Of a stretch of 64,000 nucleotides of DNA, positions 1-64,000 are shown one piece after another; the first letter of the stretch is position 1, and each line of letters starts with the position of its first letter. Origin of the DNA: Armatimonadota bacterium (GTDB lineage: Bacteria > Armatimonadota > Fimbriimonadia > Fimbriimonadales > ATM1); contig QEUM01000002.1 in the NCBI GenBank assembly GCA_003577165.1, forward strand, positions 124,001 through 188,000. The letters run 5' to 3'. The position numbers and the translations under genes are program-made. The notes beneath the pieces were generated by a model that worked only from the letters and a program-made list of their open reading frames with translations, did not search any database and was not told the DNA's origin.

Positions 1-198
1 GTGCTTCGCGCTCAGAAGAGCGAGAAAGCGCATCGTGAACGAGCCGACCAGCCCGACGAGAAGAGCCTTGCGACGCTCTTTTGGCGGCAGGTGCCGAACC
101 AGAAGCGCGATGACGAGGGCATTGTCTGCCGAGAGAAGGCCCTCGAGCAGAATCAGCAAGCCGATCGTGCCAGCGTTGACTAGGATCTCGTGGGACAT
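1..198 (-). CDS. TerC/Alx-family integral membrane protein, N-terminal part (cut by window edge)
   Basis: The minus strand reads from ATG at 198 without a stop to base 1, giving 66 residues. The hydrophobic start carries the motif EGLLSADNALV (about residues 19-29), the acidic transmembrane signature of the TerC family, which is linked to metal (often manganese) export. A second hydrophobic stretch begins near residue 45. An AGGA lies just upstream of the ATG. It is divergent from the FmdB-type gene at 283. The substrate cannot be told from this fragment. Confidence 0.82.
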   Translation of the reverse strand, partial: MSHEILVNAGTIGLLILLEGLLSADNALVIALLVRHLPPKERRKALLVGLVGSFTMRFLALLSAKH

Positions 199-243
199 TT
201 TCCTGCGCCTGGCATGACCTCGGCAGGCTTGACAAGCTGCGCA

Positions 244-271
244 ATAATACTCAACCGAATCTTCGACCCAA
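244..271 (-). promoter_or_regulatory. possible promoter of the TerC-family gene
   Basis: On the minus strand a TATTAT (plus-strand bases 244-249) follows a weak TTGGGT (266-271) with a 16-bp spacer, about 45 bases upstream of the ATG at 198. The -10 is good and the -35 matches only in its first three bases. A perfect TTGACA at 229-234 on the plus strand has no -10 at a usable distance. Confidence 0.3.
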
Positions 272-282
272 GGGGTGTTTCT

Positions 283-558
283 ATGCCGACATACGAGTAC
301 GAATGCCGAGCCTGCAGCCACACCTTCGAGGCCGAACAGAGGATCGTCGAGGACCCGATGAAGGATTGCCCTTCGTGCGGGCAAGAGAACTCCCTCAAGC
401 GGCTCGTCCAGCCTGCGGCCATCCACTTCAGGGGATCCGGCTTCCACGTCACCGACTACGCCGCCAAGCCCAAGGACGAAAGACCCGAGGGTGCGAGTCC
501 GGGCTGCACGGGAGACCAGTCCTCCTGCCCGACCTGCGCTACTGAGCAAGGGGCGTAG
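283..558 (+). CDS. FmdB-family zinc-ribbon protein
   Basis: 91 residues. The N-terminus MPTYEYEC is typical of FmdB/CxxC_CXXC_SSSS regulatory proteins. One zinc ribbon is formed by C8xxC and CPSCG near residue 31, and a Cys-rich tail (SSCPTCAT) may hold a further metal site. The family is small, soluble and presumed to bind metal or nucleic acid; its function is not well established. The start at 283 is chosen because family members begin with MPxYxYxC; a longer reading from 190 adds unrelated residues. Confidence 0.85.
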   Translation: MPTYEYECRACSHTFEAEQRIVEDPMKDCPSCGQENSLKRLVQPAAIHFRGSGFHVTDYAAKPKDERPEGASPGCTGDQSSCPTCATEQGA

Positions 559-600
559 GTCAACAGGCCCAACTTCGCCAGGAAACGGACTGCAACCCAG

Positions 601-642
601 TCTCCTTGATACTGGTATGATATCATACTGGTATCAAGGAGA
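601..642 (+). promoter_or_regulatory. 42-bp palindromic operator overlapping the SPFH gene ribosome-binding site
   Basis: The outer 12-base arms (tctccttgatac and gtatcaaggaga) are exact inverted repeats around a symmetric core, tatgatatcata. Only two positions of each half are not Watson-Crick matches, and both would be G-U pairs in RNA. The decamer atactggtat also repeats directly at 609-618 and 625-634, a 16-bp step. The right arm contains the Shine-Dalgarno AAGGAGA (636-642) of the gene starting at 648. This suits an operator for the ribbon-helix-helix protein encoded two genes down, and an RNA hairpin that could hide the ribosome-binding site. Confidence 0.7.
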
Positions 643-647
643 CACCG

Positions 648-1541
648 ATGAAGCAAGAAAAAGAAGTCCGAACCCCGTCCGGGTGGCTAATGTTGGCGGT
701 CGTGATCGCCCTATTCCTCTCGGCCGGCTATGTCCTCTACCTCACGATCACTCGAGCGATCGGCGATCAGGAGTTCGCGCGAGGCGCAGTGGGTTGGTGG
801 ATCGCCGGGGACGCGATCCTGTGGATCCTGGGAGGCCTTTTCTCAGCCGGGTTCTTCGTGGTCGAGCCGAACGGGAGCAAAGTGCTTCTGCTCTTCGGAG
901 CCTACAAGGGCACGGTGAAAGACGCGGGCTTCCACTGGGCCAATCCGTTCATTAGCAAGCGGTCGGTTTCGCTTCGCGTGCGCACATTCAACGGAGAGAA
1001 ACTCAAGGTCAACGACTCGGTCGGCAACCCCATCGAGATCGCGACGATCATCGTTTGGGCGGTGCGCGATACGTACAAGGCCTCCTTCGAGGTGGACGAC
1101 TACCAGGAGTTCGTCGCGCTGCAGACGGAGACTGCGCTCCGCCACACTGCGAGCTCGCATCCATACGATGCCGAAGACGAAGAGATCTCGCTGAGAAGAA
1201 ACACCGACGAAGTGTCCGCTCATCTCCGTGAGGAACTGGAGAAGAAGTTGGCCATCGCCGGAGTCGACGTCATCGACGCAAAACTCTCGCACCTCGCTTA
1301 CTCTCCAGAGATCGCCGGCGCGATGCTGCGAAGGCAGCAGGCTGCTGCGGTCATCGCTGCGCGTCAGCGAATCGTGGACGGAGCCGTCGGCATGGTTGAA
1401 ATGGCTCTGCAGCGAATGGAGGCGGAGGGCGTTCTGAAACTCGACGAAGAGCGAAAGGCGCACATGGTCTCCAACCTCATGGTGGTTCTCTGCAGTGAGC
1501 ATGCGGCACAGCCGGTTCTGAACACTGGCTCGCTCTACTAA
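648..1541 (+). CDS. SPFH/Band-7 domain membrane protein
   Basis: 297 residues. Two N-terminal transmembrane segments (about 13-33 and 50-72) are followed by an SPFH (stomatin/prohibitin/flotillin/HflK-C) domain from about residue 70, starting VEPNGSKV, and a helical region (about 180-280) with the stomatin-like segment [13 protein letters not shown] and charged coiled coil. SPFH proteins form membrane-associated oligomers and organise microdomains or protease complexes. ATG 648 has a strong AAGGAG SD inside the palindrome at 601-642. The RHH gene follows after 6 bases, so the two form an operon probably repressed by its own product. Confidence 0.85.
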
Positions 1542-1547
1542 GCCCTC

Positions 1548-1745
1548 ATGGCGAGGAAGAGTTTCCTGCTGCGGATCAGCCCAGATCTCTGGGCTGAACT
1601 GCAGCGTGTGGCAGCGGAGGAGTTCCGGAGCGTAAACGCTCAGATCGAGGTACTCCTCCGCGAAGCGCTCAAGCGGCGAGGACGGAGCCTTCCGTTATCC
1701 GCTGCCGACTCGAACGACGGAGACGAAGCGGAAGGCGACGGTTAA
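1548..1745 (+). CDS. Arc-type ribbon-helix-helix DNA-binding protein
   Basis: 65 residues. The strand KSFLLRISPDL and the two helices that follow (LWAELQRVAAEE and SVNAQIEVLLREALKRR) are the Arc/MetJ ribbon-helix-helix fold; the tail is acidic and probably disordered. Such proteins bind palindromic or tandem operators as dimers of dimers. It lies 6 bases after the SPFH gene, with no toxin-like partner, so it is more likely the operon's autorepressor than an antitoxin. The 42-bp palindrome upstream of the SPFH gene is the obvious target. Confidence 0.8.
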   Translation: MARKSFLLRISPDLWAELQRVAAEEFRSVNAQIEVLLREALKRRGRSLPLSAADSNDGDEAEGDG

Positions 1746-1754
1746 GGCGGGCCT

Positions 1755-2138
1755 TTATCGCGGGCGCATCGGCGAGTCGGGGCTCTCCCCGGCGCGCAGA
1801 GCGATTTCTGCGCCCTCCTCGCCCGCTTCGAGCGTTTCAAAGAGGTTTCGAACCGATTGGCCGATTCGGTCCTCTTGAAGAGCTTCTGCCTCGATTTCGT
1901 CCACCAGCCTACGGCCGAGTTCGATGGCTCGGTCACGGGCTTCCTGCGCTTCTTCGGCCTCCGGGTTTTCTCCTTCTAAGCGGTATGGAACCAGGAGTTC
2001 GACGAGTTCCATGGCCACGGTTCGGCTGCGCGCTGCTTCGACTCCAAGCTCATCTGCGCGCTGGCCGAGCCGCTGCGCGATCCGAAGGGCGATCGTTCCG
2101 GCGTGGGGCAGGTCGAGGGGCAAGTCGAAGAACTTCAT
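1755..2138 (-). CDS. hypothetical acidic helical protein
   Basis: 127 residues, no recognised domain. The sequence is predicted almost wholly helical and is rich in Glu, Ala and Arg, with likely amphipathic helices at about 18-50 and 60-110; there is no signal peptide or membrane segment. It starts 2 bases after the stop of the Rieske oxygenase gene and should be co-transcribed with it. It could be an accessory to that enzyme, but nothing in the sequence proves this. Confidence 0.6.
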   Translation of the reverse strand: MKFFDLPLDLPHAGTIALRIAQRLGQRADELGVEAARSRTVAMELVELLVPYRLEGENPEAEEAQEARDRAIELGRRLVDEIEAEALQEDRIGQSVRNLFETLEAGEEGAEIALRAGESPDSPMRPR

Positions 2139-2140
2139 TC

Positions 2141-3238
2141 TTAGGGTTCCTTGTGTCCCATCTGCTTCGCGAGCAGTCTATGGAAGTGGTGTGGCCCCGT
2201 CTCGCGTTTCGGCGAGAACCTGCCGCCGCGATACAGTCGGGATCGAATTCCCGTCTGCACCAATTCGACGATGACTTCGTCCTCGCGCTCGACTCTATCC
2301 AACTGAGATCCCGCACCTTCACCGATTTTCGATTCGTCCCAGACGTAACTCAAGAAGCTGATTTTCGTCGAGCGTTCCGATTGAGGCTTGACGACGTTGA
2401 TAGACAGGCCCCACGGATAGAAGTTGAACATCAGGTTTGGGAACAGCCACCAGTAATAGGCGGCAATCTTGCGTCCAAAATCGGGCGATGATTCGGGAAC
2501 GTCGAACGCGGCCTCACCTTCCTTTGCGTGCGCAAGCTGCAGGATGCAATCGTCGTGGATCTCCGTCGCATAAGATTCGTAGTCGATCGTTGCGTTGAGG
2601 TCCGGATGGATGTAGGGTACATGGAACCCTTCCAGGTAGTTCTCGACGTAAAGCGCCCAATGCGCCTGCACCCGATACTCGCGCGACCTCTCGCTCGAAA
2701 AGCGAAACTCGTCAAGCGGCAGCCACGACATCCTCTCCGCCATCGGCCGAATCCACTCCGCGAAGTCGCGGGCAGGATTCACGGATGCGAACAGGAACCG
2801 GCCCCACTCGCCGAAACTGCATCGCGGGAGATGATCCTGGTCGGAGGGAAAGTCCTCGACCCCCTCGAATTCCGGCATCGAAAGAAATCGGCCGTCGAGA
2901 CCAAACCGGCGCCCGTGATAACGGCACCGGAGCATCCGCTCCGTTCCAGGGCCCTCGCAGACGAGGTTCGCTCGATGCGTGCAGACATTCGAGAGGCAGT
3001 GGATGCGGTCGGACTCATCGCGTGTCAACAGCAAAGGTTCATCGAGACAGCCTTCCAGGAGTTGAAAGGGAAACACTTGACCGGGCGCCTTGACGACGTC
3101 CGCGTCGGCCACCCATTGCCAAGATCGCGCGAAGATCTTGTCCACCGCTTCTCCGTAAGCCGAGGGCGACTTGAAGAACTCGGGTGACAGCGTGGCTGCC
3201 ACCTCGATACGTTCGTCCACATAGTATCCTTCTTTCAT
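2141..3238 (-). CDS. Rieske non-haem iron oxygenase, alpha subunit-like
   Basis: 365 residues from ATG 3238. A Rieske [2Fe-2S] domain is near residues 40-130 with ligands C86-x-H88 and C105-xx-H108. The catalytic domain contains the mononuclear iron motif ENYLEGFHVPYIH, with two His spaced as in ring-hydroxylating dioxygenases and the CntA/choline monooxygenase group. These enzymes hydroxylate aromatic rings or quaternary amines using electrons from a reductase. No reductase or beta subunit is nearby, so the substrate is unknown. A longer reading to 3382 would overlap the divergent acsA and adds no conserved residues. Confidence 0.85.
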   Translation of the reverse strand: MKEGYYVDERIEVAATLSPEFFKSPSAYGEAVDKIFARSWQWVADADVVKAPGQVFPFQLLEGCLDEPLLLTRDESDRIHCLSNVCTHRANLVCEGPGTERMLRCRYHGRRFGLDGRFLSMPEFEGVEDFPSDQDHLPRCSFGEWGRFLFASVNPARDFAEWIRPMAERMSWLPLDEFRFSSERSREYRVQAHWALYVENYLEGFHVPYIHPDLNATIDYESYATEIHDDCILQLAHAKEGEAAFDVPESSPDFGRKIAAYYWWLFPNLMFNFYPWGLSINVVKPQSERSTKISFLSYVWDESKIGEGAGSQLDRVEREDEVIVELVQTGIRSRLYRGGRFSPKRETGPHHFHRLLAKQMGHKEP

Positions 3239-3306
3239 TCCGACTTCGGCCCAGCAGGACTCGCAGCCCCTCGGTCGAATCAGAAATTCGAGACTAAGGA
3301 GAATCT

Positions 3307-5253
3307 GTGTCCGAGACCATTGATAGCCTACTCCACGAGAAGAGGCATTTCGCGCCTCCCCCCAATTTCGTCGCTCAAGCAAACGTCAGTGACCCTTCGA
3401 TTTACGAGGCCGCGGAACCGGACTACGAGGGCTTCTGGGCGAACTGGGCGGCGAAACTGGATTGGTTCGAGCCATGGTCGCAGGTTCTCGATTGGCAGCC
3501 TCCTTACGCCAAGTGGTTCCTGGGGGGGAAGATCAACGCCTGCCACAACTGCGTTGATCGCCATGTATCGGCGGGGCTCGGCGGAAAGACCGCGATTCTG
3601 TTCGAAGGCGAACCGGGAGACGTTCGGGCCATCACCTATGCTGAACTGCAAGCGCAAGTTTCGAAAACAGCGAACGCGCTCAAGGCCCTCGGAGTGAAGA
3701 AGGGCGACATCGTCTGCATCTACATGCCGATGGTTGCGGAACTCGCGATAGCAATGCTCGCCTGTGCGCGAATTGGCGCTGCGCACAGCGTCGTGTTTGG
3801 AGGATTCTCCGCCGAGGCGCTGCGCGAGCGAATCAACGACGGGGGGGCTGTCGCAGTCATCACAGCCGACGGCGGTTGGCGTCGGGGCAAAATCGTCGAA
3901 CTCAAGAAGACGGTGGATGAAGCGATCCAAGATTGCCCGTCGGTAAAGAAGGTGCTGATCCTAAAGAGAACGAATCAGCCGCAAGACTACTCTTGGGTCG
4001 AAGGTCGCGACTGTTGGTGGTCCGACATTGTCGACAACCAGTCGGAGGATTGTCCGTGCGAACCCATGGACAGCGAAGACCTGTTGTTCACCCTGTATAC
4101 GAGTGGCTCAACTGGAAAGCCAAAGGGGATCATCCACACGACGGGGGGATATCTTACGGGGACTTTCGCCACGTTCCAATGGGTGTTCGACATCAAGCCG
4201 AATGACATCTATTGGTGCACCGCAGACTGCGGCTGGATCACTGGTCACAGTTACGTCGTGTACGGCCCGTTGGCGAACGGCGCAACGGTGTTGATGTACG
4301 AAGGCGCGCCCGACACTCCGGACAAGGATCGTTTCTGGCGGATCGTAGAGAATCACAAGGTGACGATTCTTTACACGGCGCCGACCGCGATTCGCGCGTT
4401 CATGAAGTGGGGCGATGAGTACCCCGCTCAGTGCGACCTCTCAAGTTTGAGGCTTCTCGGAAGTGTCGGAGAACCGATCAACCCGGAGGCGTGGGTTTGG
4501 TACTGGCAGCACATCGGCGGAGGACACTGCCCAGTTGTGGACACTTGGTGGCAGACGGAAACCGGTTCGATTCTCATCACCCCCCTCCCCGGAATCACGG
4601 TGTGCAAGCCAGGCTCGGCGAGCCGACCGTTTCCAGGAGTTCGAGCAGAGGTGTATTCTGAGGACGGAAGAGCACTGGAGGGGGCGCATGGCGGATACCT
4701 CGTTCTCACGCGCCCGTGGCCGGCGATGTTGCGCGGGATCTTCAACGATCCGGACAGATATGTCCAGCAGTACTGGTCGAGATTCCCAGGCGTTTACTTC
4801 ACCGGAGATGGCGTCAAACGAGATGAGAACGGCGACCTCTGGCTGTTGGGGCGCGTGGACGACGTGATGAACGTCGCAGGACACAGGATCAGCACGATGG
4901 AGGTGGAAAGCGCGCTCGTCGATCATCCTGCGGTCGCCGAGGCCGCCGTCATCGGGAAGGCCCACGACGTGAAGGGGCAGGCGATCAGCGCATTCGTTCT
5001 CCTCCGTGCCGGTCACGAGCACGACAACATCGTGTCAGAGTTGAAGGAGCATGTTGCGAAGGTGATCGGGGCGATCGCAAGGCCGGACGACGTCTTCATC
5101 TGCGGAGATTTGCCCAAGACCCGAAGCGGGAAGATCATGAGGCGACTTCTGAGAGACGTCGCTGAGGGCAGAGCCCTGGGTGACACGACCACCCTTGCTG
5201 ACCCAGGCGTCGTGTCGAGCCTGCGGAACCAGTACGAGCACTTGGAAGCGTAG
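3307..5253 (+). CDS. acsA: acetyl-CoA synthetase (AMP-forming)
   Basis: 648 residues, the usual length. It activates acetate with ATP and CoA through acetyl-AMP. Motifs seen: adenylation loop [11 protein letters not shown] (about 262-272), [10 protein letters not shown] (about 410), the hinge region around [16 protein letters not shown], and the C-terminal [11 protein letters not shown] whose Lys is normally controlled by acetylation. The GTG start at 3307 is preceded by AAGGAG at 3296-3301. It heads a tight unit with coaD, yceD, plsX and fabH, so acetyl-CoA supply, CoA synthesis and fatty-acid initiation may be co-expressed. Confidence 0.96.
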
Positions 5254-5742
5254 ATGCGAACGGCTGTCTATCCCGGAAGTTTCGACCCGCCGACCAACGG
5301 GCATCTCGACCTGATCGTTCGGGCCGCCGGCGTGTTTGACCGGCTCATCGTCGCCGTGGGGGAGAACCCCGCCAAGTCGGCTCTGCTCACCTCTCAGGAG
5401 AAGGTGGACCTCCTACGCGAAGTGTGCGCCGCCTACGAGAACGTGGAAGTCCGCCCATTCTCCGGGCTGTTGGTCACCTTCGCAAGGTCGGTCGGCGCGA
5501 CGGCGGTGGTGCGAGGCCTCCGAGCCGTCAGCGACTTTGAGTACGAGTTCCAGATGGCCTTGACGAACCGGGCCCTCGATAGCGGCGTCGAGACGGTTTT
5601 CATGGCGACGAGCGCGGATACGATGTTTGTTTCGTCCTCTCTTGTTAAGGAGGTGGCGGCCCTCGGCGGGGACGTGTCCCAGTTCGTGCCGCCCGCGGTG
5701 GCCCGATGCCTTGCGGCTAAGCTTGGCGTACGCGCAGAGTGA
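5254..5742 (+). CDS. coaD: phosphopantetheine adenylyltransferase
   Basis: 162 residues. It transfers AMP to 4'-phosphopantetheine to give dephospho-CoA, the penultimate step of CoA synthesis. The nucleotidyltransferase motif GSFDPPTNGH (about 8-17), RGLRAVSDFEYE (about 90) and SSLVKEVA near residue 130 are diagnostic. The ATG abuts the acsA stop codon (TAGATG), implying translational coupling, and the next gene overlaps its stop by 4 bases. Confidence 0.96.
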   Translation: MRTAVYPGSFDPPTNGHLDLIVRAAGVFDRLIVAVGENPAKSALLTSQEKVDLLREVCAAYENVEVRPFSGLLVTFARSVGATAVVRGLRAVSDFEYEFQMALTNRALDSGVETVFMATSADTMFVSSSLVKEVAALGGDVSQFVPPAVARCLAAKLGVRAE

Positions 5743-6281
5743 CCATGGAAATCATCAAGTCCCTAGACCAGTTGAGAGAGATGATCGAGAAGCCCAGGCA
5801 GTTCCTGGGCATCACCTTTGGGCTCAACAAGGAGGAGTGCGTGGTCCTCCTGAGGCGGATTCACGCCTCGATGCCCGAAGCGATCAAGGAAGCCGAGAAA
5901 CTCGTCCGCGAGTCCAGCCGCATCGTCGAGACCGCGACGGAAGAGGCACAGAGGACTCTCGATAGGGCCAAGGGCGAAGCGCAGCGAATCACGGACGCCG
6001 CACAAAAGGAAGCAGAACGCGAACTCCAGCAAGCACGCCTTGAACGCGAGAAGCTGCTCGAAGAGAATGAGATCATCCGAGCCGCGAAGATCGAGGCTGA
6101 GAGGGTCAGAAGCGAAGCCGAAGCCGACGCTGCTCGAATGCGGCGGTCGGCCGACGATTACGCTCTGGATGTCCTCACGCGTCTGGAGGCCGCCCTCGGC
6201 AAGGCCATGTCGAACGTCGAGAGAGGCAAGGCGGAACTCCAGCGAACCAAAGAACCCGCGGCCACAACCCGGGCCAAGTAG
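5739..6281 (+). CDS. coiled-coil protein of the coaD-yceD interval
   Basis: 180 residues. Residues about 48-150 form a long charged coiled coil rich in AEEAQR/EAER repeats, as in DivIVA-like or F-type ATPase b-subunit-like proteins. There is no signal peptide or membrane span. GTG 5739 overlaps the coaD stop (GTGA); an ATG two codons later is an alternative. Proteins of this shape are found between coaD and yceD in other bacteria and often carry vague ATPase or DivIVA names; the function is unknown and no nucleotide-binding motif is visible. Confidence 0.75.
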   Translation: MTMEIIKSLDQLREMIEKPRQFLGITFGLNKEECVVLLRRIHASMPEAIKEAEKLVRESSRIVETATEEAQRTLDRAKGEAQRITDAAQKEAERELQQARLEREKLLEENEIIRAAKIEAERVRSEAEADAARMRRSADDYALDVLTRLEAALGKAMSNVERGKAELQRTKEPAATTRAK

Positions 6282-6329
6282 CCGCCAGCCTGCTGGTAGA
6301 CTGTGGCTCCCCCGAGCCAGCTCCGCCCC

Positions 6330-6848
6330 ATGAAGAAACCGAAACTGATTGACCTGAACGAGGCCGTTCAGCATCCGGGCAGAACGCTGACTTTCGACCT
6401 CACCATCCAACTCGAAGAAGAGGAGGATCTCGACCTCGTGCAGCCCCTCGTCGGCACCCTCAGCGCCGAAAGCACAGGAAACCGCCTATTCGTCAAGGGC
6501 GACTTTGCCGGGGTCGTGGTCATGGAGTGCGGGCGATGCCTCGCCCCGGTGGAACTGCCCGTCAGCGTGATGGTAGACGAGGAGTTCGCGGTCGAGGGCA
6601 CTCCCGCCGGCTTCGGAACGCAAGGCTATGCGGAGGTCGTGGAAGACGAGCCCTCGCCGCTCTTTACGAACAACCAACTCAATTACGAGGAACTTCTCCG
6701 CCAGGACTTGTGGGTCAGCCTGCCAGCGACAGTTCTCTGCAAGTCCGACTGCGCGGGCATCGTGACGGAGCATGAGACGGAACCCCAGGGCCGTCCGGAG
6801 TTCTCCGTGTTGTCCGAAATGCTTCCCAAGGAGACCAGTGAGGCTTGA
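6330..6848 (+). CDS. YceD/DUF177 family protein
   Basis: 172 residues from ATG 6330. Family features are the central CGRCLAPVELPV segment (about 67-78), the acidic stretch after it, and CKSDCAGI near residue 140, with the pairs of cysteines seen in many DUF177 proteins. The family is implicated in 23S rRNA metabolism and usually sits with rpmF (ribosomal protein L32). Here plsX overlaps the stop directly and no rpmF lies between. A GTG at 6303 is a weaker alternative start; neither has a clear SD. Confidence 0.85.
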   Translation: MKKPKLIDLNEAVQHPGRTLTFDLTIQLEEEEDLDLVQPLVGTLSAESTGNRLFVKGDFAGVVVMECGRCLAPVELPVSVMVDEEFAVEGTPAGFGTQGYAEVVEDEPSPLFTNNQLNYEELLRQDLWVSLPATVLCKSDCAGIVTEHETEPQGRPEFSVLSEMLPKETSEA

Positions 6849-7855
6849 AGATCGCAGTTGACGCGATGGGGGGTGACCATGCGCCGGAAGCAATCGTTTT
6901 CGGCACAGTCCAAGCCGCCCCCGACGTCGACGGAGAACTGCTGCTCGTCGGCAAGGAATCCGCGATTCGGGAGGCCTATCCGGCACGATTGCCGGAGAAC
7001 GTTCGAGTAATCGAAGCCACCGAAGTTATCGAAATGCACGAGGCGCCAGTCGAGGCCCTTAGAAGGAAAAAAGACTCTTCGCTCGTCGTTGCAGCCAACC
7101 TCGTGATGCAGGGCGAGGCAGAGGCCATGGTTTCAGCAGGAAACACCGGAGCCGCAGCGGCAGCCGCGCACATGATGTGGAAGTGCATCCCGAACATCTC
7201 GCGGCCCGCGATCGCAACGGTCTTCCCATCCAAGACCGGGAGATTCGTGGTGCTCGACAGCGGCGCGACGCCTGACGCCGGCGTCCAGAATCTCGTGGAG
7301 TTCGCCCTCATGGGATCGGCGTACGCCGAAGCGGTACTCGGCATCCAGAAGCCTCGAATCGCGCTTCTCAACATCGGGGAAGAGGAGACGAAGGGCAACG
7401 CGCTCACGAAGCAAGCCTACAAGGCTCTGAAGTCTGCGTTTCCCGAGTTCATCGGCAACATCGAGGGGAAGTCCCTCTTCAAGGGTGAAGCGGACGTAGT
7501 CGTCTGCGACGCCTTCGTCGGAAACGTCGTGCTCAAGACCGCCCAGGGTATCGGCGACTTCTTCTGGTACATGATCCGTGACGCACTCGAAAAGCGCCCG
7601 ATGATGAAAGTTCTGCTCGGCCCCATCCTAAAGGCCACGTTTTCGGACATCAAGCGCAAGACCGACTACGCCGAGTACGGGGGGGCGCCGCTCCTCGGTG
7701 TAAACGGCATGTGCTTCATCTGTCACGGCCATAGCAACGCAAAGGCGATCAAGAACGCGATTCTCTTCGCGCGGCGGGGTGTTCAGCGCCACCTCACGGA
7801 CATCATCGCGGAAAGGGCCAGGCGCCTGCACGCCGAGGAGCCGGAGTATGTCTAG
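6845..7855 (+). CDS. plsX: phosphate acyltransferase PlsX
   Basis: 336 residues. It makes acyl-phosphate from acyl-ACP for phospholipid synthesis. The N-terminus KIAVDAMGGDHAP and later SAGNTGA and DGFVGN-like (DAFVGNVVLKT) segments are typical. The TTG start at 6845 overlaps the yceD stop (TTGA) and has AAGGAG at 6828-6833. Its end overlaps fabH by 8 bases, the classic plsX-fabH pairing. Confidence 0.96.
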   Translation: MKIAVDAMGGDHAPEAIVFGTVQAAPDVDGELLLVGKESAIREAYPARLPENVRVIEATEVIEMHEAPVEALRRKKDSSLVVAANLVMQGEAEAMVSAGNTGAAAAAAHMMWKCIPNISRPAIATVFPSKTGRFVVLDSGATPDAGVQNLVEFALMGSAYAEAVLGIQKPRIALLNIGEEETKGNALTKQAYKALKSAFPEFIGNIEGKSLFKGEADVVVCDAFVGNVVLKTAQGIGDFFWYMIRDALEKRPMMKVLLGPILKATFSDIKRKTDYAEYGGAPLLGVNGMCFICHGHSNAKAIKNAILFARRGVQRHLTDIIAERARRLHAEEPEYV

Positions 7856-8834
7856 ACCGAACGCCGTGATCCGTTCGATCGGCATGAGCGTTGCGGAACG
7901 GGTCATGACCAACCACGACTTCGAGGAGTTCCTCGACACGTCCGACGAGTGGATCAAGTCGCGAACAGGCATCTCCGAACGGCACATCGCTTCAGTGGAG
8001 GAAACTGCAAGCACATTCGCCACCCGCGCGGCCGCCGAAGCGCTCGAAAAGGCACAGGTCGATCCGAAGGAAGTCGAGATGATCTTGGTCGCGACCGTGA
8101 CGGGCGACATGCAGTTTCCATCTACTTCGTGCCTGGTGCAATACAACCTCGGTGCAACGAACGCAGGCGCATTCGACGTCGGCGCGGCCTGCGCCGGCTT
8201 CATCTACGCCTGCGAGATCCTGTCCTCCATGATCAAAGGCGGTTCGGTGCGCAACGGAATCGTAGTGGGAGTGGACGTCCTCACGAAAATCGTGGACTGG
8301 ACAGATCGCTCCACGTGTATCCTCTTCGGCGATGGCGGGGGGGCGGTGTTCATGGAAGCGAGCGATGAAGACCGGGGCGTCATGTGCACCGTGATGAAGT
8401 CCGACGGCTCCGGAGGGAAATACATTCGACTCGCTGTCGGTGGCTCACTTTATCCGAGTCGTTCGCCGCAGGCGGAAGGGAAGTCGGACCGGGTTTACAT
8501 GGCCGGACGCGAAGTCTACAAGTTCGCCGTGAAAGCGATGGGGGATTCGTGCTGCACGGTCCTTGAGAAAGCCGGGCTGTCGGTGGACGACGTCGACCTG
8601 TTCGTCCCCCACCAGGCGAATCTTCGAATCATCGAGGCGGCCTCCGACCGCCTGGGACTTTCGCCCGAAAAGGTTTTCATCAACGTGGATCGGTATGGCA
8701 ACATGAGCGCAGGCAGCATTCCCGTTGCCCTCTATGAAGCCGAACAGATGGGCAGGCTCAAACGTGGTGATCTTGTGATGACCGTCGGCTTCGGCGCAGG
8801 CCTCGTTTGGGGCGCCAATCTGATACGCTGGTAA
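7848..8834 (+). CDS. fabH: 3-oxoacyl-ACP synthase III (KAS III)
   Basis: 328 residues from ATG 7848, preceded by GAGGAG within the end of plsX. It condenses acetyl-CoA with malonyl-ACP to start fatty-acid chains. The catalytic Cys is in GAACAGFIYA, the His in VPHQANLRI, and the Asn in VDRYGNMSAGS. A longer in-frame reading from 7779 merely overlaps plsX. As it uses acetyl-CoA, its presence in the acsA unit makes metabolic sense. Confidence 0.97.
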   Translation: MSRPNAVIRSIGMSVAERVMTNHDFEEFLDTSDEWIKSRTGISERHIASVEETASTFATRAAAEALEKAQVDPKEVEMILVATVTGDMQFPSTSCLVQYNLGATNAGAFDVGAACAGFIYACEILSSMIKGGSVRNGIVVGVDVLTKIVDWTDRSTCILFGDGGGAVFMEASDEDRGVMCTVMKSDGSGGKYIRLAVGGSLYPSRSPQAEGKSDRVYMAGREVYKFAVKAMGDSCCTVLEKAGLSVDDVDLFVPHQANLRIIEAASDRLGLSPEKVFINVDRYGNMSAGSIPVALYEAEQMGRLKRGDLVMTVGFGAGLVWGANLIRW

Positions 8835-8846
8835 CTTGGAGCGCAA

Positions 8847-9971
8847 TTGGCAACCGAGGGGATGTTCAGCGCGCAGAGATACCGCAAGGTCGGGTTCGCC
8901 GTCCTCTGCGTCCTCTTGGCGCTCGCGGCGATCGCATTCGTGCTTCCGCTCTGGAGTGCGATAGCGTGGGGCGTCGCGCTTTCGATCCTCGTCAGTCCCA
9001 TCAACACTCGGCTTCGTGCTCGCGTTAGGGATACCCTGGCAGCGTCACTCACGACGGCGGCGACGATCCTCTTCATCATCGGGCCCGTGGCGGGCATCAC
9101 CTTCGCGGCCGTCGCTGAAGTCACGCAGGCGAAGTCGGAATTCGAAGCCCGGAGGATTCAGGCCGGAGGCACTGAGCAAAAGGACGGGCTGTCGGTGTCT
9201 TCGCTGGTTGCGCGGGCGGACGAACTGATGCGGCCGTGGGCGGAGAGGGCGGGAATCGAGGACTTTGATCTGAAAGCGACCGTCGCCAACGGCACGAAGA
9301 AGTTCGTCGAGAACCTTCCTCGGATCATCTGGAACGGCATCTGGGGCACGATCCAATTTGTCTTCGCGCTCATCTTGATGTTCTTCCTGTTGCGAGACGG
9401 CTACAAACTGAGGGACCCCGCGCTCGAGTTAATCCCGCTTCCACGCGAACGGGGAGAAGCCGTTCTCAAGTCGATCTCGGACACCGTGCATGCAGTGTTC
9501 TACGGCATCGTCCTCGTGGCTCTCATTCAGGGCCTCGTGATGGCAGTCGGCCTGCTCGCAGTCGGAGTTCCCGGCGCTTGGTTCTGGGGGCTTGCGACGG
9601 TCATCGCCTGTACGATTCCTTTCGTTGGATCTCCAATCGTTTGGGTGCCGACCGCTGTGCTTCTGATGTCGCAGGGCGAGTGGGGGAAGGGAATCTTTAT
9701 CGCAGCATATGGCGCGGCCGTGGTCGGGACGCTCGACAATCTGCTCCGCCCCGTCATCATCGGAGCGCGCGTGAAACTCCACCCCGTAGCGGTGTTCTTT
9801 GCGATCTTCGGCGGCATCGTTTTGCTCGGCCCAGTGGGGATCTTAGCGGGCCCGGTTCTTCTCAGCGTGTTGCTCGGCGCGATCCAAGTTCTCAGGGAGA
9901 TCCTCACGTCCGAAACGGCGCCCCCACCGGCGCCCGGCCAGGACGCTACGAGCACTGCCGCCGGCCCCTAA
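8847..9971 (+). CDS. AI-2E family transporter (PerM/YdiK-like permease)
   Basis: 374 residues with about eight transmembrane segments: a pair at about 11-50, one at about 65-90, a soluble loop (about 95-160) and a C-terminal membrane block (about 165-350). The block contains FFLLRDG and the LDNLLRPVIIG segment characteristic of the family. Members export diverse small molecules; the AI-2 link is historical. TTG 8847 is favoured because GGAG lies 6 bases before it; ATG 8862 is possible. The gene ends the acsA unit and converges on RNase J. Confidence 0.85.
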   Translation: MATEGMFSAQRYRKVGFAVLCVLLALAAIAFVLPLWSAIAWGVALSILVSPINTRLRARVRDTLAASLTTAATILFIIGPVAGITFAAVAEVTQAKSEFEARRIQAGGTEQKDGLSVSSLVARADELMRPWAERAGIEDFDLKATVANGTKKFVENLPRIIWNGIWGTIQFVFALILMFFLLRDGYKLRDPALELIPLPRERGEAVLKSISDTVHAVFYGIVLVALIQGLVMAVGLLAVGVPGAWFWGLATVIACTIPFVGSPIVWVPTAVLLMSQGEWGKGIFIAAYGAAVVGTLDNLLRPVIIGARVKLHPVAVFFAIFGGIVLLGPVGILAGPVLLSVLLGAIQVLREILTSETAPPPAPGQDATSTAAGP

Positions 9972-9984
9972 TCGTAAGACTGAA

Positions 9985-11631
9985 TCATACGAACACGACG
10001 GCCACGCTCACCACGGGCGTCATCTCGTGCCGCTGCTTCAAATACTGCCGCGCGAATTTCTCACACGCTGCGCTCACCTTTGCCGTTTCGCTGAACTCCC
10101 CTGCGGACAGTCCTTCGACGTGGGCGCAAAGCCTCTCGGCGAAGAGCTCCTCCCAGCCGTCTAATGCGGAAATGCCCCTTGCTGCGAGAGAAACGTCGCC
10201 GACCACACACCGACTCTCGGGATCGACTGCGATGCCGGCGAATACCGTCCCGTTCGCGGCCATCTCGCGCCTCTGTCCGATCGCCTCTCTCGTCAAACCG
10301 GTCTTGCCCCACCGATCCACATAAACGACGCCCGTGGGCACGTCGTCCCCGAAGTAGGCCGAGTCCTCCTCGACGATAAGCCTCTGGCCGTTCTCAAGCG
10401 GGATCACGTTTTCGCGGGAGTAGCCGAGTGTGCTGACCGCCTCCATTAGGCGGTGCTGGTGCCGTGGTTCGCCATGCACAGCGCCAATCAGCGCAGGTTT
10501 CGTCAACTCGATGTACTGCAGGAGTTCATCCAAGTAACCATGGCCGCTTGCGTGCACCCGCACCTCAGGCCCATAAACGACGTTAGCTCCCAGGCGAAAC
10601 AGGCCGTTGATGACGGCCCAGATGCGATCTTCGTTGCCGGGAATCGGCCGCGCAGAGTAGATGACCGTGTCGCCCGGCCGAATCTGCAGCCTTCCATACT
10701 CCTGCCTCGACATTTGGCTTAGCGCAGCGAGGCTCTCGCCCTGCGATCCCGTGGCCAGAATCACGAGCTCTCGATCTTCGTACTGATCTGTGTCGTACGT
10801 GTCAATGTAGATGTCTTTCGGGATCTCAAGGAGACCGATGCTGGCGGCGGTCTCGATGTTCTGCGCCATGCTGCGGCCCGCAGCCGCAACGAAACGGCCG
10901 TGCCGCTTCGCAGAATCGAACACGTGCCGAATTCGGTGCACGCTGCTTGAGAAGCAGGTCACGAACACGCGGCCAGGTGCATTGGCGATGACGGCGTCGA
11001 TTCCCTGTGCCGCGTCGGCTTCGGAAAGCGAGACGCCCTTCGCCTCCGCATTCGTGCACTCACAAAGCAGCAGTTGAACGCCCTCCTCGCCGACTTCACG
11101 AAGTTTGGCGACATCGGTCTCCTTCTTGTCAGGCGTTGAGGGATCGAATTTGAAGTCACCGCTGACGAGGATGGTGCCAGCAGCCGTCGAGAAAGCAAGC
11201 GAATAACTGTCGGGCATGCTGTGCGTGACATGAATCGGTCGGACAGTGAAGGGGCCGACGTCGAAGGAGTCGTAGTTTGGAAACGTCCGAATCCTCTTCG
11301 CCGCCTCGGAGTCGCGTTCCGCCACCTTCCTGGCCGCCATCGCTGCTGCAAGCGGCGGCCCGATGACAGGAACGTCGAATTGGCTCATGAAGTGTGGGAG
11401 CGCACCGATGTGATCGTCATGACCGTGAGTCAGGATGACCGCGACCAACTCGTCCTCATGGGCGCGCAGAAAAGTCCAGTCGGGAAGAACAGTCTCGACG
11501 CCCGGCAGGTCCTCATGGGGAAAGCCGAGCCCGGCGTCCACGACCACGATTTGGCCGTCCTGCCGGAGGACCGTCATATTCTTGCCGATTTCGGCCGCGC
11601 CTCCAAGCGGGACGACTTCTACGTGGGGCAT
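9985..11631 (-). CDS. rnj: ribonuclease J
   Basis: 548 residues from ATG 11631; a TTG two codons earlier (11637) is also possible. A metallo-beta-lactamase fold with HGHDDHIGALPHF (about residue 72) as the zinc site is followed by a beta-CASP domain and a C-terminal domain. RNase J is a 5'-3' exonuclease and endonuclease central to RNA turnover in bacteria lacking RNase E-based decay. The LSGDFKFDPSTP-like segment and the late HASGHGYLDEL and GEPRH motifs support the call. It is divergent from the M14 peptidase across 73 bases. Confidence 0.94.
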   Translation of the reverse strand: MPHVEVVPLGGAAEIGKNMTVLRQDGQIVVVDAGLGFPHEDLPGVETVLPDWTFLRAHEDELVAVILTHGHDDHIGALPHFMSQFDVPVIGPPLAAAMAARKVAERDSEAAKRIRTFPNYDSFDVGPFTVRPIHVTHSMPDSYSLAFSTAAGTILVSGDFKFDPSTPDKKETDVAKLREVGEEGVQLLLCECTNAEAKGVSLSEADAAQGIDAVIANAPGRVFVTCFSSSVHRIRHVFDSAKRHGRFVAAAGRSMAQNIETAASIGLLEIPKDIYIDTYDTDQYEDRELVILATGSQGESLAALSQMSRQEYGRLQIRPGDTVIYSARPIPGNEDRIWAVINGLFRLGANVVYGPEVRVHASGHGYLDELLQYIELTKPALIGAVHGEPRHQHRLMEAVSTLGYSRENVIPLENGQRLIVEEDSAYFGDDVPTGVVYVDRWGKTGLTREAIGQRREMAANGTVFAGIAVDPESRCVVGDVSLAARGISALDGWEELFAERLCAHVEGLSAGEFSETAKVSAACEKFARQYLKQRHEMTPVVSVAVVFV

Positions 11632-11704
11632 CGGCAAGTGTTACCCCAGACCGCCGATCCGACTTCGGATGGCGGCGCCTGGAAACTGGGGGTAACCTCG
11701 ATCC

Positions 11705-13378
11705 GTGCCGGACATTCAGTTTGATCGGTATTACCGATACGACGCCATCGTCGAGTTCCTCAAAGCCTACTCGGCCGAGTACCCAAACCTAATCACGCTC
11801 CAAGTGATCGGGAAGAGTTATGAGGGAAGAGACATCTACCTCGTCGAAGTGACGAACAAGGCGACCGGCCCCGCGGACGACAAGCCCGCGTTCTGGTGTG
11901 ACGGAAACATTCATGCTTCCGAAGTCAGCGCCAGTTCCGCCGTGCTCTTCATTCTCAATCGACTCGTGACGGATTACGGCAAGGATCCAAACGTCACGCG
12001 GGCGCTTGACTCGCGCGCTTTCTACCTCGTGCCGCGCGTGAATCCGGATGGAGCGGAGTGGGCGCTTGCGGACGTGCCGAAGATCATCCGATCCGGCACT
12101 CGACCCTACCCATACGACGAAGACGACTACTACGGCATCGAGCGTCAGGACGTGGATGGAGACGGTCGAATGCTGTCCATGCGAATTCCGGATCCGAACG
12201 GAGCCTGGAAGATCTCTGAGACAGAGCCGCGTTTGATGGAGAGGCGCGAGCCCTCCGAGACGGGCGGAACGTACTACAGGGTCCTACCCGAAGGCATCTT
12301 TCACAACTTCGATGGAATTCGAATGCGTGGGCGGAAGATCAAAGAAGGTCTCGACTTCAACCGGAACTTCCCGAGCCAGTGGCGTTTCGAGAGTGAACAG
12401 ACCGGCGCTGGCCCCTATCCCACGAGCGAGCCTGAAATCAGGGCGCTTGTCGACGCGATCGTGAACCGCCCCAACATCTGCGGCGCGGTGACGTTTCACA
12501 CGTTCAGCGGCGTGCACCTGCGTCCGCCAAGCACGAAGCCCGATGACGATCTTCCCGCTGAGGACATCTGGAATTACAAGAAGATCGGAGACAAGGGAAA
12601 GGAACTCACCGGCTATCCCGCGATTAGCAACTACCACGAGTTTCGCTACCACCCGAAAGAGATCATCACGGGTGTGTTCGACGATTGGATGTATGAGCAC
12701 CGAGGCGTCTTTGCTTGGACGACGGAGATCTGGTCTCCCCAGCGACAAGCGGGGATCACGGACTACAAGTACATTGATTGGTTCCGCGACCATCCGTTCG
12801 ACGATGACGTCAAGTTGCTAAAGTGGAGCGACGAGAAACTGGGCGGCCGTGGTTACGTCGACTGGTACCCCTTCGAACACCCGCAACTCGGCAAGATCGA
12901 GATGGGAGGGTGGGACTCCCAGTATGCGTTCCGAAATCCGCCACCCGATCATCTCGAGAGCGAGATCGCTCCTTTCGCCGACTGGGTGATCTGGCAAGCG
13001 CTCATCTCGCCGAAACTCGAGGAGTTTTCGACCATCGTCGAACCCACAGGCGACGGAGCAGTGATCAAGTTCTGCGTCGACAATACGGGCTGGCTCCCTT
13101 CATACGTCACGCGGAACGGAAGGGACAAGAAACTCTGCCGAGGGGTCATCGGCGAAATTCAGCCGGGTGAGGGAATCCAAGTCGTGGCAGGTTTGCTGCG
13201 CCAGGAAGGCCCGCAGTTGGAGGGGCGAAGTCACCTGCCCGCATCGGGTTTCGGTTGGCTTCTCGACGCGACGGATCATCGCCACGTGTTCGAGTGGACG
13301 GTGCGCGGACATGGAGACGTGACGCTGGTGGCTCGCCACGAGCGCGCCGGAAGACTCGTCAAAAAGGTTACAGTGTGA
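11705..13378 (+). CDS. M14-family zinc carboxypeptidase
   Basis: 557 residues. The metallocarboxypeptidase domain covers about residues 5-340, with zinc ligands in GNIHASE (HxxE, near residue 70) and a later His in TFHTFSG (about 265); the probable catalytic Glu is in WTTEIWSP (about 340). A beta-rich C-terminal part follows (about 430-557). There is no obvious signal peptide, so the protein may be cytoplasmic or exported unconventionally. The GTG start has no strong SD. The next gene's AGGAGG overlaps the stop, indicating an operon. Confidence 0.88.
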   Translation: MPDIQFDRYYRYDAIVEFLKAYSAEYPNLITLQVIGKSYEGRDIYLVEVTNKATGPADDKPAFWCDGNIHASEVSASSAVLFILNRLVTDYGKDPNVTRALDSRAFYLVPRVNPDGAEWALADVPKIIRSGTRPYPYDEDDYYGIERQDVDGDGRMLSMRIPDPNGAWKISETEPRLMERREPSETGGTYYRVLPEGIFHNFDGIRMRGRKIKEGLDFNRNFPSQWRFESEQTGAGPYPTSEPEIRALVDAIVNRPNICGAVTFHTFSGVHLRPPSTKPDDDLPAEDIWNYKKIGDKGKELTGYPAISNYHEFRYHPKEIITGVFDDWMYEHRGVFAWTTEIWSPQRQAGITDYKYIDWFRDHPFDDDVKLLKWSDEKLGGRGYVDWYPFEHPQLGKIEMGGWDSQYAFRNPPPDHLESEIAPFADWVIWQALISPKLEEFSTIVEPTGDGAVIKFCVDNTGWLPSYVTRNGRDKKLCRGVIGEIQPGEGIQVVAGLLRQEGPQLEGRSHLPASGFGWLLDATDHRHVFEWTVRGHGDVTLVARHERAGRLVKKVTV

Positions 13379-13390
13379 GGAGGCAGAACG

Positions 13391-13702
13391 ATGAGCGAGC
13401 AAATGGAGGCCCACCGAATTCACGAGGGCCCGGATGATCTGATTGAGACGGAGCACATCCGGATCAAGTTTCAGAAGGGATCGCCTCAGGAAGTCGGGAT
13501 CAACGGCTGCAGGATCGAGGACGTGATCGAAATACTCGTGCAACGGCTGCTGGATTACCAGGGCCGAGAATTCGCATGTGAGGAGAACGCGCTTGCTTTA
13601 GAGCATCTCGAAGATGCGAGGGAGGCGCTGCTTCTTCGTCGTCGTCGCCGTGAAGAGCAGGGGGTCTACGGCAGACGCGAAAAGCATGTCACCGGTCACT
13701 AA
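13391..13702 (+). CDS. small conserved protein of a phage-associated family
   Basis: 103 residues. The core has the pattern KFQKGSPQEVGINGC, then EDVIEILVQRL, then FACEENALALEHLEDA and an Arg-rich tail. From memory this matches a family of ~80-100-residue proteins (xFQxGPxxEVGVNG...FACxENA) that is common in phages and scattered in bacterial chromosomes; no function is established that I can cite. The strong SD AGGAGG (13378-13383) overlaps the stop of the peptidase gene, so it is translated with it. No other phage genes are near. Confidence 0.75.
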   Translation: MSEQMEAHRIHEGPDDLIETEHIRIKFQKGSPQEVGINGCRIEDVIEILVQRLLDYQGREFACEENALALEHLEDAREALLLRRRRREEQGVYGRREKHVTGH

Positions 13703-13757
13703 GTTGAGTGTGGCGTTACGGCCTTCGATACCGCTGATTCGTTCGCCGCGGTAGGCT

Positions 13758-14792
13758 TCAGCCGCGCTTCTGACCGTTTTCGGTGTATTTGTCGAATTCG
13801 AAAACGTATCTCCACCAGTTGTTGAGCCGACCATCCTCGTTGATTCCCACGGCGCGCGGCAGGTGAGCGAACCACCACCTCATGTAGTTGCGATGATAGT
13901 CCGGTCCGCCCCACGTCTCGCAGCTGACGTTGCGAGTCCGGCCGGATAACTTCGGGTAGTTCAGCCAGTCGTCGGCCGTGCTGCGCACCACCCGTGGGTT
14001 CGAATAGTCGTAATCCTTCTCGGCGTTTGGCGGCCAGTGACAGGTTCCGACCGCGGCGACTCCGTTCGACTGAGTGAAGTTCGCCGCGAAGCGCGCCCAG
14101 TTCGTCGTCAGCTTGTCCACTTCCCATCCACCGTAGATGCGCGACATCGTGGATTCGGTTCTGTGGCAGAGGTCGTGCAACATCTCCGCGACCCCGCGTT
14201 CGTAGTTGAACCCCATGATTGCGAACGGCTTGGTCGTCCGGACCTTTTCGTAGACGCCACCGTTGATGTAGAAAGCGCGAGGACCCGCCATCGCGCTCTC
14301 CCAGAATCCCATGTACGGCGCTCCGAACCACCAGACTTCGTCGGCCTTTCCGGAGTCGATCACCTTGTCGATTCCGTACTGCACGATCGTCGCCTCGTAG
14401 TCCGTTCCGTCCGGTTCGTGCCACGGAGTCTCCTTCTTCCATGCGGACAAATACGCGTCCACCGTATACCGGTAACCATCCACCTTCACTGGAAACGCGT
14501 CGACGTCTCTCCACTCCACGACTTCGCATTGGATGAAGTTGTTGCTCGCGGTCTTCACGTCAGCGATGTAGCCCTCGGCCAATTCGCGCGGCTTGTTCCA
14601 TCCGCAGTGCTCAGACAATCGCTTGCCTCCGGGCACGATCGGATCGAAGTTGATGACGAGCACCTTCACCTTGATCGGCGCATCCTGAATCCGAGGCGTA
14701 GCGCCGACTTCAGGCTTCGGCGTGGGCACGACGACTTGGGTGGGCATCATCCCAGACCCGAGTAGCAGTAGCGGAAGGACTTTCGAAATCAT
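13758..14792 (-). CDS. secreted protein of unknown function
   Basis: 344 residues from ATG 14792. The N-terminus MISKVLPLLLLGSGMM is a signal peptide-like hydrophobic stretch followed by a Pro-rich linker. The mature part contains many Trp/Tyr, a segment WWFGAPYMGFWES and the His/Cys-rich motif MLHDLCHRTES, which could bind a metal but is not a recognised protease motif. It follows tgt on the same strand after 64 bases and converges with the small gene at 13391. I do not recognise a family. Confidence 0.75.
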   Translation of the reverse strand: MISKVLPLLLLGSGMMPTQVVVPTPKPEVGATPRIQDAPIKVKVLVINFDPIVPGGKRLSEHCGWNKPRELAEGYIADVKTASNNFIQCEVVEWRDVDAFPVKVDGYRYTVDAYLSAWKKETPWHEPDGTDYEATIVQYGIDKVIDSGKADEVWWFGAPYMGFWESAMAGPRAFYINGGVYEKVRTTKPFAIMGFNYERGVAEMLHDLCHRTESTMSRIYGGWEVDKLTTNWARFAANFTQSNGVAAVGTCHWPPNAEKDYDYSNPRVVRSTADDWLNYPKLSGRTRNVSCETWGGPDYHRNYMRWWFAHLPRAVGINEDGRLNNWWRYVFEFDKYTENGQKRG

Positions 14793-14856
14793 GTAACTTT
14801 GTAGTATGGACGGTTCGCAGAGGGCGGGACAGTTCGCCCCTTGTTGCGTACGCGGG

Positions 14857-15873
14857 TCACGCGTTCGCGTACCTGGCTTCCAAAGCATCCCACGAGTCGG
14901 TGCGAATCGCCTCACGCGCCTCTCCCATCAACCTGGCGTAGAACGCGAGGTTGTGGAGCGTCGCAAGCCGAGCGCCGAGCGGCTCGTTCGCCAGGAACAG
15001 ATGCCTGAGGTAGGCGGCCGAGTAGCGCTCCGTCCAGGGGAAGACGCTTGCCGGGTCCGGTGGGCCGTCCACATCCTGCCAGCGCGAGTTGAGGATGTTG
15101 ATCCTCCCCTGCAGCGTGTACAAAGCATGATGCCGCGCCATTCGGGTCGGAAGGACGCAGTCGAAAAGGTCCACGCCGCACTTCACTGCGTGGAGGATGT
15201 CGCGTGGAGTTCCAACTCCCATCAGGTATCGAGGCTTGTCCTCAGGGAGGAGCGGAGCCGTGAGTTCGACTACGGGCCTCTGCATCTCCGTCGGCTCGCC
15301 AACGCTTACGCCTCCGATCGCGAAGCCGTCAAAGGGAAGCGACGTAATGCACCCCGCGGAGGTCTTCCTCAGATCATCGTGCACGCCGCCCTGAACGATC
15401 CCGAACACGGCTTGCCCGTCTCCTCGCGCCGACAGGCTCCGCTTCGCCCATTCATGAGTCAATTCCATCGCGCCTGCGACTTCCTCTCGATCCGCAGGAT
15501 AGGGGGGGCAGACATCGAGCGCCATGGTCACGTCGACCCCTAACTTCCGCTGGATTTCGATGCTGCGCTCGGGAGTCAGCAGCATTGGAGATCCGTCAAT
15601 GTGAGAACGAAACTGCACGCCCTCCTGCGTAATCGAGCGAGACGCGGCGAGGCTCATCACCTGATATCCGCCGCTGTCCGTCAGGATTGGCCGGTTCCAT
15701 GCCATGAAGCGGTGGAGGCCACCCAGTCGCTCGATCAACTCCTCGCCCGGTCGAAGCGTAAGATGATAGGTGTTCGACAGGATCATCTCGAACCCGAGCG
15801 CCTCGAGGTCTTCGGACGAAACGGTTTTCACGCACGCTTGCGTGCCCACGGGCATGAACGCAGGCGTTTGCAC
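14857..15873 (-). CDS. tgt: tRNA-guanine transglycosylase without the zinc-site cysteines
   Basis: 338 residues if GTG 15873 is the start. It exchanges guanine-34 for preQ1 in queuosine tRNAs. The catalytic core is intact: TDSGGYQ (Asp66 as base) and DLFDCVLPTR (nucleophile Asp238), plus FGIVQGG and GFAIGGVSVGE. The zinc motif normally written CxCxxC before YSRAYL is absent: residues 275-284 read ASVFPWTERY, so all three Cys are lost although the partner His (TLHNL, 307) remains. Conserved N-terminal residues (RTGVLALPHGIVQTPAF) continue upstream of 15873 with no ATG/GTG/TTG; an ATA at 15954 overlapping the previous stop could be the true start. Confidence 0.9.
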   Translation of the reverse strand: MQTPAFMPVGTQACVKTVSSEDLEALGFEMILSNTYHLTLRPGEELIERLGGLHRFMAWNRPILTDSGGYQVMSLAASRSITQEGVQFRSHIDGSPMLLTPERSIEIQRKLGVDVTMALDVCPPYPADREEVAGAMELTHEWAKRSLSARGDGQAVFGIVQGGVHDDLRKTSAGCITSLPFDGFAIGGVSVGEPTEMQRPVVELTAPLLPEDKPRYLMGVGTPRDILHAVKCGVDLFDCVLPTRMARHHALYTLQGRINILNSRWQDVDGPPDPASVFPWTERYSAAYLRHLFLANEPLGARLATLHNLAFYARLMGEAREAIRTDSWDALEARYANA

Positions 15874-15950
15874 TATCCCATGGGGGAGCGCCAGAACCCC
15901 GGTTCGCGCCCGGTTCGAAGTTGACCTATGTGTGACGCTGAGCTCTGCGC

Positions 15951-17714
15951 CTATGCTGCCTGCACCCCGATTCCCTCAGGCGTGACTGTCATCGTGATCT
16001 CTTTTCCGTTCCGTACGACCACGACCTTCACCGGCTTTCCGGGCTCTGCATTCTCAAAGATCGATTGGATGTCCTCGATCGAACCGATTGTCTTCTCGCC
16101 CCACTTCATGATTCGATCTCCGGCCATGAGTCCTGCCTTCTCCGCGGGCGAGTTCGGCTGCACACCGTCGAGCAACAGTCCCGGGCCCCCGTCTCCATAG
16201 GAGGGGATGAGCCCGACTCGGACGCGTCGAGTGCCCGCCCCCCCTGAACTCGATTCCTGCTTCGGTGGGGTGCGGTCCACGACTACGCCGCTGACGATGA
16301 CCGGGACCATACCGCTCAGCGCGTCGACCTTTTTGATCCAAGCGACTGCCATGTTCACGATCTTCGCTGCGCCGTCGTAATTCAATGTCGCCGCCGAATC
16401 GGTTTCTGTGTGGTAGTGCTCATTCTCGCCCGTGAAGAAGAAAGTCACGGGAATGTTCGATCGTTCGAAGCCTGCGTGATCGCTCCGACCGCGCAAGTCT
16501 TCACGATCGACTTGGACGACGAAATCGGCCGCGAGCTCCTTGATGAAATCGGGCCAGAGCGGCGACGTGCGCACTCCGTCGATGATGATCTTGTTCTCTC
16601 GCAGACCCCCGATCATGTCGAGATTGAGCATCCAACTAACTCGGCTCAAGTCGATCGTCGGGTTCTTGACGAAGTGCGTGCTTCCAATGAGACCTAACTC
16701 TTCGCCGCTATAGAGTTGGAAGAGGATGGACCGCCGATTCGACTTCGTTTCTGCGAAGTAGCGCGCGAGTTCGAGCACCGCAGCGGATCCACTCGCGTTG
16801 TCGTCCGCGCCGAAGTGAATCGAGTCGGCTCCGGTTCGGGATCCAAACTCTCCCCTGCCGACATGGTCCAGATGTGCTCCGATGATGATGTACTGGTCCT
16901 TCACCGCTGGGTCCGTTCCGGGCAGTAGCGCCATTACGTTGCGCCCTGTCACCGACTTGGGCCGAATCTCCGATTTGAAACTGACCTTCAGGCCCTTCGC
17001 GAACCCTGGCGCGACGCGACCGGAGAGGGCCTGTTTGCGAGCCTCGTCGAACTTCATCCCGCTCACTCGCTCGAACAGGCCTGACGAGATGGCGACCGCC
17101 GCGAAGCCCGAGCCGTTCTCGATTCCATACCGTCTGTCGAGGCCCAAGAGGCCTTGCCCGGTCTGAGTTCCGACGAAGAGGATCGCTGCCGCGCCCCTCT
17201 CCTTCGCGGCTTGCGCCTTTTGCCGAGTCGTCGCTCCCCCGTTCGGGCTCACGAACACGGCGACGGCTTTGCCCTTGACGTCGATGCCCTTGTAGTCATC
17301 CCGCTCCGGGCTCGCGAGACCCTCGCCCGCGTAGACGACGGGGAGCCCGTCGAGCGCGTCCGGCACGGAGTTGTACACGGGGTTGAAGTCAACGCCCACC
17401 TTAGCCGCGATCTCGTTTCCGGCCGAATTCAGAAGCCGTAGATTCGTCTCAGGCGTGGCCTCGCCGCCGAACGTGACGGGAAACTCCTGGAAGTAGGTTC
17501 CCGCCGTGCCCGCCGGCAGGAGCCCCAGGTCGCTGAACCACTTCTTGGCGTAGTCGCCTGCCTTCCTCTCGCCCTCGGATCCGGTCAACCGGCCGCCGAG
17601 TTCGGGGGAGGCGAGATACTCTACGTGCGCTCGCAGCGAGGATGCAGTGATGCTGGGCTCCGCCGTGGCGAATCCCAGCATGTGCGCAGCCAATAGGGGA
17701 ATGAAGGTCACCAT
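15951..17714 (-). CDS. secreted M28 peptidase with PA and PDZ domains
   Basis: 587 residues. A signal peptide (about 1-18) is followed by an M28 aminopeptidase fold interrupted by a PA insert (about 120-230). Metal ligands are visible in IIGAHLDHVG (about 275), DDNASGSAA and SGEELGL. A PDZ domain lies at about 495-580, with LLLDGVQPNSPAEKAGLMAGD typical of HtrA/CPP-type PDZs (only part quoted here matters: the SPAEKAG turn). It probably trims peptides outside the cytoplasm. The ATG follows the TolB-like gene directly (TAAATG). Confidence 0.9.
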   Translation of the reverse strand: MVTFIPLLAAHMLGFATAEPSITASSLRAHVEYLASPELGGRLTGSEGERKAGDYAKKWFSDLGLLPAGTAGTYFQEFPVTFGGEATPETNLRLLNSAGNEIAAKVGVDFNPVYNSVPDALDGLPVVYAGEGLASPERDDYKGIDVKGKAVAVFVSPNGGATTRQKAQAAKERGAAAILFVGTQTGQGLLGLDRRYGIENGSGFAAVAISSGLFERVSGMKFDEARKQALSGRVAPGFAKGLKVSFKSEIRPKSVTGRNVMALLPGTDPAVKDQYIIIGAHLDHVGRGEFGSRTGADSIHFGADDNASGSAAVLELARYFAETKSNRRSILFQLYSGEELGLIGSTHFVKNPTIDLSRVSWMLNLDMIGGLRENKIIIDGVRTSPLWPDFIKELAADFVVQVDREDLRGRSDHAGFERSNIPVTFFFTGENEHYHTETDSAATLNYDGAAKIVNMAVAWIKKVDALSGMVPVIVSGVVVDRTPPKQESSSGGAGTRRVRVGLIPSYGDGGPGLLLDGVQPNSPAEKAGLMAGDRIMKWGEKTIGSIEDIQSIFENAEPGKPVKVVVVRNGKEITMTVTPEGIGVQAA

Positions 17715-18734
17715 TTAGTCTCTCCAGTCAGCAATGAATACGTTCGTTTCTCCCGGCTGTTTCCCGTTTCGGTTGCTCGCCCACACGAGTTTCTTCCCCT
17801 TGCGGTCGAACATAGGAAATCCGTCAAAGTCCGGCGAGTGCGTGATCCGCGTCAGTCCCTTGCCGTCGACCCCGATCATCCAGAGGTCGAACTCGCGGCC
17901 CTTCGGGTCGCCGTAATTGGACGAGAAGATGATCCGTTTGCCGTCGGGATGGAGGAATGGCGCGAACGAGGCGCAGCCGAGATTCGTGACCTGTCTCTGG
18001 TTCGAGCCATCCGCGTCCATGATCCAAACTTCCAGTTTCGTCGGTCGAACGAGATTCTCCTTGAGCAGTTCGTAGTAGTCCCGGACCGACTCGAAGTTGG
18101 CGAAGGTAGACCGCCGAAACACGATCTGCTTCGAATCCCAACTTACAAACGGACCGCCGTCGTATCCGTAAGTCGTTGTGAGCTGCTTGATGTTCTTTCC
18201 GTCGAGGTCCGAGCGGAAGATGTTCAGATCGCCGTCCACGAGAGACGTGAACACCATGAACTGGCCGTTTGAAGCCACAGTCGTCTCAGCGTGGTACCCG
18301 CCTCGGTCGATGACCAATCTTCGGTTCGATCCATCCGCATTGGCCCGGAAGATTCGAAAGTTGGGGTTGACCATCCACACATACCCTCGCGACATGTCGG
18401 GCTTCACCTGTGGGCCCGGGTCTGCCCAATCCGTGGCGCTGAACAAGATCTCCTTACCGCCGGGCAGGAAGTACCCACAGGTGCACCGACCTTTGCCTGA
18501 CGACACCAGCCGCTTGTTCGATCCGTCCGCGTTCATCGTGATGATCTGCTCGTCCGGCCACTCCGGCTGAGTGGACTGATAGATGATCTTCGTGCCGTCG
18601 TCGCTGAAGTACGCCTCTGCGTTTTGGCCGCCGAAGGTGAGTTGTCGAATGGACGCCAAGTGAGTCTCGCCTGCGTGGGGCGGCAGTGCCGTCTGCGACG
18701 GTGTGAGCGCCAGGAGGGGGCCTAAGAAGACCAT
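17715..18734 (-). CDS. secreted TolB-like beta-propeller protein
   Basis: 339 residues. After a short N-terminal signal come repeated WD40-like (PD40) blades with the recurrent NADGSNxR and DGKxIxFSS patterns, for example NADGSNKRLV, NADGSNRRLV and DADGSNQRQV. The fold is a six- or seven-bladed propeller as in TolB or dipeptidyl peptidase propellers, but no catalytic domain follows. It probably binds peptides or carbohydrate and works with the M28 peptidase encoded immediately downstream. Confidence 0.85.
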   Translation of the reverse strand: MVFLGPLLALTPSQTALPPHAGETHLASIRQLTFGGQNAEAYFSDDGTKIIYQSTQPEWPDEQIITMNADGSNKRLVSSGKGRCTCGYFLPGGKEILFSATDWADPGPQVKPDMSRGYVWMVNPNFRIFRANADGSNRRLVIDRGGYHAETTVASNGQFMVFTSLVDGDLNIFRSDLDGKNIKQLTTTYGYDGGPFVSWDSKQIVFRRSTFANFESVRDYYELLKENLVRPTKLEVWIMDADGSNQRQVTNLGCASFAPFLHPDGKRIIFSSNYGDPKGREFDLWMIGVDGKGLTRITHSPDFDGFPMFDRKGKKLVWASNRNGKQPGETNVFIADWRD

Positions 18735-18856
18735 GGCGGTAGGGTACCTACGGCACTCTATCGTCGGCCCTCTCGATGGCGTTCCGCCGACATGTTCGCC
18801 TGATATCCGACAGCCATGCAGCGAGTCGGGTCCCCTTCCTCGCCATAATCCGCCCG

Positions 18857-19879
18857 ATGACGCTCCCAGAGGCCATCGAACGAGTGGTCGAGCGCAAGAG
18901 CCTGAGAGAGGAGGAAGCCCGGTCGGTCATGGCGCAGATCATGGACGGAGAGGCCACGCCCTCCCAGATCGCCGGCCTGCTCGTCGGACTTCGGATGAAG
19001 GGCGAGACGCCTGCCGAACTGACCGGGTTCGCGCGTGAAATGCGCGCGCGAGTTACCCGGGTTCCGCACTCACGGACGAACGTCGTGGACACTTGCGGGA
19101 CCGGGGGGGACAAGGTCAAGACATTCAACTTGAGCACCGGCGCAGCGGTTGTCGCCTCCGCCGCGGGCGCATGCATCGCCAAGCACGGTAACCGAGCCTT
19201 TACGAGCAAGTGCGGAAGCGCAGATGTCTTGGAATCCCTTGGCGTTAATCTCACACTGGATGCCGAGAGTGCGGCGCGAGTGCTCGATGAAATCGGTTTG
19301 GTCTTTCTTTTCGCTCCGAACTATCACCCGGCGATGAAGTACGCGGCGGGACCAAGGAAGGAGATGGCGATCCGAACCATGTTCAACCTCCTTGGCCCCC
19401 TAACGAATCCTGCCGGCGCGGAGCGACAGTTGATCGGTGTGTTCGCTCCGACGCTCACCCTGAAGATCGCACAAGTGTTGAAGCGATTAGGATGCCGACG
19501 CGCTGTCATCGCGCACGGCTTGCTTGGGCTCGACGAAGTTTCACCCGTCGGCACGACACAGCTGGCGATCGTCGATGGAAGAAACGTCGAACAGAGATTC
19601 GTGCGCGCGAGCGATTTCGACGTTGCCGAACCGAACCTCGACGACATCTCAGCGGGAGGGTCCGTGCAAGCCAATGCGGACAAACTGATGGAGGGCCTGA
19701 CGAAGGTCGAATCCCCGGAGGCTCGGTCCCTGATCCCTGGTGCATCCATCGCGCTTTGGCTCGGGGAAGTGGCGTCCGACTTCCGCACGGGGGCGCAATT
19801 GGCCAAGGAGGCCATCGCTTCCGGGGCCGCGCGCCGGAAACTCGAACAACTGATCGCCACTACGGGGGGGGCAACGTGA
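18857..19879 (+). CDS. trpD: anthranilate phosphoribosyltransferase
   Basis: 340 residues from ATG 18857. It joins anthranilate to PRPP in tryptophan synthesis. The PRPP-binding motif DTCGTGGDK (about 75-83), KHGNRAFTSKCGSADVLE and NLLGPLTNPA are diagnostic. The SD is weak. It is followed by trpC (GTGA overlap) and trpF (ATGA overlap); trpE, trpG, trpB and trpA are not in the window. The C-terminal codons include an 8-base G run (19864-19871). Confidence 0.96.
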   Translation: MTLPEAIERVVERKSLREEEARSVMAQIMDGEATPSQIAGLLVGLRMKGETPAELTGFAREMRARVTRVPHSRTNVVDTCGTGGDKVKTFNLSTGAAVVASAAGACIAKHGNRAFTSKCGSADVLESLGVNLTLDAESAARVLDEIGLVFLFAPNYHPAMKYAAGPRKEMAIRTMFNLLGPLTNPAGAERQLIGVFAPTLTLKIAQVLKRLGCRRAVIAHGLLGLDEVSPVGTTQLAIVDGRNVEQRFVRASDFDVAEPNLDDISAGGSVQANADKLMEGLTKVESPEARSLIPGASIALWLGEVASDFRTGAQLAKEAIASGAARRKLEQLIATTGGAT

Positions 19880-20670
19880 GCCTGCTCCAGGAAATCCTCG
19901 CTCACAAGCGAAGCGAGGTGGATGCTCTCCGAGCGAAGACGCCCATTGAGGATCTGACCCGGGTTGCGGAGGGCGCGGAGCCGCCGCGTGGATTCCGTCA
20001 TCGGCTTGTTTCGGACTCGGAGAAAAACGGAATCGCGATCATCGCGGAGTTTAAGAGGGCAAGCCCGAGTCAGGGCATGATTCGGGACGACATGGACCCA
20101 GGCGCCGTTGCGGGCGCCTACGAATCGGGGGGGGCCTCCTGTATCAGCGTTCTCACGGACGATCGCTACTTCCGAGGCAGTCTCGAGGACATGATAGCGG
20201 CCCGTATCGCGGTGTCGCTGCCGGTGCTGAGGAAGGACTTCGTCATCGACGAGTACCAGGTAATCGAATCCCGGGCGAACGGCGCGGACTGCGTTCTTCT
20301 GATCGTTGCCGCGTTCAAGGATCAGCCGGAATCACTACATTCGCTCTATCTCGCGGCGCGGCGTCTCGGCATGGACGTGCTGGTCGAAGTGCATGACGAG
20401 GAGGAGTTGTCCACCGCGAAGTCCCTGAACGCGGACCTGATCGGAATCAACAACCGAGATCTCTCGACCTTCGAGACCGATCTCGGCGTAACCGCCCGAC
20501 TCGCGCCCCTCGCACCACCGGATGCCCTCATCGTGAGCGAGAGCGCTATACGATGCCATGCCGACGTCGAGTCAGCCAGGCAGGCGGGCGCGCGGGCGGT
20601 CCTGGTGGGCGAATCGCTCGTCCGGCAACCTGATCCCGCCTCGGCGGTCCGAGGTCTCCTCAGCCCATGA
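19876..20670 (+). CDS. trpC: indole-3-glycerol-phosphate synthase
   Basis: 264 residues from GTG 19876, overlapping the trpD stop. A TIM barrel closes the indole ring of CdRP. Seen are the N-terminal SLLQEILAHKRSEV, FKRASPSQG (phosphate/substrate Lys), VLRKDFVID, DLIGINNRDL and VSESAIR, all in the usual order. A longer in-frame reading reaches far back into trpD and is not credible. Confidence 0.96.
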   Translation: MSLLQEILAHKRSEVDALRAKTPIEDLTRVAEGAEPPRGFRHRLVSDSEKNGIAIIAEFKRASPSQGMIRDDMDPGAVAGAYESGGASCISVLTDDRYFRGSLEDMIAARIAVSLPVLRKDFVIDEYQVIESRANGADCVLLIVAAFKDQPESLHSLYLAARRLGMDVLVEVHDEEELSTAKSLNADLIGINNRDLSTFETDLGVTARLAPLAPPDALIVSESAIRCHADVESARQAGARAVLVGESLVRQPDPASAVRGLLSP

Positions 20671-21275
20671 CTCGCATCAAAATCTGCGGGCTGACCCGCG
20701 CCGCCGATGTCGAACTGGCGGTGGACCTTGGAGCGCATGCAATCGGCGTCGTCCTGGACCCCTCAAGCCCCCGGTGCGTGGCGGATGCCGCCTCGGTCCG
20801 ATCCCTGCTCGAAGCCGCAGGGGCCTACGTCGTCCGGGTTGCCGTCTTCGGCCGCGCGGCCGATCGGCCGGACCTGGGCCTCTTCGACCGGGTGCAGGCT
20901 TGGGAGTTTAACGACCTGGACCTGCCAGCCGACAGGCGGATCGCCGTCTGCCGAGTGGGTGAGCCGGGTTGGGAGGACAGGCTTGCGACCTCCGACCCCC
21001 TCGCCTGGGTTCTCCTCGACCGGTTCTCCGAGTCGGCCGCGGGAGGCACTGGGGAGGCGATCCCGGCCGGGCTCCTGGAGACGGCTTTTCGCCTGCGGAA
21101 TCAGCGAACCGGACTCGCTGGCGGCCTATCGCCCGAGACGGTCGGCGACCTCGTGCGCCGCTTCCGGCCAGCCTTCGTGGATGTGAGTTCGGGGGTGGAG
21201 TCGGGGCCCGGCGTCAAGGATCCCGGGAAACTCCGGTCCTTCTTCGAGGCCGTCCGGGGGGCCTCAGGCGCTTAA
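20667..21275 (+). CDS. trpF: phosphoribosylanthranilate isomerase
   Basis: 202 residues, ATGA overlap with trpC. It performs the Amadori rearrangement of PRA to CdRP. MTRIKICGLT supplies the catalytic Cys; the general acid Asp is expected in the FVDVSSGVE segment near residue 170, which also matches the C-terminal phosphate site (SSGVESGPGVKD). This gene ends the unit and a rho-independent terminator follows. Confidence 0.94.
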   Translation: MTRIKICGLTRAADVELAVDLGAHAIGVVLDPSSPRCVADAASVRSLLEAAGAYVVRVAVFGRAADRPDLGLFDRVQAWEFNDLDLPADRRIAVCRVGEPGWEDRLATSDPLAWVLLDRFSESAAGGTGEAIPAGLLETAFRLRNQRTGLAGGLSPETVGDLVRRFRPAFVDVSSGVESGPGVKDPGKLRSFFEAVRGASGA

Positions 21276-21283
21276 AGAAAAAG

Positions 21284-21329
21284 TGCGAGAACGCCGAAAG
21301 GAGAGCAAAGCACGTTCTCGCAAGTTTTT
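21284..21329 (+). terminator. rho-independent terminator after trpF
   Basis: A perfect 10-bp stem (tgcgagaacg at 21284-21293 and cgttctcgca at 21313-21322) is followed by agttttt. It starts 9 bases after the trpF stop. The loop is long (19 bases) and may fold further. Confidence 0.8.
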
Positions 21330-21579
21330 GTCTCTGCTGGGAACCGTCGAGTTCGTTCTGCGGCTCTCGCCTGCTCGGAACCTCGGTCCCCGAGAGTGCT
21401 TACAATTATACTACGGGAGTGCACGGCCCCTTGATTCGGCGTTAATTGAAACACCGGCCGCGCTCGGAGGCCCGATAGCGTCCCACCCGTTCGAGGGAGG
21501 GCGAAAAGGGGGGTCGTTCGGAGGGGCGAGCGGTATACTCTCGCGGCTCCGCTCGGGGGCCGGATAAGGGTGAACCCAC
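21330..21579. other. intergenic leader of the ABC exporter operon
   Basis: With the terminator, this is the longest gene-free stretch (304 bases between trpF and the ABC gene). No ORF, tRNA or known riboswitch is apparent. Two TATACT boxes occur (21407-21412 and 21534-21539); the second lies 41 bases before the GTG start and could be the -10 of the exporter operon, but neither has a convincing -35. The sequence between is rich in G runs. Confidence 0.4.
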
Positions 21580-22518
21580 GTGGGACTTGCCATAGAAACC
21601 AAAGACCTTACTAAGACCTATCGCACGCGGGCAGGCCGCGTCAATGTCGTCGACCACTTGAATCTCGAGGTCGAGGAGGGCGAGATTTTCGGCTTCCTCG
21701 GACCGAACGGCGCGGGGAAAACCACGACGATCAAGATGCTCCTCAACATCATCTACCCGTCCGCCGGGACGGCGAAAGTGTTGGGCAAGGAGATCACCGA
21801 TTCTTCCGTGCATCGGGAGTTGAGTTACCTTCCGGAGAAGCCGTACTACTACGAGCACATGACGGGTCTGGAAATCCTCCACTTCTACGGAAAACTGTTC
21901 AACATCAAGGAGCCGGAGAGATCTCGGAAGGCGAAAGAACTCCTCGTCAAAGTGAACCTCGACAAGGATGCTGGGAAGCAGATTTCGCAATACTCCAAGG
22001 GAATGCAGCAGAGAATCGGCCTCGCCCAGAGCCTTCTGAACGAACCGAAACTGCTGTTCCTCGACGAACCCACGGCCGGCCTCGACCCAATCGCGCACGT
22101 CGAGATTCGCGATCTCATCTTGCAGTTCAGAGACGAAGGCAAAACGGTCTTCATTTCGAGCCACGAACTCTCCGATGTCGAACGAATCTGCGACCGAGTC
22201 GCAATCATCAACCACGGCAAGATCGCGGAAATGGGACGGCTCGACAAGTTGCTGGCCGGCGGACGAGTGGAGATCACGGCAGAGAAGGTCCCGACTGCGG
22301 TCGAAGAGAAACTTCGGAGGGACGGCGTCATCGTGTCGCTGCATGGGGACCGTCTCATCATCGACGCCCCGGACTCGCTTCCCACTGACGGGTTCATTGA
22401 TGCGATTCGCTCTGCGGGGGGCACGATCCTCAGCATTCTCCCAAGGCGAAAGCGCTTGGAGGACCTGTTCGTTGAGACCGTGAAAGGCGGAGCGCAGAAG
22501 GCGGAGGTGAAGGCATGA
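21580..22518 (+). CDS. ABC transporter ATP-binding protein (ABC-2 type exporter)
   Basis: 312 residues. Walker A GPNGAGKTT (about 41-49), signature YSKGMQQR (about 137), Walker B LLFLDEPTAGLDP and the H-loop SSHEL are all intact. The C-terminal ~90 residues form the regulatory extension common in DrrA/CcmA-like exporters. The GTG start has a weak AAGGG upstream. The permease overlaps its stop by ATGA. Substrate unknown. Confidence 0.93.
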   Translation: MGLAIETKDLTKTYRTRAGRVNVVDHLNLEVEEGEIFGFLGPNGAGKTTTIKMLLNIIYPSAGTAKVLGKEITDSSVHRELSYLPEKPYYYEHMTGLEILHFYGKLFNIKEPERSRKAKELLVKVNLDKDAGKQISQYSKGMQQRIGLAQSLLNEPKLLFLDEPTAGLDPIAHVEIRDLILQFRDEGKTVFISSHELSDVERICDRVAIINHGKIAEMGRLDKLLAGGRVEITAEKVPTAVEEKLRRDGVIVSLHGDRLIIDAPDSLPTDGFIDAIRSAGGTILSILPRRKRLEDLFVETVKGGAQKAEVKA

Positions 22519-23306
22519 CGCAAATCCTCGCGATCGCAGGCACAACCCTCGGCGAAGCCATTCGCAGAAGGGTCCTGCTTATCATCCTGATGGTCGGGCT
22601 GGCGTTCATCATCATCATGCCCGGCATCAGCGAGTTGTCCGCTCGCAACAGTTACGACGTGCTGAGCAACATGACGCTCGGCATCATCAAGATCACATCG
22701 GCGATCCTCGCAGTTACATTAACGGTATATCTGCTGCCGAACGAGATCGAAAGACGAACGATCTACACGATTCTCTCAAAGCCGGTCCAAAGGGCGCAGT
22801 TCCTGCTGGGCAAGTATCTCGGCAGCGTGTCGGCCCTCGTCGTCATGATCGGTCTGATGACGATCGTCCTGATCGCCGCATTCGCGATCCAATTGAAGAC
22901 GACGGATGCGAAGACGTTGTTGCCTCTGGTTCGGCAGTCGGTGATGCTGGTGTTCCAGATGTCGCTGCTCGCTGCGCTGGCGCTGTTCTTTTCGACTTTC
23001 GCCACTCCGGTCGTCAACTTCTTCCTGACGGGGCTGTTCTTCGTGTTCGGCAACCTCATGAACCCGCTGTTCAACCAGTTGGGCTCCGGAAAGGCCGGTC
23101 CCGTGGTGGGCACCCTCATGAAGGCCGCGCACTACGTCATTCCGAACTTCGGCAACCTGGACGTGCAAGGGGGAGCCACAGCCGGGGAAGCGCAGATACG
23201 CGGCAGCGAACTCGTCTATATGTTCAACGGAGCGATCTACGCGATCGTCTACATCGGCATATTGATGATCCTCTCCATCTTCCTGTTCGAAAAGCGAGAA
23301 GTGTGA
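22515..23306 (+). CDS. ABC-2 type transporter permease
   Basis: 263 residues with about six transmembrane segments (about 20-40, 57-77, 103-125, 140-160, 165-185 and 238-258). The cytoplasmic signature after the second segment, NEIERRTIYTILSKPVQR, is typical of ABC-2 permeases with the coupling helix that contacts the ATPase. It overlaps the ATPase gene by 4 bases and is followed one base later by the TPR protein. Confidence 0.88.
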   Translation: MTQILAIAGTTLGEAIRRRVLLIILMVGLAFIIIMPGISELSARNSYDVLSNMTLGIIKITSAILAVTLTVYLLPNEIERRTIYTILSKPVQRAQFLLGKYLGSVSALVVMIGLMTIVLIAAFAIQLKTTDAKTLLPLVRQSVMLVFQMSLLAALALFFSTFATPVVNFFLTGLFFVFGNLMNPLFNQLGSGKAGPVVGTLMKAAHYVIPNFGNLDVQGGATAGEAQIRGSELVYMFNGAIYAIVYIGILMILSIFLFEKREV

Positions 23307-23307
23307 G

Positions 23308-24639
23308 ATGAAGAAGCCCCGTACACTCCTGCTTGGGATTCTCACGGCTCTGCTCGTCGCTCAGGGCGTGCTGTCGCAGAGATTCATCTTTCCGCAGTGG
23401 AAGAGAGATTACAGTACGGGGAACCTCGGGATTGCCGAGGGACTGACGCCCGATCAACTGCTCGCGTCGTTGAGCGGACTCCGCACTCTCGTTGCAGGCA
23501 TTCTCTGGGTGAAGACCGACGAGTACTTCCACAATGGGCAGTTCGATGCAGTCGTCCCGCTGGTGCGACTCGTCACTTGGCTCGACCCGCGGCAAGAGGA
23601 GGTTTATGCGACCGGCGCCTGGCACATTGCGTACAACTTCACCGATGAGCAGAATCGCTCGGATCGCCGCTACATCCCCCTGGCGCTGAGGCTTCTTCAG
23701 GAAGGCGTCCAGTACAACCAGAACCACTACCGCCTGTTCCACGAGACGGGCTGGCTTTACTACCATAAGATTGACGACGACTACGACAAAGCCGTCAAGT
23801 GGTTCGAACAGTCAGTTTCGAAGCCGGGCGTTCTGAAGTACCTCCGAAGCATCTTGGCGAGCGCTTACCAAAGAGACGGGCGTATCGAAGACGCGCTCGT
23901 TTGGTACGCGAAACTCGAAAAAGACGCTGCCGACGAGTTCGCTGTCACGAAGGATCCGACGACCCGGATCCTGAAGGACACGCAGGAGAAGAACCTCAAC
24001 AACCACCTAATCCGAATGACCTCGCGGGGCTATTTCGGGAAGAAGGCGGGCGTTTATGACAAGTACCCGTACGACACCCACAACCCGGTCAATTTGAACT
24101 TCACCTTCAAAGTCGAAGTCGTCGACAAGAAGGTGATCCGCGTGACCGGAACTTGGGGCATTCCGACTACGGGCGCGAGAGTGCGGTGCGTATTGCGCGA
24201 TGCCGATTACAACCTGAAGTGGGAGCCCGCTCCTGGACTCGACTTCGACATTGACAGGAATCGCACGTTCATGTTGGACCCGCTTTACACGCAGAACGGA
24301 CGGTTTGACCGTAGAATCGACATGAGCCGGAACCCGACGATGTACGGCTTCAAGTCGGATGAGTACGTTCTGGAATTCTATTTCTCTCCTCGCTCCGCTC
24401 CGCCGCACATCCAGGACAAGATCGGCTGGAACGGCGAAGGGATGACGGACCGGCAATTCATAGACGACAAGGTTCGCCCCGGCCAGAGAGTGCTCTTCAC
24501 GAGTGTAAAACTCACGAGAGACCAGATCCTGCGTCGCGGCGAGTACAGGGACGGCTACGTTTACAGGTCACCCGGTTACAAAGAAGTGACGACGCTTGAA
24601 GAGAGCGACGTCATCTTCCGGGGATCGATGCGAAATTGA
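23308..24639 (+). CDS. TPR-like protein linked to the ABC exporter
   Basis: 443 residues. An N-terminal membrane anchor or signal (about 5-23) precedes a helical-repeat region (about 60-215) containing TPR-like units such as DYDKAVKWFEQSV and RIEDALVWYAKLEK. The C-terminal half is beta-rich with no recognised family. It starts one base after the permease stop, so it belongs to the exporter operon and may be an extracytoplasmic partner. The exact role is unknown. Confidence 0.75.
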   Translation: MKKPRTLLLGILTALLVAQGVLSQRFIFPQWKRDYSTGNLGIAEGLTPDQLLASLSGLRTLVAGILWVKTDEYFHNGQFDAVVPLVRLVTWLDPRQEEVYATGAWHIAYNFTDEQNRSDRRYIPLALRLLQEGVQYNQNHYRLFHETGWLYYHKIDDDYDKAVKWFEQSVSKPGVLKYLRSILASAYQRDGRIEDALVWYAKLEKDAADEFAVTKDPTTRILKDTQEKNLNNHLIRMTSRGYFGKKAGVYDKYPYDTHNPVNLNFTFKVEVVDKKVIRVTGTWGIPTTGARVRCVLRDADYNLKWEPAPGLDFDIDRNRTFMLDPLYTQNGRFDRRIDMSRNPTMYGFKSDEYVLEFYFSPRSAPPHIQDKIGWNGEGMTDRQFIDDKVRPGQRVLFTSVKLTRDQILRRGEYRDGYVYRSPGYKEVTTLEESDVIFRGSMRN

Positions 24640-24672
24640 CGGCAATGCCGAGGGGCAACTCCACCGGCGGGG

Positions 24673-24681
24673 TGCTATCAT
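24673..24681 (+). promoter_or_regulatory. extended -10 promoter of the SRP RNA
   Basis: TGCTATCAT is an extended -10 element (TGn plus TATCAT at 24676-24681). The expected transcription start, about 7 bases on, coincides with the 5' base of the SRP RNA core at about 24688. A -35 box is not evident at 17 bp, as is usual for extended -10 promoters. Confidence 0.5.
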
Positions 24682-24687
24682 TAGGCA

Positions 24688-24789
<102 letters not shown>

Positions 24790-24802
24790 TTGGAGTTGTC
24801 CC

Positions 24803-26392
24803 TTGCCGCATTTAGCGCTCTACAGGAAATACCGCAGCCAGACGTTTGGCGACCTCGTGGGTCAAACGCAGGTGGTGAAGACCCTGAGCGCCGCGCTGGC
24901 CGGCGGCCGTATCTCCCACGCCTACCTCTTCGTCGGCCCCAGGGGGACCGGCAAGACGAGTTCGGCGCGAATTCTCGCCAAAGCCCTCAACTGCGTGAAC
25001 GGACCAACCGCCGAGCCTTGCAACGAGTGCCACATCTGCACCTCGATCACTTCGGGCCTGTGTCCGGACGTGCTTGAAATGGACGCGGCCAGCGAGGCCG
25101 GCGTCGACGAGGTGCGCGGGCACATCATCAACACCGCCGCCTATTCGCCGATGTCCGCTCGCTTCAAGGTGTTCATCATCGACGAAGTCCACGACCTCTC
25201 TTCGAAAGCGTTCGACGCTTTGCTCAAGACGATTGAAGAGCCGCCTGCCCATGTCGTTTTCATCTTAGCAACGACCGAGTTCACCAAAGTTCCGGTCACC
25301 ATCCGCAGCAGGTGCCAGAAGTATGAGTTCCACCGAGGATCGGTCAAAGACATTCTCCATCGCTTGGAGCATGTCGTTGCCGCCGAAAACATAGAGATCG
25401 ATCGTCCGGCCCTCCTCGCCATCGCGCGAATGGCGGACGGCGGATATCGCGACGCTCTGACTCTCCTGGAGCAGGCGGCGGTCCTTTCGGAAGGACGGAT
25501 CACCCTTCAGGGGCTACAAACCCAGTTGGGCATCATGGAAGAGGAGAGAGTTGACAGTCTGTTGGAGGCCGCGCTCTCGGGAAACGCGGGTGAACTGCTG
25601 ATGCTCGCCGACGAAGCCGTCCAATCGGGCAAAGAGCCACGGCAAATACTCGAGGGTCTGCTCCGGCGGCTGAGCGAACTGACGTACGCCCTGTATGGGA
25701 CGGATCTCCTCGAAGGCTTGGATCCCGAGCGAAAGGCGGCGAATCACGCTCTCGCGGCTCGCATTGGGGCACAGAATCTGCTCCGCTTCCGGTCCGTCGT
25801 CGCGGATGCGTTCCGCGAAGTCCGCGACGTGGGTCTGCCCAGGCTTTGGCTTGAGGTTGTGCTGCTTCGGCTTCTCCCCACTGAACCGGCGCCGCAGGCG
25901 ACGGCCCCTGAGCCGGCGCGGGAGAGGGCCACAACGCCCCCCCCTCGACAGCAAGCGAAGCCCGCGCAGCGTGAGGCGACACAGCCGCCCCAGACTGCCG
26001 AAAAGAAGGTCTCAGTGAGCAGTTCTGTGCCACCTTCCGACCTGGCGACTCGATGGGAAGGCGTCGTTCGAGGGCTGGTGGACCGGTTCCCGTCTGCCGG
26101 AAAGACACTAAGCGGAACTCGGCTCGTGGACGTCGAAGGCAAGACCGCGATTGTCGAGATCGGCAACGAGTTTCAATATAACAAGGTCGTCAAGGGTCAA
26201 AAAGCCGCAGAGATGCAAGAAACCATACGCCTCGCGTTTGTGGAGGCGGTCGGCGACGAGGCATGGACGATCCGCTACGTGCTCGGGCGAACGGAGAGGG
26301 AAGATCCGGGGCCCGTCGCGGTAGAATTGCCTCAGCAAGGCGAAGTCCTCGCAAAATCCGTCGAAGAAATCTTCGAAGTCACACCGGAGTAG
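24803..26392 (+). CDS. dnaX: DNA polymerase III subunit gamma/tau
   Basis: 529 residues. It is the clamp-loader ATPase: Walker A GPRGTGKTS (about 46-54), a zinc module with CNECHIC and a later Cys (about 64-80), sensor/DExx segment FIIDEVHDLS and the SRC motif in TIRSRCQK. The region after about 365 is a Pro/Ala/Glu-rich linker followed by a conserved C-terminal domain. The TTG start has GGAG 6 bases upstream, inside an arm that can pair with 24652-24663. No clear slippery heptamer for gamma production was seen. Confidence 0.95.
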   Translation: MPHLALYRKYRSQTFGDLVGQTQVVKTLSAALAGGRISHAYLFVGPRGTGKTSSARILAKALNCVNGPTAEPCNECHICTSITSGLCPDVLEMDAASEAGVDEVRGHIINTAAYSPMSARFKVFIIDEVHDLSSKAFDALLKTIEEPPAHVVFILATTEFTKVPVTIRSRCQKYEFHRGSVKDILHRLEHVVAAENIEIDRPALLAIARMADGGYRDALTLLEQAAVLSEGRITLQGLQTQLGIMEEERVDSLLEAALSGNAGELLMLADEAVQSGKEPRQILEGLLRRLSELTYALYGTDLLEGLDPERKAANHALAARIGAQNLLRFRSVVADAFREVRDVGLPRLWLEVVLLRLLPTEPAPQATAPEPARERATTPPPRQQAKPAQREATQPPQTAEKKVSVSSSVPPSDLATRWEGVVRGLVDRFPSAGKTLSGTRLVDVEGKTAIVEIGNEFQYNKVVKGQKAAEMQETIRLAFVEAVGDEAWTIRYVLGRTEREDPGPVAVELPQQGEVLAKSVEEIFEVTPE

Positions 26393-26398
26393 TTCGCA

Positions 26399-26737
26399 AT
26401 GAAACTTCCAAAGGGAATGGGAAACCTCGGCAACTTGGGCGCGCTCATGAAGCAAGCGCAAGATGCCCTCGACAGAGCTAAGAGTGTCGAGCAGGAACTC
26501 AAGTTAATTGAAGTGGACTCAGAGTCCGCAGGCGTGCGGGCAAAGTTCAACGGCGCCGGTGAACTCCTATCCGTCAGCATCGACAAAGAAGCCGTCGATC
26601 CCAACGACCTCGAGTCTCTCGAAGACGCGGTCACGCTCGCAATACGTGGCGGGCTGCAACAGGCGCAGAAGGTCCGAGAGGAGAAGATGAAGGAGATCAC
26701 AGGGAACATCCCACTCCCTCCAGGCATGAGCCTTTAG
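26399..26737 (+). CDS. YbaB/EbfC family nucleoid-associated protein
   Basis: 112 residues. The family pattern is clear: an N-terminal MGNLGNLGALMKQAQ helix, a central beta region (VRAKFNGAGELLSVSID) and a C-terminal helix. It binds DNA as a dimer and is almost always encoded between dnaX and recR, as here (6 bases after dnaX, 3 before recR). Confidence 0.93.
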   Translation: MKLPKGMGNLGNLGALMKQAQDALDRAKSVEQELKLIEVDSESAGVRAKFNGAGELLSVSIDKEAVDPNDLESLEDAVTLAIRGGLQQAQKVREEKMKEITGNIPLPPGMSL

Positions 26738-26740
26738 GCC

Positions 26741-27337
26741 ATGTTGTTTGCTCGCCCGCTCGCGAACCTCATCGCACAGTTAGAACGCCTCCCCGGTGTG
26801 GGGCCAAAGTCGGCCCAGCGCCTCGCGTTTTGGATACTCCGCCAGCCGGAAGACGACGTGCTTCGGCTTGCCGCATCTCTTACCGACGCACGCTCCAAGA
26901 TCGGATTCTGCAAACGCTGCCAGGGGTTTAGCGAAGCCGAATACTGTGAAATCTGCTCCGACGCTCGCAGGGAACCCAGCATGATTTGCGTCGTCGCCGA
27001 GCCAAAGGACGTTGCTTCAGTCGAGAGGCTGAATGAATTTCGCGGAACGTATCACGTACTGCACGGCGTCCTGTCCCCTCTCGACGGCATCGGCCCGGAT
27101 CAACTCAAACTGCGAGAACTCACGCATAGGATTGCGGGGGGGGCTGTGACTGAAATCATCGTCGCGACGAATCCAACGGTCGAAGGCGACACCACCGCAC
27201 TTTACATCGCGCAACTCCTCAAGCCCCTCGGAGTGCGCGTGACCCGGCTCGCCCACGGCATGCCGGTCGGCGGAGACTTAGACTTCGCCGATCAGGCCAC
27301 GCTCCTCAGCGCGTTCGAGTATCGGCGCGAACTCTAA
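26741..27337 (+). CDS. recR: recombination protein RecR
   Basis: 198 residues. It acts with RecO and RecF to load RecA on gapped DNA. The helix-hairpin-helix LPGVGPKSAQRLA (about 17-29), the zinc finger CKRC...CEIC (about 57-72) and the Toprim segment with E...TNPTVEGDTTA are present. Its stop overlaps the stop of the convergent phosphodiesterase gene by sharing bases 27335-27336. recO is in this window too (35412). Confidence 0.96.
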   Translation: MLFARPLANLIAQLERLPGVGPKSAQRLAFWILRQPEDDVLRLAASLTDARSKIGFCKRCQGFSEAEYCEICSDARREPSMICVVAEPKDVASVERLNEFRGTYHVLHGVLSPLDGIGPDQLKLRELTHRIAGGAVTEIIVATNPTVEGDTTALYIAQLLKPLGVRVTRLAHGMPVGGDLDFADQATLLSAFEYRREL

Positions 27338-28947
27338 TTTCTTTTGAGGCCGACCGCTCGCCCAACGCATCCGTTGGGAGCGGTGATCCCGAGCGCAGCG
27401 CAAACTGTCGGCGCGATGTCCTCAGGTCCGGCAGGGATGACGTGCACCCCAGGCTCGATCATCGGCCCGAGCAATAACAACGGCACGTTTGCGTCGTAAC
27501 TCCACGGAGATCCGTGACCTGTGCCGGCGCTTCCGAAGATGTAGCCCGGCCTGAGGAAATACACGACGTGGCCGTATCGATCTTTGTTGTAACTCTTAGC
27601 CAGGACGCGAGCAAGTGTTCCTCCGACGTCCCCCTCCTGAATCTGCCGGGCGGTGTATGCGCTGTGCACGAACGGAAGCGAGACGAGCGCATCGCGAATC
27701 GTCTGGGCCGCATCATCTAAAGCCACACCGGCCGTACGGCAAGCCGCCTCGTCGAGGGTGATCATCATGTCGCCGAAGTCTCGAACGAGCGTGACCTCTC
27801 CGAATCCTGCCTTCAGCGCCGTGTCCACCGGCGTCCTAAGGTCTGCGAGTTGCAGGCGTCCCCCTCGGACTTGGTCCTTCATCCAGTCCTCCGCCATCGG
27901 CATGACTCCGTGATCTGCCGTCACAACGATGAGCGAGTCCTGCAGGCCGCGCGGCAGCGCCCGCTGAATCGCTTGAAACAACTTCGCCAGGCTTCTGTCC
28001 GTGGCAACGCTGATCTCCAGCACTTCCGGAGAGTTCGGCCCAAACCAGTGGCCGACGTAGTCGTTCGTGCTCAGATTAATCGTCAGGATGTCAGGAACTT
28101 CGTCCTTGCCGAGACCCTCGCTTACAAGGGCTTGAATTGCAGTGTCTATCACGAAGTCGTTGGCCCACGGCGTTCGAGTCCAATCATCGTAAAAGGAATC
28201 GTCCTGCCTCGGAGTGTGAGGGAAGGTCTTTCCGAATGCGGCCGGTGCGCTTGGATTTTCTGCGGGCCGCGTGCGCCGATGCGCCGAAGCGGGAAGCGCG
28301 GCAGTCCAAGACTTGCCCTTGAACGTGTCGGGAATCCGTCTGCCATTCACCTCCACTGCCCACGCAGGCAACTTCCCGTCGGGAGCATAGTAGTCACTCG
28401 TCGTCCATGAGCCCGATCTTCTGTCGTACCAAACCACTTGGTCCGCCTTGTGCCCAGCCATCAGAATCGATGCGCGGTCCTTGAGCGCAACGGAGACGGT
28501 CTTAGAGGCCCCCCCCGTAGCCTGCTCAAGTTCATCTCCCATCGTCGTCGTCCAAAGGTTCTTCGCGGACATGCTCGCTTGACCTGTCGTCACGTCCTTG
28601 CTTCCTGGATCGGAGACGCAATATACAATCTTGCCCGACTCTCGGTCGAACCACTCATTTCCGACGATCCCATTGAGAGAAGGACACGATCCGGTTCCTA
28701 TGACCGCGTGTCCTGGACCTGTTTCGGTGGGAACGTGAGTGAACGCAGAGTTGATGAAGTCGGCTCCGCCCTCCGTCAGGAAGCGGAAGCCCCCAGGATT
28801 TCGAGCGTCACCCGGCGGCAAGTAGAGGTCCTCGAATCGCCTCAAGTAGTCGGATCGAAACTGGTCAATGCTGATGACGACAACCAGGTTGGGGCGATCC
28901 GCAGGCGCAGCCACTGCCGCTAAAACACTAATGAGAGGGGCTAACAT
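27334..28947 (-). CDS. secreted type I phosphodiesterase/alkaline phosphatase family protein
   Basis: 537 residues from ATG 28947, with a signal peptide (about 1-15). The alkaline phosphatase superfamily core shows metal ligand ISIDQFRSDYL (about 25), nucleophile Thr in VPTETGPGHA, and ADHG plus GHGSP later. It is close to nucleotide pyrophosphatase/phosphodiesterase (PF01663-type) enzymes that release phosphate or nucleotides outside the cell. A longer reading from 29001 adds a non-conserved N-terminus. No other phosphate genes are nearby. Confidence 0.87.
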   Translation of the reverse strand: MLAPLISVLAAVAAPADRPNLVVVISIDQFRSDYLRRFEDLYLPPGDARNPGGFRFLTEGGADFINSAFTHVPTETGPGHAVIGTGSCPSLNGIVGNEWFDRESGKIVYCVSDPGSKDVTTGQASMSAKNLWTTTMGDELEQATGGASKTVSVALKDRASILMAGHKADQVVWYDRRSGSWTTSDYYAPDGKLPAWAVEVNGRRIPDTFKGKSWTAALPASAHRRTRPAENPSAPAAFGKTFPHTPRQDDSFYDDWTRTPWANDFVIDTAIQALVSEGLGKDEVPDILTINLSTNDYVGHWFGPNSPEVLEISVATDRSLAKLFQAIQRALPRGLQDSLIVVTADHGVMPMAEDWMKDQVRGGRLQLADLRTPVDTALKAGFGEVTLVRDFGDMMITLDEAACRTAGVALDDAAQTIRDALVSLPFVHSAYTARQIQEGDVGGTLARVLAKSYNKDRYGHVVYFLRPGYIFGSAGTGHGSPWSYDANVPLLLLGPMIEPGVHVIPAGPEDIAPTVCAALGITAPNGCVGRAVGLKRN

Positions 28948-29054
28948 CCCCAGTAACCTACCCGACCCGCCGCCTGCGCGGGAGAACTCGCACCCGCCCA
29001 AGAGGTGACCTTAATCATGGTTGGGTCTCCTCTGCGAACCCATACTCAGGTCAG

Positions 29055-30686
29055 ATGACCAACCTTGAGATCGCTCAGAAGGCCGCTCTTCTGCCCATCC
29101 AGGAGATCGCCGATAGGCTCTCGCTTCCCAACGACCACTTCGAGCCCTTAGGCCGGCACAAGGCGAAACTGACCTACGAAGGCATGGCCGCGGCCGCCTC
29201 GAAGAAGCGCGGGAAGTTGGTGTTGGTCACCGCCATGACCCCCACGCCTGCAGGCGAAGGGAAGACCACCTCCTGCGTCGGCCTGGCCCAGGGCCTGAAC
29301 CGAATCGGCCGACTCGCCGTGCCTGCGATCCGAGAGCCCGCCATGGGTCCGATCTTCGGCATCAAGGGGGGCGCGTGTGGCGGCGGCTTCAGCCAAGTCG
29401 TTCCCATGGAGGACATCAACCTCGCCTTCACCGGCGACTTTCCGGCGATCGTCGCGGCGCACAACCTCCTCTCAGCGATGCTCGATGCTCACATCATGCA
29501 TGGCAACGCCGCGACGGTCGACGTCCGCAACATCAGTTGGCCTCGAACGCTCGATATGAACGATCGCGCACTGCGCGAAGTGATCGTTGGCCTGGGTGGA
29601 AAGTCGAATGGCTACCCGCGTGAGGACGGGTTTGTCGTCGCGCCGGCGAGCGAGGTGATGGCAATCCTCTGCCTCTCGCGCACGATCGCCGAACTCAAGG
29701 AGAGGCTTGGGCGCATCGTCGTCGCGCTCACCCCGGACAATCGAGCCGTCACTGCAGCAGACATCAAGGCGAATGGAGCGATGGCAGCCATTCTCAGAGA
29801 CGCGATTCGACCGAACATCGTGCAGACTATCGAGAATGGCCCCGCGTTCGTCCACGGTGGCCCCTTTGGAAACATCGCGCACGGCTGCTCCTCGGTGATC
29901 GCCACGGAGTGTGCGCTGGGCCTCGCGGACTTCGTCGTGACCGAGGCCGGTTTTGGCGCAGACTTGGGTGCCGAGAAGTTCATGAACATCGTCTGCCGGA
30001 CTCTGGGGAGGGGGCCCGACGTCGTCGTCCTCGTTGGCACGGTGCGCGCAATGAAGCATCACGGCGATGGCGACATCTCAGTGGGAATTCAAAACCTGCT
30101 GCATCACGCGCGGCACCTTACTCACTACGGAATCCCACTCGTGCTCAGCATCAACAGTTTCCCGACGGACACGAAGGAAGAGCATGACCAAATCGTTCGA
30201 CTCTGTGACGAAGCAGGATTCGAGTGCGTCGTCTCCGATCCGTGGGGTTCGGGTGGCAGCGGATGCGAGGAACTTGCGGAGGCCGTAGACTGTGCGTCCA
30301 AACGCGCCGGGCACTTCAAACATCTCTATGATCTGGACCACTGCGAGTGCCAAATGCTGAAGCGCATTGCAGCAGTGGCGTACAACGCGTCGGGTTGTGA
30401 GATGGCGCCCCTCGCGGTAAAGCACATCGAGTGGGCGCACGACCACGGGTATCCGAACCTCCCGGTGTGCGTTGCAAAGACTCAGTACAGCCTCAGCGAC
30501 GACAGCAGAAAGAAGAACGTTCCGTCCGGGCACACGCTGCACGTCCGCGACATGAAACTCTCCGCCGGCGCAGGGTTCATGGTTGCGCACGCGGGTGACA
30601 TCCTCCTGATGCCGGGCCTGGGCAAGGAGCCCACCGCGTACAAGATCGACGTGGATGAGAATGGCAAAATATCAGGTCTCTTTTGA
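29055..30686 (+). CDS. fhs: formate-tetrahydrofolate ligase
   Basis: 543 residues, slightly under the usual ~556. It makes 10-formyl-THF from formate, THF and ATP. The P-loop TPTPAGEGKTT (about 62-72), REPAMGPIFGIKGGA, NRDDN-type region MNDRALREV and FVVTEAGFGADLGAEKF are classic. It is divergent from the phosphodiesterase gene and overlaps the next gene by TTGA. Confidence 0.97.
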   Translation: MTNLEIAQKAALLPIQEIADRLSLPNDHFEPLGRHKAKLTYEGMAAAASKKRGKLVLVTAMTPTPAGEGKTTSCVGLAQGLNRIGRLAVPAIREPAMGPIFGIKGGACGGGFSQVVPMEDINLAFTGDFPAIVAAHNLLSAMLDAHIMHGNAATVDVRNISWPRTLDMNDRALREVIVGLGGKSNGYPREDGFVVAPASEVMAILCLSRTIAELKERLGRIVVALTPDNRAVTAADIKANGAMAAILRDAIRPNIVQTIENGPAFVHGGPFGNIAHGCSSVIATECALGLADFVVTEAGFGADLGAEKFMNIVCRTLGRGPDVVVLVGTVRAMKHHGDGDISVGIQNLLHHARHLTHYGIPLVLSINSFPTDTKEEHDQIVRLCDEAGFECVVSDPWGSGGSGCEELAEAVDCASKRAGHFKHLYDLDHCECQMLKRIAAVAYNASGCEMAPLAVKHIEWAHDHGYPNLPVCVAKTQYSLSDDSRKKNVPSGHTLHVRDMKLSAGAGFMVAHAGDILLMPGLGKEPTAYKIDVDENGKISGLF

Positions 30687-31237
30687 CCGATCTGCTGCGC
30701 CACTCGATCCACCAATGGGCATCCGAATCTTCATTTGAAGTTGCGGACGCCTACAAGTGGCTCTTCCACGCGGCCCTGGGTGGGGAACACGCGGTTCAAG
30801 ACCCAGAGGCAGCCCGAACTTATCTATTCGACGAGTGGGATTCCTTATCCGCCCCGCACGCTGACGAGCCCATCGTTACCCCGTTGACTCCCGACGGGAG
30901 GCTCGTGCGCCTCCACCTGCGCCCCTACAAGGAGCACGGTGGAAGCCCCGTCGCGCTGTTGGAAGCGTTTGTGCGCTCCGCGGCTGAGTTTCCACCCGAC
31001 AAGTCTCGGTTTCTTGAGGCGTGGGCGGAACTCGGCAATGCGTTGACGGCGTCGCCTGTGGCAGGAATCGCGCGCGCAGATTGGGAGGCCTTCGACGAGT
31101 GGGCCAGGTCCAGGGGATACCCAGCCGTCCACCACAGCCATGCCTACTCGCAAGCGAATCGGCCCCCCTACCGCGTCCTTCTCAAGACTCACGCGACGCC
31201 GCTCTTGGCGAACCTCTCTCAGGTGAGCGGCCAGTAG
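30683..31237 (+). CDS. hypothetical protein coupled to fhs
   Basis: 184 residues from TTG 30683, overlapping the fhs stop. Soluble, mostly helical. Conserved-looking features are FHAALGGEHAV near residue 28 and the C-terminal HHSHAYSQANRPPYRVL. I do not recognise the family and give no function. The tight coupling to fhs suggests a link to one-carbon metabolism, but this is only positional. Its end overlaps the convergent gene by 19 bases. Confidence 0.75.
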   Translation: MTDLLRHSIHQWASESSFEVADAYKWLFHAALGGEHAVQDPEAARTYLFDEWDSLSAPHADEPIVTPLTPDGRLVRLHLRPYKEHGGSPVALLEAFVRSAAEFPPDKSRFLEAWAELGNALTASPVAGIARADWEAFDEWARSRGYPAVHHSHAYSQANRPPYRVLLKTHATPLLANLSQVSGQ

Positions 31238-31680
31238 ATGTCAGTGATCCAGTTAGAGGCGTCCGGCTCTTCCTCGGGATCCGTCAAGTAATGCTCCCAA
31301 GGTGGCCCTCCAAAGGTGAGGCCGTGATTCGCCGCGTATTCCCGAGCCTCCGCGTGGGCGATGTGCAAATCGGTGTACGGCCCCGTGTGCCTCGTGTGAA
31401 GCGCCCTGCAGCCTCCGAGCGATCCGCAGACACCGTTGAGGTCCGCTGAAGCGGCACCATCCACGAAGACGCCTCCCTCGATGTCGCAGTCGCTCTCCCT
31501 CCAGTCGAGATATCGGCAATAGGGCGGGCCGATCGGCTGCAGCCCGCTCTTCTGAGCCGTCTCCCACGCCCGCGGCAGCAGCCGCATCAGTTCGACTCCG
31601 ATCTGGTCGTGCGTGCACGTGCCGCGATAACTGACTGTCGCTTGCGGCGCGAGTTCGATGACTTCGAATTGATGCAGCAT
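31219..31680 (-). CDS. GyrI-like / AraC effector-binding domain protein
   Basis: 153 residues from ATG 31680, which has GAGGGG just upstream. The pattern VIELAPQATVSYRG, a middle glycine-rich strand and ALHTRHTGPYTDLHIAH, ending with ..DIYWPL, fits the stand-alone GyrI-like (SOUL/effector-binding) fold that binds small hydrophobic ligands. There is no DNA-binding domain. A start four codons earlier (31692) is possible. It lies next to the DUS gene on the same strand. Confidence 0.8.
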   Translation of the reverse strand: MLHQFEVIELAPQATVSYRGTCTHDQIGVELMRLLPRAWETAQKSGLQPIGPPYCRYLDWRESDCDIEGGVFVDGAASADLNGVCGSLGGCRALHTRHTGPYTDLHIAHAEAREYAANHGLTFGGPPWEHYLTDPEEEPDASNWITDIYWPLT

Positions 31681-31688
31681 GCCCCCCC

Positions 31689-32753
31689 TCAAGCGGACTC
31701 GGAGACAAGCGGATCGCCTGCGCTCAATCCAAGCAAGGCGTCCTCGATCTCTCGATAACTCGTCATCTTCATGAGCGATTGGCGCATCGCCGCCGCTCCC
31801 GGAATGCCCTTGATGTAAAGTTGAATCTGTCCGCGCAAATTGCGCACGGCCCGCAGTTCGGCTGAGTCCTTGCGCTGGGTCCCGTACTCTTCGGACTCGT
31901 ACAGTTCGATTAGTGCACGCAAATGTTCGAGAGCCACACCCGCCCTTTCACGGATCGAAGGCTCCTGCGATTGTGGAAGGCCTTGAACGCCCTCGATAAT
32001 CCGCCGAAGCGCCCACGGATTCGAAATCGCCGCACGGCCGACCATCACGCCGTCACAGCCGGTGATCTCGAACATCCGCAAGGCGTCTTCGGATTCACGT
32101 ATGTCGCCGTTGCCAACGAGAGGAATCGAGACTGCCTTGCGAAGTTCCTCGATCAGCTTCCAATCCGCCTCGCCCTCGAAGCCCTGTTTCGCAAAGCGCG
32201 CGTGGAGGGTGATCATCTTCGCGCCGACGCCTTCGAACCGCTTTGCTAGCTCCGGCGCAGCGAACTGCGAGTGGGTCCAACCTGCGCGCACCTTGACGGT
32301 GACCGGAACTCGGACAGCGCGCACGACCTCCCTCACGATTGCCTCGGCAGTATCCGGGTCCTTAAGGAGTGCGGCTCCGCTCCCGGTCTTGCAGACCTTC
32401 GGAACCCAGCAGCCCATGTTGATGTCCACGAGATCTGCGCCCATCTCTTCGCAGATCCGAGCCGTCTCGGCCATCACTCCAGGTTCGTCGCCGAAAATTT
32501 GAACGCCGAGCGGCCGCTCCCCCGGGTGAATCCGGATCTTGTTAAGCGATCGCTTCGAACCGTGCTCGATCGCCCTTGCGCTCACGAACTCGGTGAACAT
32601 GAGACCTGGCCCTGCGATGCGCTTCACGAGGAGGCGGAACGCGGCATTCGTCACATCCTCCATCGGAGCCAAAAGAATCGGGGGGGCGATCGAGATCGCC
32701 CCCACCCGAAATGGCCTGACGGCCTGACGTGCGGCGCTTACGGATTTAGGAAC
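31689..32753 (-). CDS. dusB: tRNA-dihydrouridine synthase (DusB-like)
   Basis: 354 residues from TTG 32753. The FMN TIM barrel begins with PPILLAPMEDVTNAAFR; the tRNA-binding/catalytic segment DINMGCWVPKVCKTGSGAALL carries the catalytic Cys in the usual position, and GNGDIR and GVMVGRAA bind FMN phosphate. It reduces uridines in tRNA D-loops. The start is inferred: AGGTG lies 4 bases upstream and the family needs residues before GAISI; it overlaps the subtilase stop by 16 bases. Confidence 0.92.
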   Translation of the reverse strand, partial: VPKSVSAARQAVRPFRVGAISIAPPILLAPMEDVTNAAFRLLVKRIAGPGLMFTEFVSARAIEHGSKRSLNKIRIHPGERPLGVQIFGDEPGVMAETARICEEMGADLVDINMGCWVPKVCKTGSGAALLKDPDTAEAIVREVVRAVRVPVTVKVRAGWTHSQFAAPELAKRFEGVGAKMITLHARFAKQGFEGEADWKLIEELRKAVSIPLVGNGDIRESEDALRMFEITGCDGVMVGRAAISNPWALRRIIEGVQGLPQSQEPSIRERAGVALEHLRALIELYESEEYGTQRKDSAELRAVRNLRGQIQLYIKGIPGAAAMRQSLMKMTSYREIEDALLGLSAGDPLVSESA

Positions 32754-35302
32754 CAACGCACCTGATCGATTGCGACAAGCCAGTTCGGCGTGTTGACGGG
32801 CCCGGACGCGATCCAACTGATACGTCCGCGCATCTGCATCGAACCCGCTTGAACGAACCGGGAAGGAGACGAGTTTGTGGAGTACTCGACCGCCAAATCT
32901 CCCGGCGTCTGAACACCGGTTCCGATCTCAACCCACTGGCTGGCGAGGAAGTCGAACAACTCCACCTTCCGGGTGAGGCCCACAGTGGACGCAGACGACT
33001 CGACGCGGAATGTGATCGCAGCCGGATTCGAGAAGGCAGCGTTCGTCGTGAATTCCACGCGCACGGGAGGCGTCGTCGGCGATGCCACGACACCCGCTCG
33101 AACCGCCGCTCCTGTGTTGTTGCTCGTCAGCGTATCCGCGACCGTCCCACCGACGAGGTTGCCGGGTCCGACGGCCATCGCTTGCGGCTGGGCGTAGTTC
33201 ATCACGCCTTCCACCGCAAGTGCGAAGTCCACGTCGAAGACGCCGGGCGTTTCGAGCCTCGCGTCTTGGTTCACCTCGGAGGCGAAGACCTCCACGGTCC
33301 ACACGCCGGGTTCCGGCGTGGGAATGATGACGTTTTCAACGGTGTCCTTCGTGTTTGCCACACCACCCGAGGTCGAGTAGTTGCCATTGAGAAGTCCGTT
33401 GTTGCCCCAGTACTCCACTCCCGACGGCGAAGTCACTTTGAGCGAGAGATCATTGATCCTGTGTTGCGCGGACGAGGTCGTGCCAGGCGGATCCGCGTAG
33501 ATCATTGTCGCCTGAAATTCGGGCGTTCCCGAAGCGACGTACATGCGGTAGGACTTCGACTGGAGATTTTGCAAGATGTCCGTCTCGTTGACGATGAACA
33601 ACTTGAAGCGGTTGTCCCACGCGTTCTTGACGTCAATCATGCCCCACCCCTGCTTCACTCGAGAGAGGTTGGCAGTGCTACCCGTGAACGGATACTGGCT
33701 CGCAGTCGCCGCCATGACTGCCTTCGCAGTCTGAGCGCGGGGTCGCGCGTCGAACACGGTGTTGCCGGTCACGGTCTGCCCGAAGGCGCCGTCTGCCCAC
33801 ATTTCGAAGAAGATCCCGAAGTGTCCAGCGGTGATCGGCGTTGCCGCGCTCGTCCCACCAAAGCCACTTGTGTAGGAAGTATCGTTCGTGTTGGACGTGC
33901 AGAGCACGTTGTCGTAGAAGTGGGTGAAGTCCGGCTTGATCCGACCATCTGCTGCGGGCCCAATGCTCGCGCCACTCCAGTAGTCGTCAGCTTTCGTGAG
34001 CGTGTTTAGGTGGTTCACGCCACCTACGGAGACGATGTTCTTAGCCCACGCCTGTGGCCGTGAGCTCGTCGTTCCCGCGTTGCTCTGCGACTGACAAATC
34101 AGAAAGTCCAGTCTCCAGATGATGTCATCCATCGTGTACGAATCGGCAGTGTAGGCAGTCGTCAGAGCAGATCCCCACGAATTCGTTTGGAAGACCGCGT
34201 AGTAAGGTGACTGAAGAAGCGCTTCGGTGTGGGTGAAGCGGTTCCCGAGAGATCCGTAGTAGGCAACGATTCCCTGGCCTTCCGGGATTACACCGCGTCC
34301 CGCTGGATTCGCTGCGCCACTGCCGAACACGATGCCAGTGGTCGAGGTGCCGTGGCTGTTGCTCGATGAGTTTGTCCGGACAAGCAGAGGGTGCAGTTGG
34401 AACGCCTGGTGAGTGACTCGGCACCCGCTGTCGAGCACTTCGCCTCGAACTCCTTCGCCCTTGTATCCTGCGATTCCCTCCACGTAGACTTGACCGCTGA
34501 TCTGTCGAGCGATGTCCATGTCGTCGCTCGGCGGGCCGTACGGTTCGATCCAGAGGACTTCGTCCTCGTGTGCCGCTGCGATGATCTGCTCCTTCGTGAG
34601 TCGCGCGCGCAGCACGTACATCTTCTCCTGAACTTCGCCGACGGTGGCTCCAGTCGCCCGGAGTTTCGCGGCCAGCCGCTCATTCTCTTCGACGACCGAA
34701 GTCATGGTCTGAATGTTGCACTCGTAGGGTCCAGCCCCACGGAAGTCCGGCGCGATTCGATACGCCGGCGCATACGGTCCGACCCACCGAACGTACGGAA
34801 GCGATGCGACTCGGGATCGAAGATCGTCCGACATTCGCACGATGTACGCGTGCGTGGCGAGGTAGTGAGTGATCTCCACTCCTAAAGAAGTGAGTTCGCG
34901 CCGAAACTCATCGAGAGGCTGGCACACGAACTGGACAATAAAGACCGACTCGGAAGGACGAGCTTCCAGGTCGTTTGGAACAGGAGGCACACCCCGTAGC
35001 GGGTCGAATTCACGGTACCGAAGATGAAGCACTCCGTCCGTGGACGTCGCCCGTGCGATGTTCTGACCATCGACGGAAATGGCATACCAGTCGTTCCGGC
35101 GGCCTGCGGACGCTTCCTGCCAGGTGATGACCCGGGTGGTGCCCTCGACGTCTACTTCCCGCAGGTTTGACACCCGGTTGTTCGTGACGCGCACTACCTC
35201 TCCATTGGAAAGAGCGATCGTGGTGTTTCGCCCTTGCGTGGTCACCTGAAGGCCGCTCTGTAAAGTCGCCGCCAGCGCGACGACGCTAATGAGATTCAGC
35301 AT
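32738..35302 (-). CDS. secreted S8 (subtilisin-like) serine protease with a shared C-terminal domain
   Basis: 854 residues from ATG 35302 (GGGGAG 7 bases upstream). A signal peptide (about 1-17) and a long propeptide-like region (to about 260) precede the S8 domain: Asp291 in VLDSGCRVTH, His317 in SHGTSTTG, Asn374 in TNSWGS and Ser485 in GTSAATP, so the triad is intact. A beta-sandwich P-like domain follows (about 575-705). The last ~146 residues match the C-terminus of the FG-GAP protein at 42802. Probably an extracellular or surface protease. Confidence 0.92.
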   Translation of the reverse strand: MLNLISVVALAATLQSGLQVTTQGRNTTIALSNGEVVRVTNNRVSNLREVDVEGTTRVITWQEASAGRRNDWYAISVDGQNIARATSTDGVLHLRYREFDPLRGVPPVPNDLEARPSESVFIVQFVCQPLDEFRRELTSLGVEITHYLATHAYIVRMSDDLRSRVASLPYVRWVGPYAPAYRIAPDFRGAGPYECNIQTMTSVVEENERLAAKLRATGATVGEVQEKMYVLRARLTKEQIIAAAHEDEVLWIEPYGPPSDDMDIARQISGQVYVEGIAGYKGEGVRGEVLDSGCRVTHQAFQLHPLLVRTNSSSNSHGTSTTGIVFGSGAANPAGRGVIPEGQGIVAYYGSLGNRFTHTEALLQSPYYAVFQTNSWGSALTTAYTADSYTMDDIIWRLDFLICQSQSNAGTTSSRPQAWAKNIVSVGGVNHLNTLTKADDYWSGASIGPAADGRIKPDFTHFYDNVLCTSNTNDTSYTSGFGGTSAATPITAGHFGIFFEMWADGAFGQTVTGNTVFDARPRAQTAKAVMAATASQYPFTGSTANLSRVKQGWGMIDVKNAWDNRFKLFIVNETDILQNLQSKSYRMYVASGTPEFQATMIYADPPGTTSSAQHRINDLSLKVTSPSGVEYWGNNGLLNGNYSTSGGVANTKDTVENVIIPTPEPGVWTVEVFASEVNQDARLETPGVFDVDFALAVEGVMNYAQPQAMAVGPGNLVGGTVADTLTSNNTGAAVRAGVVASPTTPPVRVEFTTNAAFSNPAAITFRVESSASTVGLTRKVELFDFLASQWVEIGTGVQTPGDLAVEYSTNSSPSRFVQAGSMQMRGRISWIASGPVNTPNWLVAIDQVRWFLNP

Positions 35303-35411
35303 TGGATACTCCCCTATAGATTCGTGGGTCTGAGCCCCCACACAGTGTATCGCAAGGCTGGCCGTTCACCGCACCGGGACCGGCTCTTCCGCCCCGGAAA
35401 AAGACCAGTTT

Positions 35412-36116
35412 TCATCCCGTGGCCGTCAGAGTGCGGCGAGCCGGCAGTCGAACCTCCAACAAATGCTCCCAGAGCGCTCCTAATGCGTCCACAACCGCCT
35501 TCGCCCCTCGGAGGTACTCAGGGGGCCCCTCCAACTCCCTCAGCTTCCTCAGGCTGATCGCCACCGCAGGCGACACCGGGATGTGTCGGAGCGGCTCGTC
35601 AGACTGCACGATCGTGCCATCGGATGTGGAGATCCAAAGTTGTCCTCCATCGCCGTACTCTGCGCTGGCGAACGACGGCGCGAATCCGACGCCTTCCATG
35701 AGTCGAATGTCGCCCCAACATAAGGGCGCTAACGGCTCCCTGGCGTGGCAGATGCCGTGAAGAACGGTCACGGCAAGTTCGAAGCCGTGGAGAACAGCGC
35801 CACCCGCATGGATCGCTTTGTCGAGGATTTCGGCCCACGCGCTCGCTGCTGCGATCCGCTCGAATCCGAGGCGCAATTCGCCAAACCCGGCGACGGGCTG
35901 AGCCTGAGTGACGTAGAGGGTTCTCCCTGCCGCCAGTTGGAAGTCGGCCACGCAGAAGGGTTCGGTCACACCCGCCAGTTTCGAACCGCCCTTTCGGGCG
36001 CCCCTTGCCACCGCGGTGATCTTGCCCGCCTCGCGAGTCAAAAGAACGATGCGCCGGTCGGATTCGCCTGAATCCCACCGGCGCAGTACGATCCCTCGTA
36101 CCGTTCGTGTCGACAA
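35412..36116 (-). CDS. recO: DNA repair protein RecO
   Basis: 234 residues. The N-terminal OB fold starts VRGIVLRRWDSGESDRRIVLLTRE with the typical RGARK turn near residue 38; a helical C-terminal part follows. The usual zinc cysteines of RecO are not obvious (only single Cys near residue 133). TTG 36116 starts 2 bases after the stop of the upstream membrane protein, placing recO at the end of the DUF6754-type locus. It works with RecR, encoded at 26741. Confidence 0.88.
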   Translation of the reverse strand: MSTRTVRGIVLRRWDSGESDRRIVLLTREAGKITAVARGARKGGSKLAGVTEPFCVADFQLAAGRTLYVTQAQPVAGFGELRLGFERIAAASAWAEILDKAIHAGGAVLHGFELAVTVLHGICHAREPLAPLCWGDIRLMEGVGFAPSFASAEYGDGGQLWISTSDGTIVQSDEPLRHIPVSPAVAISLRKLRELEGPPEYLRGAKAVVDALGALWEHLLEVRLPARRTLTATG

Positions 36117-36117
36117 G

Positions 36118-36870
36118 TTAGGTGGTGGGGCCGAGCCGTAACCACTCGGTCAACAGGAACGTTGCCCGGTCGATGAACAGCACGAAACGCGTCATCATCG
36201 TCGTCCCGAAGATCGCGCCGAACCCGACCATCAAGAGCCAGCGGCCCAGTTGGGCGGACTTTTGAATCGTCTTGTTCTTCTGCTCAAACGAATAGAGGAA
36301 GTAGCTCAGCACCAGCAGCCACGTGATCACGACGATGAAGTTGTTGATCGCATCGGAGATGGTGACGGTTCCCGGCGGGAGGCCGGGCTGCATGAGCGTC
36401 CATTCGTTCGGAATGATCGGCTGAGCCTGATTCGCAATCTGAGGAATGAACCGGTTCTGGAACGCGAGGAACTGCTGTCCGGCCCAGAGGCCCACGATCG
36501 TGCCAAGCGGGATTCTGCTGAGCCACGCGTATTTCGGGCTGAACACGAAGAACCCGACAATGCCGACCGGTGCGACCGCCGCCCACAGCCAGTTTGAATT
36601 GGCGATTACATTTCCATCGGGGCCGACTTTCCCCACCATGGGAACCCACCACTGAGGATAGAACACGTCGTTCCAGATAATGTAGATTGAATATCCGGTG
36701 GCAAGCCCGACGAAGATGTGCTCGACAAGACGATAGAACTTGTTCTCCCGATAGAGAAGGGAATAGAGCCCGATGGTGAGGATCGCCGCGACGGTGATCT
36801 GCCAGCGGCCGTCCCCGAATAGCGTCCCGTAGGGGTCTTCAAATACCGACTGAGAAAGCAAACTGTTCAC
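36118..36870 (-). CDS. membrane protein F of the DUF6754-type locus
   Basis: 250 residues with six likely transmembrane segments (about 23-40, 49-66, 94-110, 118-136, 172-194 and 209-233). A loop between segments 4 and 5 (about 137-170) is Pro-rich and polar. No transporter motif is recognised. The GTG start overlaps the upstream stop (GTGA), and recO follows after one base. Function unknown. Confidence 0.8.
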   Translation of the reverse strand: MNSLLSQSVFEDPYGTLFGDGRWQITVAAILTIGLYSLLYRENKFYRLVEHIFVGLATGYSIYIIWNDVFYPQWWVPMVGKVGPDGNVIANSNWLWAAVAPVGIVGFFVFSPKYAWLSRIPLGTIVGLWAGQQFLAFQNRFIPQIANQAQPIIPNEWTLMQPGLPPGTVTISDAINNFIVVITWLLVLSYFLYSFEQKNKTIQKSAQLGRWLLMVGFGAIFGTTMMTRFVLFIDRATFLLTEWLRLGPTT

Positions 36871-37733
36871 TGTCGTGCCCCCATCTTCTTAACCCGAAAC
36901 ATCGCGACATTGCCCGCAATCACCGCCAGGATGAGCAGTCCTAACGCGAAGGCAAGAGGGCTCATGTATCGGAGCCCGGAGCCGTAGTTCTTGAACTGAG
37001 GATCCGTGAACTCCCTCGCCAGAAGCGTTTCCATGTCGTATGCGCCCTTCGCCCCCACGACCAGCCCGAAAAGTTGGCCGCTCACATAGTAGGGATAGTT
37101 CTCGGCGGCCATCACCGCTGTGCAGAAGAGACCGAGTTTTGTCTTGCCCCTCATCCGTTCGTACCAGCGGTTGATGGAGGACGACGCCGTCACCAGCACG
37201 ACGGCTTTTGCGTCCCTTAGGTCGTTGATGCCAGTGAGCACGGCCGAGTTTCTTCCGATCTTGGTCGCGAGTTCATCGACCAGCCGAGTCGCCATGCCGT
37301 TTACGTGGCCTTCGGCGTTCGGATAGTAACCGGCGATCGCGTAGTCTTGGCCCTCCTTGTAGTTGTTGTTGCCGGGCTCCTTGACCAGCATCTCCAGCAC
37401 GTCCCTCGCAACCTGGGGAGCCTGAGGATCGATCGAAGTGAGGACAAACCTCACTTTCTTCCTCATGAGGAGCCGCATAAGCGATTCGAAGTGGCCCCTC
37501 GACTCGCCGCGCGTGCTGTTCGTCCAGTCGCTTTCGACCACGATGAAGTCGCCGGGCTGGAGACTGGACAGATAGGTGTACATGTCCTCGGCGGGCGGCG
37601 ACACGACGTTGGCGGTCTTCAGCGGCGCGATGACTTGCCAAATGACAAGGATGACGAGTATCAAGTAGAGCCAGCGCCGATCGAGCGTTTGTAGGCTATG
37701 CCAAATGGTCTGTTCCGGTTTCTGTTCGATCAT
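36867..37733 (-). CDS. membrane-anchored alpha/beta protein E of the DUF6754-type locus
   Basis: 288 residues. Transmembrane segments at about 18-37 and 262-282 enclose a ~220-residue soluble domain of alternating strands and helices (for example FIVVESDWTNSTRG, KKVRFVLTSIDPQ, AKAVVLVTASSS), suggesting a Rossmann-like fold that probably faces outside. No catalytic motif is recognised. It overlaps gene F by 4 bases and lies 11 bases after gene D. Confidence 0.8.
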   Translation of the reverse strand: MIEQKPEQTIWHSLQTLDRRWLYLILVILVIWQVIAPLKTANVVSPPAEDMYTYLSSLQPGDFIVVESDWTNSTRGESRGHFESLMRLLMRKKVRFVLTSIDPQAPQVARDVLEMLVKEPGNNNYKEGQDYAIAGYYPNAEGHVNGMATRLVDELATKIGRNSAVLTGINDLRDAKAVVLVTASSSINRWYERMRGKTKLGLFCTAVMAAENYPYYVSGQLFGLVVGAKGAYDMETLLAREFTDPQFKNYGSGLRYMSPLAFALGLLILAVIAGNVAMFRVKKMGARQ

Positions 37734-37744
37734 CGTTGCCCCTC

Positions 37745-38653
37745 CTAATCCACCGAAACTCCGCGCTCAAGTCCAAGCATGATTCGAATTCCCATTGCGA
37801 ATACTCCGAGCCCAAGTCCGAGGTCGATTGCTCGCAGAGCGGGTGTGTTCAACTTCAGAAGGATCCACTGACCGACGGATTCGATCCTGAGGTTTCCCGC
37901 CACCGAGTCCGGGTTGATCCAACTCGTAAGGGCGATTCCAAGCGGCACGAAACTGAGCAGGACCAGCAGCGCGGCCGCCATCATGATCGTCGCCTCGATG
38001 GAGCGAATTCTGAACGCCCGGTATGCCGCGGACAGAATGAAGAATGCGATCAGGCTGAACATTGCCGCGTCGAGCGTCTGTAACCCCTTGTCGAAGAGGA
38101 GGTCGTACGCAGCGTACATATTCGTCGCCTTGAGTTGCTCCTCTGTCATTAGTCGGTACTCCACGGAACGCTCCATACCGAATTTGGAGAACCCGATGTA
38201 TGCCATGGCGATCAGGCTGCTGAGGAGAACCAGACTGAAGAGCCAGTTCGGATCCCGCTTCAAGAGCCTGCGCACGTGCAGTCTGAAGATGCTAAACACG
38301 CCGAGGGCGAGGAGAATTCCGGTAAGAAGTTGGCTCAGCCTCGACAGGATCGGCACGGTTTCGGAATAGTCATAGGACAACCCGAAGAACCACTGCCTGA
38401 CGACTTCTTGGCCTTCCTCCGTGATGCGGTACTTCGGCAACACCCACTCGAGGAAGTACAGAAATCCGGCTATGAACGTGATGGACACCACGACCGGACG
38501 CCGCATGTTGCTCGGCGCCCGCGTCAGAAGGAACAAGAGTATCGAAACGACGAGAACTGTCCCGACGATGAGCAACCATTTGCTCTGATCGCTAGGAAGC
38601 AGCGAGAAACTAGACGGGGTCTGGTCCTGTGCCAGCAAACTCGTGATGTTCAT
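37745..38653 (-). CDS. polytopic membrane protein D of the DUF6754-type locus
   Basis: 302 residues with about seven transmembrane segments (about 26-44, 53-71, 103-124, 137-155, 200-216, 222-245 and 275-295). A charged loop (about 156-195, GMERSVEYRLMTEEQ) sits between segments 4 and 5. No recognised family motif. It starts 3 bases after the DUF6754-like gene. Function unknown. Confidence 0.8.
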   Translation of the reverse strand: MNITSLLAQDQTPSSFSLLPSDQSKWLLIVGTVLVVSILLFLLTRAPSNMRRPVVVSITFIAGFLYFLEWVLPKYRITEEGQEVVRQWFFGLSYDYSETVPILSRLSQLLTGILLALGVFSIFRLHVRRLLKRDPNWLFSLVLLSSLIAMAYIGFSKFGMERSVEYRLMTEEQLKATNMYAAYDLLFDKGLQTLDAAMFSLIAFFILSAAYRAFRIRSIEATIMMAAALLVLLSFVPLGIALTSWINPDSVAGNLRIESVGQWILLKLNTPALRAIDLGLGLGVFAMGIRIMLGLERGVSVD

Positions 38654-38656
38654 GAA

Positions 38657-39529
38657 TTACTCCCTCGACAGCTTCGTGATGTACACGAAGAACAGTTGAT
38701 CCTTCGACGGATGCTCCTGGCCCTCCACGACGTTGCCCTTCGCGACTTCGTCAGGAGAAACGCCCCCGAGCGCCTGGACCGAGTGCCAGATCACTGCGAC
38801 GATCAGGAAGAGCATGAACATCATCTTCGCCCAGTCGACGCCGACGAGGCTGCCGAGCAGAACCGGCTGCCGACCGAGGTACGCACTCGCAGCATAGAAC
38901 TCGTCGCCCAAGAGCACGTAGTCGCAAGCAGCGACGAAAAACGGCGTCTGCGTAACCTGCGTCGTCGCTGCGACCTGGATCGCTCCCACCATGTTCGCGT
39001 TCTCCGCCATGATGAGGGACTCTGCGAAGAACTCACCCATCATAAACGTCGCCGCGACCTTCTCGCGGTGAATCACGCCTGCGACCGCGGACGCGTAGGC
39101 AAATTGGCGGTCCGATACAAATCGCACGCTGTCGGGGTCGAACTGCTCGGGCACGCCTTCGCTTAGGTACACGTCGCGGATCATCTCCTGCGCCACTCCG
39201 AAGACGGCCGCGTCGAAGTTGAGGAGGCGGATGGGAGTCCCGAATCGCGCCGCGCTTCTCGCGATCGAAGCGAAAATCGTCAAGGCCTGCACTGCGATTC
39301 CGTCCAGCACGCCGAGACCTGGCGACATCAGAACCGGTCGTGCGGTCTCCGTCGCTCGGCCCACAGCCTCGTCGATCTGGTCGAGGCCTGCGATTCTGCG
39401 AATCGTGACAGCCGAAGACTTCTTGGCACGAGCGACGTTAAATAGGACGAAGACAAGCGCGATGCTGACCGTCCCGATGAGCATCCAGCCGTACTGTTTG
39501 TATTGGAGAAAACCGTTCTCGATGTCCAC
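38657..39529 (-). CDS. DUF6754-like membrane protein C
   Basis: 290 residues. A transmembrane segment (about 13-32) is followed by a soluble domain with the run EAVGRATETARPVLMSPG, then FVSDRQFAYASAVAG, MMGEFFAESLIMAE and FFVAACDYVLLGDEFYAASAYL, and a second membrane segment at about 222-240. From memory this is the DUF6754 pattern known from Chloroflexota, Armatimonadota and relatives, function unknown. GTG 39529 shares one base with the preceding stop. It is the most conserved-looking member of the six-gene locus. Confidence 0.82.
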   Translation of the reverse strand: MDIENGFLQYKQYGWMLIGTVSIALVFVLFNVARAKKSSAVTIRRIAGLDQIDEAVGRATETARPVLMSPGLGVLDGIAVQALTIFASIARSAARFGTPIRLLNFDAAVFGVAQEMIRDVYLSEGVPEQFDPDSVRFVSDRQFAYASAVAGVIHREKVAATFMMGEFFAESLIMAENANMVGAIQVAATTQVTQTPFFVAACDYVLLGDEFYAASAYLGRQPVLLGSLVGVDWAKMMFMLFLIVAVIWHSVQALGGVSPDEVAKGNVVEGQEHPSKDQLFFVYITKLSRE

Positions 39530-39840
39530 TACGAGGCTCCTTCGGACGCTTCCTGGGTACCGTCGTCCTTCGATTCAATCCTGCGAATCAGCATTTCGAT
39601 GTTCTCCCTCTTCGACAGGAATTGCGAGTAATCGTCCACGTTCTTGAACCCGAAGAGCGGCATCAAAAAAGGAGAAAAGGCCACGGCTGCGTGGCCCGCG
39701 ATGCCGGCGAGCGGCTTGTGCATCTCAAGAAACAGTATCGCGGGCACTTCGAGCCGCCGCTTCTTGATCTGGTCCACCGCCCGGTTGATCAGCCTCTCGG
39801 TTTCCTCCGGACTCAGGGGCTTCTCCCACATCTCCAGCAT
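39529..39840 (-). CDS. small protein B of the DUF6754-type locus
   Basis: 103 residues from ATG 39840, with GGAGA 7 bases upstream. The middle is distinctive: VPAILFLEMHKPLAGIAGHAA, then FSPFLMPLFGF, predicted as one or two hydrophobic helices dipping into the membrane, flanked by charged helices. I recall similar sequences beside DUF6754 genes but know no function. Its first 116 bases overlap the end of the upstream gene out of frame. Confidence 0.78.
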   Translation of the reverse strand: MLEMWEKPLSPEETERLINRAVDQIKKRRLEVPAILFLEMHKPLAGIAGHAAVAFSPFLMPLFGFKNVDDYSQFLSKRENIEMLIRRIESKDDGTQEASEGAS

Positions 39841-40270
39841 AGACTTGTCTCCAATACTCCACCGCAGCCCGTAACTCCTCCAGGTTGCCGTCCGCCGAGA
39901 GGAAAACCCCTCGAAATGGCGACAGTCGGCCGGGCCGATCCAGCGGCGACAGCTTAATCCCCGCCTCGCCGACGACAACGCGCCGAACGTCCTTCCAGCC
40001 GATCTGAGTCGTGCTCAGGCCGCATCTTCGGCTCGCGCCGCGACCGGATACTTCAAAATGGACGGGCAAGAGAAAGTCCGCGGTTCCGAAAAGTACTACC
40101 AGCGCCCCGAAAAGACCCATCAGCGGGATCCCCGTCATCACAACCCCAAAGGCTCCGCCCAAGACGGCGCCGGCCACAACGACCCAAACGCGCCTCGGCT
40201 GCCGCTTCGCCAAGTGAATGGTCCACCGGAGCACCGGCCCTTCTTGCGGTGTCCTCTCGTCCTCGCCCAT
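39725..40270 (-). CDS. two-TM protein A with PH-like domain, first gene of the DUF6754-type locus
   Basis: 181 residues. Two membrane segments (about 28-46 and 48-66) are followed by a small beta-rich domain (about 70-130) whose pattern GLSTTQIGWKDVRRV resembles bacterial PH-like membrane domains. The last ~40 residues are low-complexity and are read out of frame over the start of gene B, so they may be dispensable. It begins 16 bases after prs. Confidence 0.68.
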   Translation of the reverse strand: MGEDERTPQEGPVLRWTIHLAKRQPRRVWVVVAGAVLGGAFGVVMTGIPLMGLFGALVVLFGTADFLLPVHFEVSGRGASRRCGLSTTQIGWKDVRRVVVGEAGIKLSPLDRPGRLSPFRGVFLSADGNLEELRAAVEYWRQVYAGDVGEAPESGGNREADQPGGGPDQEAAARSARDTVS

Positions 40271-40286
40271 CTGGATTCCGGCAGGC

Positions 40287-41258
40287 CTACGAGTTAAACA
40301 GGCTGCTCACGGACAGGTCGAGGTGAATCCTCCGAATCGCCTCCGCCATGAGCGGAGCGGCCGGTAGGACCGTGAGTTTCGGGAACCGCTTCCGGTTGTC
40401 GATCGGAATCGTGTCGGTGCAGATGACCCGGCTTACAGGCCCCTCGCTCATCCGCTGAGGCGCGTTCGCGGAGAACACGGCGTGCGTGCATGTCAAGACC
40501 ACGTCGGTCGCGCCCCGCTTAAGGAGCGCTTCGACGCCCTGCATCACCGAATTGCCCGTGTCGATCATGTCGTCGATGATCACGCACTGCTTTCCCTCGA
40601 CGTCGCCGATGATCTCCATAACCTCGACCTTTCCGGGCTCGGGACGACGTTTTGCGATGATGGCGATCGGCTTCCGCAGCATTTCAGCCAGCGCCCGCGC
40701 GCGACCAACACCGCCCACGTCCGGCGATACGACGACCACGTCCTGGTCAGCGTATCCCTCTTGGATCAGGAACCGCCCGATGGTCGGGCCCAGGTAAAGG
40801 TGGTCAACCGGGATGTCGAAGAACCCTTGAATCTGCTCCGCATGCAAGTCGCACGTCAGCACGCGGTTCGCGCCGGCCATTGTGATGAGGTCTGCTATCA
40901 GCCGTGCTGTCACCGGCTCGCGCGGCTTGATCTTCTTATCCTGCCTCGCGTATCCGTAGTACGGCATCACGACGGTCACGCGCTTAGCGGAAGCGCGACG
41001 AAACGCATCCAGCATGATGAGAAGTTCCATGATGTTGTCGTTCGTCGGCGCACAAGTCGGCTGGATCAGGAACACATCGCAGCCACGGGCGCTCTCGTTC
41101 ACCTGCACCTGCGTCTCACCATCGCTGAATCTCGTGCAAGTCATGCGACCCATCTCGACGTCGAGATAGTCCGCGATGTCGTGCGCCAACTCCGGGTGAG
41201 CGTTGCCCGTAAACAACTTCAGTTGGGAAAGGTCGCCGTTCTCTGTGCCGTTTCTCAC
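40287..41258 (-). CDS. prs: ribose-phosphate pyrophosphokinase (PRPP synthase)
   Basis: 323 residues from GTG 41258, which overlaps the glmU stop as GTGA; an ATG at 41300 would add 14 residues and overlap glmU by 46 bases. It makes PRPP for nucleotides, His and Trp. Seen: LKLFTGNAHPEL, RFSDGE, the flexible loop YGYARQDKK, the metal-binding DLHAEQIQGFF and the PRPP motif VIIDDMIDTG. Confidence 0.95.
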   Translation of the reverse strand: MRNGTENGDLSQLKLFTGNAHPELAHDIADYLDVEMGRMTCTRFSDGETQVQVNESARGCDVFLIQPTCAPTNDNIMELLIMLDAFRRASAKRVTVVMPYYGYARQDKKIKPREPVTARLIADLITMAGANRVLTCDLHAEQIQGFFDIPVDHLYLGPTIGRFLIQEGYADQDVVVVSPDVGGVGRARALAEMLRKPIAIIAKRRPEPGKVEVMEIIGDVEGKQCVIIDDMIDTGNSVMQGVEALLKRGATDVVLTCTHAVFSANAPQRMSEGPVSRVICTDTIPIDNRKRFPKLTVLPAAPLMAEAIRRIHLDLSVSSLFNS

Positions 41259-42664
41259 TTCGCTTTCGACTCTCGTCTCTGCTGCTTCCGCTTTCGCCAT
41301 TGTTCTGCCCAGTTCTCCTTGTTGACTTGGCGGCTGCGGCCCATGCCGAGCGCGCCGTCCGGAACATCTTCCGTGATTGTGCTGCCTGCCGCTGTCATCG
41401 CTCCCTCCCCGATCGTTACGGGCGCGACGAGCGTCGAATTAGATCCGACGAACGCATCGTCTCCAATCTCGGTTCTATGCTTGTCAAATCCGTCGAAGTT
41501 GCAGGTGATCGTTCCGGCGCCGATGTTGGCACGCGCGCCGACCGTCGCATCGCCGACGTAAGTCAAGTGCGAGAGACTCGCGCCGTCGCGCACGATCGCG
41601 TTCTTCAATTCGACGAAGTTGCCGACCTTGACGTCCTTTCCCAACTCCGTGTGAGGCCGAATGTTCGCGAAAGGTCCGATCCTGCATCCGTCACCGATCC
41701 GCGCCCTATTCACGTGACTCATCATGATGGTCACGGCCTCACCAACCTCAGTCGACACGATCCGCGACGACGGGCCGATCTCGCAATCGACTCCGATTCG
41801 CGATCGTCCCTCGATGACGGTCATCGGGTGAAGGGTCGTGTTAGCGCCGATCTCCACGTCGAACTCGACGTAAGTGCTCGACGGGTCTTCGATGCTCACT
41901 CCGTTCTCCGCATGCAGCTTCAGGATGCGCTCCCGGAGCGTCTGCGACGCCTGCGCCAACTGCCACCGGTCGTTCACCCCCTTTAAAAGGTTGAAGTCCC
42001 GAACGGTGATCGTCTCGGTCCGACCGCCGGCCTTGTGGATTAACTCCGGCATGTCGGTCAGGTAGTACTCGCCCTTCGCGTTGTCGTTCCGTAAGCGCCG
42101 GATTAGATCTCGTAGGACGCGAATTCGGAACAAGTAGAAACTCGTACAGACTTCGCGTATCGCGCGAATCTCGTCGGTTGCGTCCGGCTCCTCGATGATC
42201 CGAACGACGCTGCCCCCCGCGTCGCGAATGATCCGCCCGTAACCGAACGGGTCGTCCAGCAGCGCGACGGCCAGTACGCAATCGGACTCACGCTCCTTCG
42301 CCGCTTCGAGCATCTGGCAGTACACAGTAGCCTCGATTAGCGGCGCGTCTCCCGGTGCGACGAACACGAACCCGTCCTCGGGAAGACGCTCCATGGCACA
42401 TGCCATGGCATGGCCGGTCCCCTTTTGTTCCGCCTGCTCGACGTAGTCGTAGCCGTCCCCGAGCGCCTCGATAACCTCGTCCTTCCCGTGACCCACGACG
42501 AGGATCGGCACTTCGACCCCCGCCTCCTTCATCGCTCGGCCCGCAAGGTCCGCCATAGGCACCCCGCACACGCGGTGGAGCACCTTCGGCAGGGGAGACT
42601 TCATGCGAGTCCCTTTGCCGGCGGCGAGAACTACTCCAGAAAGATGCGGCACCCGTGAGACCAC
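41255..42664 (-). CDS. glmU: bifunctional UDP-N-acetylglucosamine pyrophosphorylase / glucosamine-1-phosphate acetyltransferase
   Basis: 469 residues. The N-terminal uridyltransferase starts with LAAGKGTRMKSPLPKVLH (about 13-30) and has KGTGHAM; the C-terminal left-handed beta-helix (about 255-440) shows the hexapeptide pattern, with GNFVELKNA and YVGDATVG and the acetyl-CoA site. It makes UDP-GlcNAc for peptidoglycan. GTG 42664 is chosen; a GTG four codons later is possible. With prs it heads the leftward series that contains the DUF6754-type locus. Confidence 0.95.
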   Translation of the reverse strand: MVSRVPHLSGVVLAAGKGTRMKSPLPKVLHRVCGVPMADLAGRAMKEAGVEVPILVVGHGKDEVIEALGDGYDYVEQAEQKGTGHAMACAMERLPEDGFVFVAPGDAPLIEATVYCQMLEAAKERESDCVLAVALLDDPFGYGRIIRDAGGSVVRIIEEPDATDEIRAIREVCTSFYLFRIRVLRDLIRRLRNDNAKGEYYLTDMPELIHKAGGRTETITVRDFNLLKGVNDRWQLAQASQTLRERILKLHAENGVSIEDPSSTYVEFDVEIGANTTLHPMTVIEGRSRIGVDCEIGPSSRIVSTEVGEAVTIMMSHVNRARIGDGCRIGPFANIRPHTELGKDVKVGNFVELKNAIVRDGASLSHLTYVGDATVGARANIGAGTITCNFDGFDKHRTEIGDDAFVGSNSTLVAPVTIGEGAMTAAGSTITEDVPDGALGMGRSRQVNKENWAEQWRKRKQQRRESKAK

Positions 42665-42801
42665 CGAAAGGAGGCTCCATTTTGCACGACCTCGGCCTCC
42701 CCAGGCGCCCGAGGCAGCCCAGCAGGAATGCGTATCAAACGATCCCTCACGAATCTCCTATGTTCGAACCTGCCTAAGGGCAACAGAGGAGGAAACAAGA
42801 A

Positions 42802-44358
42802 ATGAACCGCTTATCAATCGTGGCGTTCGCGGCGTGCCTTATCCCTGCAGCCGCGTTCGCCCTCGCTTTTTCCGGGCCGAACAACCTCGCGACCGGCGAA
42901 CGGCCCGCTGGCGTCGCCGTCGGCGACTTCAACGGGGACGGGCGAACCGACATCGCCGTCGCCACGGACAACCTTGACAAGATCGAAGTCTTCTTCGGGG
43001 CCGGTGGAGGGGCGTTCTCGGCTCCGACCGCCTACCTCACAGGCGCCGGAACGGGCCCCGATGCGCTAAGAGCCGCTGACGTGGACGGCGATCTCGATCT
43101 GGACCTGGTGTTCACCCTGCATAACGTCAACCAGATCGGAACTCTCATCAATTCAGGCGGCGTGTTCGCCCTCGGTCCCACGGGAGCGACCGGTGTGAAT
43201 CCGATCGGCCTCGCATCTGGCAACCTGAACGCCGACGCGCTGCCGGACTTCGTCGCTGTGAACCGAGACGACAACAGCATCACTGTGCTGCTGAACACGG
43301 GTGGGGGCTTCGCAGCCTCGAATGTCGCCGTGGGGCTGGATCCTCGGTCGGTCGCGCTGGGCGACCTTGACGGAGACGGAGACAGCGACGCAGTCGTCAG
43401 CAATCACGACTCGCGCACCGTGAGCGTCCTCTTCAACTCGGCGGGCACTCTCGGCTCTCAAGTGACTTACTCGGTCGGCGGCAACGTCAGGCCCGCAGGC
43501 GTCGCCCTCGGGGACGTCGACGGCGACCTCGACCTCGACATCCTCGCCGCGACTTCCGGCAACGGATTGAACTTCGTCTCGGTGTTAAAGAACACCGGCG
43601 GCGTCTTCGGCGCGCCGATCAACTTCAACTCCGGGGGCGTAAATCCAGATTCGCTCGCCGTCGCAGACTTCGACCAGGATGGCGACAGAGACGTCGTCGT
43701 GACGAATCAGGATTCGAACACCATCGGCATCCTCGTCAACCCTGGCACGGGGACATTCGGAGCCGCAACGACGATGCCGACCGGCACGACGCCCGGGCCG
43801 ATCGCCGTGGGCGACCTCAACGGTGACTCCGGGCTCGATCTGGCTGTCTCGAATCGCGACTCGAACAACCTCTCGCTATTCATGAACGAGTCCGTTCCCG
43901 TCCAAGTCAATCCGACTGCCTTCTCGTTCTTCCGAGGACAGCAGGTCTCGGGCGGACTGTCGGACCTCTTGATCAGCGACGACCTTAAACTGGTTGGTAG
44001 GAACTTCATCGTTCTCACGCCGGGCGAAGCGCCGCTGCAGGTGGTCTTCGACGGAAGCGCTGGGGCCGTCACACCGACCGGACTGACGTTCACCCTTGAG
44101 GCCTCCGTCAGCACAGCCGGCCTCTCCCAGACGATCGAGATGTTCAACTGGCTGACAGGCCTGTATGAAACGGTAGACGCCAGGTCGGCTTCGACGGCCG
44201 ACTCGACGGTGACCGTGACGATTGCCACGAACCCGGGACGCTTCGTCTCCGGAACGGGTGCCGTTCGAGCGAAGGTGAGTTACAAGCCATCCGGGCCCAT
44301 CAACGCCGGGATTTGGCAAGCCAGGTTCGACTACGTCCACTGGATCATCGCGCGATAA
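42802..44358 (+). CDS. secreted FG-GAP/VCBS beta-propeller protein with a shared C-terminal domain
   Basis: 518 residues. A signal peptide (about 1-21) is followed by about seven FG-GAP repeats (about 25-360) with the recurrent VAVGDFNGDG / DGDLDLD pattern, calcium-binding loops that form an integrin-like propeller. Residues about 365-518 match the C-terminus of the subtilase at 32738. The SD GAGGA lies upstream of the ATG. It is probably a surface or extracellular binding protein; no enzyme domain is seen. Confidence 0.9.
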   Translation: MNRLSIVAFAACLIPAAAFALAFSGPNNLATGERPAGVAVGDFNGDGRTDIAVATDNLDKIEVFFGAGGGAFSAPTAYLTGAGTGPDALRAADVDGDLDLDLVFTLHNVNQIGTLINSGGVFALGPTGATGVNPIGLASGNLNADALPDFVAVNRDDNSITVLLNTGGGFAASNVAVGLDPRSVALGDLDGDGDSDAVVSNHDSRTVSVLFNSAGTLGSQVTYSVGGNVRPAGVALGDVDGDLDLDILAATSGNGLNFVSVLKNTGGVFGAPINFNSGGVNPDSLAVADFDQDGDRDVVVTNQDSNTIGILVNPGTGTFGAATTMPTGTTPGPIAVGDLNGDSGLDLAVSNRDSNNLSLFMNESVPVQVNPTAFSFFRGQQVSGGLSDLLISDDLKLVGRNFIVLTPGEAPLQVVFDGSAGAVTPTGLTFTLEASVSTAGLSQTIEMFNWLTGLYETVDARSASTADSTVTVTIATNPGRFVSGTGAVRAKVSYKPSGPINAGIWQARFDYVHWIIAR

Positions 44359-44378
44359 CCCTGCCGCGCTTACTCCCT

Positions 44379-44413
44379 CGGCGGCCGCCTCCGGGCGGCC
44401 GCCGCTCCTTTTC
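44379..44413 (+). terminator. rho-independent terminator after the FG-GAP gene
   Basis: A perfect 11-bp GC stem (44379-44389 and 44394-44404) closes a tccg tetraloop and is followed by ctccttttc. It begins 20 bases after the stop codon. Confidence 0.88.
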
Positions 44414-44464
44414 ACACCGACGTCGGGCAAGGGAGTCGGATGGCAGATCAGGCGTCTCCGGCGA

Positions 44465-44470
44465 TATAAT
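44465..44470 (+). promoter_or_regulatory. promoter -10 box for the membrane protein gene at 44522
   Basis: A consensus TATAAT lies just after the FG-GAP terminator and about 50 bases before the ATG at 44522. The -35 is poor (tggcag at 44441-44446, 18-bp spacer). Confidence 0.5.
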
Positions 44471-44521
44471 TTGCGAAGATCGGGCAGAACAACTCGTCAC
44501 ATCGTGTGGGAGGTGCACAAA

Positions 44522-46132
44522 ATGCAGAACTCTCGGTCTCGCTCTGGTTGGATAAGGGACCTGACACTCATCGGCGCATTGGCGTCGGTGTTCTTGGCCT
44601 TCGAGACATCCAAGCCTCTAATCGAGGAGATTTGGCTCTATGGCTGGTTATTCGGAACTTTAGTCAATCTGCTGGCCATCGCGGCGATCCCTCTGTTGGG
44701 CTTCTTTTCGTGGAGATGCGCGAGGCGCGAAGACAGCCGGACGCCAATCATGGTCCTCTTGTTTTGGATGCTCCTTTTCGCTGCCGCTTATGCGGTGTTG
44801 ATCGCCACTTTTACATCGGTACAGGTCCCGGAGTACGACATTGTAGTATCGATTAGCGCGACAGACGGTTCGCTGCCCCCCCGCTGGCAGGTACTCGACG
44901 CCGCCAGAGTTTTCCTTCTGCTTGATTCTCCCATTCACTTCGCGGCGATCCCGATGTGGATCGCAGTCGCCTTTCTCGGGAGGGCAGTGTATGTTCGCTA
45001 CAGGCCTACGTCCCAATGGGGGCCGAAGTGGACCGTCCGACACCTGGTAGTCGCGCTCGCCGTATCTCACCTAGCCTTAGCGATCCACGAGTCGCGAATC
45101 CTCGTCTACTTGTGCGAGTACGTGCAAGGAGCTTTCGCCATCCGACTGGAGGAAAGTCCCTATCTCGTTGGTTTGCTTGGCCCGCCGTTTGTCCTGATGG
45201 GTTGGGCCGAGTCGTTGTTCGCCTGGCCGGTTCTTCCCGGTTTCCTGTTCGGCGCCGTCTACATCGTGGGAAGGGCGACGATGTCTGCCGAACTCACGGA
45301 GGGGGGCGTCGCCATCCGTTCATTCGGCGCAAAACTTTGGTCTGCATCGTGGTCCAGCATCCGTCGGGTTGTGGCAATCGAGCACAACCGCCCCGCTCAC
45401 GATGTCATCGTGCACGCCCGCGCCTTTGGCTTTCTTCCCTACAGTTTTGGAGTCCACGCAAAGCACTTCACAGATGGGGCAAGACTTTGCAGTTCTCTGA
45501 TCGAAGCATGTGTGCAGCGAGGGATTCCAGTGGAGCGCCGCTCTTCACCGCGATGGGTGCCGGCACCCGCCTGGGCGCTGCTGATCGCGGGCGCAGGGCT
45601 TGCGGTTTGGGTGTGCGATGTCGCGTACATTGGCGGGCAGAACTACGCCAGTGACTATCCGTCGCCCGGCAATGTCGCCGCAATGCTTCGGCCGATGGAG
45701 CAGGCTGCTCTGTTTCTTTCCGCAGTCGTCATGATCGGGTGCGGCCTCGGCCTGCTCTCGGCCTACCACCGAGGCACGTTTCGGCCCGTACTCGCAGGTG
45801 CTTGGGTCTGGGTCTCGGTGCAGTTCGCCGAGCCGACCCACCTTTCGTTTCTCGTATCGATAGCGATTAACGCTATTCACAAGGCCATGCTGCAGCCAGT
45901 TCTGCCAATTCCCGATGCCACCATGCCGCCGAACGGACAGTTGGAATTGCTTGTGACGGCGATGCAGTACACGCCGTTGTTCGCAGGAATCGCGTATGTG
46001 ATAGGTACGATGGTCGGCTCGCGCCGGATGAGTCCAGGAGTCGAAAAAGTTGGCGTTAGAGAGCCTCTCTCACCGGCTCCAGTTCAGCGCTCTGCTGCAG
46101 AAGAGCAACAGTTCTCTCCCGTGTCTTACTGA
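44522..46132 (+). CDS. polytopic membrane protein of unknown function
   Basis: 536 residues from ATG 44522, preceded by GGAGGTG. About ten hydrophobic segments lie in two blocks (about 10-250 and 350-500). Between them is a ~60-residue soluble stretch (MSAELTEGGVAIRSFGAKLWS onward is its start; the SWSSIRRVV turn resembles a bacterial PH-like fold). The C-terminal tail is polar. No family was recognised. It is an isolated gene with its own promoter, converging on ispG. Confidence 0.72.
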   Translation: MQNSRSRSGWIRDLTLIGALASVFLAFETSKPLIEEIWLYGWLFGTLVNLLAIAAIPLLGFFSWRCARREDSRTPIMVLLFWMLLFAAAYAVLIATFTSVQVPEYDIVVSISATDGSLPPRWQVLDAARVFLLLDSPIHFAAIPMWIAVAFLGRAVYVRYRPTSQWGPKWTVRHLVVALAVSHLALAIHESRILVYLCEYVQGAFAIRLEESPYLVGLLGPPFVLMGWAESLFAWPVLPGFLFGAVYIVGRATMSAELTEGGVAIRSFGAKLWSASWSSIRRVVAIEHNRPAHDVIVHARAFGFLPYSFGVHAKHFTDGARLCSSLIEACVQRGIPVERRSSPRWVPAPAWALLIAGAGLAVWVCDVAYIGGQNYASDYPSPGNVAAMLRPMEQAALFLSAVVMIGCGLGLLSAYHRGTFRPVLAGAWVWVSVQFAEPTHLSFLVSIAINAIHKAMLQPVLPIPDATMPPNGQLELLVTAMQYTPLFAGIAYVIGTMVGSRRMSPGVEKVGVREPLSPAPVQRSAAEEQQFSPVSY

Positions 46133-46164
46133 ATAGAACTCGACTCAGCCGGGCGACGTTATCG

Positions 46165-47361
46165 TTAGCGCACGACGCGAAGTTCGTCGCGTGTGTTGGG
46201 CCGATTCTCACTTGGCTCAACCCACACCCCGTCCGATTTCAGAAGCGCGATGAGCTCCTCGACGCCTTTCTCTTGCGGGATGTTGTTCTTCACGCATTCA
46301 TGGCCGCGGTACAGCGCGATCTTTCCTCCCGCCTGGCCCACGTACCCATAGTGTGCGTCCGCCATTTCTCCAGGTCCGTTCACGATGCAGCCCATCACGG
46401 CGATGTCGAGACCCGTCAAGTGTCCAGTCGCCGCCTTAACTTCTCGAAACACCGATGGCAAATCGAACTTCGTCCGACCGCAGGACGGACAGGCGATGAA
46501 CTCAGTCTTCGTTCTTCTATGGCCCGTCGCCTGCAGAATGTCGTAGCAAACGGAAATCTCGTTGACTGGGTCTTCGGCGAGCGAAACGCGAATCGTGTCG
46601 CCGATCCCTTCGTTGAGAAGCGTCGCTATGCCCGCCGTTGACTTCACTCGCGCATATTGGCCGTCGCCTGCTTCCGTTACACCTAGGTGCAGAGGGTAAT
46701 CGCACTTCGCGGCGAACATGCGGTTTGCCGCGAGCATGATCGGTACCCTACTCGCCTTGAGCGAAACGACGATGGAGTGGAAGTCGTGCTTCTCGCAGAT
46801 GCGGATGTATTCCAGCGCGCTCTCCACCATCCCCTCGGGAGTGTCTCCGTGGGTGACGAGCATTCTCTCCGCAAGCGATCCATGGTTCACACCGATGCGC
46901 ATCGCCGTGCCATGTTTCTTGCACGCCTCGATGACCGGAACGAGCGCATCCTCGATGGCTGCGAGTTCCTCGGCGTGCTCTTCGGGTGAGTACTCTTCCG
47001 TCCTTTGAACTCGCTTTCGAAACACGAACAGGCCAGGGTTGATTCGAACTTTGTCAACATGCCTCGCGACTTCAACTGCGATCGCGCTCCCTTGGTGATG
47101 CACGTCTGCGACGAGTGCGACGCCCGGGGTCTTTGCGCGAATCTCCTCCAAGCACTGGGCTTCCGCGAGGTTGGGCGTCGTGACGCGGACGATTTCGCAG
47201 CCGGCCGCTCGCAGCGCATGAATCTGCTCGACCACCGCTTGAACGTTTTTCGTCTCCTCGGTGACCATGCTCTGAACGGCGATGGGATGTCCTCCGCCGA
47301 TCGTGAGGTCGCCGACCATAACGGGACGAGTTTTGCGGCGACTGTAGTGGGGTTCGAGCAT
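46165..47361 (-). CDS. ispG: (E)-4-hydroxy-3-methylbut-2-enyl-diphosphate synthase
   Basis: 398 residues. It reduces MEcPP to HMBPP in the MEP isoprenoid pathway using a [4Fe-4S] cluster. Seen are the TIM-barrel start [34 protein letters not shown] and the cluster ligands in ACPSCGR and [10 protein letters not shown] short insert (about 112-130, [13 protein letters not shown]) fits the bacterial form. Confidence 0.96.
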
Positions 47362-47376
47362 CGCGGTTTCCCGAGT

Positions 47377-47976
47377 TTACTTGGGGCTTAGCTCCACGGA
47401 AGTCAGAGTAGCGACGGCGCGAATGGAACGGCTCACATGACGCGACCCGCTCAGAGCGAACCGCCGCGGCCAGTCCACGGCGGCCGAGATGCCGACCCTC
47501 TGCCCCACGCAGACCTCCTGCTGGGTGGTCTCGCCCGAGAGGGCAAGGTGCTCCCCCAACCTCGATCCTGAGTGCGACCCGTCCAGGCCGAGGGCCAGGG
47601 CGACATTGCCGGGCCCCGCGCACAGCCGCTTGAGGTTGGCGCCCTTCCTCCTCCGGCTCATCGCCTCGATCCCGGTGAGCGGCTCCAACGCCCGAATCAG
47701 CACTGCCTCGCCAACCCCAGCCTCCCCAGTCACCAAGTTCAGGCACCAATGGACCCCGTAACTCCTGTAAACGTAGATGTGTCCTGCGCCTAAGAACATG
47801 GCGGCGTTGGAAGTCCGCTGGCCCCGGTAGGAATGACTGGCCGGGTCATCCTCCGTGTACGCCTCAGTCTCGACGATGCGCCCGGAGGCGTCCGGGGTCG
47901 AAAGGACCATCCCGATCAGCCGAGGGGCTGCCTCCAGTGCCCCGAGTGAGAGGATTTGTGCTCCGGAATGCGTCAT
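47377..47976 (-). CDS. 3-methyladenine DNA glycosylase (AAG/MPG type)
   Basis: 199 residues from ATG 47976. It excises alkylated purines. Family motifs: RIVETEAYTEDDPASHSYRG (catalytic Glu in ETEAY), NAAMFLGAGHIYVYRSYG and GPGNVALALG. A longer reading to 48123 would overlap the divergent sigma gene. It follows ispG upstream on the same strand (15-base gap to ispG). Confidence 0.93.
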   Translation of the reverse strand: MTHSGAQILSLGALEAAPRLIGMVLSTPDASGRIVETEAYTEDDPASHSYRGQRTSNAAMFLGAGHIYVYRSYGVHWCLNLVTGEAGVGEAVLIRALEPLTGIEAMSRRRKGANLKRLCAGPGNVALALGLDGSHSGSRLGEHLALSGETTQQEVCVGQRVGISAAVDWPRRFALSGSRHVSRSIRAVATLTSVELSPK

Positions 47977-48058
47977 ATAGTCTGTAGGGCCCAGCCCATC
48001 GTAACTCGGCAGCCATTCAAGCGTCAAGCCAATGAAACCCGACGACAGGGAAGAACCC

Positions 48059-48670
48059 ATGGAACTCACGGCAGTGACGCCCGCAACCACGACTTGGCTG
48101 CCAGAGAGGGACGAGTCCCTCATTGCAGCCGCCAGGGACGGAGACTATTCGGCGTTCGAACGCCTCTACGAACTCCACAGGAGCACGGTTTACCGGTTCG
48201 CCTACCAGATGACCCAGTCGCAGGACGAGGCTGAGGACGTCACCCAGGAAGCCTTCGTCCGGGCCTTTCAGAACCTCCACAGGTTTCGAAAAGAAGCCAG
48301 GTTCACGACCTGGATCCTGCGGATCACGACCAACCTATGCACCGACAAGGCCCGCATGAGAGTCAGGCGAAAGGCGCTCGAGGAGCAGGAGGCAGACGGC
48401 GCACTGGAGTGGATGACCGTCGGAGCCACCATTAATCCCGTAGACGAACTCGAAACCGATCGCCGCGCTGCGATCGTCCGGAAAGCCGTTCAAGGGTTGC
48501 CTGCCCATCACCGCAGCATTCTCATCATGAGGGACTTCGAAGAGAGGGAATACTCGGAAATAGCATCCATCCTGAATTGCACCATCGGCGGCGCAAAACT
48601 GCGCGTGCTCCGGGCTCGACGCGCCCTGCGAGACAGACTCGAGCCCCTGCTGAACGAGGCGAATGAATGA
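48059..48670 (+). CDS. ECF-type RNA polymerase sigma factor
   Basis: 203 residues from ATG 48059 (AGGGAAG upstream); ATG 48032 would add nine residues. Region 2 is clear (YRFAYQMTQSQDEAEDVTQEAF with RFTTWILRI after it), and region 4 contains the HTH YSEIASILNCTIGGAKLRVLRAR. The downstream gene encodes its zinc anti-sigma factor (ATGA overlap), so it is probably activated by an envelope signal. Confidence 0.93.
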   Translation: MELTAVTPATTTWLPERDESLIAAARDGDYSAFERLYELHRSTVYRFAYQMTQSQDEAEDVTQEAFVRAFQNLHRFRKEARFTTWILRITTNLCTDKARMRVRRKALEEQEADGALEWMTVGATINPVDELETDRRAAIVRKAVQGLPAHHRSILIMRDFEEREYSEIASILNCTIGGAKLRVLRARRALRDRLEPLLNEANE

Positions 48671-49368
48671 AAGACTGTAAGCGATACCAAGACGACTTGA
48701 TCGGCGTAGCGTTTGGCGATGTCGTCGGCGACGCCGCCGAGTCCGTCCGCCGTCACGTCTCCGGTTGCGCCGACTGCGAGCGACTTCTGCACTCGTATCA
48801 AATCGCTGCCGAATCTGTCCGCGTCCTGCCGGAACCTCCAGAGCCGCGACTTTCGAATGAGACGCTCCGACGGCGCATCCTCTCCGCCGAAATCCAGCGG
48901 AGCAGGACGGCAGGATGGTCCTGGTCTCTCGGCGCCTTCGCTGTGACAGCCGCAACCGTAGCAATCGTCCTCACGCTGCCGCGAACCGCGCCGCGCGAAA
49001 TCGGCGATAGCCTGCGCTCCGCGCTCTCGGGCGCGAATGACAAGAGGAACTTGGTTGCGGTCGAGGATCTGCCGGATCCCGAAGACGTCGTCACGCTGCT
49101 GCTCCCCCCACCCGCGGCCCGCGAGAGCAACGCTGACCGACCGGAGCCCAAGAGAACAAATGAAAGACGAGGCTCGATGGGATTTGCGAAGTCAAGCGAA
49201 GAGTCGCGTCCCGAGTCGAGCGTCCTCTCGGGTGCGGCGGAGTCCATGGCGGCCGGCTCGCCAGAGAAAGTCGTGCCCATCGTAATCATCGAAAAGAAGA
49301 ACACCCTCGACGGAACGGCCGAAGCGAAGGAGAAGACCTCGACCAATGACCTGGCTATCGGCGGTTAG
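48667..49368 (+). CDS. membrane anti-sigma factor with zinc-binding ZAS motif
   Basis: 233 residues. The cytoplasmic N-terminus has H30-xxx-C34-xx-C37 (RRHVSGCADC), the zinc anti-sigma motif, and one transmembrane segment at about 84-104. The ~130-residue outer part is low-complexity (Pro, Glu, Ser, Lys) and may be a sensor tail. It overlaps the sigma gene by 4 bases and the HtrA-like gene by 23 bases. Confidence 0.88.
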   Translation: MKDCKRYQDDLIGVAFGDVVGDAAESVRRHVSGCADCERLLHSYQIAAESVRVLPEPPEPRLSNETLRRRILSAEIQRSRTAGWSWSLGAFAVTAATVAIVLTLPRTAPREIGDSLRSALSGANDKRNLVAVEDLPDPEDVVTLLLPPPAARESNADRPEPKRTNERRGSMGFAKSSEESRPESSVLSGAAESMAAGSPEKVVPIVIIEKKNTLDGTAEAKEKTSTNDLAIGG

Positions 49369-50419
49369 CGCAATTTCCTCGCTGGTTTCGGCGATGCCGC
49401 AGGACGGCATCGCTGCACCGCTTTCGGACGCGCTCGCCCTCGACGCCTCGAAGAAGACGGCGGTCGTTCTCGGACCCGACGGCCCACTCGGTCTCGGCGT
49501 CGTCATCGGCCAAAAGGGCGAAGTCTTGACGATCGGCCCGGTCGCCTTCGGCGAAGATGGACTGCCTCGCACGTCACTCAAAGTGCGAATCGGTGACAAC
49601 ACGACGTCCGCAACGGTTTCCGCATTCGATCCCATGACGGACCTCGCCCTGCTTCGCGCGCAACAGGCGCCATCCTCAGAAGTTTCAGAAGCGAATCGTG
49701 GCGTCGCGCGAGTTGGAACGACGATCCTCTCCGATGTTCACCTCTGCGTTCTTCCGAGCGGACCGGTTCGAGTGCAAGTCGTTCGCCGAGATGTCGGCGG
49801 CGTTCTCGAACTGAGCCAGAGATACATACCGCTCTTTGAGGTGCGCCTCGAGCGCGGGGATGAAGTGCTCGGCGGCGCGCCAATTTTCGCGCCAGACGGA
49901 TCTCTCGCCGGAATCCTCATGGCCTCGCTCGCAAGCGGCGAGAAGGCCGAAGCGGAGATAAAGCGGAGCCCCGGCGCGGCCGGGTTCGCAGGCTCTGCGG
50001 CCCTCCAAGGGCCGCTTCCAGCCGTGACGACGTTCGCCCTCAGCGGAACAGTCGTAAACCGTGTGATTCAGGGCTTTCTCTCGGGCAGCCTTAGGCATCC
50101 GTGGATCGGCATCTACTTCGCTTCCGCAACCCCGCGCGGCGCAAAGATCCTCCGCGTCGTCGAGAGCAGCCCTGCGGCCGCAGCCGGCCTGCGGGTGAAC
50201 GACGTTATTCTCACGGTCAACGGCAAGGCGATTGCCGACGGCGTCGCTCTGGGAGCGCTTCTCTTCGATCTGCCCATCGGCTCGACCGCGGACGTCACTG
50301 TCAAGCGCGGAAGCCTCGTGCTCGCGGTGAAATGTTCGGTCGTCGCCGACCCGCGCGCGAGCCAGATCGGACAGTTGATTCGAAAACCGGTCGTTAGCGT
50401 TCAGCGCATTCGGCTGTAG
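49346..50419 (+). CDS. HtrA/DegP-like PDZ protein lacking catalytic His and Ser
   Basis: 357 residues. A signal peptide (about 1-17) is followed by a trypsin-like domain (about 36-245) and a PDZ domain (about 250-345, with SSPAAAAGLRVNDVI). Against HtrA, the strand GEVLTIGPV has no His where VxTNxHV is expected, the TDLALL Asp (99) remains, and the GNSGGP loop reads DEVLGGAP with no Ser. It should therefore be a pseudoprotease. It is the third gene of the sigma/anti-sigma operon, so a role in binding peptides or holding the anti-sigma factor is plausible. Confidence 0.82.
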   Translation: MTWLSAVSAISSLVSAMPQDGIAAPLSDALALDASKKTAVVLGPDGPLGLGVVIGQKGEVLTIGPVAFGEDGLPRTSLKVRIGDNTTSATVSAFDPMTDLALLRAQQAPSSEVSEANRGVARVGTTILSDVHLCVLPSGPVRVQVVRRDVGGVLELSQRYIPLFEVRLERGDEVLGGAPIFAPDGSLAGILMASLASGEKAEAEIKRSPGAAGFAGSAALQGPLPAVTTFALSGTVVNRVIQGFLSGSLRHPWIGIYFASATPRGAKILRVVESSPAAAAGLRVNDVILTVNGKAIADGVALGALLFDLPIGSTADVTVKRGSLVLAVKCSVVADPRASQIGQLIRKPVVSVQRIRL

Positions 50420-52145
50420 CTCGCAGGTCCACTAATCGCGCCTGCGGACTCTCGTTCCCGTTAAATCGGTCGGTGTCCACGTTTACCAGAAGGTCCACCG
50501 GCTGACCCGGTTCGAGTTTCGAAAACCGTTCCGCAAAACCGAAACCGATTCCCTTCACATTCGGCGCAGCGCCAAGTCGGAACTGCGCATGCTGGCCGTT
50601 TCCGACCGCGCGCCACGATTCGATTCCCGTTGAGAAGATCGCGAACAGCGGCTCCGGGTTCCCAACGCCGAACGGAGCGAGGCTCCCGATGCTCTTTGTG
50701 AGTTCGAGCGTGATGTCCATCGGTCTGATTCTGGCGTCCGCTTCGAATGTCGGCACGAGGTCCTCGTCTCGAATCACCTTCGACGCGAACGCCTCGAGGG
50801 CTTCGGCCGCCTCTTCGAGCCTTCCCGCATCAATCTGAAATCCGACCGCAGCCTCATGTCCTCCGCACGACTCGAACAACTGACTGTTTGCCTCCAGCAT
50901 CTCGAACAAACTGAATCCAGGAATGCTCCGGCCCGAACCATGAGCGAATCCCGTTACTGCATCCATCGAAGCCACGAGCGCCGGACGCGAGTAGGCTTCC
51001 GCGAGTTTCCCTGCGACGATTCCCACCACTCCACGCGGCCAATCTTCCGCCCACACGAAGATGAGGCGACGCTCGGGGCTCCACGTCCTCTCCACCAACT
51101 CTCGCGCGTGCTCCATCGTCTCCTGCTGCGCCCGCCTACGCTCTTGATTGTGTGAATCGAGCGTTTTCGCGAGCTCTCGAGCCTCGCTGGGGTCGTCGGT
51201 AAGCAGGAGCCGGAGCGCGACGTCCGCATCGTCGACCCGCCCGGCTGCGTTGATCCGAGGTCCCAACTTGAATCCGACATCGAACGAAGTCAAGGTTGCG
51301 CCGCGTTGGATGCCGGCGACTTCCATCAACGCCCGCAATCCAACTTTCTTCGTTTCCGACAGTCGCGCAAGTCCGTGCGTTGCGAGAATCCGATTCTCTC
51401 CCGTGAGCGGAACGATGTCGGCAAGCGTTCCGAGCGCTGCGAGGTCGAGAAACGCCCGTTGAAAACTCTCTTTCGACACGCCGCACGCTTCGGCGGTCGC
51501 CTGTGCCACCTTGAAAGCGACGCCCGCGCCGCTAAGTTCCGGAAATGGATAGCTTGAGTCTCGCCGATGCGGGTTTACGACGGCGTCTGCGTCCGGCAAC
51601 TCGCCTTGAACCTGGTGATGGTCCGTGACTACGACTCTCATCCCCGTTGCGCGAGCCATTTCGATCATTTCGTTCGCCGTGGTTCCACAGTCGCAAGTCA
51701 AGAACAGCCCCGCACCCATGGACTTCGCGTGCTCGATCGCGAATTCATGGATCCCATAACCCTCTCGAATCCTGTGGGGGACATGCGAGATGACATTCAG
51801 TCCAAGTTTGCTGAGAGACCTCGAGAAGATCGCGGCCGACGTCACACCGTCAACATCGTAATCACCGTGCACGTACACGGTTTCCCCCAGTTCCTTTGCA
51901 CGCAAAATCTCCCGAACCGCGGCCTCGCAATCCGGAAGCAGCATGGGATCGTGGAGGTCTTCGAGAGAGGGCTTGAGGAACTTGTCCGCCTCTTCGGGCT
52001 CGGTCAATCCTCGGTTGGCAAGAACGACGGCGAGAAGCGGGTGGATGCCGAGGCCGGCCTCCAGGCGCGCGGTGACTGAGGCATCCGCGGACCGGATGAC
52101 CCAACGCGCTTGGAGGGCGCTTTCAACCATGCTGGCATTATGCAC
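50394..52145 (-). CDS. recJ: single-stranded-DNA-specific exonuclease RecJ
   Basis: 583 residues from GTG 52145, chosen because AAGGAGGG lies 6 bases upstream; ATG 52130 is an alternative. DHH motifs are intact: VHGDYDVDGVTS (about 90), LTCDCGTT, VTDHHQ and the DHHA1 region with GSGRSIPGFSL and GGHEAAVG. It degrades ssDNA 5'-3' in recombination and mismatch repair. Its end overlaps the convergent HtrA-like gene by 26 bases. Confidence 0.95.
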   Translation of the reverse strand: MHNASMVESALQARWVIRSADASVTARLEAGLGIHPLLAVVLANRGLTEPEEADKFLKPSLEDLHDPMLLPDCEAAVREILRAKELGETVYVHGDYDVDGVTSAAIFSRSLSKLGLNVISHVPHRIREGYGIHEFAIEHAKSMGAGLFLTCDCGTTANEMIEMARATGMRVVVTDHHQVQGELPDADAVVNPHRRDSSYPFPELSGAGVAFKVAQATAEACGVSKESFQRAFLDLAALGTLADIVPLTGENRILATHGLARLSETKKVGLRALMEVAGIQRGATLTSFDVGFKLGPRINAAGRVDDADVALRLLLTDDPSEARELAKTLDSHNQERRRAQQETMEHARELVERTWSPERRLIFVWAEDWPRGVVGIVAGKLAEAYSRPALVASMDAVTGFAHGSGRSIPGFSLFEMLEANSQLFESCGGHEAAVGFQIDAGRLEEAAEALEAFASKVIRDEDLVPTFEADARIRPMDITLELTKSIGSLAPFGVGNPEPLFAIFSTGIESWRAVGNGQHAQFRLGAAPNVKGIGFGFAERFSKLEPGQPVDLLVNVDTDRFNGNESPQARLVDLRATAECAER

Positions 52146-52184
52146 CCCGCAGCCCTCCTTCGAAATCGGTACCATACTCCCAGA

Positions 52185-53150
52185 GTGCGCTACAGGAAAC
52201 TTGGCAGATACGGAATCAAATTGAGCGAGATCTCACTCGGCGGCTGGCTGACTCACGGTCGGACACTGGCCGACGACCAAGTCGCAGCCATCGTGCGCAG
52301 TGCGTTCGATCTCGGCATTAACTTCTTCGACACTGCGGACGTATACAACAAAGGTGCGGCGGAGATCGCGCTCGGAAAGGCGATTCGCTCCTTTCGGAGG
52401 GAGGACATAGTAATCGGAACGAAGTGCTTCTTCGCAATGTCGGACAATCCGAACGACCGCGGACTTAGCAGGAAACACATCTTCGAAAGCGTTCACGCCA
52501 GCCTCAGTCGCATTGGAGTCGAGTACGTCGACCTCATGCAGTTCCATCGCTTCGATCTGGAAACGCCCCTCGACGAAACGATTCGCGCGATTGAGGACCT
52601 CATTCGCCAGGGCAAGGTCCTCTATTGGGGCGTCAGCGAATGGACGGCTTCTCAAATCACCGACGCCTGCCACATTGCGCGCACGCTTGGCTGCTGCCCT
52701 CCGATCAGCAATCAGCCGCTCTACAATCTTCAAACGCGTAGGATTGAATCGGAAGTGATGGGTGTCTGCCACCGGGAGGGCCTCGGCCTCGTGGTCTTCT
52801 CGCCTCTCGCACAAGGCGTGTTGACCGGCAAATACCGGCCCGGGGAGCCGCCTCCGCCGGGGTCTCGAGGAGCCGACGAGTCGAGTAACGTCTTCATGGT
52901 CAAGAGCCTTGAAGACAAAGTGCTCGAAGCCGTCCGACAGGTCGGCGATCTCGCCAGCCAGGCGGGCTGCACCCTTGCGCAATTCGCCCTCGCCTGGTGC
53001 CTCCGAAGGCCCGAGGTGACCTCGGCGATCGTCGGAGCGACTTCCGTCGAGCAACTTCAAGAGAACGCCAAGGCCAGCGGCTTGGAAATCCACCCGGCCC
53101 TGTTCGCGAAGGCCGAGGCCGTCTTCGACGAAGCCCTCGGTACGGCGTAA
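52185..53150 (+). CDS. aldo/keto reductase (KCNAB/YghZ-like)
   Basis: 321 residues from GTG 52185. The TIM-barrel AKR tetrad is visible: Asp in FFDTADVY (with Tyr), Lys in VIGTKCF and His in LMQFHRFD. NADPH-binding residues fall in VVFSPLAQGVLTGKY and IVGATSVEQL. Substrate unknown; the start YRKLGRYGIKLSEISLGG matches potassium-channel beta-subunit-like AKRs. It is divergent from recJ, and no clear SD precedes the GTG. Confidence 0.9.
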   Translation: MRYRKLGRYGIKLSEISLGGWLTHGRTLADDQVAAIVRSAFDLGINFFDTADVYNKGAAEIALGKAIRSFRREDIVIGTKCFFAMSDNPNDRGLSRKHIFESVHASLSRIGVEYVDLMQFHRFDLETPLDETIRAIEDLIRQGKVLYWGVSEWTASQITDACHIARTLGCCPPISNQPLYNLQTRRIESEVMGVCHREGLGLVVFSPLAQGVLTGKYRPGEPPPPGSRGADESSNVFMVKSLEDKVLEAVRQVGDLASQAGCTLAQFALAWCLRRPEVTSAIVGATSVEQLQENAKASGLEIHPALFAKAEAVFDEALGTA

Positions 53151-53168
53151 GGCATAATCTCGCCCGCC

Positions 53169-53648
53169 ATGCAGCACCAAACCTCGTTTGAAACTGCGCG
53201 GGGCATTTCCGATGTGGAAGTGTCACACGGTCATGCGCTGATCGTGGTGACCGGATTCAACGAGGCGGAAGAGTCTGCGAAGCGATTAGAAGCGCTAAGG
53301 GTGTTGGCGAGCGCGGGCTACTCCATCGACTTCCTCAAACTGGCATTGGGAGGATTTTCGTTCGTCGTTCAAGAGTCGGCCGCGCTGGACATCGAGAAGT
53401 GCCTCAGCGAGGCGGGCTTCGATGCGAAAGCGATCCAGCGTCGGTCATTGATTACCGTTCGCGCGCCGAACATCCGGGACGAAAGCGGACTCGTTGCGCG
53501 CATCGCGCAGACCGTCGTTGCCTCCGACGCTTCGATCGAAAGCGTGGGAGACATGCATTCGGCGGTTCTTCTCGTTGTCCACAGCGCAGTTGCGGACCGC
53601 GCAGGCGAAGCGCTCCGCGGACTGATCGGCAAGGTGGACATCCTGTGA
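53169..53648 (+). CDS. ACT-domain protein coupled to aspartate kinase
   Basis: 159 residues. Two beta-alpha-beta-beta units are discernible: residues about 22-85 (ALIVVTGFNEAEESAKRLEALRVLASAGYSID in part) and about 93-158 (SLITVRAPNIRDESGLVARIAQTVVAS in part). The pattern resembles the C-terminal ACT pair of aspartate kinases. The lysC-like gene overlaps its stop by GTGA. It could be a separate regulatory subunit that binds Lys or Thr, but its amino-acid specificity cannot be read here. Confidence 0.7.
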   Translation: MQHQTSFETARGISDVEVSHGHALIVVTGFNEAEESAKRLEALRVLASAGYSIDFLKLALGGFSFVVQESAALDIEKCLSEAGFDAKAIQRRSLITVRAPNIRDESGLVARIAQTVVASDASIESVGDMHSAVLLVVHSAVADRAGEALRGLIGKVDIL

Positions 53649-55003
53649 TCCGCATCAAGGTCATGAAGTTCGGCGGCACGAGCGTCGCTACGCCGGAGGC
53701 GAGACTGATCGCAGCCCACAAGGTCGTGGCTGCCAAGGAGGCTGGATTCAATCCCGTCGTCGTAGTGAGCGCGATCGGGCGCGCAGGCTCGCCCTACGCT
53801 ACCGACACCCTACTTGCGCTCCTCCGTGACGTGGACCCGCTGGTTTCTCCTGAGCCGCGAGAAGTGGACCTCATGCTCGCCTGCGGAGAAATCCTCTCGA
53901 CTTGCGTGTTCGCCCAAACTCTCAAGTCGCTCGGACTCCGCGCAAGCGCAATGACCGGCGGGCAGGCCGGGCTCATCACGGATGGCACATACGGCAACGC
54001 GCGAATCACCGAGGTGCATCCCGACGACGTTTTCAAGGTGATTCGAGCCGGGCGGATTCCGGTCGTCTGCGGATTTCAGGGAAGTTCCCGCACGAACAGC
54101 GAGAGCGTTCACGGTGAGATCACGACCCTTGGCCGGGGGGGGAGTGACACCACCGCCAGCGCTTTGGGCGCCGCGCTCGGTGCTGAAGCGGTCGAGATCT
54201 TCACCGACGTCGATGGCGTCAAAACGGCCGATCCCAGCATGGCTCCTGACGCCCCAACCCTGCGGAAAATGACTTACGAGGAGGTCGCTGAGATCGCTCA
54301 CCAGGGCGCCAAGGTCCTGCACCCGAGGGCCGCGGAGATCGCGATGAAGTTCGGCATCCCGTTGTGGGTCAAGAACACGTTCAGCGAAGAGCCTGGGACC
54401 GAGATCGTCACGCGCGACAAGTTCCCCGGTCGCCGCGTGACTGGCGTGACGCACACGGGGAAACTCATTTACCTCCAGTTCGACTCTCCGTTTGGAGCCG
54501 ACAAGGCTGCGATCGAAGCCCGTGTGTACGAACTGATGGCTGACTACCGCATCAACCTGTTCATGCTCAACGCACACCCGAGCAGTTTCGGATTTGCGGT
54601 TCCACGTAAGCAGCTCGCAAACGTGAAGGAAATCCTCGACGGGCTCGTGATTCCGATGGAGGATGGAAATCCTCGCACGTACGTTCTGCAAGTCGGTCGG
54701 GGAGGCTCCACGGAAGTCGCGGCTCAGGAGCGGATGCTGCGAAACGTCCCTCGTTTCGGCGAGATCCGAAAGTGCATAGCCAAACTCACCGAGAACTGCA
54801 CGATGGTCTCGCTGATCGCCCATGACTACCTGCAGCAGCCCGGCATCTACCTTCGAGTCATGGAATGCTTGGAGAAGGGAAGTGTCAACGTCCTGCAGAC
54901 AAGCGACAGCCAACTTTCGTTATCGGTGTTAGTCCTCGAATCCGACTGCGAACGCGCCGTAAGGCTCCTGCACGACGAGTTCGAACTGCGCGGCGCCGTC
55001 TAG
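53645..55003 (+). CDS. lysC: aspartate kinase
   Basis: 452 residues from GTG 53645. The kinase domain shows MKFGGTSVATPE (about 7-18), RGGSDTTASALG (about 165) and TDVDGVKTADP; C-terminal ACT repeats are at about 300-450, with a second-ACT segment ending LSVLVLESD. It makes aspartyl-phosphate for Lys, Thr and Met. It is a monofunctional, class III-like enzyme with its own ACTs as well as the ACT protein upstream. The stop is shared with the convergent kinase (CTAG, 55000-55003). Confidence 0.94.
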   Translation: MIRIKVMKFGGTSVATPEARLIAAHKVVAAKEAGFNPVVVVSAIGRAGSPYATDTLLALLRDVDPLVSPEPREVDLMLACGEILSTCVFAQTLKSLGLRASAMTGGQAGLITDGTYGNARITEVHPDDVFKVIRAGRIPVVCGFQGSSRTNSESVHGEITTLGRGGSDTTASALGAALGAEAVEIFTDVDGVKTADPSMAPDAPTLRKMTYEEVAEIAHQGAKVLHPRAAEIAMKFGIPLWVKNTFSEEPGTEIVTRDKFPGRRVTGVTHTGKLIYLQFDSPFGADKAAIEARVYELMADYRINLFMLNAHPSSFGFAVPRKQLANVKEILDGLVIPMEDGNPRTYVLQVGRGGSTEVAAQERMLRNVPRFGEIRKCIAKLTENCTMVSLIAHDYLQQPGIYLRVMECLEKGSVNVLQTSDSQLSLSVLVLESDCERAVRLLHDEFELRGAV

Positions 55004-58000
55004 CTCTTTCCGACCGCCACGTCCAGAAGCGCCCTCAGACGCCGCGCGAGTACCGACGGCGTAAACGGCTTTTGCACGTAATCGTTCACGGGCGACGCCA
55101 TGTCCAATTCGCGCACGTCCGTCGTCGAATAGCCGGAAACGAACAGGATCGGGAGGTTGGGCCGCAGATCGCGAAGCTGGGATGCCAGCTCGACGCCGCT
55201 CATCTGAGGCATGACGACGTCCGTGATCACGGCATTAAGTTCGTTCTTATGCTCCGTCGCAATCCGAAGCGCAGCACGAGCGTCCTGCGCGGTCAGAACC
55301 CTGTATCCGTGCGCTTGCAGAAAGTCTGCGCTCAACTCCAAGAGCATCGGCTCGTCCTCGACGATGAGAATGGTTTCGTGGCCGCGCGGAATCGCTCCGA
55401 ACACGGTTCTCTCCGATCGCTTCGTAGGGTGCTCGCGTGACAAAGGAATAAAGACGTCGAATCTCGCGCCGGCTCCTGGAGAACTCTCAACCAGGATGTT
55501 CCCACCCGCCTGCTTCACGATTCCGTGACAGGTTGCTAGCCCCAGACCGGTGCCTTTGCCCGGTTCTTTCGTGGTGAAGAACGGCTCAAAAATCCTCTCC
55601 CTCGCAGCTTCGTCCATTCCGACGCCCGTGTCGGTCACCGACACAACCACGTAGTTGCCGGGGAGTACCCCGAGGCGCGCTTCGCGGGATCGCTTCACCA
55701 CCCTTCGCGATTCCGTTTCGATCATGAGGCGGCCACCATTCGGCATGGCGTCGCGCGCATTCACGACAAGATTCAACACCACCTGCTCCAGTTGGGCCGA
55801 GTCGAACAACACGACGCTCGGTGTGGCGTCGAGTCGGGTGACGAGGCTGATGTCTTCGCCAATGGTGCGGTGCACGAGTTCCAGCAGCTCGCTCAGCACC
55901 GAGTTCACATCGATGGCGTCGGATTTACCGACTTGCCGCCTTGCGAAGGAGAGCAAGTGTCGTGTCAGGTCTGCCGCTCGCTCGCCTGCCTTCGTCACCT
56001 GTTCGAGTTCGTGCCTGACGCCAAGTCCCCCCTCGACCTTCCGGAGAGCCACATCGGCGTATCCGATGATCGCAGATAGCAGGTTGTTGAAGTCGTGTGC
56101 GATGCCCCCCGCCAAGCGTCCCATCGCTTCGAGCCGCTGCGAACGCGCGAGTTGCGCCTCCAACTCTTTGCGGTCCGTAACATCTTCGATGATGTTGAGA
56201 AGAACGGTCGGTTGGCCGTCAGGGCCTCGCTCGAAAACGCTTGTTCGCCATTCAGCCCACCGGTACTGAGCCTCGTAATTCGAAATCCGCACCAGCATCG
56301 AGTGGGTCTCGCCTTCTCCCAGCGAGTGCGTTGCCTCCCTCGCATTCAGTACCTGCTGCCTATCGGCAGCGTGCACGTGCATGAGCAGCGCCTGTGGATC
56401 GCGCATCACGCTGTGGGCGCCTGCTCTCCCGAAGAATTCGTCGAACCGCTTATTCGCGAACGTGACCTTCCCGTCGCTGGATGCCGTGATCGTGATCAGG
56501 AACGGCGAGTCGTCGACAATCTCCTCGATCAACTTTCGGCTCTCCCGAAGTTCGCGCTCCGCTTCCTTCCGAACGTGAATGTCTACCGCGGATCCGATGT
56601 AACCGAGGAAATTGCCGTCCGAGTCGAAATTCGGCAGTCCGCGTTCCAGGAACCAGCGATACTCACCGTCATGCTTCCTCAGGCGGTACTCCATCGAGTA
56701 CGGCGTCTGACTACGCCTCGCCTGAGCGTAGATTTCCGCGCACCGATCGTGGTCCTCAGGATGGATCGCTGTCTCCCACCTGCCCTCGATCTCTTCCTCG
56801 AGCGTAGTGCCGCGATAGTCGAGCCACGGCTTGTTGAAGTAGCCGCACTGCCCGCGCGCGTCGGTAGTCCAAATGAGGACAGGAGCGTTGTCGGCGAGTT
56901 GCCGGAACCTCTCCTCACTCGCGCGAAGCGCGTCCTCAGCCCGCTTGCGCTCTGTGATGTCCGTGACGAGCACTTGATTCGACTGCCGTCCAGCAAACGT
57001 CGCAATCTGAGCGATCGTCTCGACCGGAAACTCCGTTCCGTCCCTTCGCACCATCGTGAATTGAGACAGAGGGCCGATGCCGACCTCCTGCGTGGTCTTG
57101 ATGCATTCGAGCACTGTCGGAAGCGAATCCGCGTGGACGAATTCGAGCGGGCTCTTTCCGATGAGTGCGTCGGCTGTTTCCACGCCGAGCATCTTCGCCA
57201 TCGCGGGATTGCAGAACTGGATGATTCCCTCGTGGTGAATGATCACGCCGATAGGCAGCCGTTCGACTAGCCTTCGGTACTCGTATTCGCTCTGGCGAAG
57301 CGCCTGCTCAGCCACCTTCTGTTCCGTGATGTCGCGCATCACGATCTGGACCGCAGGCCGACCCCTGTATCGAATCTGGCTTGACTTCACTTCGATGTGG
57401 ACAGTTGTGCCGTTCGCCAGTATCAGCGTGGTTTCTGTGGTGTCCGACGCTGAGCCTTGCGAAGCGGCCTCCAAGCTCATCCGAGTCGCATCGTGTTCGC
57501 TTGGGTGGATGAAATCGAATGGCGAGCGACCGATGACCTCTTCCGGATCATCTGCGCCGATGATCCGCGCCGCTTCGATGTTTGCATAGGCGATCGTGTC
57601 GTTCTGGTAGACCCAGACCCCAATCGGCAGCGACTCGACGAGGTTCTCGTACTCGAGTTCTTTGGCCTGCAGCGCCTCGCGCACTCGATACTGCTCCGAG
57701 AAGTCGACGAGCAGCCCGACCTGGTGAACGTTGCCGCTCGGAGTGTGAAGCGCGCGGATGCGATCCTCGACCCAAAGAGAACTCCCATCTTTGCGGCACA
57801 TCCGGTATCGGATGACAAGAGATCCTCCATATCCCGATGTGCTCCACTCCTCACGCTTCGCTCGCACAAATTCGCGGTCGTCCGGGTGCACGAGCGTGGT
57901 GAGAAGGTCCGCAGACTCTGAGAATTCGTCGGCCGAATATCCGAGAAGTCGCTCGGCGTTCGCGGATACGACGCACCGAGTGGGCGTCCACTCGTAGAGT

Positions 58001-59142
58001 ACGACGTCCGGCAGCGCGTCCAGCACACGCGATAACTTCCGGGATGCAGTTTCAAACTCGGTTGCGGCGCGTTCCGCCTCGACGACGGCGCTCACCTGAT
58101 GCGCCACCGCCTGCAGCGCTTCGATCTCCGACGACGACCATTCTCTTTGCGTCTCCGTGTCACAGAAAACGAAGACTCCCCAAAGCTTCTTCCCGCTGAG
58201 AATCGGAAGCAGCGCGACGGACTGGATGGATTGCGACTGCAGAAGCGCTCGCAGCCCAGTGCCGAGTTCGTGTTCAACGCCAAACACCGCACCGCCGCGC
58301 TCCAACTCAAGCATCGTTCGCCGGAAGGTCTCGCTTTGGATTTCGAGTCCATCAAACTGTGAAGCGGGCAAGCCTTCGGCCCTCGCTTTGCTTCCCCAAG
58401 ACGCAATTCGCGCAAGTCGGCGCGTTCCGCCACCAACTTCGTCCACTTGATACGCGCTTGCCCACGTGATCTCAAGGGTTTCGCAGATTCGCGACAGGAG
58501 ACCATCAAGATGCTCCCGCCAATCGGGCGATCCGGCGACGCCTGTTGCGGCATTCGAGAGAAGGCGAAGCGTCCGGTTGGCCTTCTCAAGTCGGTTTCTC
58601 TCCGACCATCTCTCGAGCGAGTTTTGAATCAGCGCGCACAGGATCGAGGCTGCGCGAAGTTCCTGCTCCGAGGGAATGGCGTCTTCGCTCGAATACACAG
58701 CGATCGTCCACCGGAGGCCGCACGGAGAGGGAAGGTGAAACTCCGTGACAGACCGCACACCATTTACCCGGCACGCCTCCCAAACCTCGACAAACTCCGG
58801 CACTTCGAAGATGTCCGGAATGAACCGGACGGGATTCGCAGGCACGATGGAGGTGCCGCTAACCTGAACGTGCTTCGAGGCTATTGCCTCAGCCGCCTTG
58901 CCGACGACGGTGCGAACGTGTCGGTTGCCGTTCGAAGGAGACTCAAAGAGCGCGCCGCGTGTGGCCCCGAGCGCGGCAACGAGAATTTGCAGGCCCTTGT
59001 TCGGGATTTCGAAGACCTCTTGCGCGAGGTGCAGGCCCTGGGCTTCCTGGGCCCACTCAAAGTCGAGGAGTGCGCCCGAGTTCTCTGTCTCGGACGGCGT
59101 CTGGCCCACTTGGCCCGATCGGTGTCCGCCGGTCCTGCGCAT
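55000..59142 (-). CDS. hybrid sensor histidine kinase with GAF, five PAS, HisKA, HATPase and receiver domains
   Basis: 1380 residues, no transmembrane segment, so a cytoplasmic sensor. Two GAF-like domains (about 35-180 and 205-355) are followed by PAS domains at about 370-490, 495-610, 620-735, 745-865 and 870-995. HisKA carries His1016 (GGIAHDFNN), the ATPase has VNARDAM, DTGVGM and GTGLGL (about 1125-1235), and the receiver (about 1257-1375) has Asp1308 (VITDVVMP) and Lys1358. The phospho-acceptor receiver is fused and no output regulator is nearby. Signal unknown; several PAS may bind haem, flavin or ligands. Confidence 0.93.
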
Positions 59143-59203
59143 GGAGCATCAGCCCCCCTACACTATACGGAATTTTCGGGCCCGGGCTTAGATCTCGCTC
59201 GGC

Positions 59204-60313
59204 TTAGATGAGGGCCATCGGCATGATGACGCAGAAGTAGTTCTGGCCTTCGTCGGCTGGTCGGACCACCGCAGCGCGGTCGCTCTCGATCATCTCCAGG
59301 GCCACGCCCTGGCCTTCGATCGGCCCGATCGCGTCCAGCAGGTAGCGGCCGTTGAAAGCGATCTCGATGTCCTCGCCTTCGTTGACGATGGAAATCTCTT
59401 CCTTGCCTTCGCCAATCCCCTCGCTTCGAGTGACCAGGGTTGCCACCTGACCGTCGGACTTCAGCACCACCCTCTGGGCACTCTCACGGGCCAGCACTCC
59501 GGCCCGCTTCAGCGCATCCGCCAAGCTCTCCTTGTCCGCGAGCCATCGGCGTGTGCGTTCCGTCGGGATCACCCTCTCATAGGGCGGAAAGTCGCCTGAG
59601 ATCAACTGGGACACGACCCGCGCCCCATCGGATTCCACGAGGAGCCTGCCCTCGCCAAAGACAAGCGTCAACTCCCCGTCTGCCGGCACGGGCAGCCTTC
59701 GGATCACCTGCAGCGCCCGATCCGGGACGATCGCGGTCACGTTCGACCCTATCCCCGGATGCGCCTCAGTTCTCACCGCGAGCCGGTGGGTGTCGGTGGC
59801 CACAGCGCGCAGGTTCGCCCCGTCGTAAACGAACAGGACGCCCGTGAGTTGAGCGCGAGGCTGGTTCTCTTTCGCGACTGCGAAGCCGACAGATTCGACC
59901 ATCTTGGCGAAGTCCCCAGCCCGAATTCGAAGCGTGGCTGACGCCTCGACGTTTGGGATGCCGGGGAAGTCGTCCGGCATCATGCCGACGACTCGGTACT
60001 CGCTGTTGGAAAGCGCAAGCTTCAGGGACGGCCCGTTGGGCTGCTCGATGTTGAGTTCGCCGTCTGGCAGAGAACTCAGGATGTCGTGGAACAGTTTTGC
60101 TCCAACGGCGAGCGATCCGCCCGATTCCACCATGGCCGGAAGCCTCCGCTCGACCCACATCTCGCCATCGCAGCCCACCAGCCTGACCTGAGAATCGTCA
60201 GCCTCGAAGAGCAGGTTCTGGAAGATGGGGAGCGCGGCTGGCCTACCTGTGGCAGGGGCGCCCGCGAGCGACACCGCGTCGTAAAGTTCCCTACGTGGAC
60301 ACGCGACTCGCAT
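59204..60313 (-). CDS. dnaN: DNA polymerase III beta sliding clamp
   Basis: 369 residues, three clamp domains. Conserved features include the N-terminal LLFEADDSQVRLVGCDGEM, the mid-domain FAVAKENQPRAQLTGVLF with ATDTHRLA, and the C-terminal ending near YFCVIMPMALI. It gives processivity to the replicase. It lies 3 bases after a small gene of an ECF sigma operon, not beside dnaA; dnaA is not in this window. Confidence 0.96.
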   Translation of the reverse strand: MRVACPRRELYDAVSLAGAPATGRPAALPIFQNLLFEADDSQVRLVGCDGEMWVERRLPAMVESGGSLAVGAKLFHDILSSLPDGELNIEQPNGPSLKLALSNSEYRVVGMMPDDFPGIPNVEASATLRIRAGDFAKMVESVGFAVAKENQPRAQLTGVLFVYDGANLRAVATDTHRLAVRTEAHPGIGSNVTAIVPDRALQVIRRLPVPADGELTLVFGEGRLLVESDGARVVSQLISGDFPPYERVIPTERTRRWLADKESLADALKRAGVLARESAQRVVLKSDGQVATLVTRSEGIGEGKEEISIVNEGEDIEIAFNGRYLLDAIGPIEGQGVALEMIESDRAAVVRPADEGQNYFCVIMPMALI

Positions 60314-60316
60314 CTG

Positions 60317-60634
60317 CTACCCCCTCACCTCCGGGCTGTAGGCTCCCCGGAATGGCAGTCTCATCTGACTCGACGTGGCACGGTCCGCCGCTGCGTGCCG
60401 CAGGTGGGCCGTCTCGGCGACGATGCGCGCGTAGACCTCTTCCTTCACCGCCGCGGTCATCGCGTCGGCCCTCATGGCCTCCTCCAACTGCTCCTTGACG
60501 GCGCGAAGTGAGGAAACCTCCTCCCTCAAAGCCGGATGCTCGAACATCGCCTGTTTGAACTCAGAAGCGAGTTCAACCGGCAGTTCGTCATCGATGAACA
60601 GGTCGACGATCTTCAGTGCTTCTTCGAGCTTCAT
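60317..60634 (-). CDS. small putative anti-sigma-like protein of the dnaN operon
   Basis: 105 residues, soluble, mostly helical, with no Cys and so no ZAS zinc motif. The N-terminus LEEALKIVDLFIDDELP resembles the start of zinc-finger-less anti-sigma or DUF3379-like proteins, and a positively charged helix lies near residues 40-75. It overlaps the upstream ECF sigma gene by ATGA, so regulation of that sigma factor is the likeliest role, though unproved. Confidence 0.65.
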   Translation of the reverse strand: MKLEEALKIVDLFIDDELPVELASEFKQAMFEHPALREEVSSLRAVKEQLEEAMRADAMTAAVKEEVYARIVAETAHLRHAAADRATSSQMRLPFRGAYSPEVRG

Positions 60635-61164
60635 AGCGCTTTCTCCATGGCAGGGCCCAACTTATCGCGGAGAGCCCGCCTCCCCCTGTAGAGGCGGGAC
60701 TTGAGAGCAGGAACCGAGATGCCCAGCACGTCGGCTGCCTCTCGGGCGGAAATGTCCTCTAAGTCGCAGAGTATGAGGGGTTCGCGGTAGTCCTGGGGCA
60801 GGTCGCCCAGGGCCTCCCACACGGCGATCTTCAGCGCGGCCTTCTCCTCGCCCGAGCCATAAGTCGCATCGGAAGGCAACTCGAGCAGTTGGTGCTGCCG
60901 GAGTTTGTCGATGCACAGGTTTCGGGCTATGCGGAACAGCCATGTTCTGAAAGCACCATCCGCCCGCAGGTCCTGGGACCTGCGGATCACACGCAAGAAC
61001 GTCTCGGCCGTGGCGTCCTCGGCATCTGCTCGGTTGCCGAGCATCCGAAAGGCATAGCGGTAGATTCGCTCGCCGTAGAGCTCGTAAATGGCAGTAATCG
61101 CCGATATGTCGCCGGTCGAGAGCGCGTCTAGCAGTCTCTTTTCCGCGGCTGAATCTTGTTGCAA
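60631..61164 (-). CDS. ECF-type RNA polymerase sigma factor (second)
   Basis: 177 residues from TTG 61164. Region 2: YRYAFRMLGNRADAEDATAETF and FRTWLFRIARNLCIDK; region 4: ISAREAADVLGISVPALKSRLYRGR. The TTG is preceded by AAGGA at an acceptable distance. It heads an operon with a small protein and dnaN, an unusual arrangement. Confidence 0.92.
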   Translation of the reverse strand: MQQDSAAEKRLLDALSTGDISAITAIYELYGERIYRYAFRMLGNRADAEDATAETFLRVIRRSQDLRADGAFRTWLFRIARNLCIDKLRQHQLLELPSDATYGSGEEKAALKIAVWEALGDLPQDYREPLILCDLEDISAREAADVLGISVPALKSRLYRGRRALRDKLGPAMEKAL

Positions 61165-61186
61165 CGCGATTCCATCCTTAGGGACG

Positions 61187-61216
61187 GCGGCGATCCCAGA
61201 ATCGCCGCTCAGTTTT
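61187..61216 (+). other. hairpin in the leader of the sigma-dnaN operon
   Basis: An 8-bp perfect stem (gcggcgat at 61187-61194, atcgccgc at 61201-61208) closes a 6-base loop. On the plus strand it is followed by tcagtttt and would look like a terminator, but no plus-strand gene ends here. On the minus strand it falls in the 5' leader of the sigma mRNA about 20 bases before the start codon. Meaning unclear. Confidence 0.35.
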
Positions 61217-61335
61217 CCGCCGCGTCCACTCGGATTGACCGGCCGGAGTGCTATACCTTATCTCGCCGCGCCTGAGGCGGGGAAAACCCCGACGACCCGG
61301 CCGCTCGACCCTTGATAGCACGCCGTCCTCTCCCC

Positions 61336-62565
61336 TCAAAAGGGCCCGATCGCCGTGATCGTGAGGCCGTCCGGTGAGAGGAATTCGGCCGCGAGTTCCC
61401 TCACGTCGCTGGGCGTCACCTTCGCGATGCGCTCGAGCGTCTCGTCTACCGTGATGTCCTTGCCGTGGAAGAGTTCGTTTCGCGCCATCCGGTGCATTCG
61501 GCTCGACATGCTCTCAAGACTCAGGACGACGCTGCCGCTCAGCATCCGCTTGCATCGCTCCATCTCATCGTCTGGAATCGGCTCTTCAATGACGCGCTTC
61601 AGTTCGGCCAAGCAGAGTTCGACGACTTGTTCGTAAGTCGAGGGGCTTGTGCCCGCGTAAACGGTGAACGCGCCTGCCTCTCGATAGTAACTCGTGTAAC
61701 TCCCAACCGAATAAGCAAGCCCTCGCTTCTCACGAATCTCTTGGAAAAGCCGACTGCTCATTCCTCCGCCGAGAAGCGCGTCGAGTACCGTCGCTGCATA
61801 CCTTCTCTCGTCCGAAATCGTCACCATGTCCGATCCGATGCAGAGATGTGTTTGCTCGACGTCCTTCGTCATTTCCCGAGTGCCTGTCGTTGCGGAGGGC
61901 TTCGGCCCAGAAGGCAGATCGAAGTCGCCGAGGAGGCTCCCCAATCGCTCCTCCACCAACTTCTCCAACTCATCGGCGTCCACGCATCCTGCTGCCGAGA
62001 CGAGCGTTCTGCCCGCAACGTAACGCTTAGACATGTAGTTCTGGAGTGAGGCTCGGTCGAACGAAGCGACCGAGTCACTCGTGCCGATGATCGGCTTTCC
62101 CAGAGGGTGGTCGCCCCAACGGTGCTGGGCGTGCATGTCGTGGATGTGATCTTCGGGTACGTCTTCGTACTTTTTGATTTCTTCGAGTACGACTCCAATC
62201 TCCGTCGACAGGTCGGCTGGATCCAATTTCGAATCCGTCAACATATCGGCAAGCACGTCCACTCCCACGGCGAGATCGTCGGAGAGGATGCGTGCGTAGT
62301 AGCACGTGGCTTCTCGATCCGTGAAAGCGTTCAGGTGGCCGCCACGGCCTTCGATCTCTTGGGCGATCTGCTCGGCGGTCCGGCGCTTTGTGCCCTTGAA
62401 GAGCATATGCTCGATGAGGTGGCTCACTCCTGCCTCGCCGTCCTCCTCCATTCGGCTTCCCGTATTCACCCAAATCCCCAACGCCACGGAACGGACATGA
62501 GGGACTGTTTCGCAGAGAACGCGCACTCCGTTCGGAAGCGTGCGCTTGATGACACCGTTACTCAT
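61336..62565 (-). CDS. M16-family zinc peptidase (mitochondrial processing peptidase-like)
   Basis: 409 residues from ATG 62565. The inverted zinc motif HLIEHMLFKGT (HxxEH, about 47-57) and the distal Glu in EIGVVLEEIKKYEDVP are intact; the second, substrate-cage half has the RGLAYSVGSYTSYY pattern. It is a soluble peptidase related to YmxG/PqqL. The reading to 62718 adds non-conserved sequence. It lies 53 bases after the FAH-family gene on the same strand. Confidence 0.93.
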   Translation of the reverse strand: MSNGVIKRTLPNGVRVLCETVPHVRSVALGIWVNTGSRMEEDGEAGVSHLIEHMLFKGTKRRTAEQIAQEIEGRGGHLNAFTDREATCYYARILSDDLAVGVDVLADMLTDSKLDPADLSTEIGVVLEEIKKYEDVPEDHIHDMHAQHRWGDHPLGKPIIGTSDSVASFDRASLQNYMSKRYVAGRTLVSAAGCVDADELEKLVEERLGSLLGDFDLPSGPKPSATTGTREMTKDVEQTHLCIGSDMVTISDERRYAATVLDALLGGGMSSRLFQEIREKRGLAYSVGSYTSYYREAGAFTVYAGTSPSTYEQVVELCLAELKRVIEEPIPDDEMERCKRMLSGSVVLSLESMSSRMHRMARNELFHGKDITVDETLERIAKVTPSDVRELAAEFLSPDGLTITAIGPF

Positions 62566-62618
62566 TCGATTCGAGTTTGGCACGACGACGGTTCGATGGG
62601 CTGCCCGTCTGCCGGCGC

Positions 62619-63449
62619 TTATGCGATTCGATTCGCCAGCGCCCCCAGGCCTTGCACTTCTAGAAGCACTTCGTCTCCGGGATTCAAGTATTCGCGCTCC
62701 ATCTCCAGAATGCAGCAACCCGTGATGGTTCCGCTGGCAATCATGTCCCCTTCGCTCAGTCTTGTTCCCTGACTGGCGTAGGAGATCATCTCAGCGAATG
62801 TCCAGTTCATGGACTCTAACGAGCCCTCGGCCACCAGTTCGTCGTTGATGTACGCCTTCGCCGCAAGCGCGTAAACCCGGCCTCGGTCGGTTTGCCTCGA
62901 AAACGGATTGAGTTCGTCGGGCGTGACCAGGTACGGACCGACGCTTGTAGCGAAGTCCTTGGACTTATGGTAGCCGAGCCCAACTCTTGATTCTCGTCGC
63001 TGAACGTCGCGCGCGGACCAGTCGTTCACGATCGTTAGCCCCAGCACGATGTCGTCGGCGTCTTCCACGGGTATGTCCGACCCCGATGCGCCGATCACGA
63101 CACCGACTTCCAACTCGAAGTCCAACTCCGCCACTCCGGGGGGGCGCATGATGACGGCATCGGGTCCCACGATCGAAGCCGGGTTCTCAAAAAAGAAGGG
63201 TGGAGCGGCATACCACTCCTCGGGCACCGAATCTCGGCCGAACTTACGCCGCGTGTTGCGCACGTGCCCCTCAAACGCCATGAAGTCTCGGAACGAGGGT
63301 GGCTGGGAGATGGGCGCCAGCAGCGAAATGTCCTCTGCCCGGTGGATGCCGACGGCCTCGAGGCCGCGAGTCTCGTAAACGCTGCCATCACGGTAGATGC
63401 CCGTGCGCACGGTCGCGTCTTCGCCCTTGCGAAACCGGCAAAGTTTCAT
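62619..63449 (-). CDS. fumarylacetoacetate hydrolase family protein
   Basis: 276 residues from ATG 63449. Metal ligands are in DFELEVGVVIG (E and E) and IVNDWSARDVQ (Asp), with SKDFATSVGPYLV and GDMIASGTITG downstream. True FAH enzymes are ~420 residues; this shorter form also fits acylpyruvate or 2-keto-hydratase subfamilies. Its place behind an HPPD gene favours the fumarylacetoacetase step of tyrosine breakdown, though maleylacetoacetate steps are not in view. Confidence 0.88.
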   Translation of the reverse strand: MKLCRFRKGEDATVRTGIYRDGSVYETRGLEAVGIHRAEDISLLAPISQPPSFRDFMAFEGHVRNTRRKFGRDSVPEEWYAAPPFFFENPASIVGPDAVIMRPPGVAELDFELEVGVVIGASGSDIPVEDADDIVLGLTIVNDWSARDVQRRESRVGLGYHKSKDFATSVGPYLVTPDELNPFSRQTDRGRVYALAAKAYINDELVAEGSLESMNWTFAEMISYASQGTRLSEGDMIASGTITGCCILEMEREYLNPGDEVLLEVQGLGALANRIA

Positions 63450-63498
63450 TTCGGCAGAAGACTGGTTCGCGTTCGATAAAGGCCGAGCGGGTCGTTCC

Positions 63499-64000
<502 letters not shown>

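Follow-up and report, generated by a model that had tools for sequence, protein, structure and literature searches.

The family closest to the locus analysed here is DUF6754 (PF20539), a family without function of which one gene, C, is a full-length member; the eight-gene system that surrounds C is not described in the literature found, where searches for 'DUF6754', 'PF20539' or 'PF13941' retrieved no paper and searches for GlmL/MutL yielded nothing on such a system. The accessory ATPase GlmL/MutL of methylaspartate (glutamate) mutase (PF13941, NF040745), whose textbook client is glutamate mutase, shares the ASKHA ATPase fold and a full-length Pfam match with the protein designated M below, yet M differs in its sub-cut-off scores, in the lack of a glutamate mutase in its genome and in its partners, the protein L and a membrane quartet. 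The barrel-sandwich proteins RnfC and NqrA are weakly matched by L, but L falls below cut-off, shows no redox motifs and is partnered by an ASKHA ATPase rather than by Rnf/Nqr subunits. In the PilM-PilN-PilO and GspL alignment subcomplexes, an actin-fold cytosolic protein is linked to membrane proteins that carry external domains; the combination found here is similar, but no sequence relation was detected, subunits D and F are polytopic and no pilus genes recur nearby. Finally, the five-bladed propeller of GH130 beta-mannan phosphorylases is resembled by an extra domain in a paralogue, D', found only where this genome family has a second locus, C'-D', whereas D itself lacks it.

Layout of the locus

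The window, a stretch of 64,000 nucleotides from an Armatimonadota bacterium, carries six open reading frames, A to F (Table 1), which the ORF listing placed where the preliminary description had reported them, on the minus strand from 40270 to 36118 between the end of prs (40287) and the start of recO (36116). The junctions are as tight as had been claimed, with 16 bases between prs and A, 3 between C and D, 11 between D and E and 1 between F and recO, and with overlaps of 116 bases for A-B (at the ORF level), 1 for B-C and 4 for E-F. Profile searches bore out the identities of glmU, prs and recO. The adjacency to glmU-prs and recO is confined to this one order within Armatimonadota and carries no functional signal; flanking genes that recur were sought more widely and proved clade-specific and mostly housekeeping. 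No Rfam match was obtained over positions 32000-46000. Among the six genes a curated family exists for C only, A, B, D, E and F having no Pfam or NCBIfam match above cut-off, and the earlier statement that none has an assigned function holds.

Table 1. Positions of genes A to F in the window, with the basis of each description
Gene	Coordinates	Strand	Description and basis
A	39725..40270	-	181-aa ORF; family in the same position at 28 loci from several phyla; hydropathy
B	39529..39840	-	~103 aa, VPAILFLExHKP-type; ORF and sequence; family in 32 loci
C	38657..39529	-	DUF6754 (PF20539); Pfam match, AlphaFold2 model, positive-inside counts
D	37745..38653	-	polytopic membrane protein; alignment, TM counts; directly 3' of C
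E	36867..37733	-	TM, six-strand Rossmann-like domain, TM; AlphaFold2 model, topology
F	36118..36870	-	5-6 TM protein; alignment, TM counts; directly 3' of E

Recurrence of the gene set and its cytosolic partners

A neighbourhood survey showed that the same set recurs across phyla; most of the evidence presented here derives from metagenome-assembled genomes. DUF6754 was present in 252 of 291 Armatimonadota genomes, mostly in the order A-B-C-D-E-F, and of 17 non-paralogue Armatimonadota loci retrieved, 16 had all of A to F. The statement in the preliminary description that DUF6754 genes stand beside similar membrane proteins in Armatimonadota was confirmed, and many further phyla were added. 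Recurrence of all six genes in Armatimonadota and of the core in many other phyla indicates that the grouping is not due to chance. A genome scan recovered 96 complete C-D-E-F quartets, in order and from many phyla, in 66 loci, and the quartet was often tandemly duplicated as a whole block. Pairwise divergence of C, D, E and F was correlated (r=0.79-0.85; permutation maximum 0.07), and in loci with tandem copies the closest relatives of C, D, E and F agreed in copy index for 39 of 49 modules. This joint duplication and divergence, together with the recurrence across phyla, supports the earlier suggestion of one complex; the outcome named beforehand as refuting it, a failure of the genes to occur together elsewhere, was looked for and did not arise.

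Many phyla have the cluster in the longer form A-B-M-L-C-D-E-F, and the order A-B-(M-L)-C-D-E-F was also found in Planctomycetota. M is a GlmL/MutL-type ASKHA ATPase whose phosphate motifs, DCGSTTTK and GxDIGGATTD (GVDIGGATTD), are conserved in all cluster-type M proteins; L is a barrel-sandwich/KOW-like protein, in some cases joined to M in one chain, as in a natural fusion of 920 aa. At one locus (L167) M and L have between them a 242-aa membrane ORF without a match. The window's genome carries intact M and L genes on other contigs, its M having 57% identity to cluster M; because the two genes are dispersed in this order, it is co-occurrence and similarity that link them to the locus there. 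The assertion that the locus has no obvious ATPase thus stood for the six genes, in which, as in L, profile searches found no ABC, RND or other named-transporter ATPase or permease domain, but failed for the system, to which M and L belong.

Co-occurrence of M and C was strong. In Planctomycetota both were present in 57 genomes, one without the other in 3 and 2, and neither in 133 (phi 0.94, p 6e-43), and the corresponding counts for Armatimonadota were 241, 11, 15 and 24 (p 7e-17). M was found in 36 of 40 other C-bearing genomes. In a third phylum C occurred in 40 of 43 genomes, and 39 of these 40 had a real M match, which in one of the 39 was a fragment; the three genomes without C had M fragments only (29 bits or less). 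L was found in 57 of 61 relatives and in 56 of 195 Planctomycetota, and two reduced genomes lacking C also lacked M and L. The main text of a paper on essential genes of Planctopirus (PMC10632474) mentions neither MutL nor glutamate mutase.

Predicted architecture of the subunits

C matched PF20539 with E=1.2e-83 and 280.7 bits against a cut-off of 27 bits, its residues 15-252 aligning to positions 12-249 of the 257-position profile, which makes it a full-length member. It is predicted, from positive-inside counts over 136 relatives, to place a six-strand Rossmann-like domain in the cytoplasm between two membrane helices (AlphaFold2 pLDDT 84.5). E is predicted, from topology over 119 relatives, to place a six-strand Rossmann-like domain outside the cytoplasm, again between two membrane helices (pLDDT 91.0), and hydropathy put terminal membrane helices on either side of the soluble domain in both proteins. 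C and E thus apparently share one element order with their domains on opposite membrane faces, a likeness that lies in the predicted element order alone, since comparison of their profiles detected no sequence homology. Neither had a significant match in the PDB (E<=1e-3) by sequence profile or Foldseek searches, the Foldseek matches of both models being generic Rossmann-like ones with E above 1e-3; sequence searches of the PDB with the M, L, C, E, D and F profiles likewise gave nothing significant.

The C protein of the window and most of those from Armatimonadota are without the N-terminal part, a signal peptide and FN3, of most relatives, a part that PF20539 does not require. In a cross-phylum panel of 115 C proteins, 91% had more than 100 aa ahead of the DUF6754 domain, and FN3 scored above cut-off in two of the long-N-terminus proteins tested. 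The propeller within the paralogue D' is GH130-like at E 4.6e-4. FN3 in most C proteins and this propeller are hints that the system may contact glycans, the propeller belonging to a paralogue and FN3 being a common domain, which the C of the window lacks.

D has six conserved membrane helices by alignment (6-7 hydropathy peaks) and a conserved SAAYRAFRxRS motif. F shows 5-6 hydropathy peaks across its family and has invariant residues at Glu50 (xEHxFVG), Arg119, Gln144, Arg228 and Arg235. A combines a small soluble domain with a membrane hairpin, seen in most relatives; for the 'PH-like' label the only basis is a bPH_6 match that one relative gave below threshold (E 8.8e-4). The final ~38 aa of the A ORF, which overlap the beginning of B, are probably its least reliable stretch. 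For B the best start is the ATG at 39840; its family occurs in 32 loci, and wherever A was present B directly followed it.

Proposed function and competing explanations

A to F, M and L very probably form one complex. As to its nature, the explanation that we prefer, tentatively and at slightly below an even call, is an undescribed ATP-linked envelope complex of eight components with A to F as its membrane part. Its core would be an inner-membrane assembly of C, D, E and F, in which D and F act as polytopic membrane subunits, and a common Rossmann-like module, flanked by a membrane helix on either side, faces the cytoplasm in C and the outside in E. M and L would be two further, cytosolic parts, M drawing on ATP and acting through L to power conformational cycles of the C-D-E-F bundle. 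A ligand might be engaged outside by the E domain and inside by the C domain, and in this way the complex might move something, perhaps a glycan or glycolipid, across the membrane or assemble it there; accessory roles would fall to A and B. That the complex transports or assembles anything is the more doubtful part, which we regard as possible but less likely than not.

The strongest competitor, although unlikely, is a scaffold without substrate passage, in which M, like FtsA or PilM, would position an envelope structure such as a pilus or a division or growth apparatus. The ASKHA fold of M and its very weak FtsA/MreB-like matches agree with this, as do the extracytoplasmic domains anchored by membrane helices and the broad, housekeeping-like distribution, but no pilus or division gene is among the recurrent neighbours, and D and F are constant polytopic subunits that a pure scaffold would not need. 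Somewhat less likely is a ligand-gated channel or sensor with C as an RCK-like regulatory domain, E as an external sensor and D and F as the pore. MthK RCK domains were among the Foldseek matches of C, together with other Rossmann-like folds, D had a very weak potassium-channel match (E 0.17), and the two-faced arrangement of C and E would suit sensing; however, none of these matches fell below E 1e-3, TM-scores were 0.2-0.4, and a near-obligate ATPase partner would be unusual for a channel.

An improbable alternative is a redox pump like Rnf or Nqr with L as the RnfC-like component and D and F as membrane subunits. L did match the RnfC barrel-sandwich domain weakly (E 0.003-0.09; RnfC_N, 18.0 bits), but every match lay below the curated cut-off (25.6 bits for RnfC_N), the alignments contained no Fe-S cysteine cluster, and a Pfam search of the subunits tested returned no Rnf/Nqr membrane family. 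It is more improbable still that M simply serves a B12-dependent mutase as its GlmL reactivase and is tied only indirectly to the membrane genes. M does belong to Pfam MutL, a family named for GlmL (PF13941; full-length, 433.5 bits), but it scored under the NCBIfam cut-offs for GlmL (NF040745; 231.9 of 475 bits), Or-4 (208 of 600 bits) and the glmL family (glmL_fam; 171.1 of 204 bits), and it sits within the membrane cluster in many phyla. Glutamate mutase E (PF06368) was not found in the window's genome and gave two weak matches in the 291 Armatimonadota; with this near-absence and the low GlmL scores, a role of M as glutamate-mutase chaperone was rejected. That unrelated genes merely lie side by side, as their lack of shared family names might suggest, is strongly disfavoured by the neighbourhood survey and scarcely credible given the order kept across many phyla, the block duplication and the correlated divergence.

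With a little more reserve than for the eight-component complex itself, we propose that the locus represents a new class of multi-component envelope machine, distributed among many phyla and standard in Armatimonadota and several other groups, in which a previously unassigned GlmL-type ASKHA ATPase would act through a barrel-sandwich adaptor on a quartet with two isofold Rossmann-like domains on opposite membrane faces, and so move or assemble an envelope component. Through their co-occurrence with M and L, six orphan membrane genes become a defined system of eight parts, and 'glutamate mutase MutL' annotations gain a new meaning in organisms without glutamate mutase. One gene order over many phyla, near-universal in at least two and provided with its own ATPase, is probably central to these cells.

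Gene content and conservation of the locus

Direct reading of the ORFs showed six adjacent minus-strand genes, designated A to F, at 40270-36118 between prs (PF13793 and related) and recO (TIGR00613), as the preliminary description had it. The DUF6754 identity it proposed for one of them was borne out for C, and C was the sole member of the six with a curated family, A, B, D, E and F giving no match that reached cut-off in Pfam or NCBIfam. No mention of DUF6754 or PF20539 was found in the literature searched. The A and B ORFs share 116 bases, read in different frames (39725-39840), and the tail of A in the window is probably without conservation. A predicted secreted subtilase and an FG-GAP/VCBS-like repeat protein flank the region (32738-35341 and 42802-44358); judged by eye, both apparently carry the same ~100-residue C-terminal domain.

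Coordinates of A to F in the window and of related genes elsewhere in the window's genome (G000; C1, C17 and C18, its contigs; L033, a fetched locus)
Feature	Location	Strand	Remarks
A	40270-39725	-	ORF
B	39840-39529	-	ORF
C	39529-38657	-	ORF; DUF6754, PF20539, E 1.2e-83
D	38653-37745	-	ORF
E	37733-36867	-	ORF
F	36870-36118	-	ORF
C'-D'	G000:C17:21987-22694 (L033:7827-10276)		second DUF6754 locus
M	G000:C1:37789-39252		56-59% identity with cluster M proteins, 35-37% with divergent second type
L	G000:C18:172042-173154		E 6.4e-146

PF20539 matches occurred in 252 of the 291 Armatimonadota genomes, versus 0 of 14 control genomes. Twenty loci from across the phylum were compared, three of them loci of the paralogues C' and D'; 16 of the 17 others carried all six genes, A to F, in the window's gene order (A and B were separated by other genes in one of these, and B and C by the partner genes M and L in another), and in the remaining locus A and B were not nearby. 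The initial statement that DUF6754 genes lie beside similar membrane proteins in Armatimonadota is confirmed. Within this 20-locus panel, glmU-prs and recO were neighbours only in the window's own taxonomic order.

The C alignment was also scanned against one genome per species. According to record titles, the best 80 of at least 583 matching stretches included loci from Poribacteria, Zixibacteria, Latescibacterota, Coatesbacteria, Stahlbacteria/WOR-3/TA06, Fermentibacteria, Eisenbacteria, Edwardsbacteria, Planctomycetota (Scalindua), a Gemmatimonad, Hyd24-12 and CSSED10-310. In nearly all loci with enough contig, profile searches iterated over the ORFs placed D, E and F after C, and the cross-phylum neighbourhood survey, set beforehand as a test, recovered 66 loci with 96 complete C-D-E-F quartets between them. 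The pairwise distances of the four proteins were correlated with one another (r = 0.79-0.85, against a maximum of 0.07 in 1000 permutations), a correlation that is in part mere shared ancestry of the host genomes. Tandem quartets (2-3 copies) were related as whole blocks, the nearest relatives of 39 of 49 modules sharing copy index for all four proteins; this pattern would be expected of cognate subunits in a single complex, and the tandem modules possibly form a hetero-oligomer of paralogous modules. Such arrays were seen in Zixibacteria and WOR-3/TA06 (L060, L066, L074, L093, L095, L099, L103, L106, L108, L111 and L130).

The partner proteins M and L

Many loci had the gene order A-B-M-L-C-D-E-F, in which M is a GlmL/MutL-type ASKHA ATPase (394-436 bits against Pfam MutL, PF13941) and L matches Biotin_lipoyl and RnfC barrel-sandwich domains weakly. 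The window's genome has both, away from the cluster. The earlier remark that no ATPase was obvious is correct for A to F but not for the whole system, whose probable ATPase subunit is encoded elsewhere in the same genome. Because M retains both phosphate-binding motifs of ASKHA ATPases, its sequence makes ATPase activity likely. In a Fermentibacteraceae genome (G315), M-like and L-like parts of the divergent type are naturally fused into one 920-aa protein (L114:17471-20233), which suggests that M and L act jointly; the same genome has three long M-like ORFs of this kind. Between M and L of one Armatimonadota genome (G045) lies a 242-aa membrane ORF that belongs to no known family (L167:10828-11556).

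The known characterised PF13941 members accompany B12-dependent mutases, glutamate mutase being one example. The identification of M as GlmL was ruled out by sub-cut-off NCBIfam scores (GlmL, 232 bits with 475 required; an ornithine-pathway relative, 208 of 600; the wider family, 171 of 204) together with the absence of the client enzyme, the glutamate mutase E subunit giving no match in the window's genome and two weak matches in the 291 Armatimonadota genomes.

Among 195 Planctomycetota genomes, C occurred in 60, M in 59 and L in 56, with 57 having both C and M, 3 C only, 2 M only and 133 neither (Fisher p 6e-43, phi 0.94; p overstates independence, the genomes being related by descent). C and M lie far from each other in several of these genomes, so their co-occurrence is not explained by linkage alone. 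The corresponding Armatimonadota counts were 241/11/15/24 (p 7e-17, likewise overstating independence among genomes related by descent), and many discordant genomes were incomplete. In other phyla, 36 of 40 genomes with C also had M. Within the phylum to which the Gemmatimonad record belongs, C occurred in 40 of 43 genomes; the three lacking C gave M-like fragments only, at ≤29 bits, and a stronger M match, in one case a fragment, was present in 39 of the 40. Agreement over three phyla matters more than p-values inflated by kinship.

Predicted structure and topology

Good AlphaFold2 models built from the window protein and 56 relatives (C, pLDDT 84.5, pTM 0.77; E, pLDDT 91.0, pTM 0.86) shared one order of elements, namely a membrane helix, a helix, six alternating strands and helices, and a membrane helix; profile comparison detected no C-E relation. 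Foldseek returned no PDB match at E<=1e-3 for either, the nearest folds beyond that value being generic Rossmann-like (eIF2B, shikimate dehydrogenase and RCK for C; GT-B glycosyltransferases for E). Mean Lys+Arg counts near the membrane helices were higher on the domain side of C (4.3 and 2.1 versus 1.4 and 0.9 in the tails) and in the tails of E (2.7 and 4.0 versus 1.9 and 1.7), so the C domain is predicted to be cytoplasmic and the E domain outside. The signal peptide and FN3 domain ahead of the helix in most C relatives fit a cytoplasmic C domain. D has six conserved helices and a SAAYRAFR-type motif; F has five to six, with invariant Glu50, Arg119, Gln144, Arg228 and Arg235.

The C'-D' locus of the window's genome has neither E nor F, an arrangement common to two relatives (L034 and L035). 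After its first helix D' carries ~300 extra residues, which match GH130 beta-mannan phosphorylases (E 4.6e-4, three-sequence profile). This domain and the FN3 of most C proteins, features of relatives and not of the window's genes, hint at glycan contact outside the cell.

Nature of the system

Conserved order, block co-duplication and correlated distances all favour the single complex suggested at the outset, and A to F very probably form the membrane part of one predicted eight-component complex. No described system with such features was found, though DUF6754 and MutL/GlmL, two of the families involved, already have names. The system may be a scaffold, and it may be a sensor or channel; our chosen reading, adopted only tentatively, is that it uses ATP to drive transport or assembly. 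Two reduced relatives (G132 and G133; 1.5 Mb, 97% complete) are without C, M and L alike, and offer a natural contrast for tracing the trait that the system serves.
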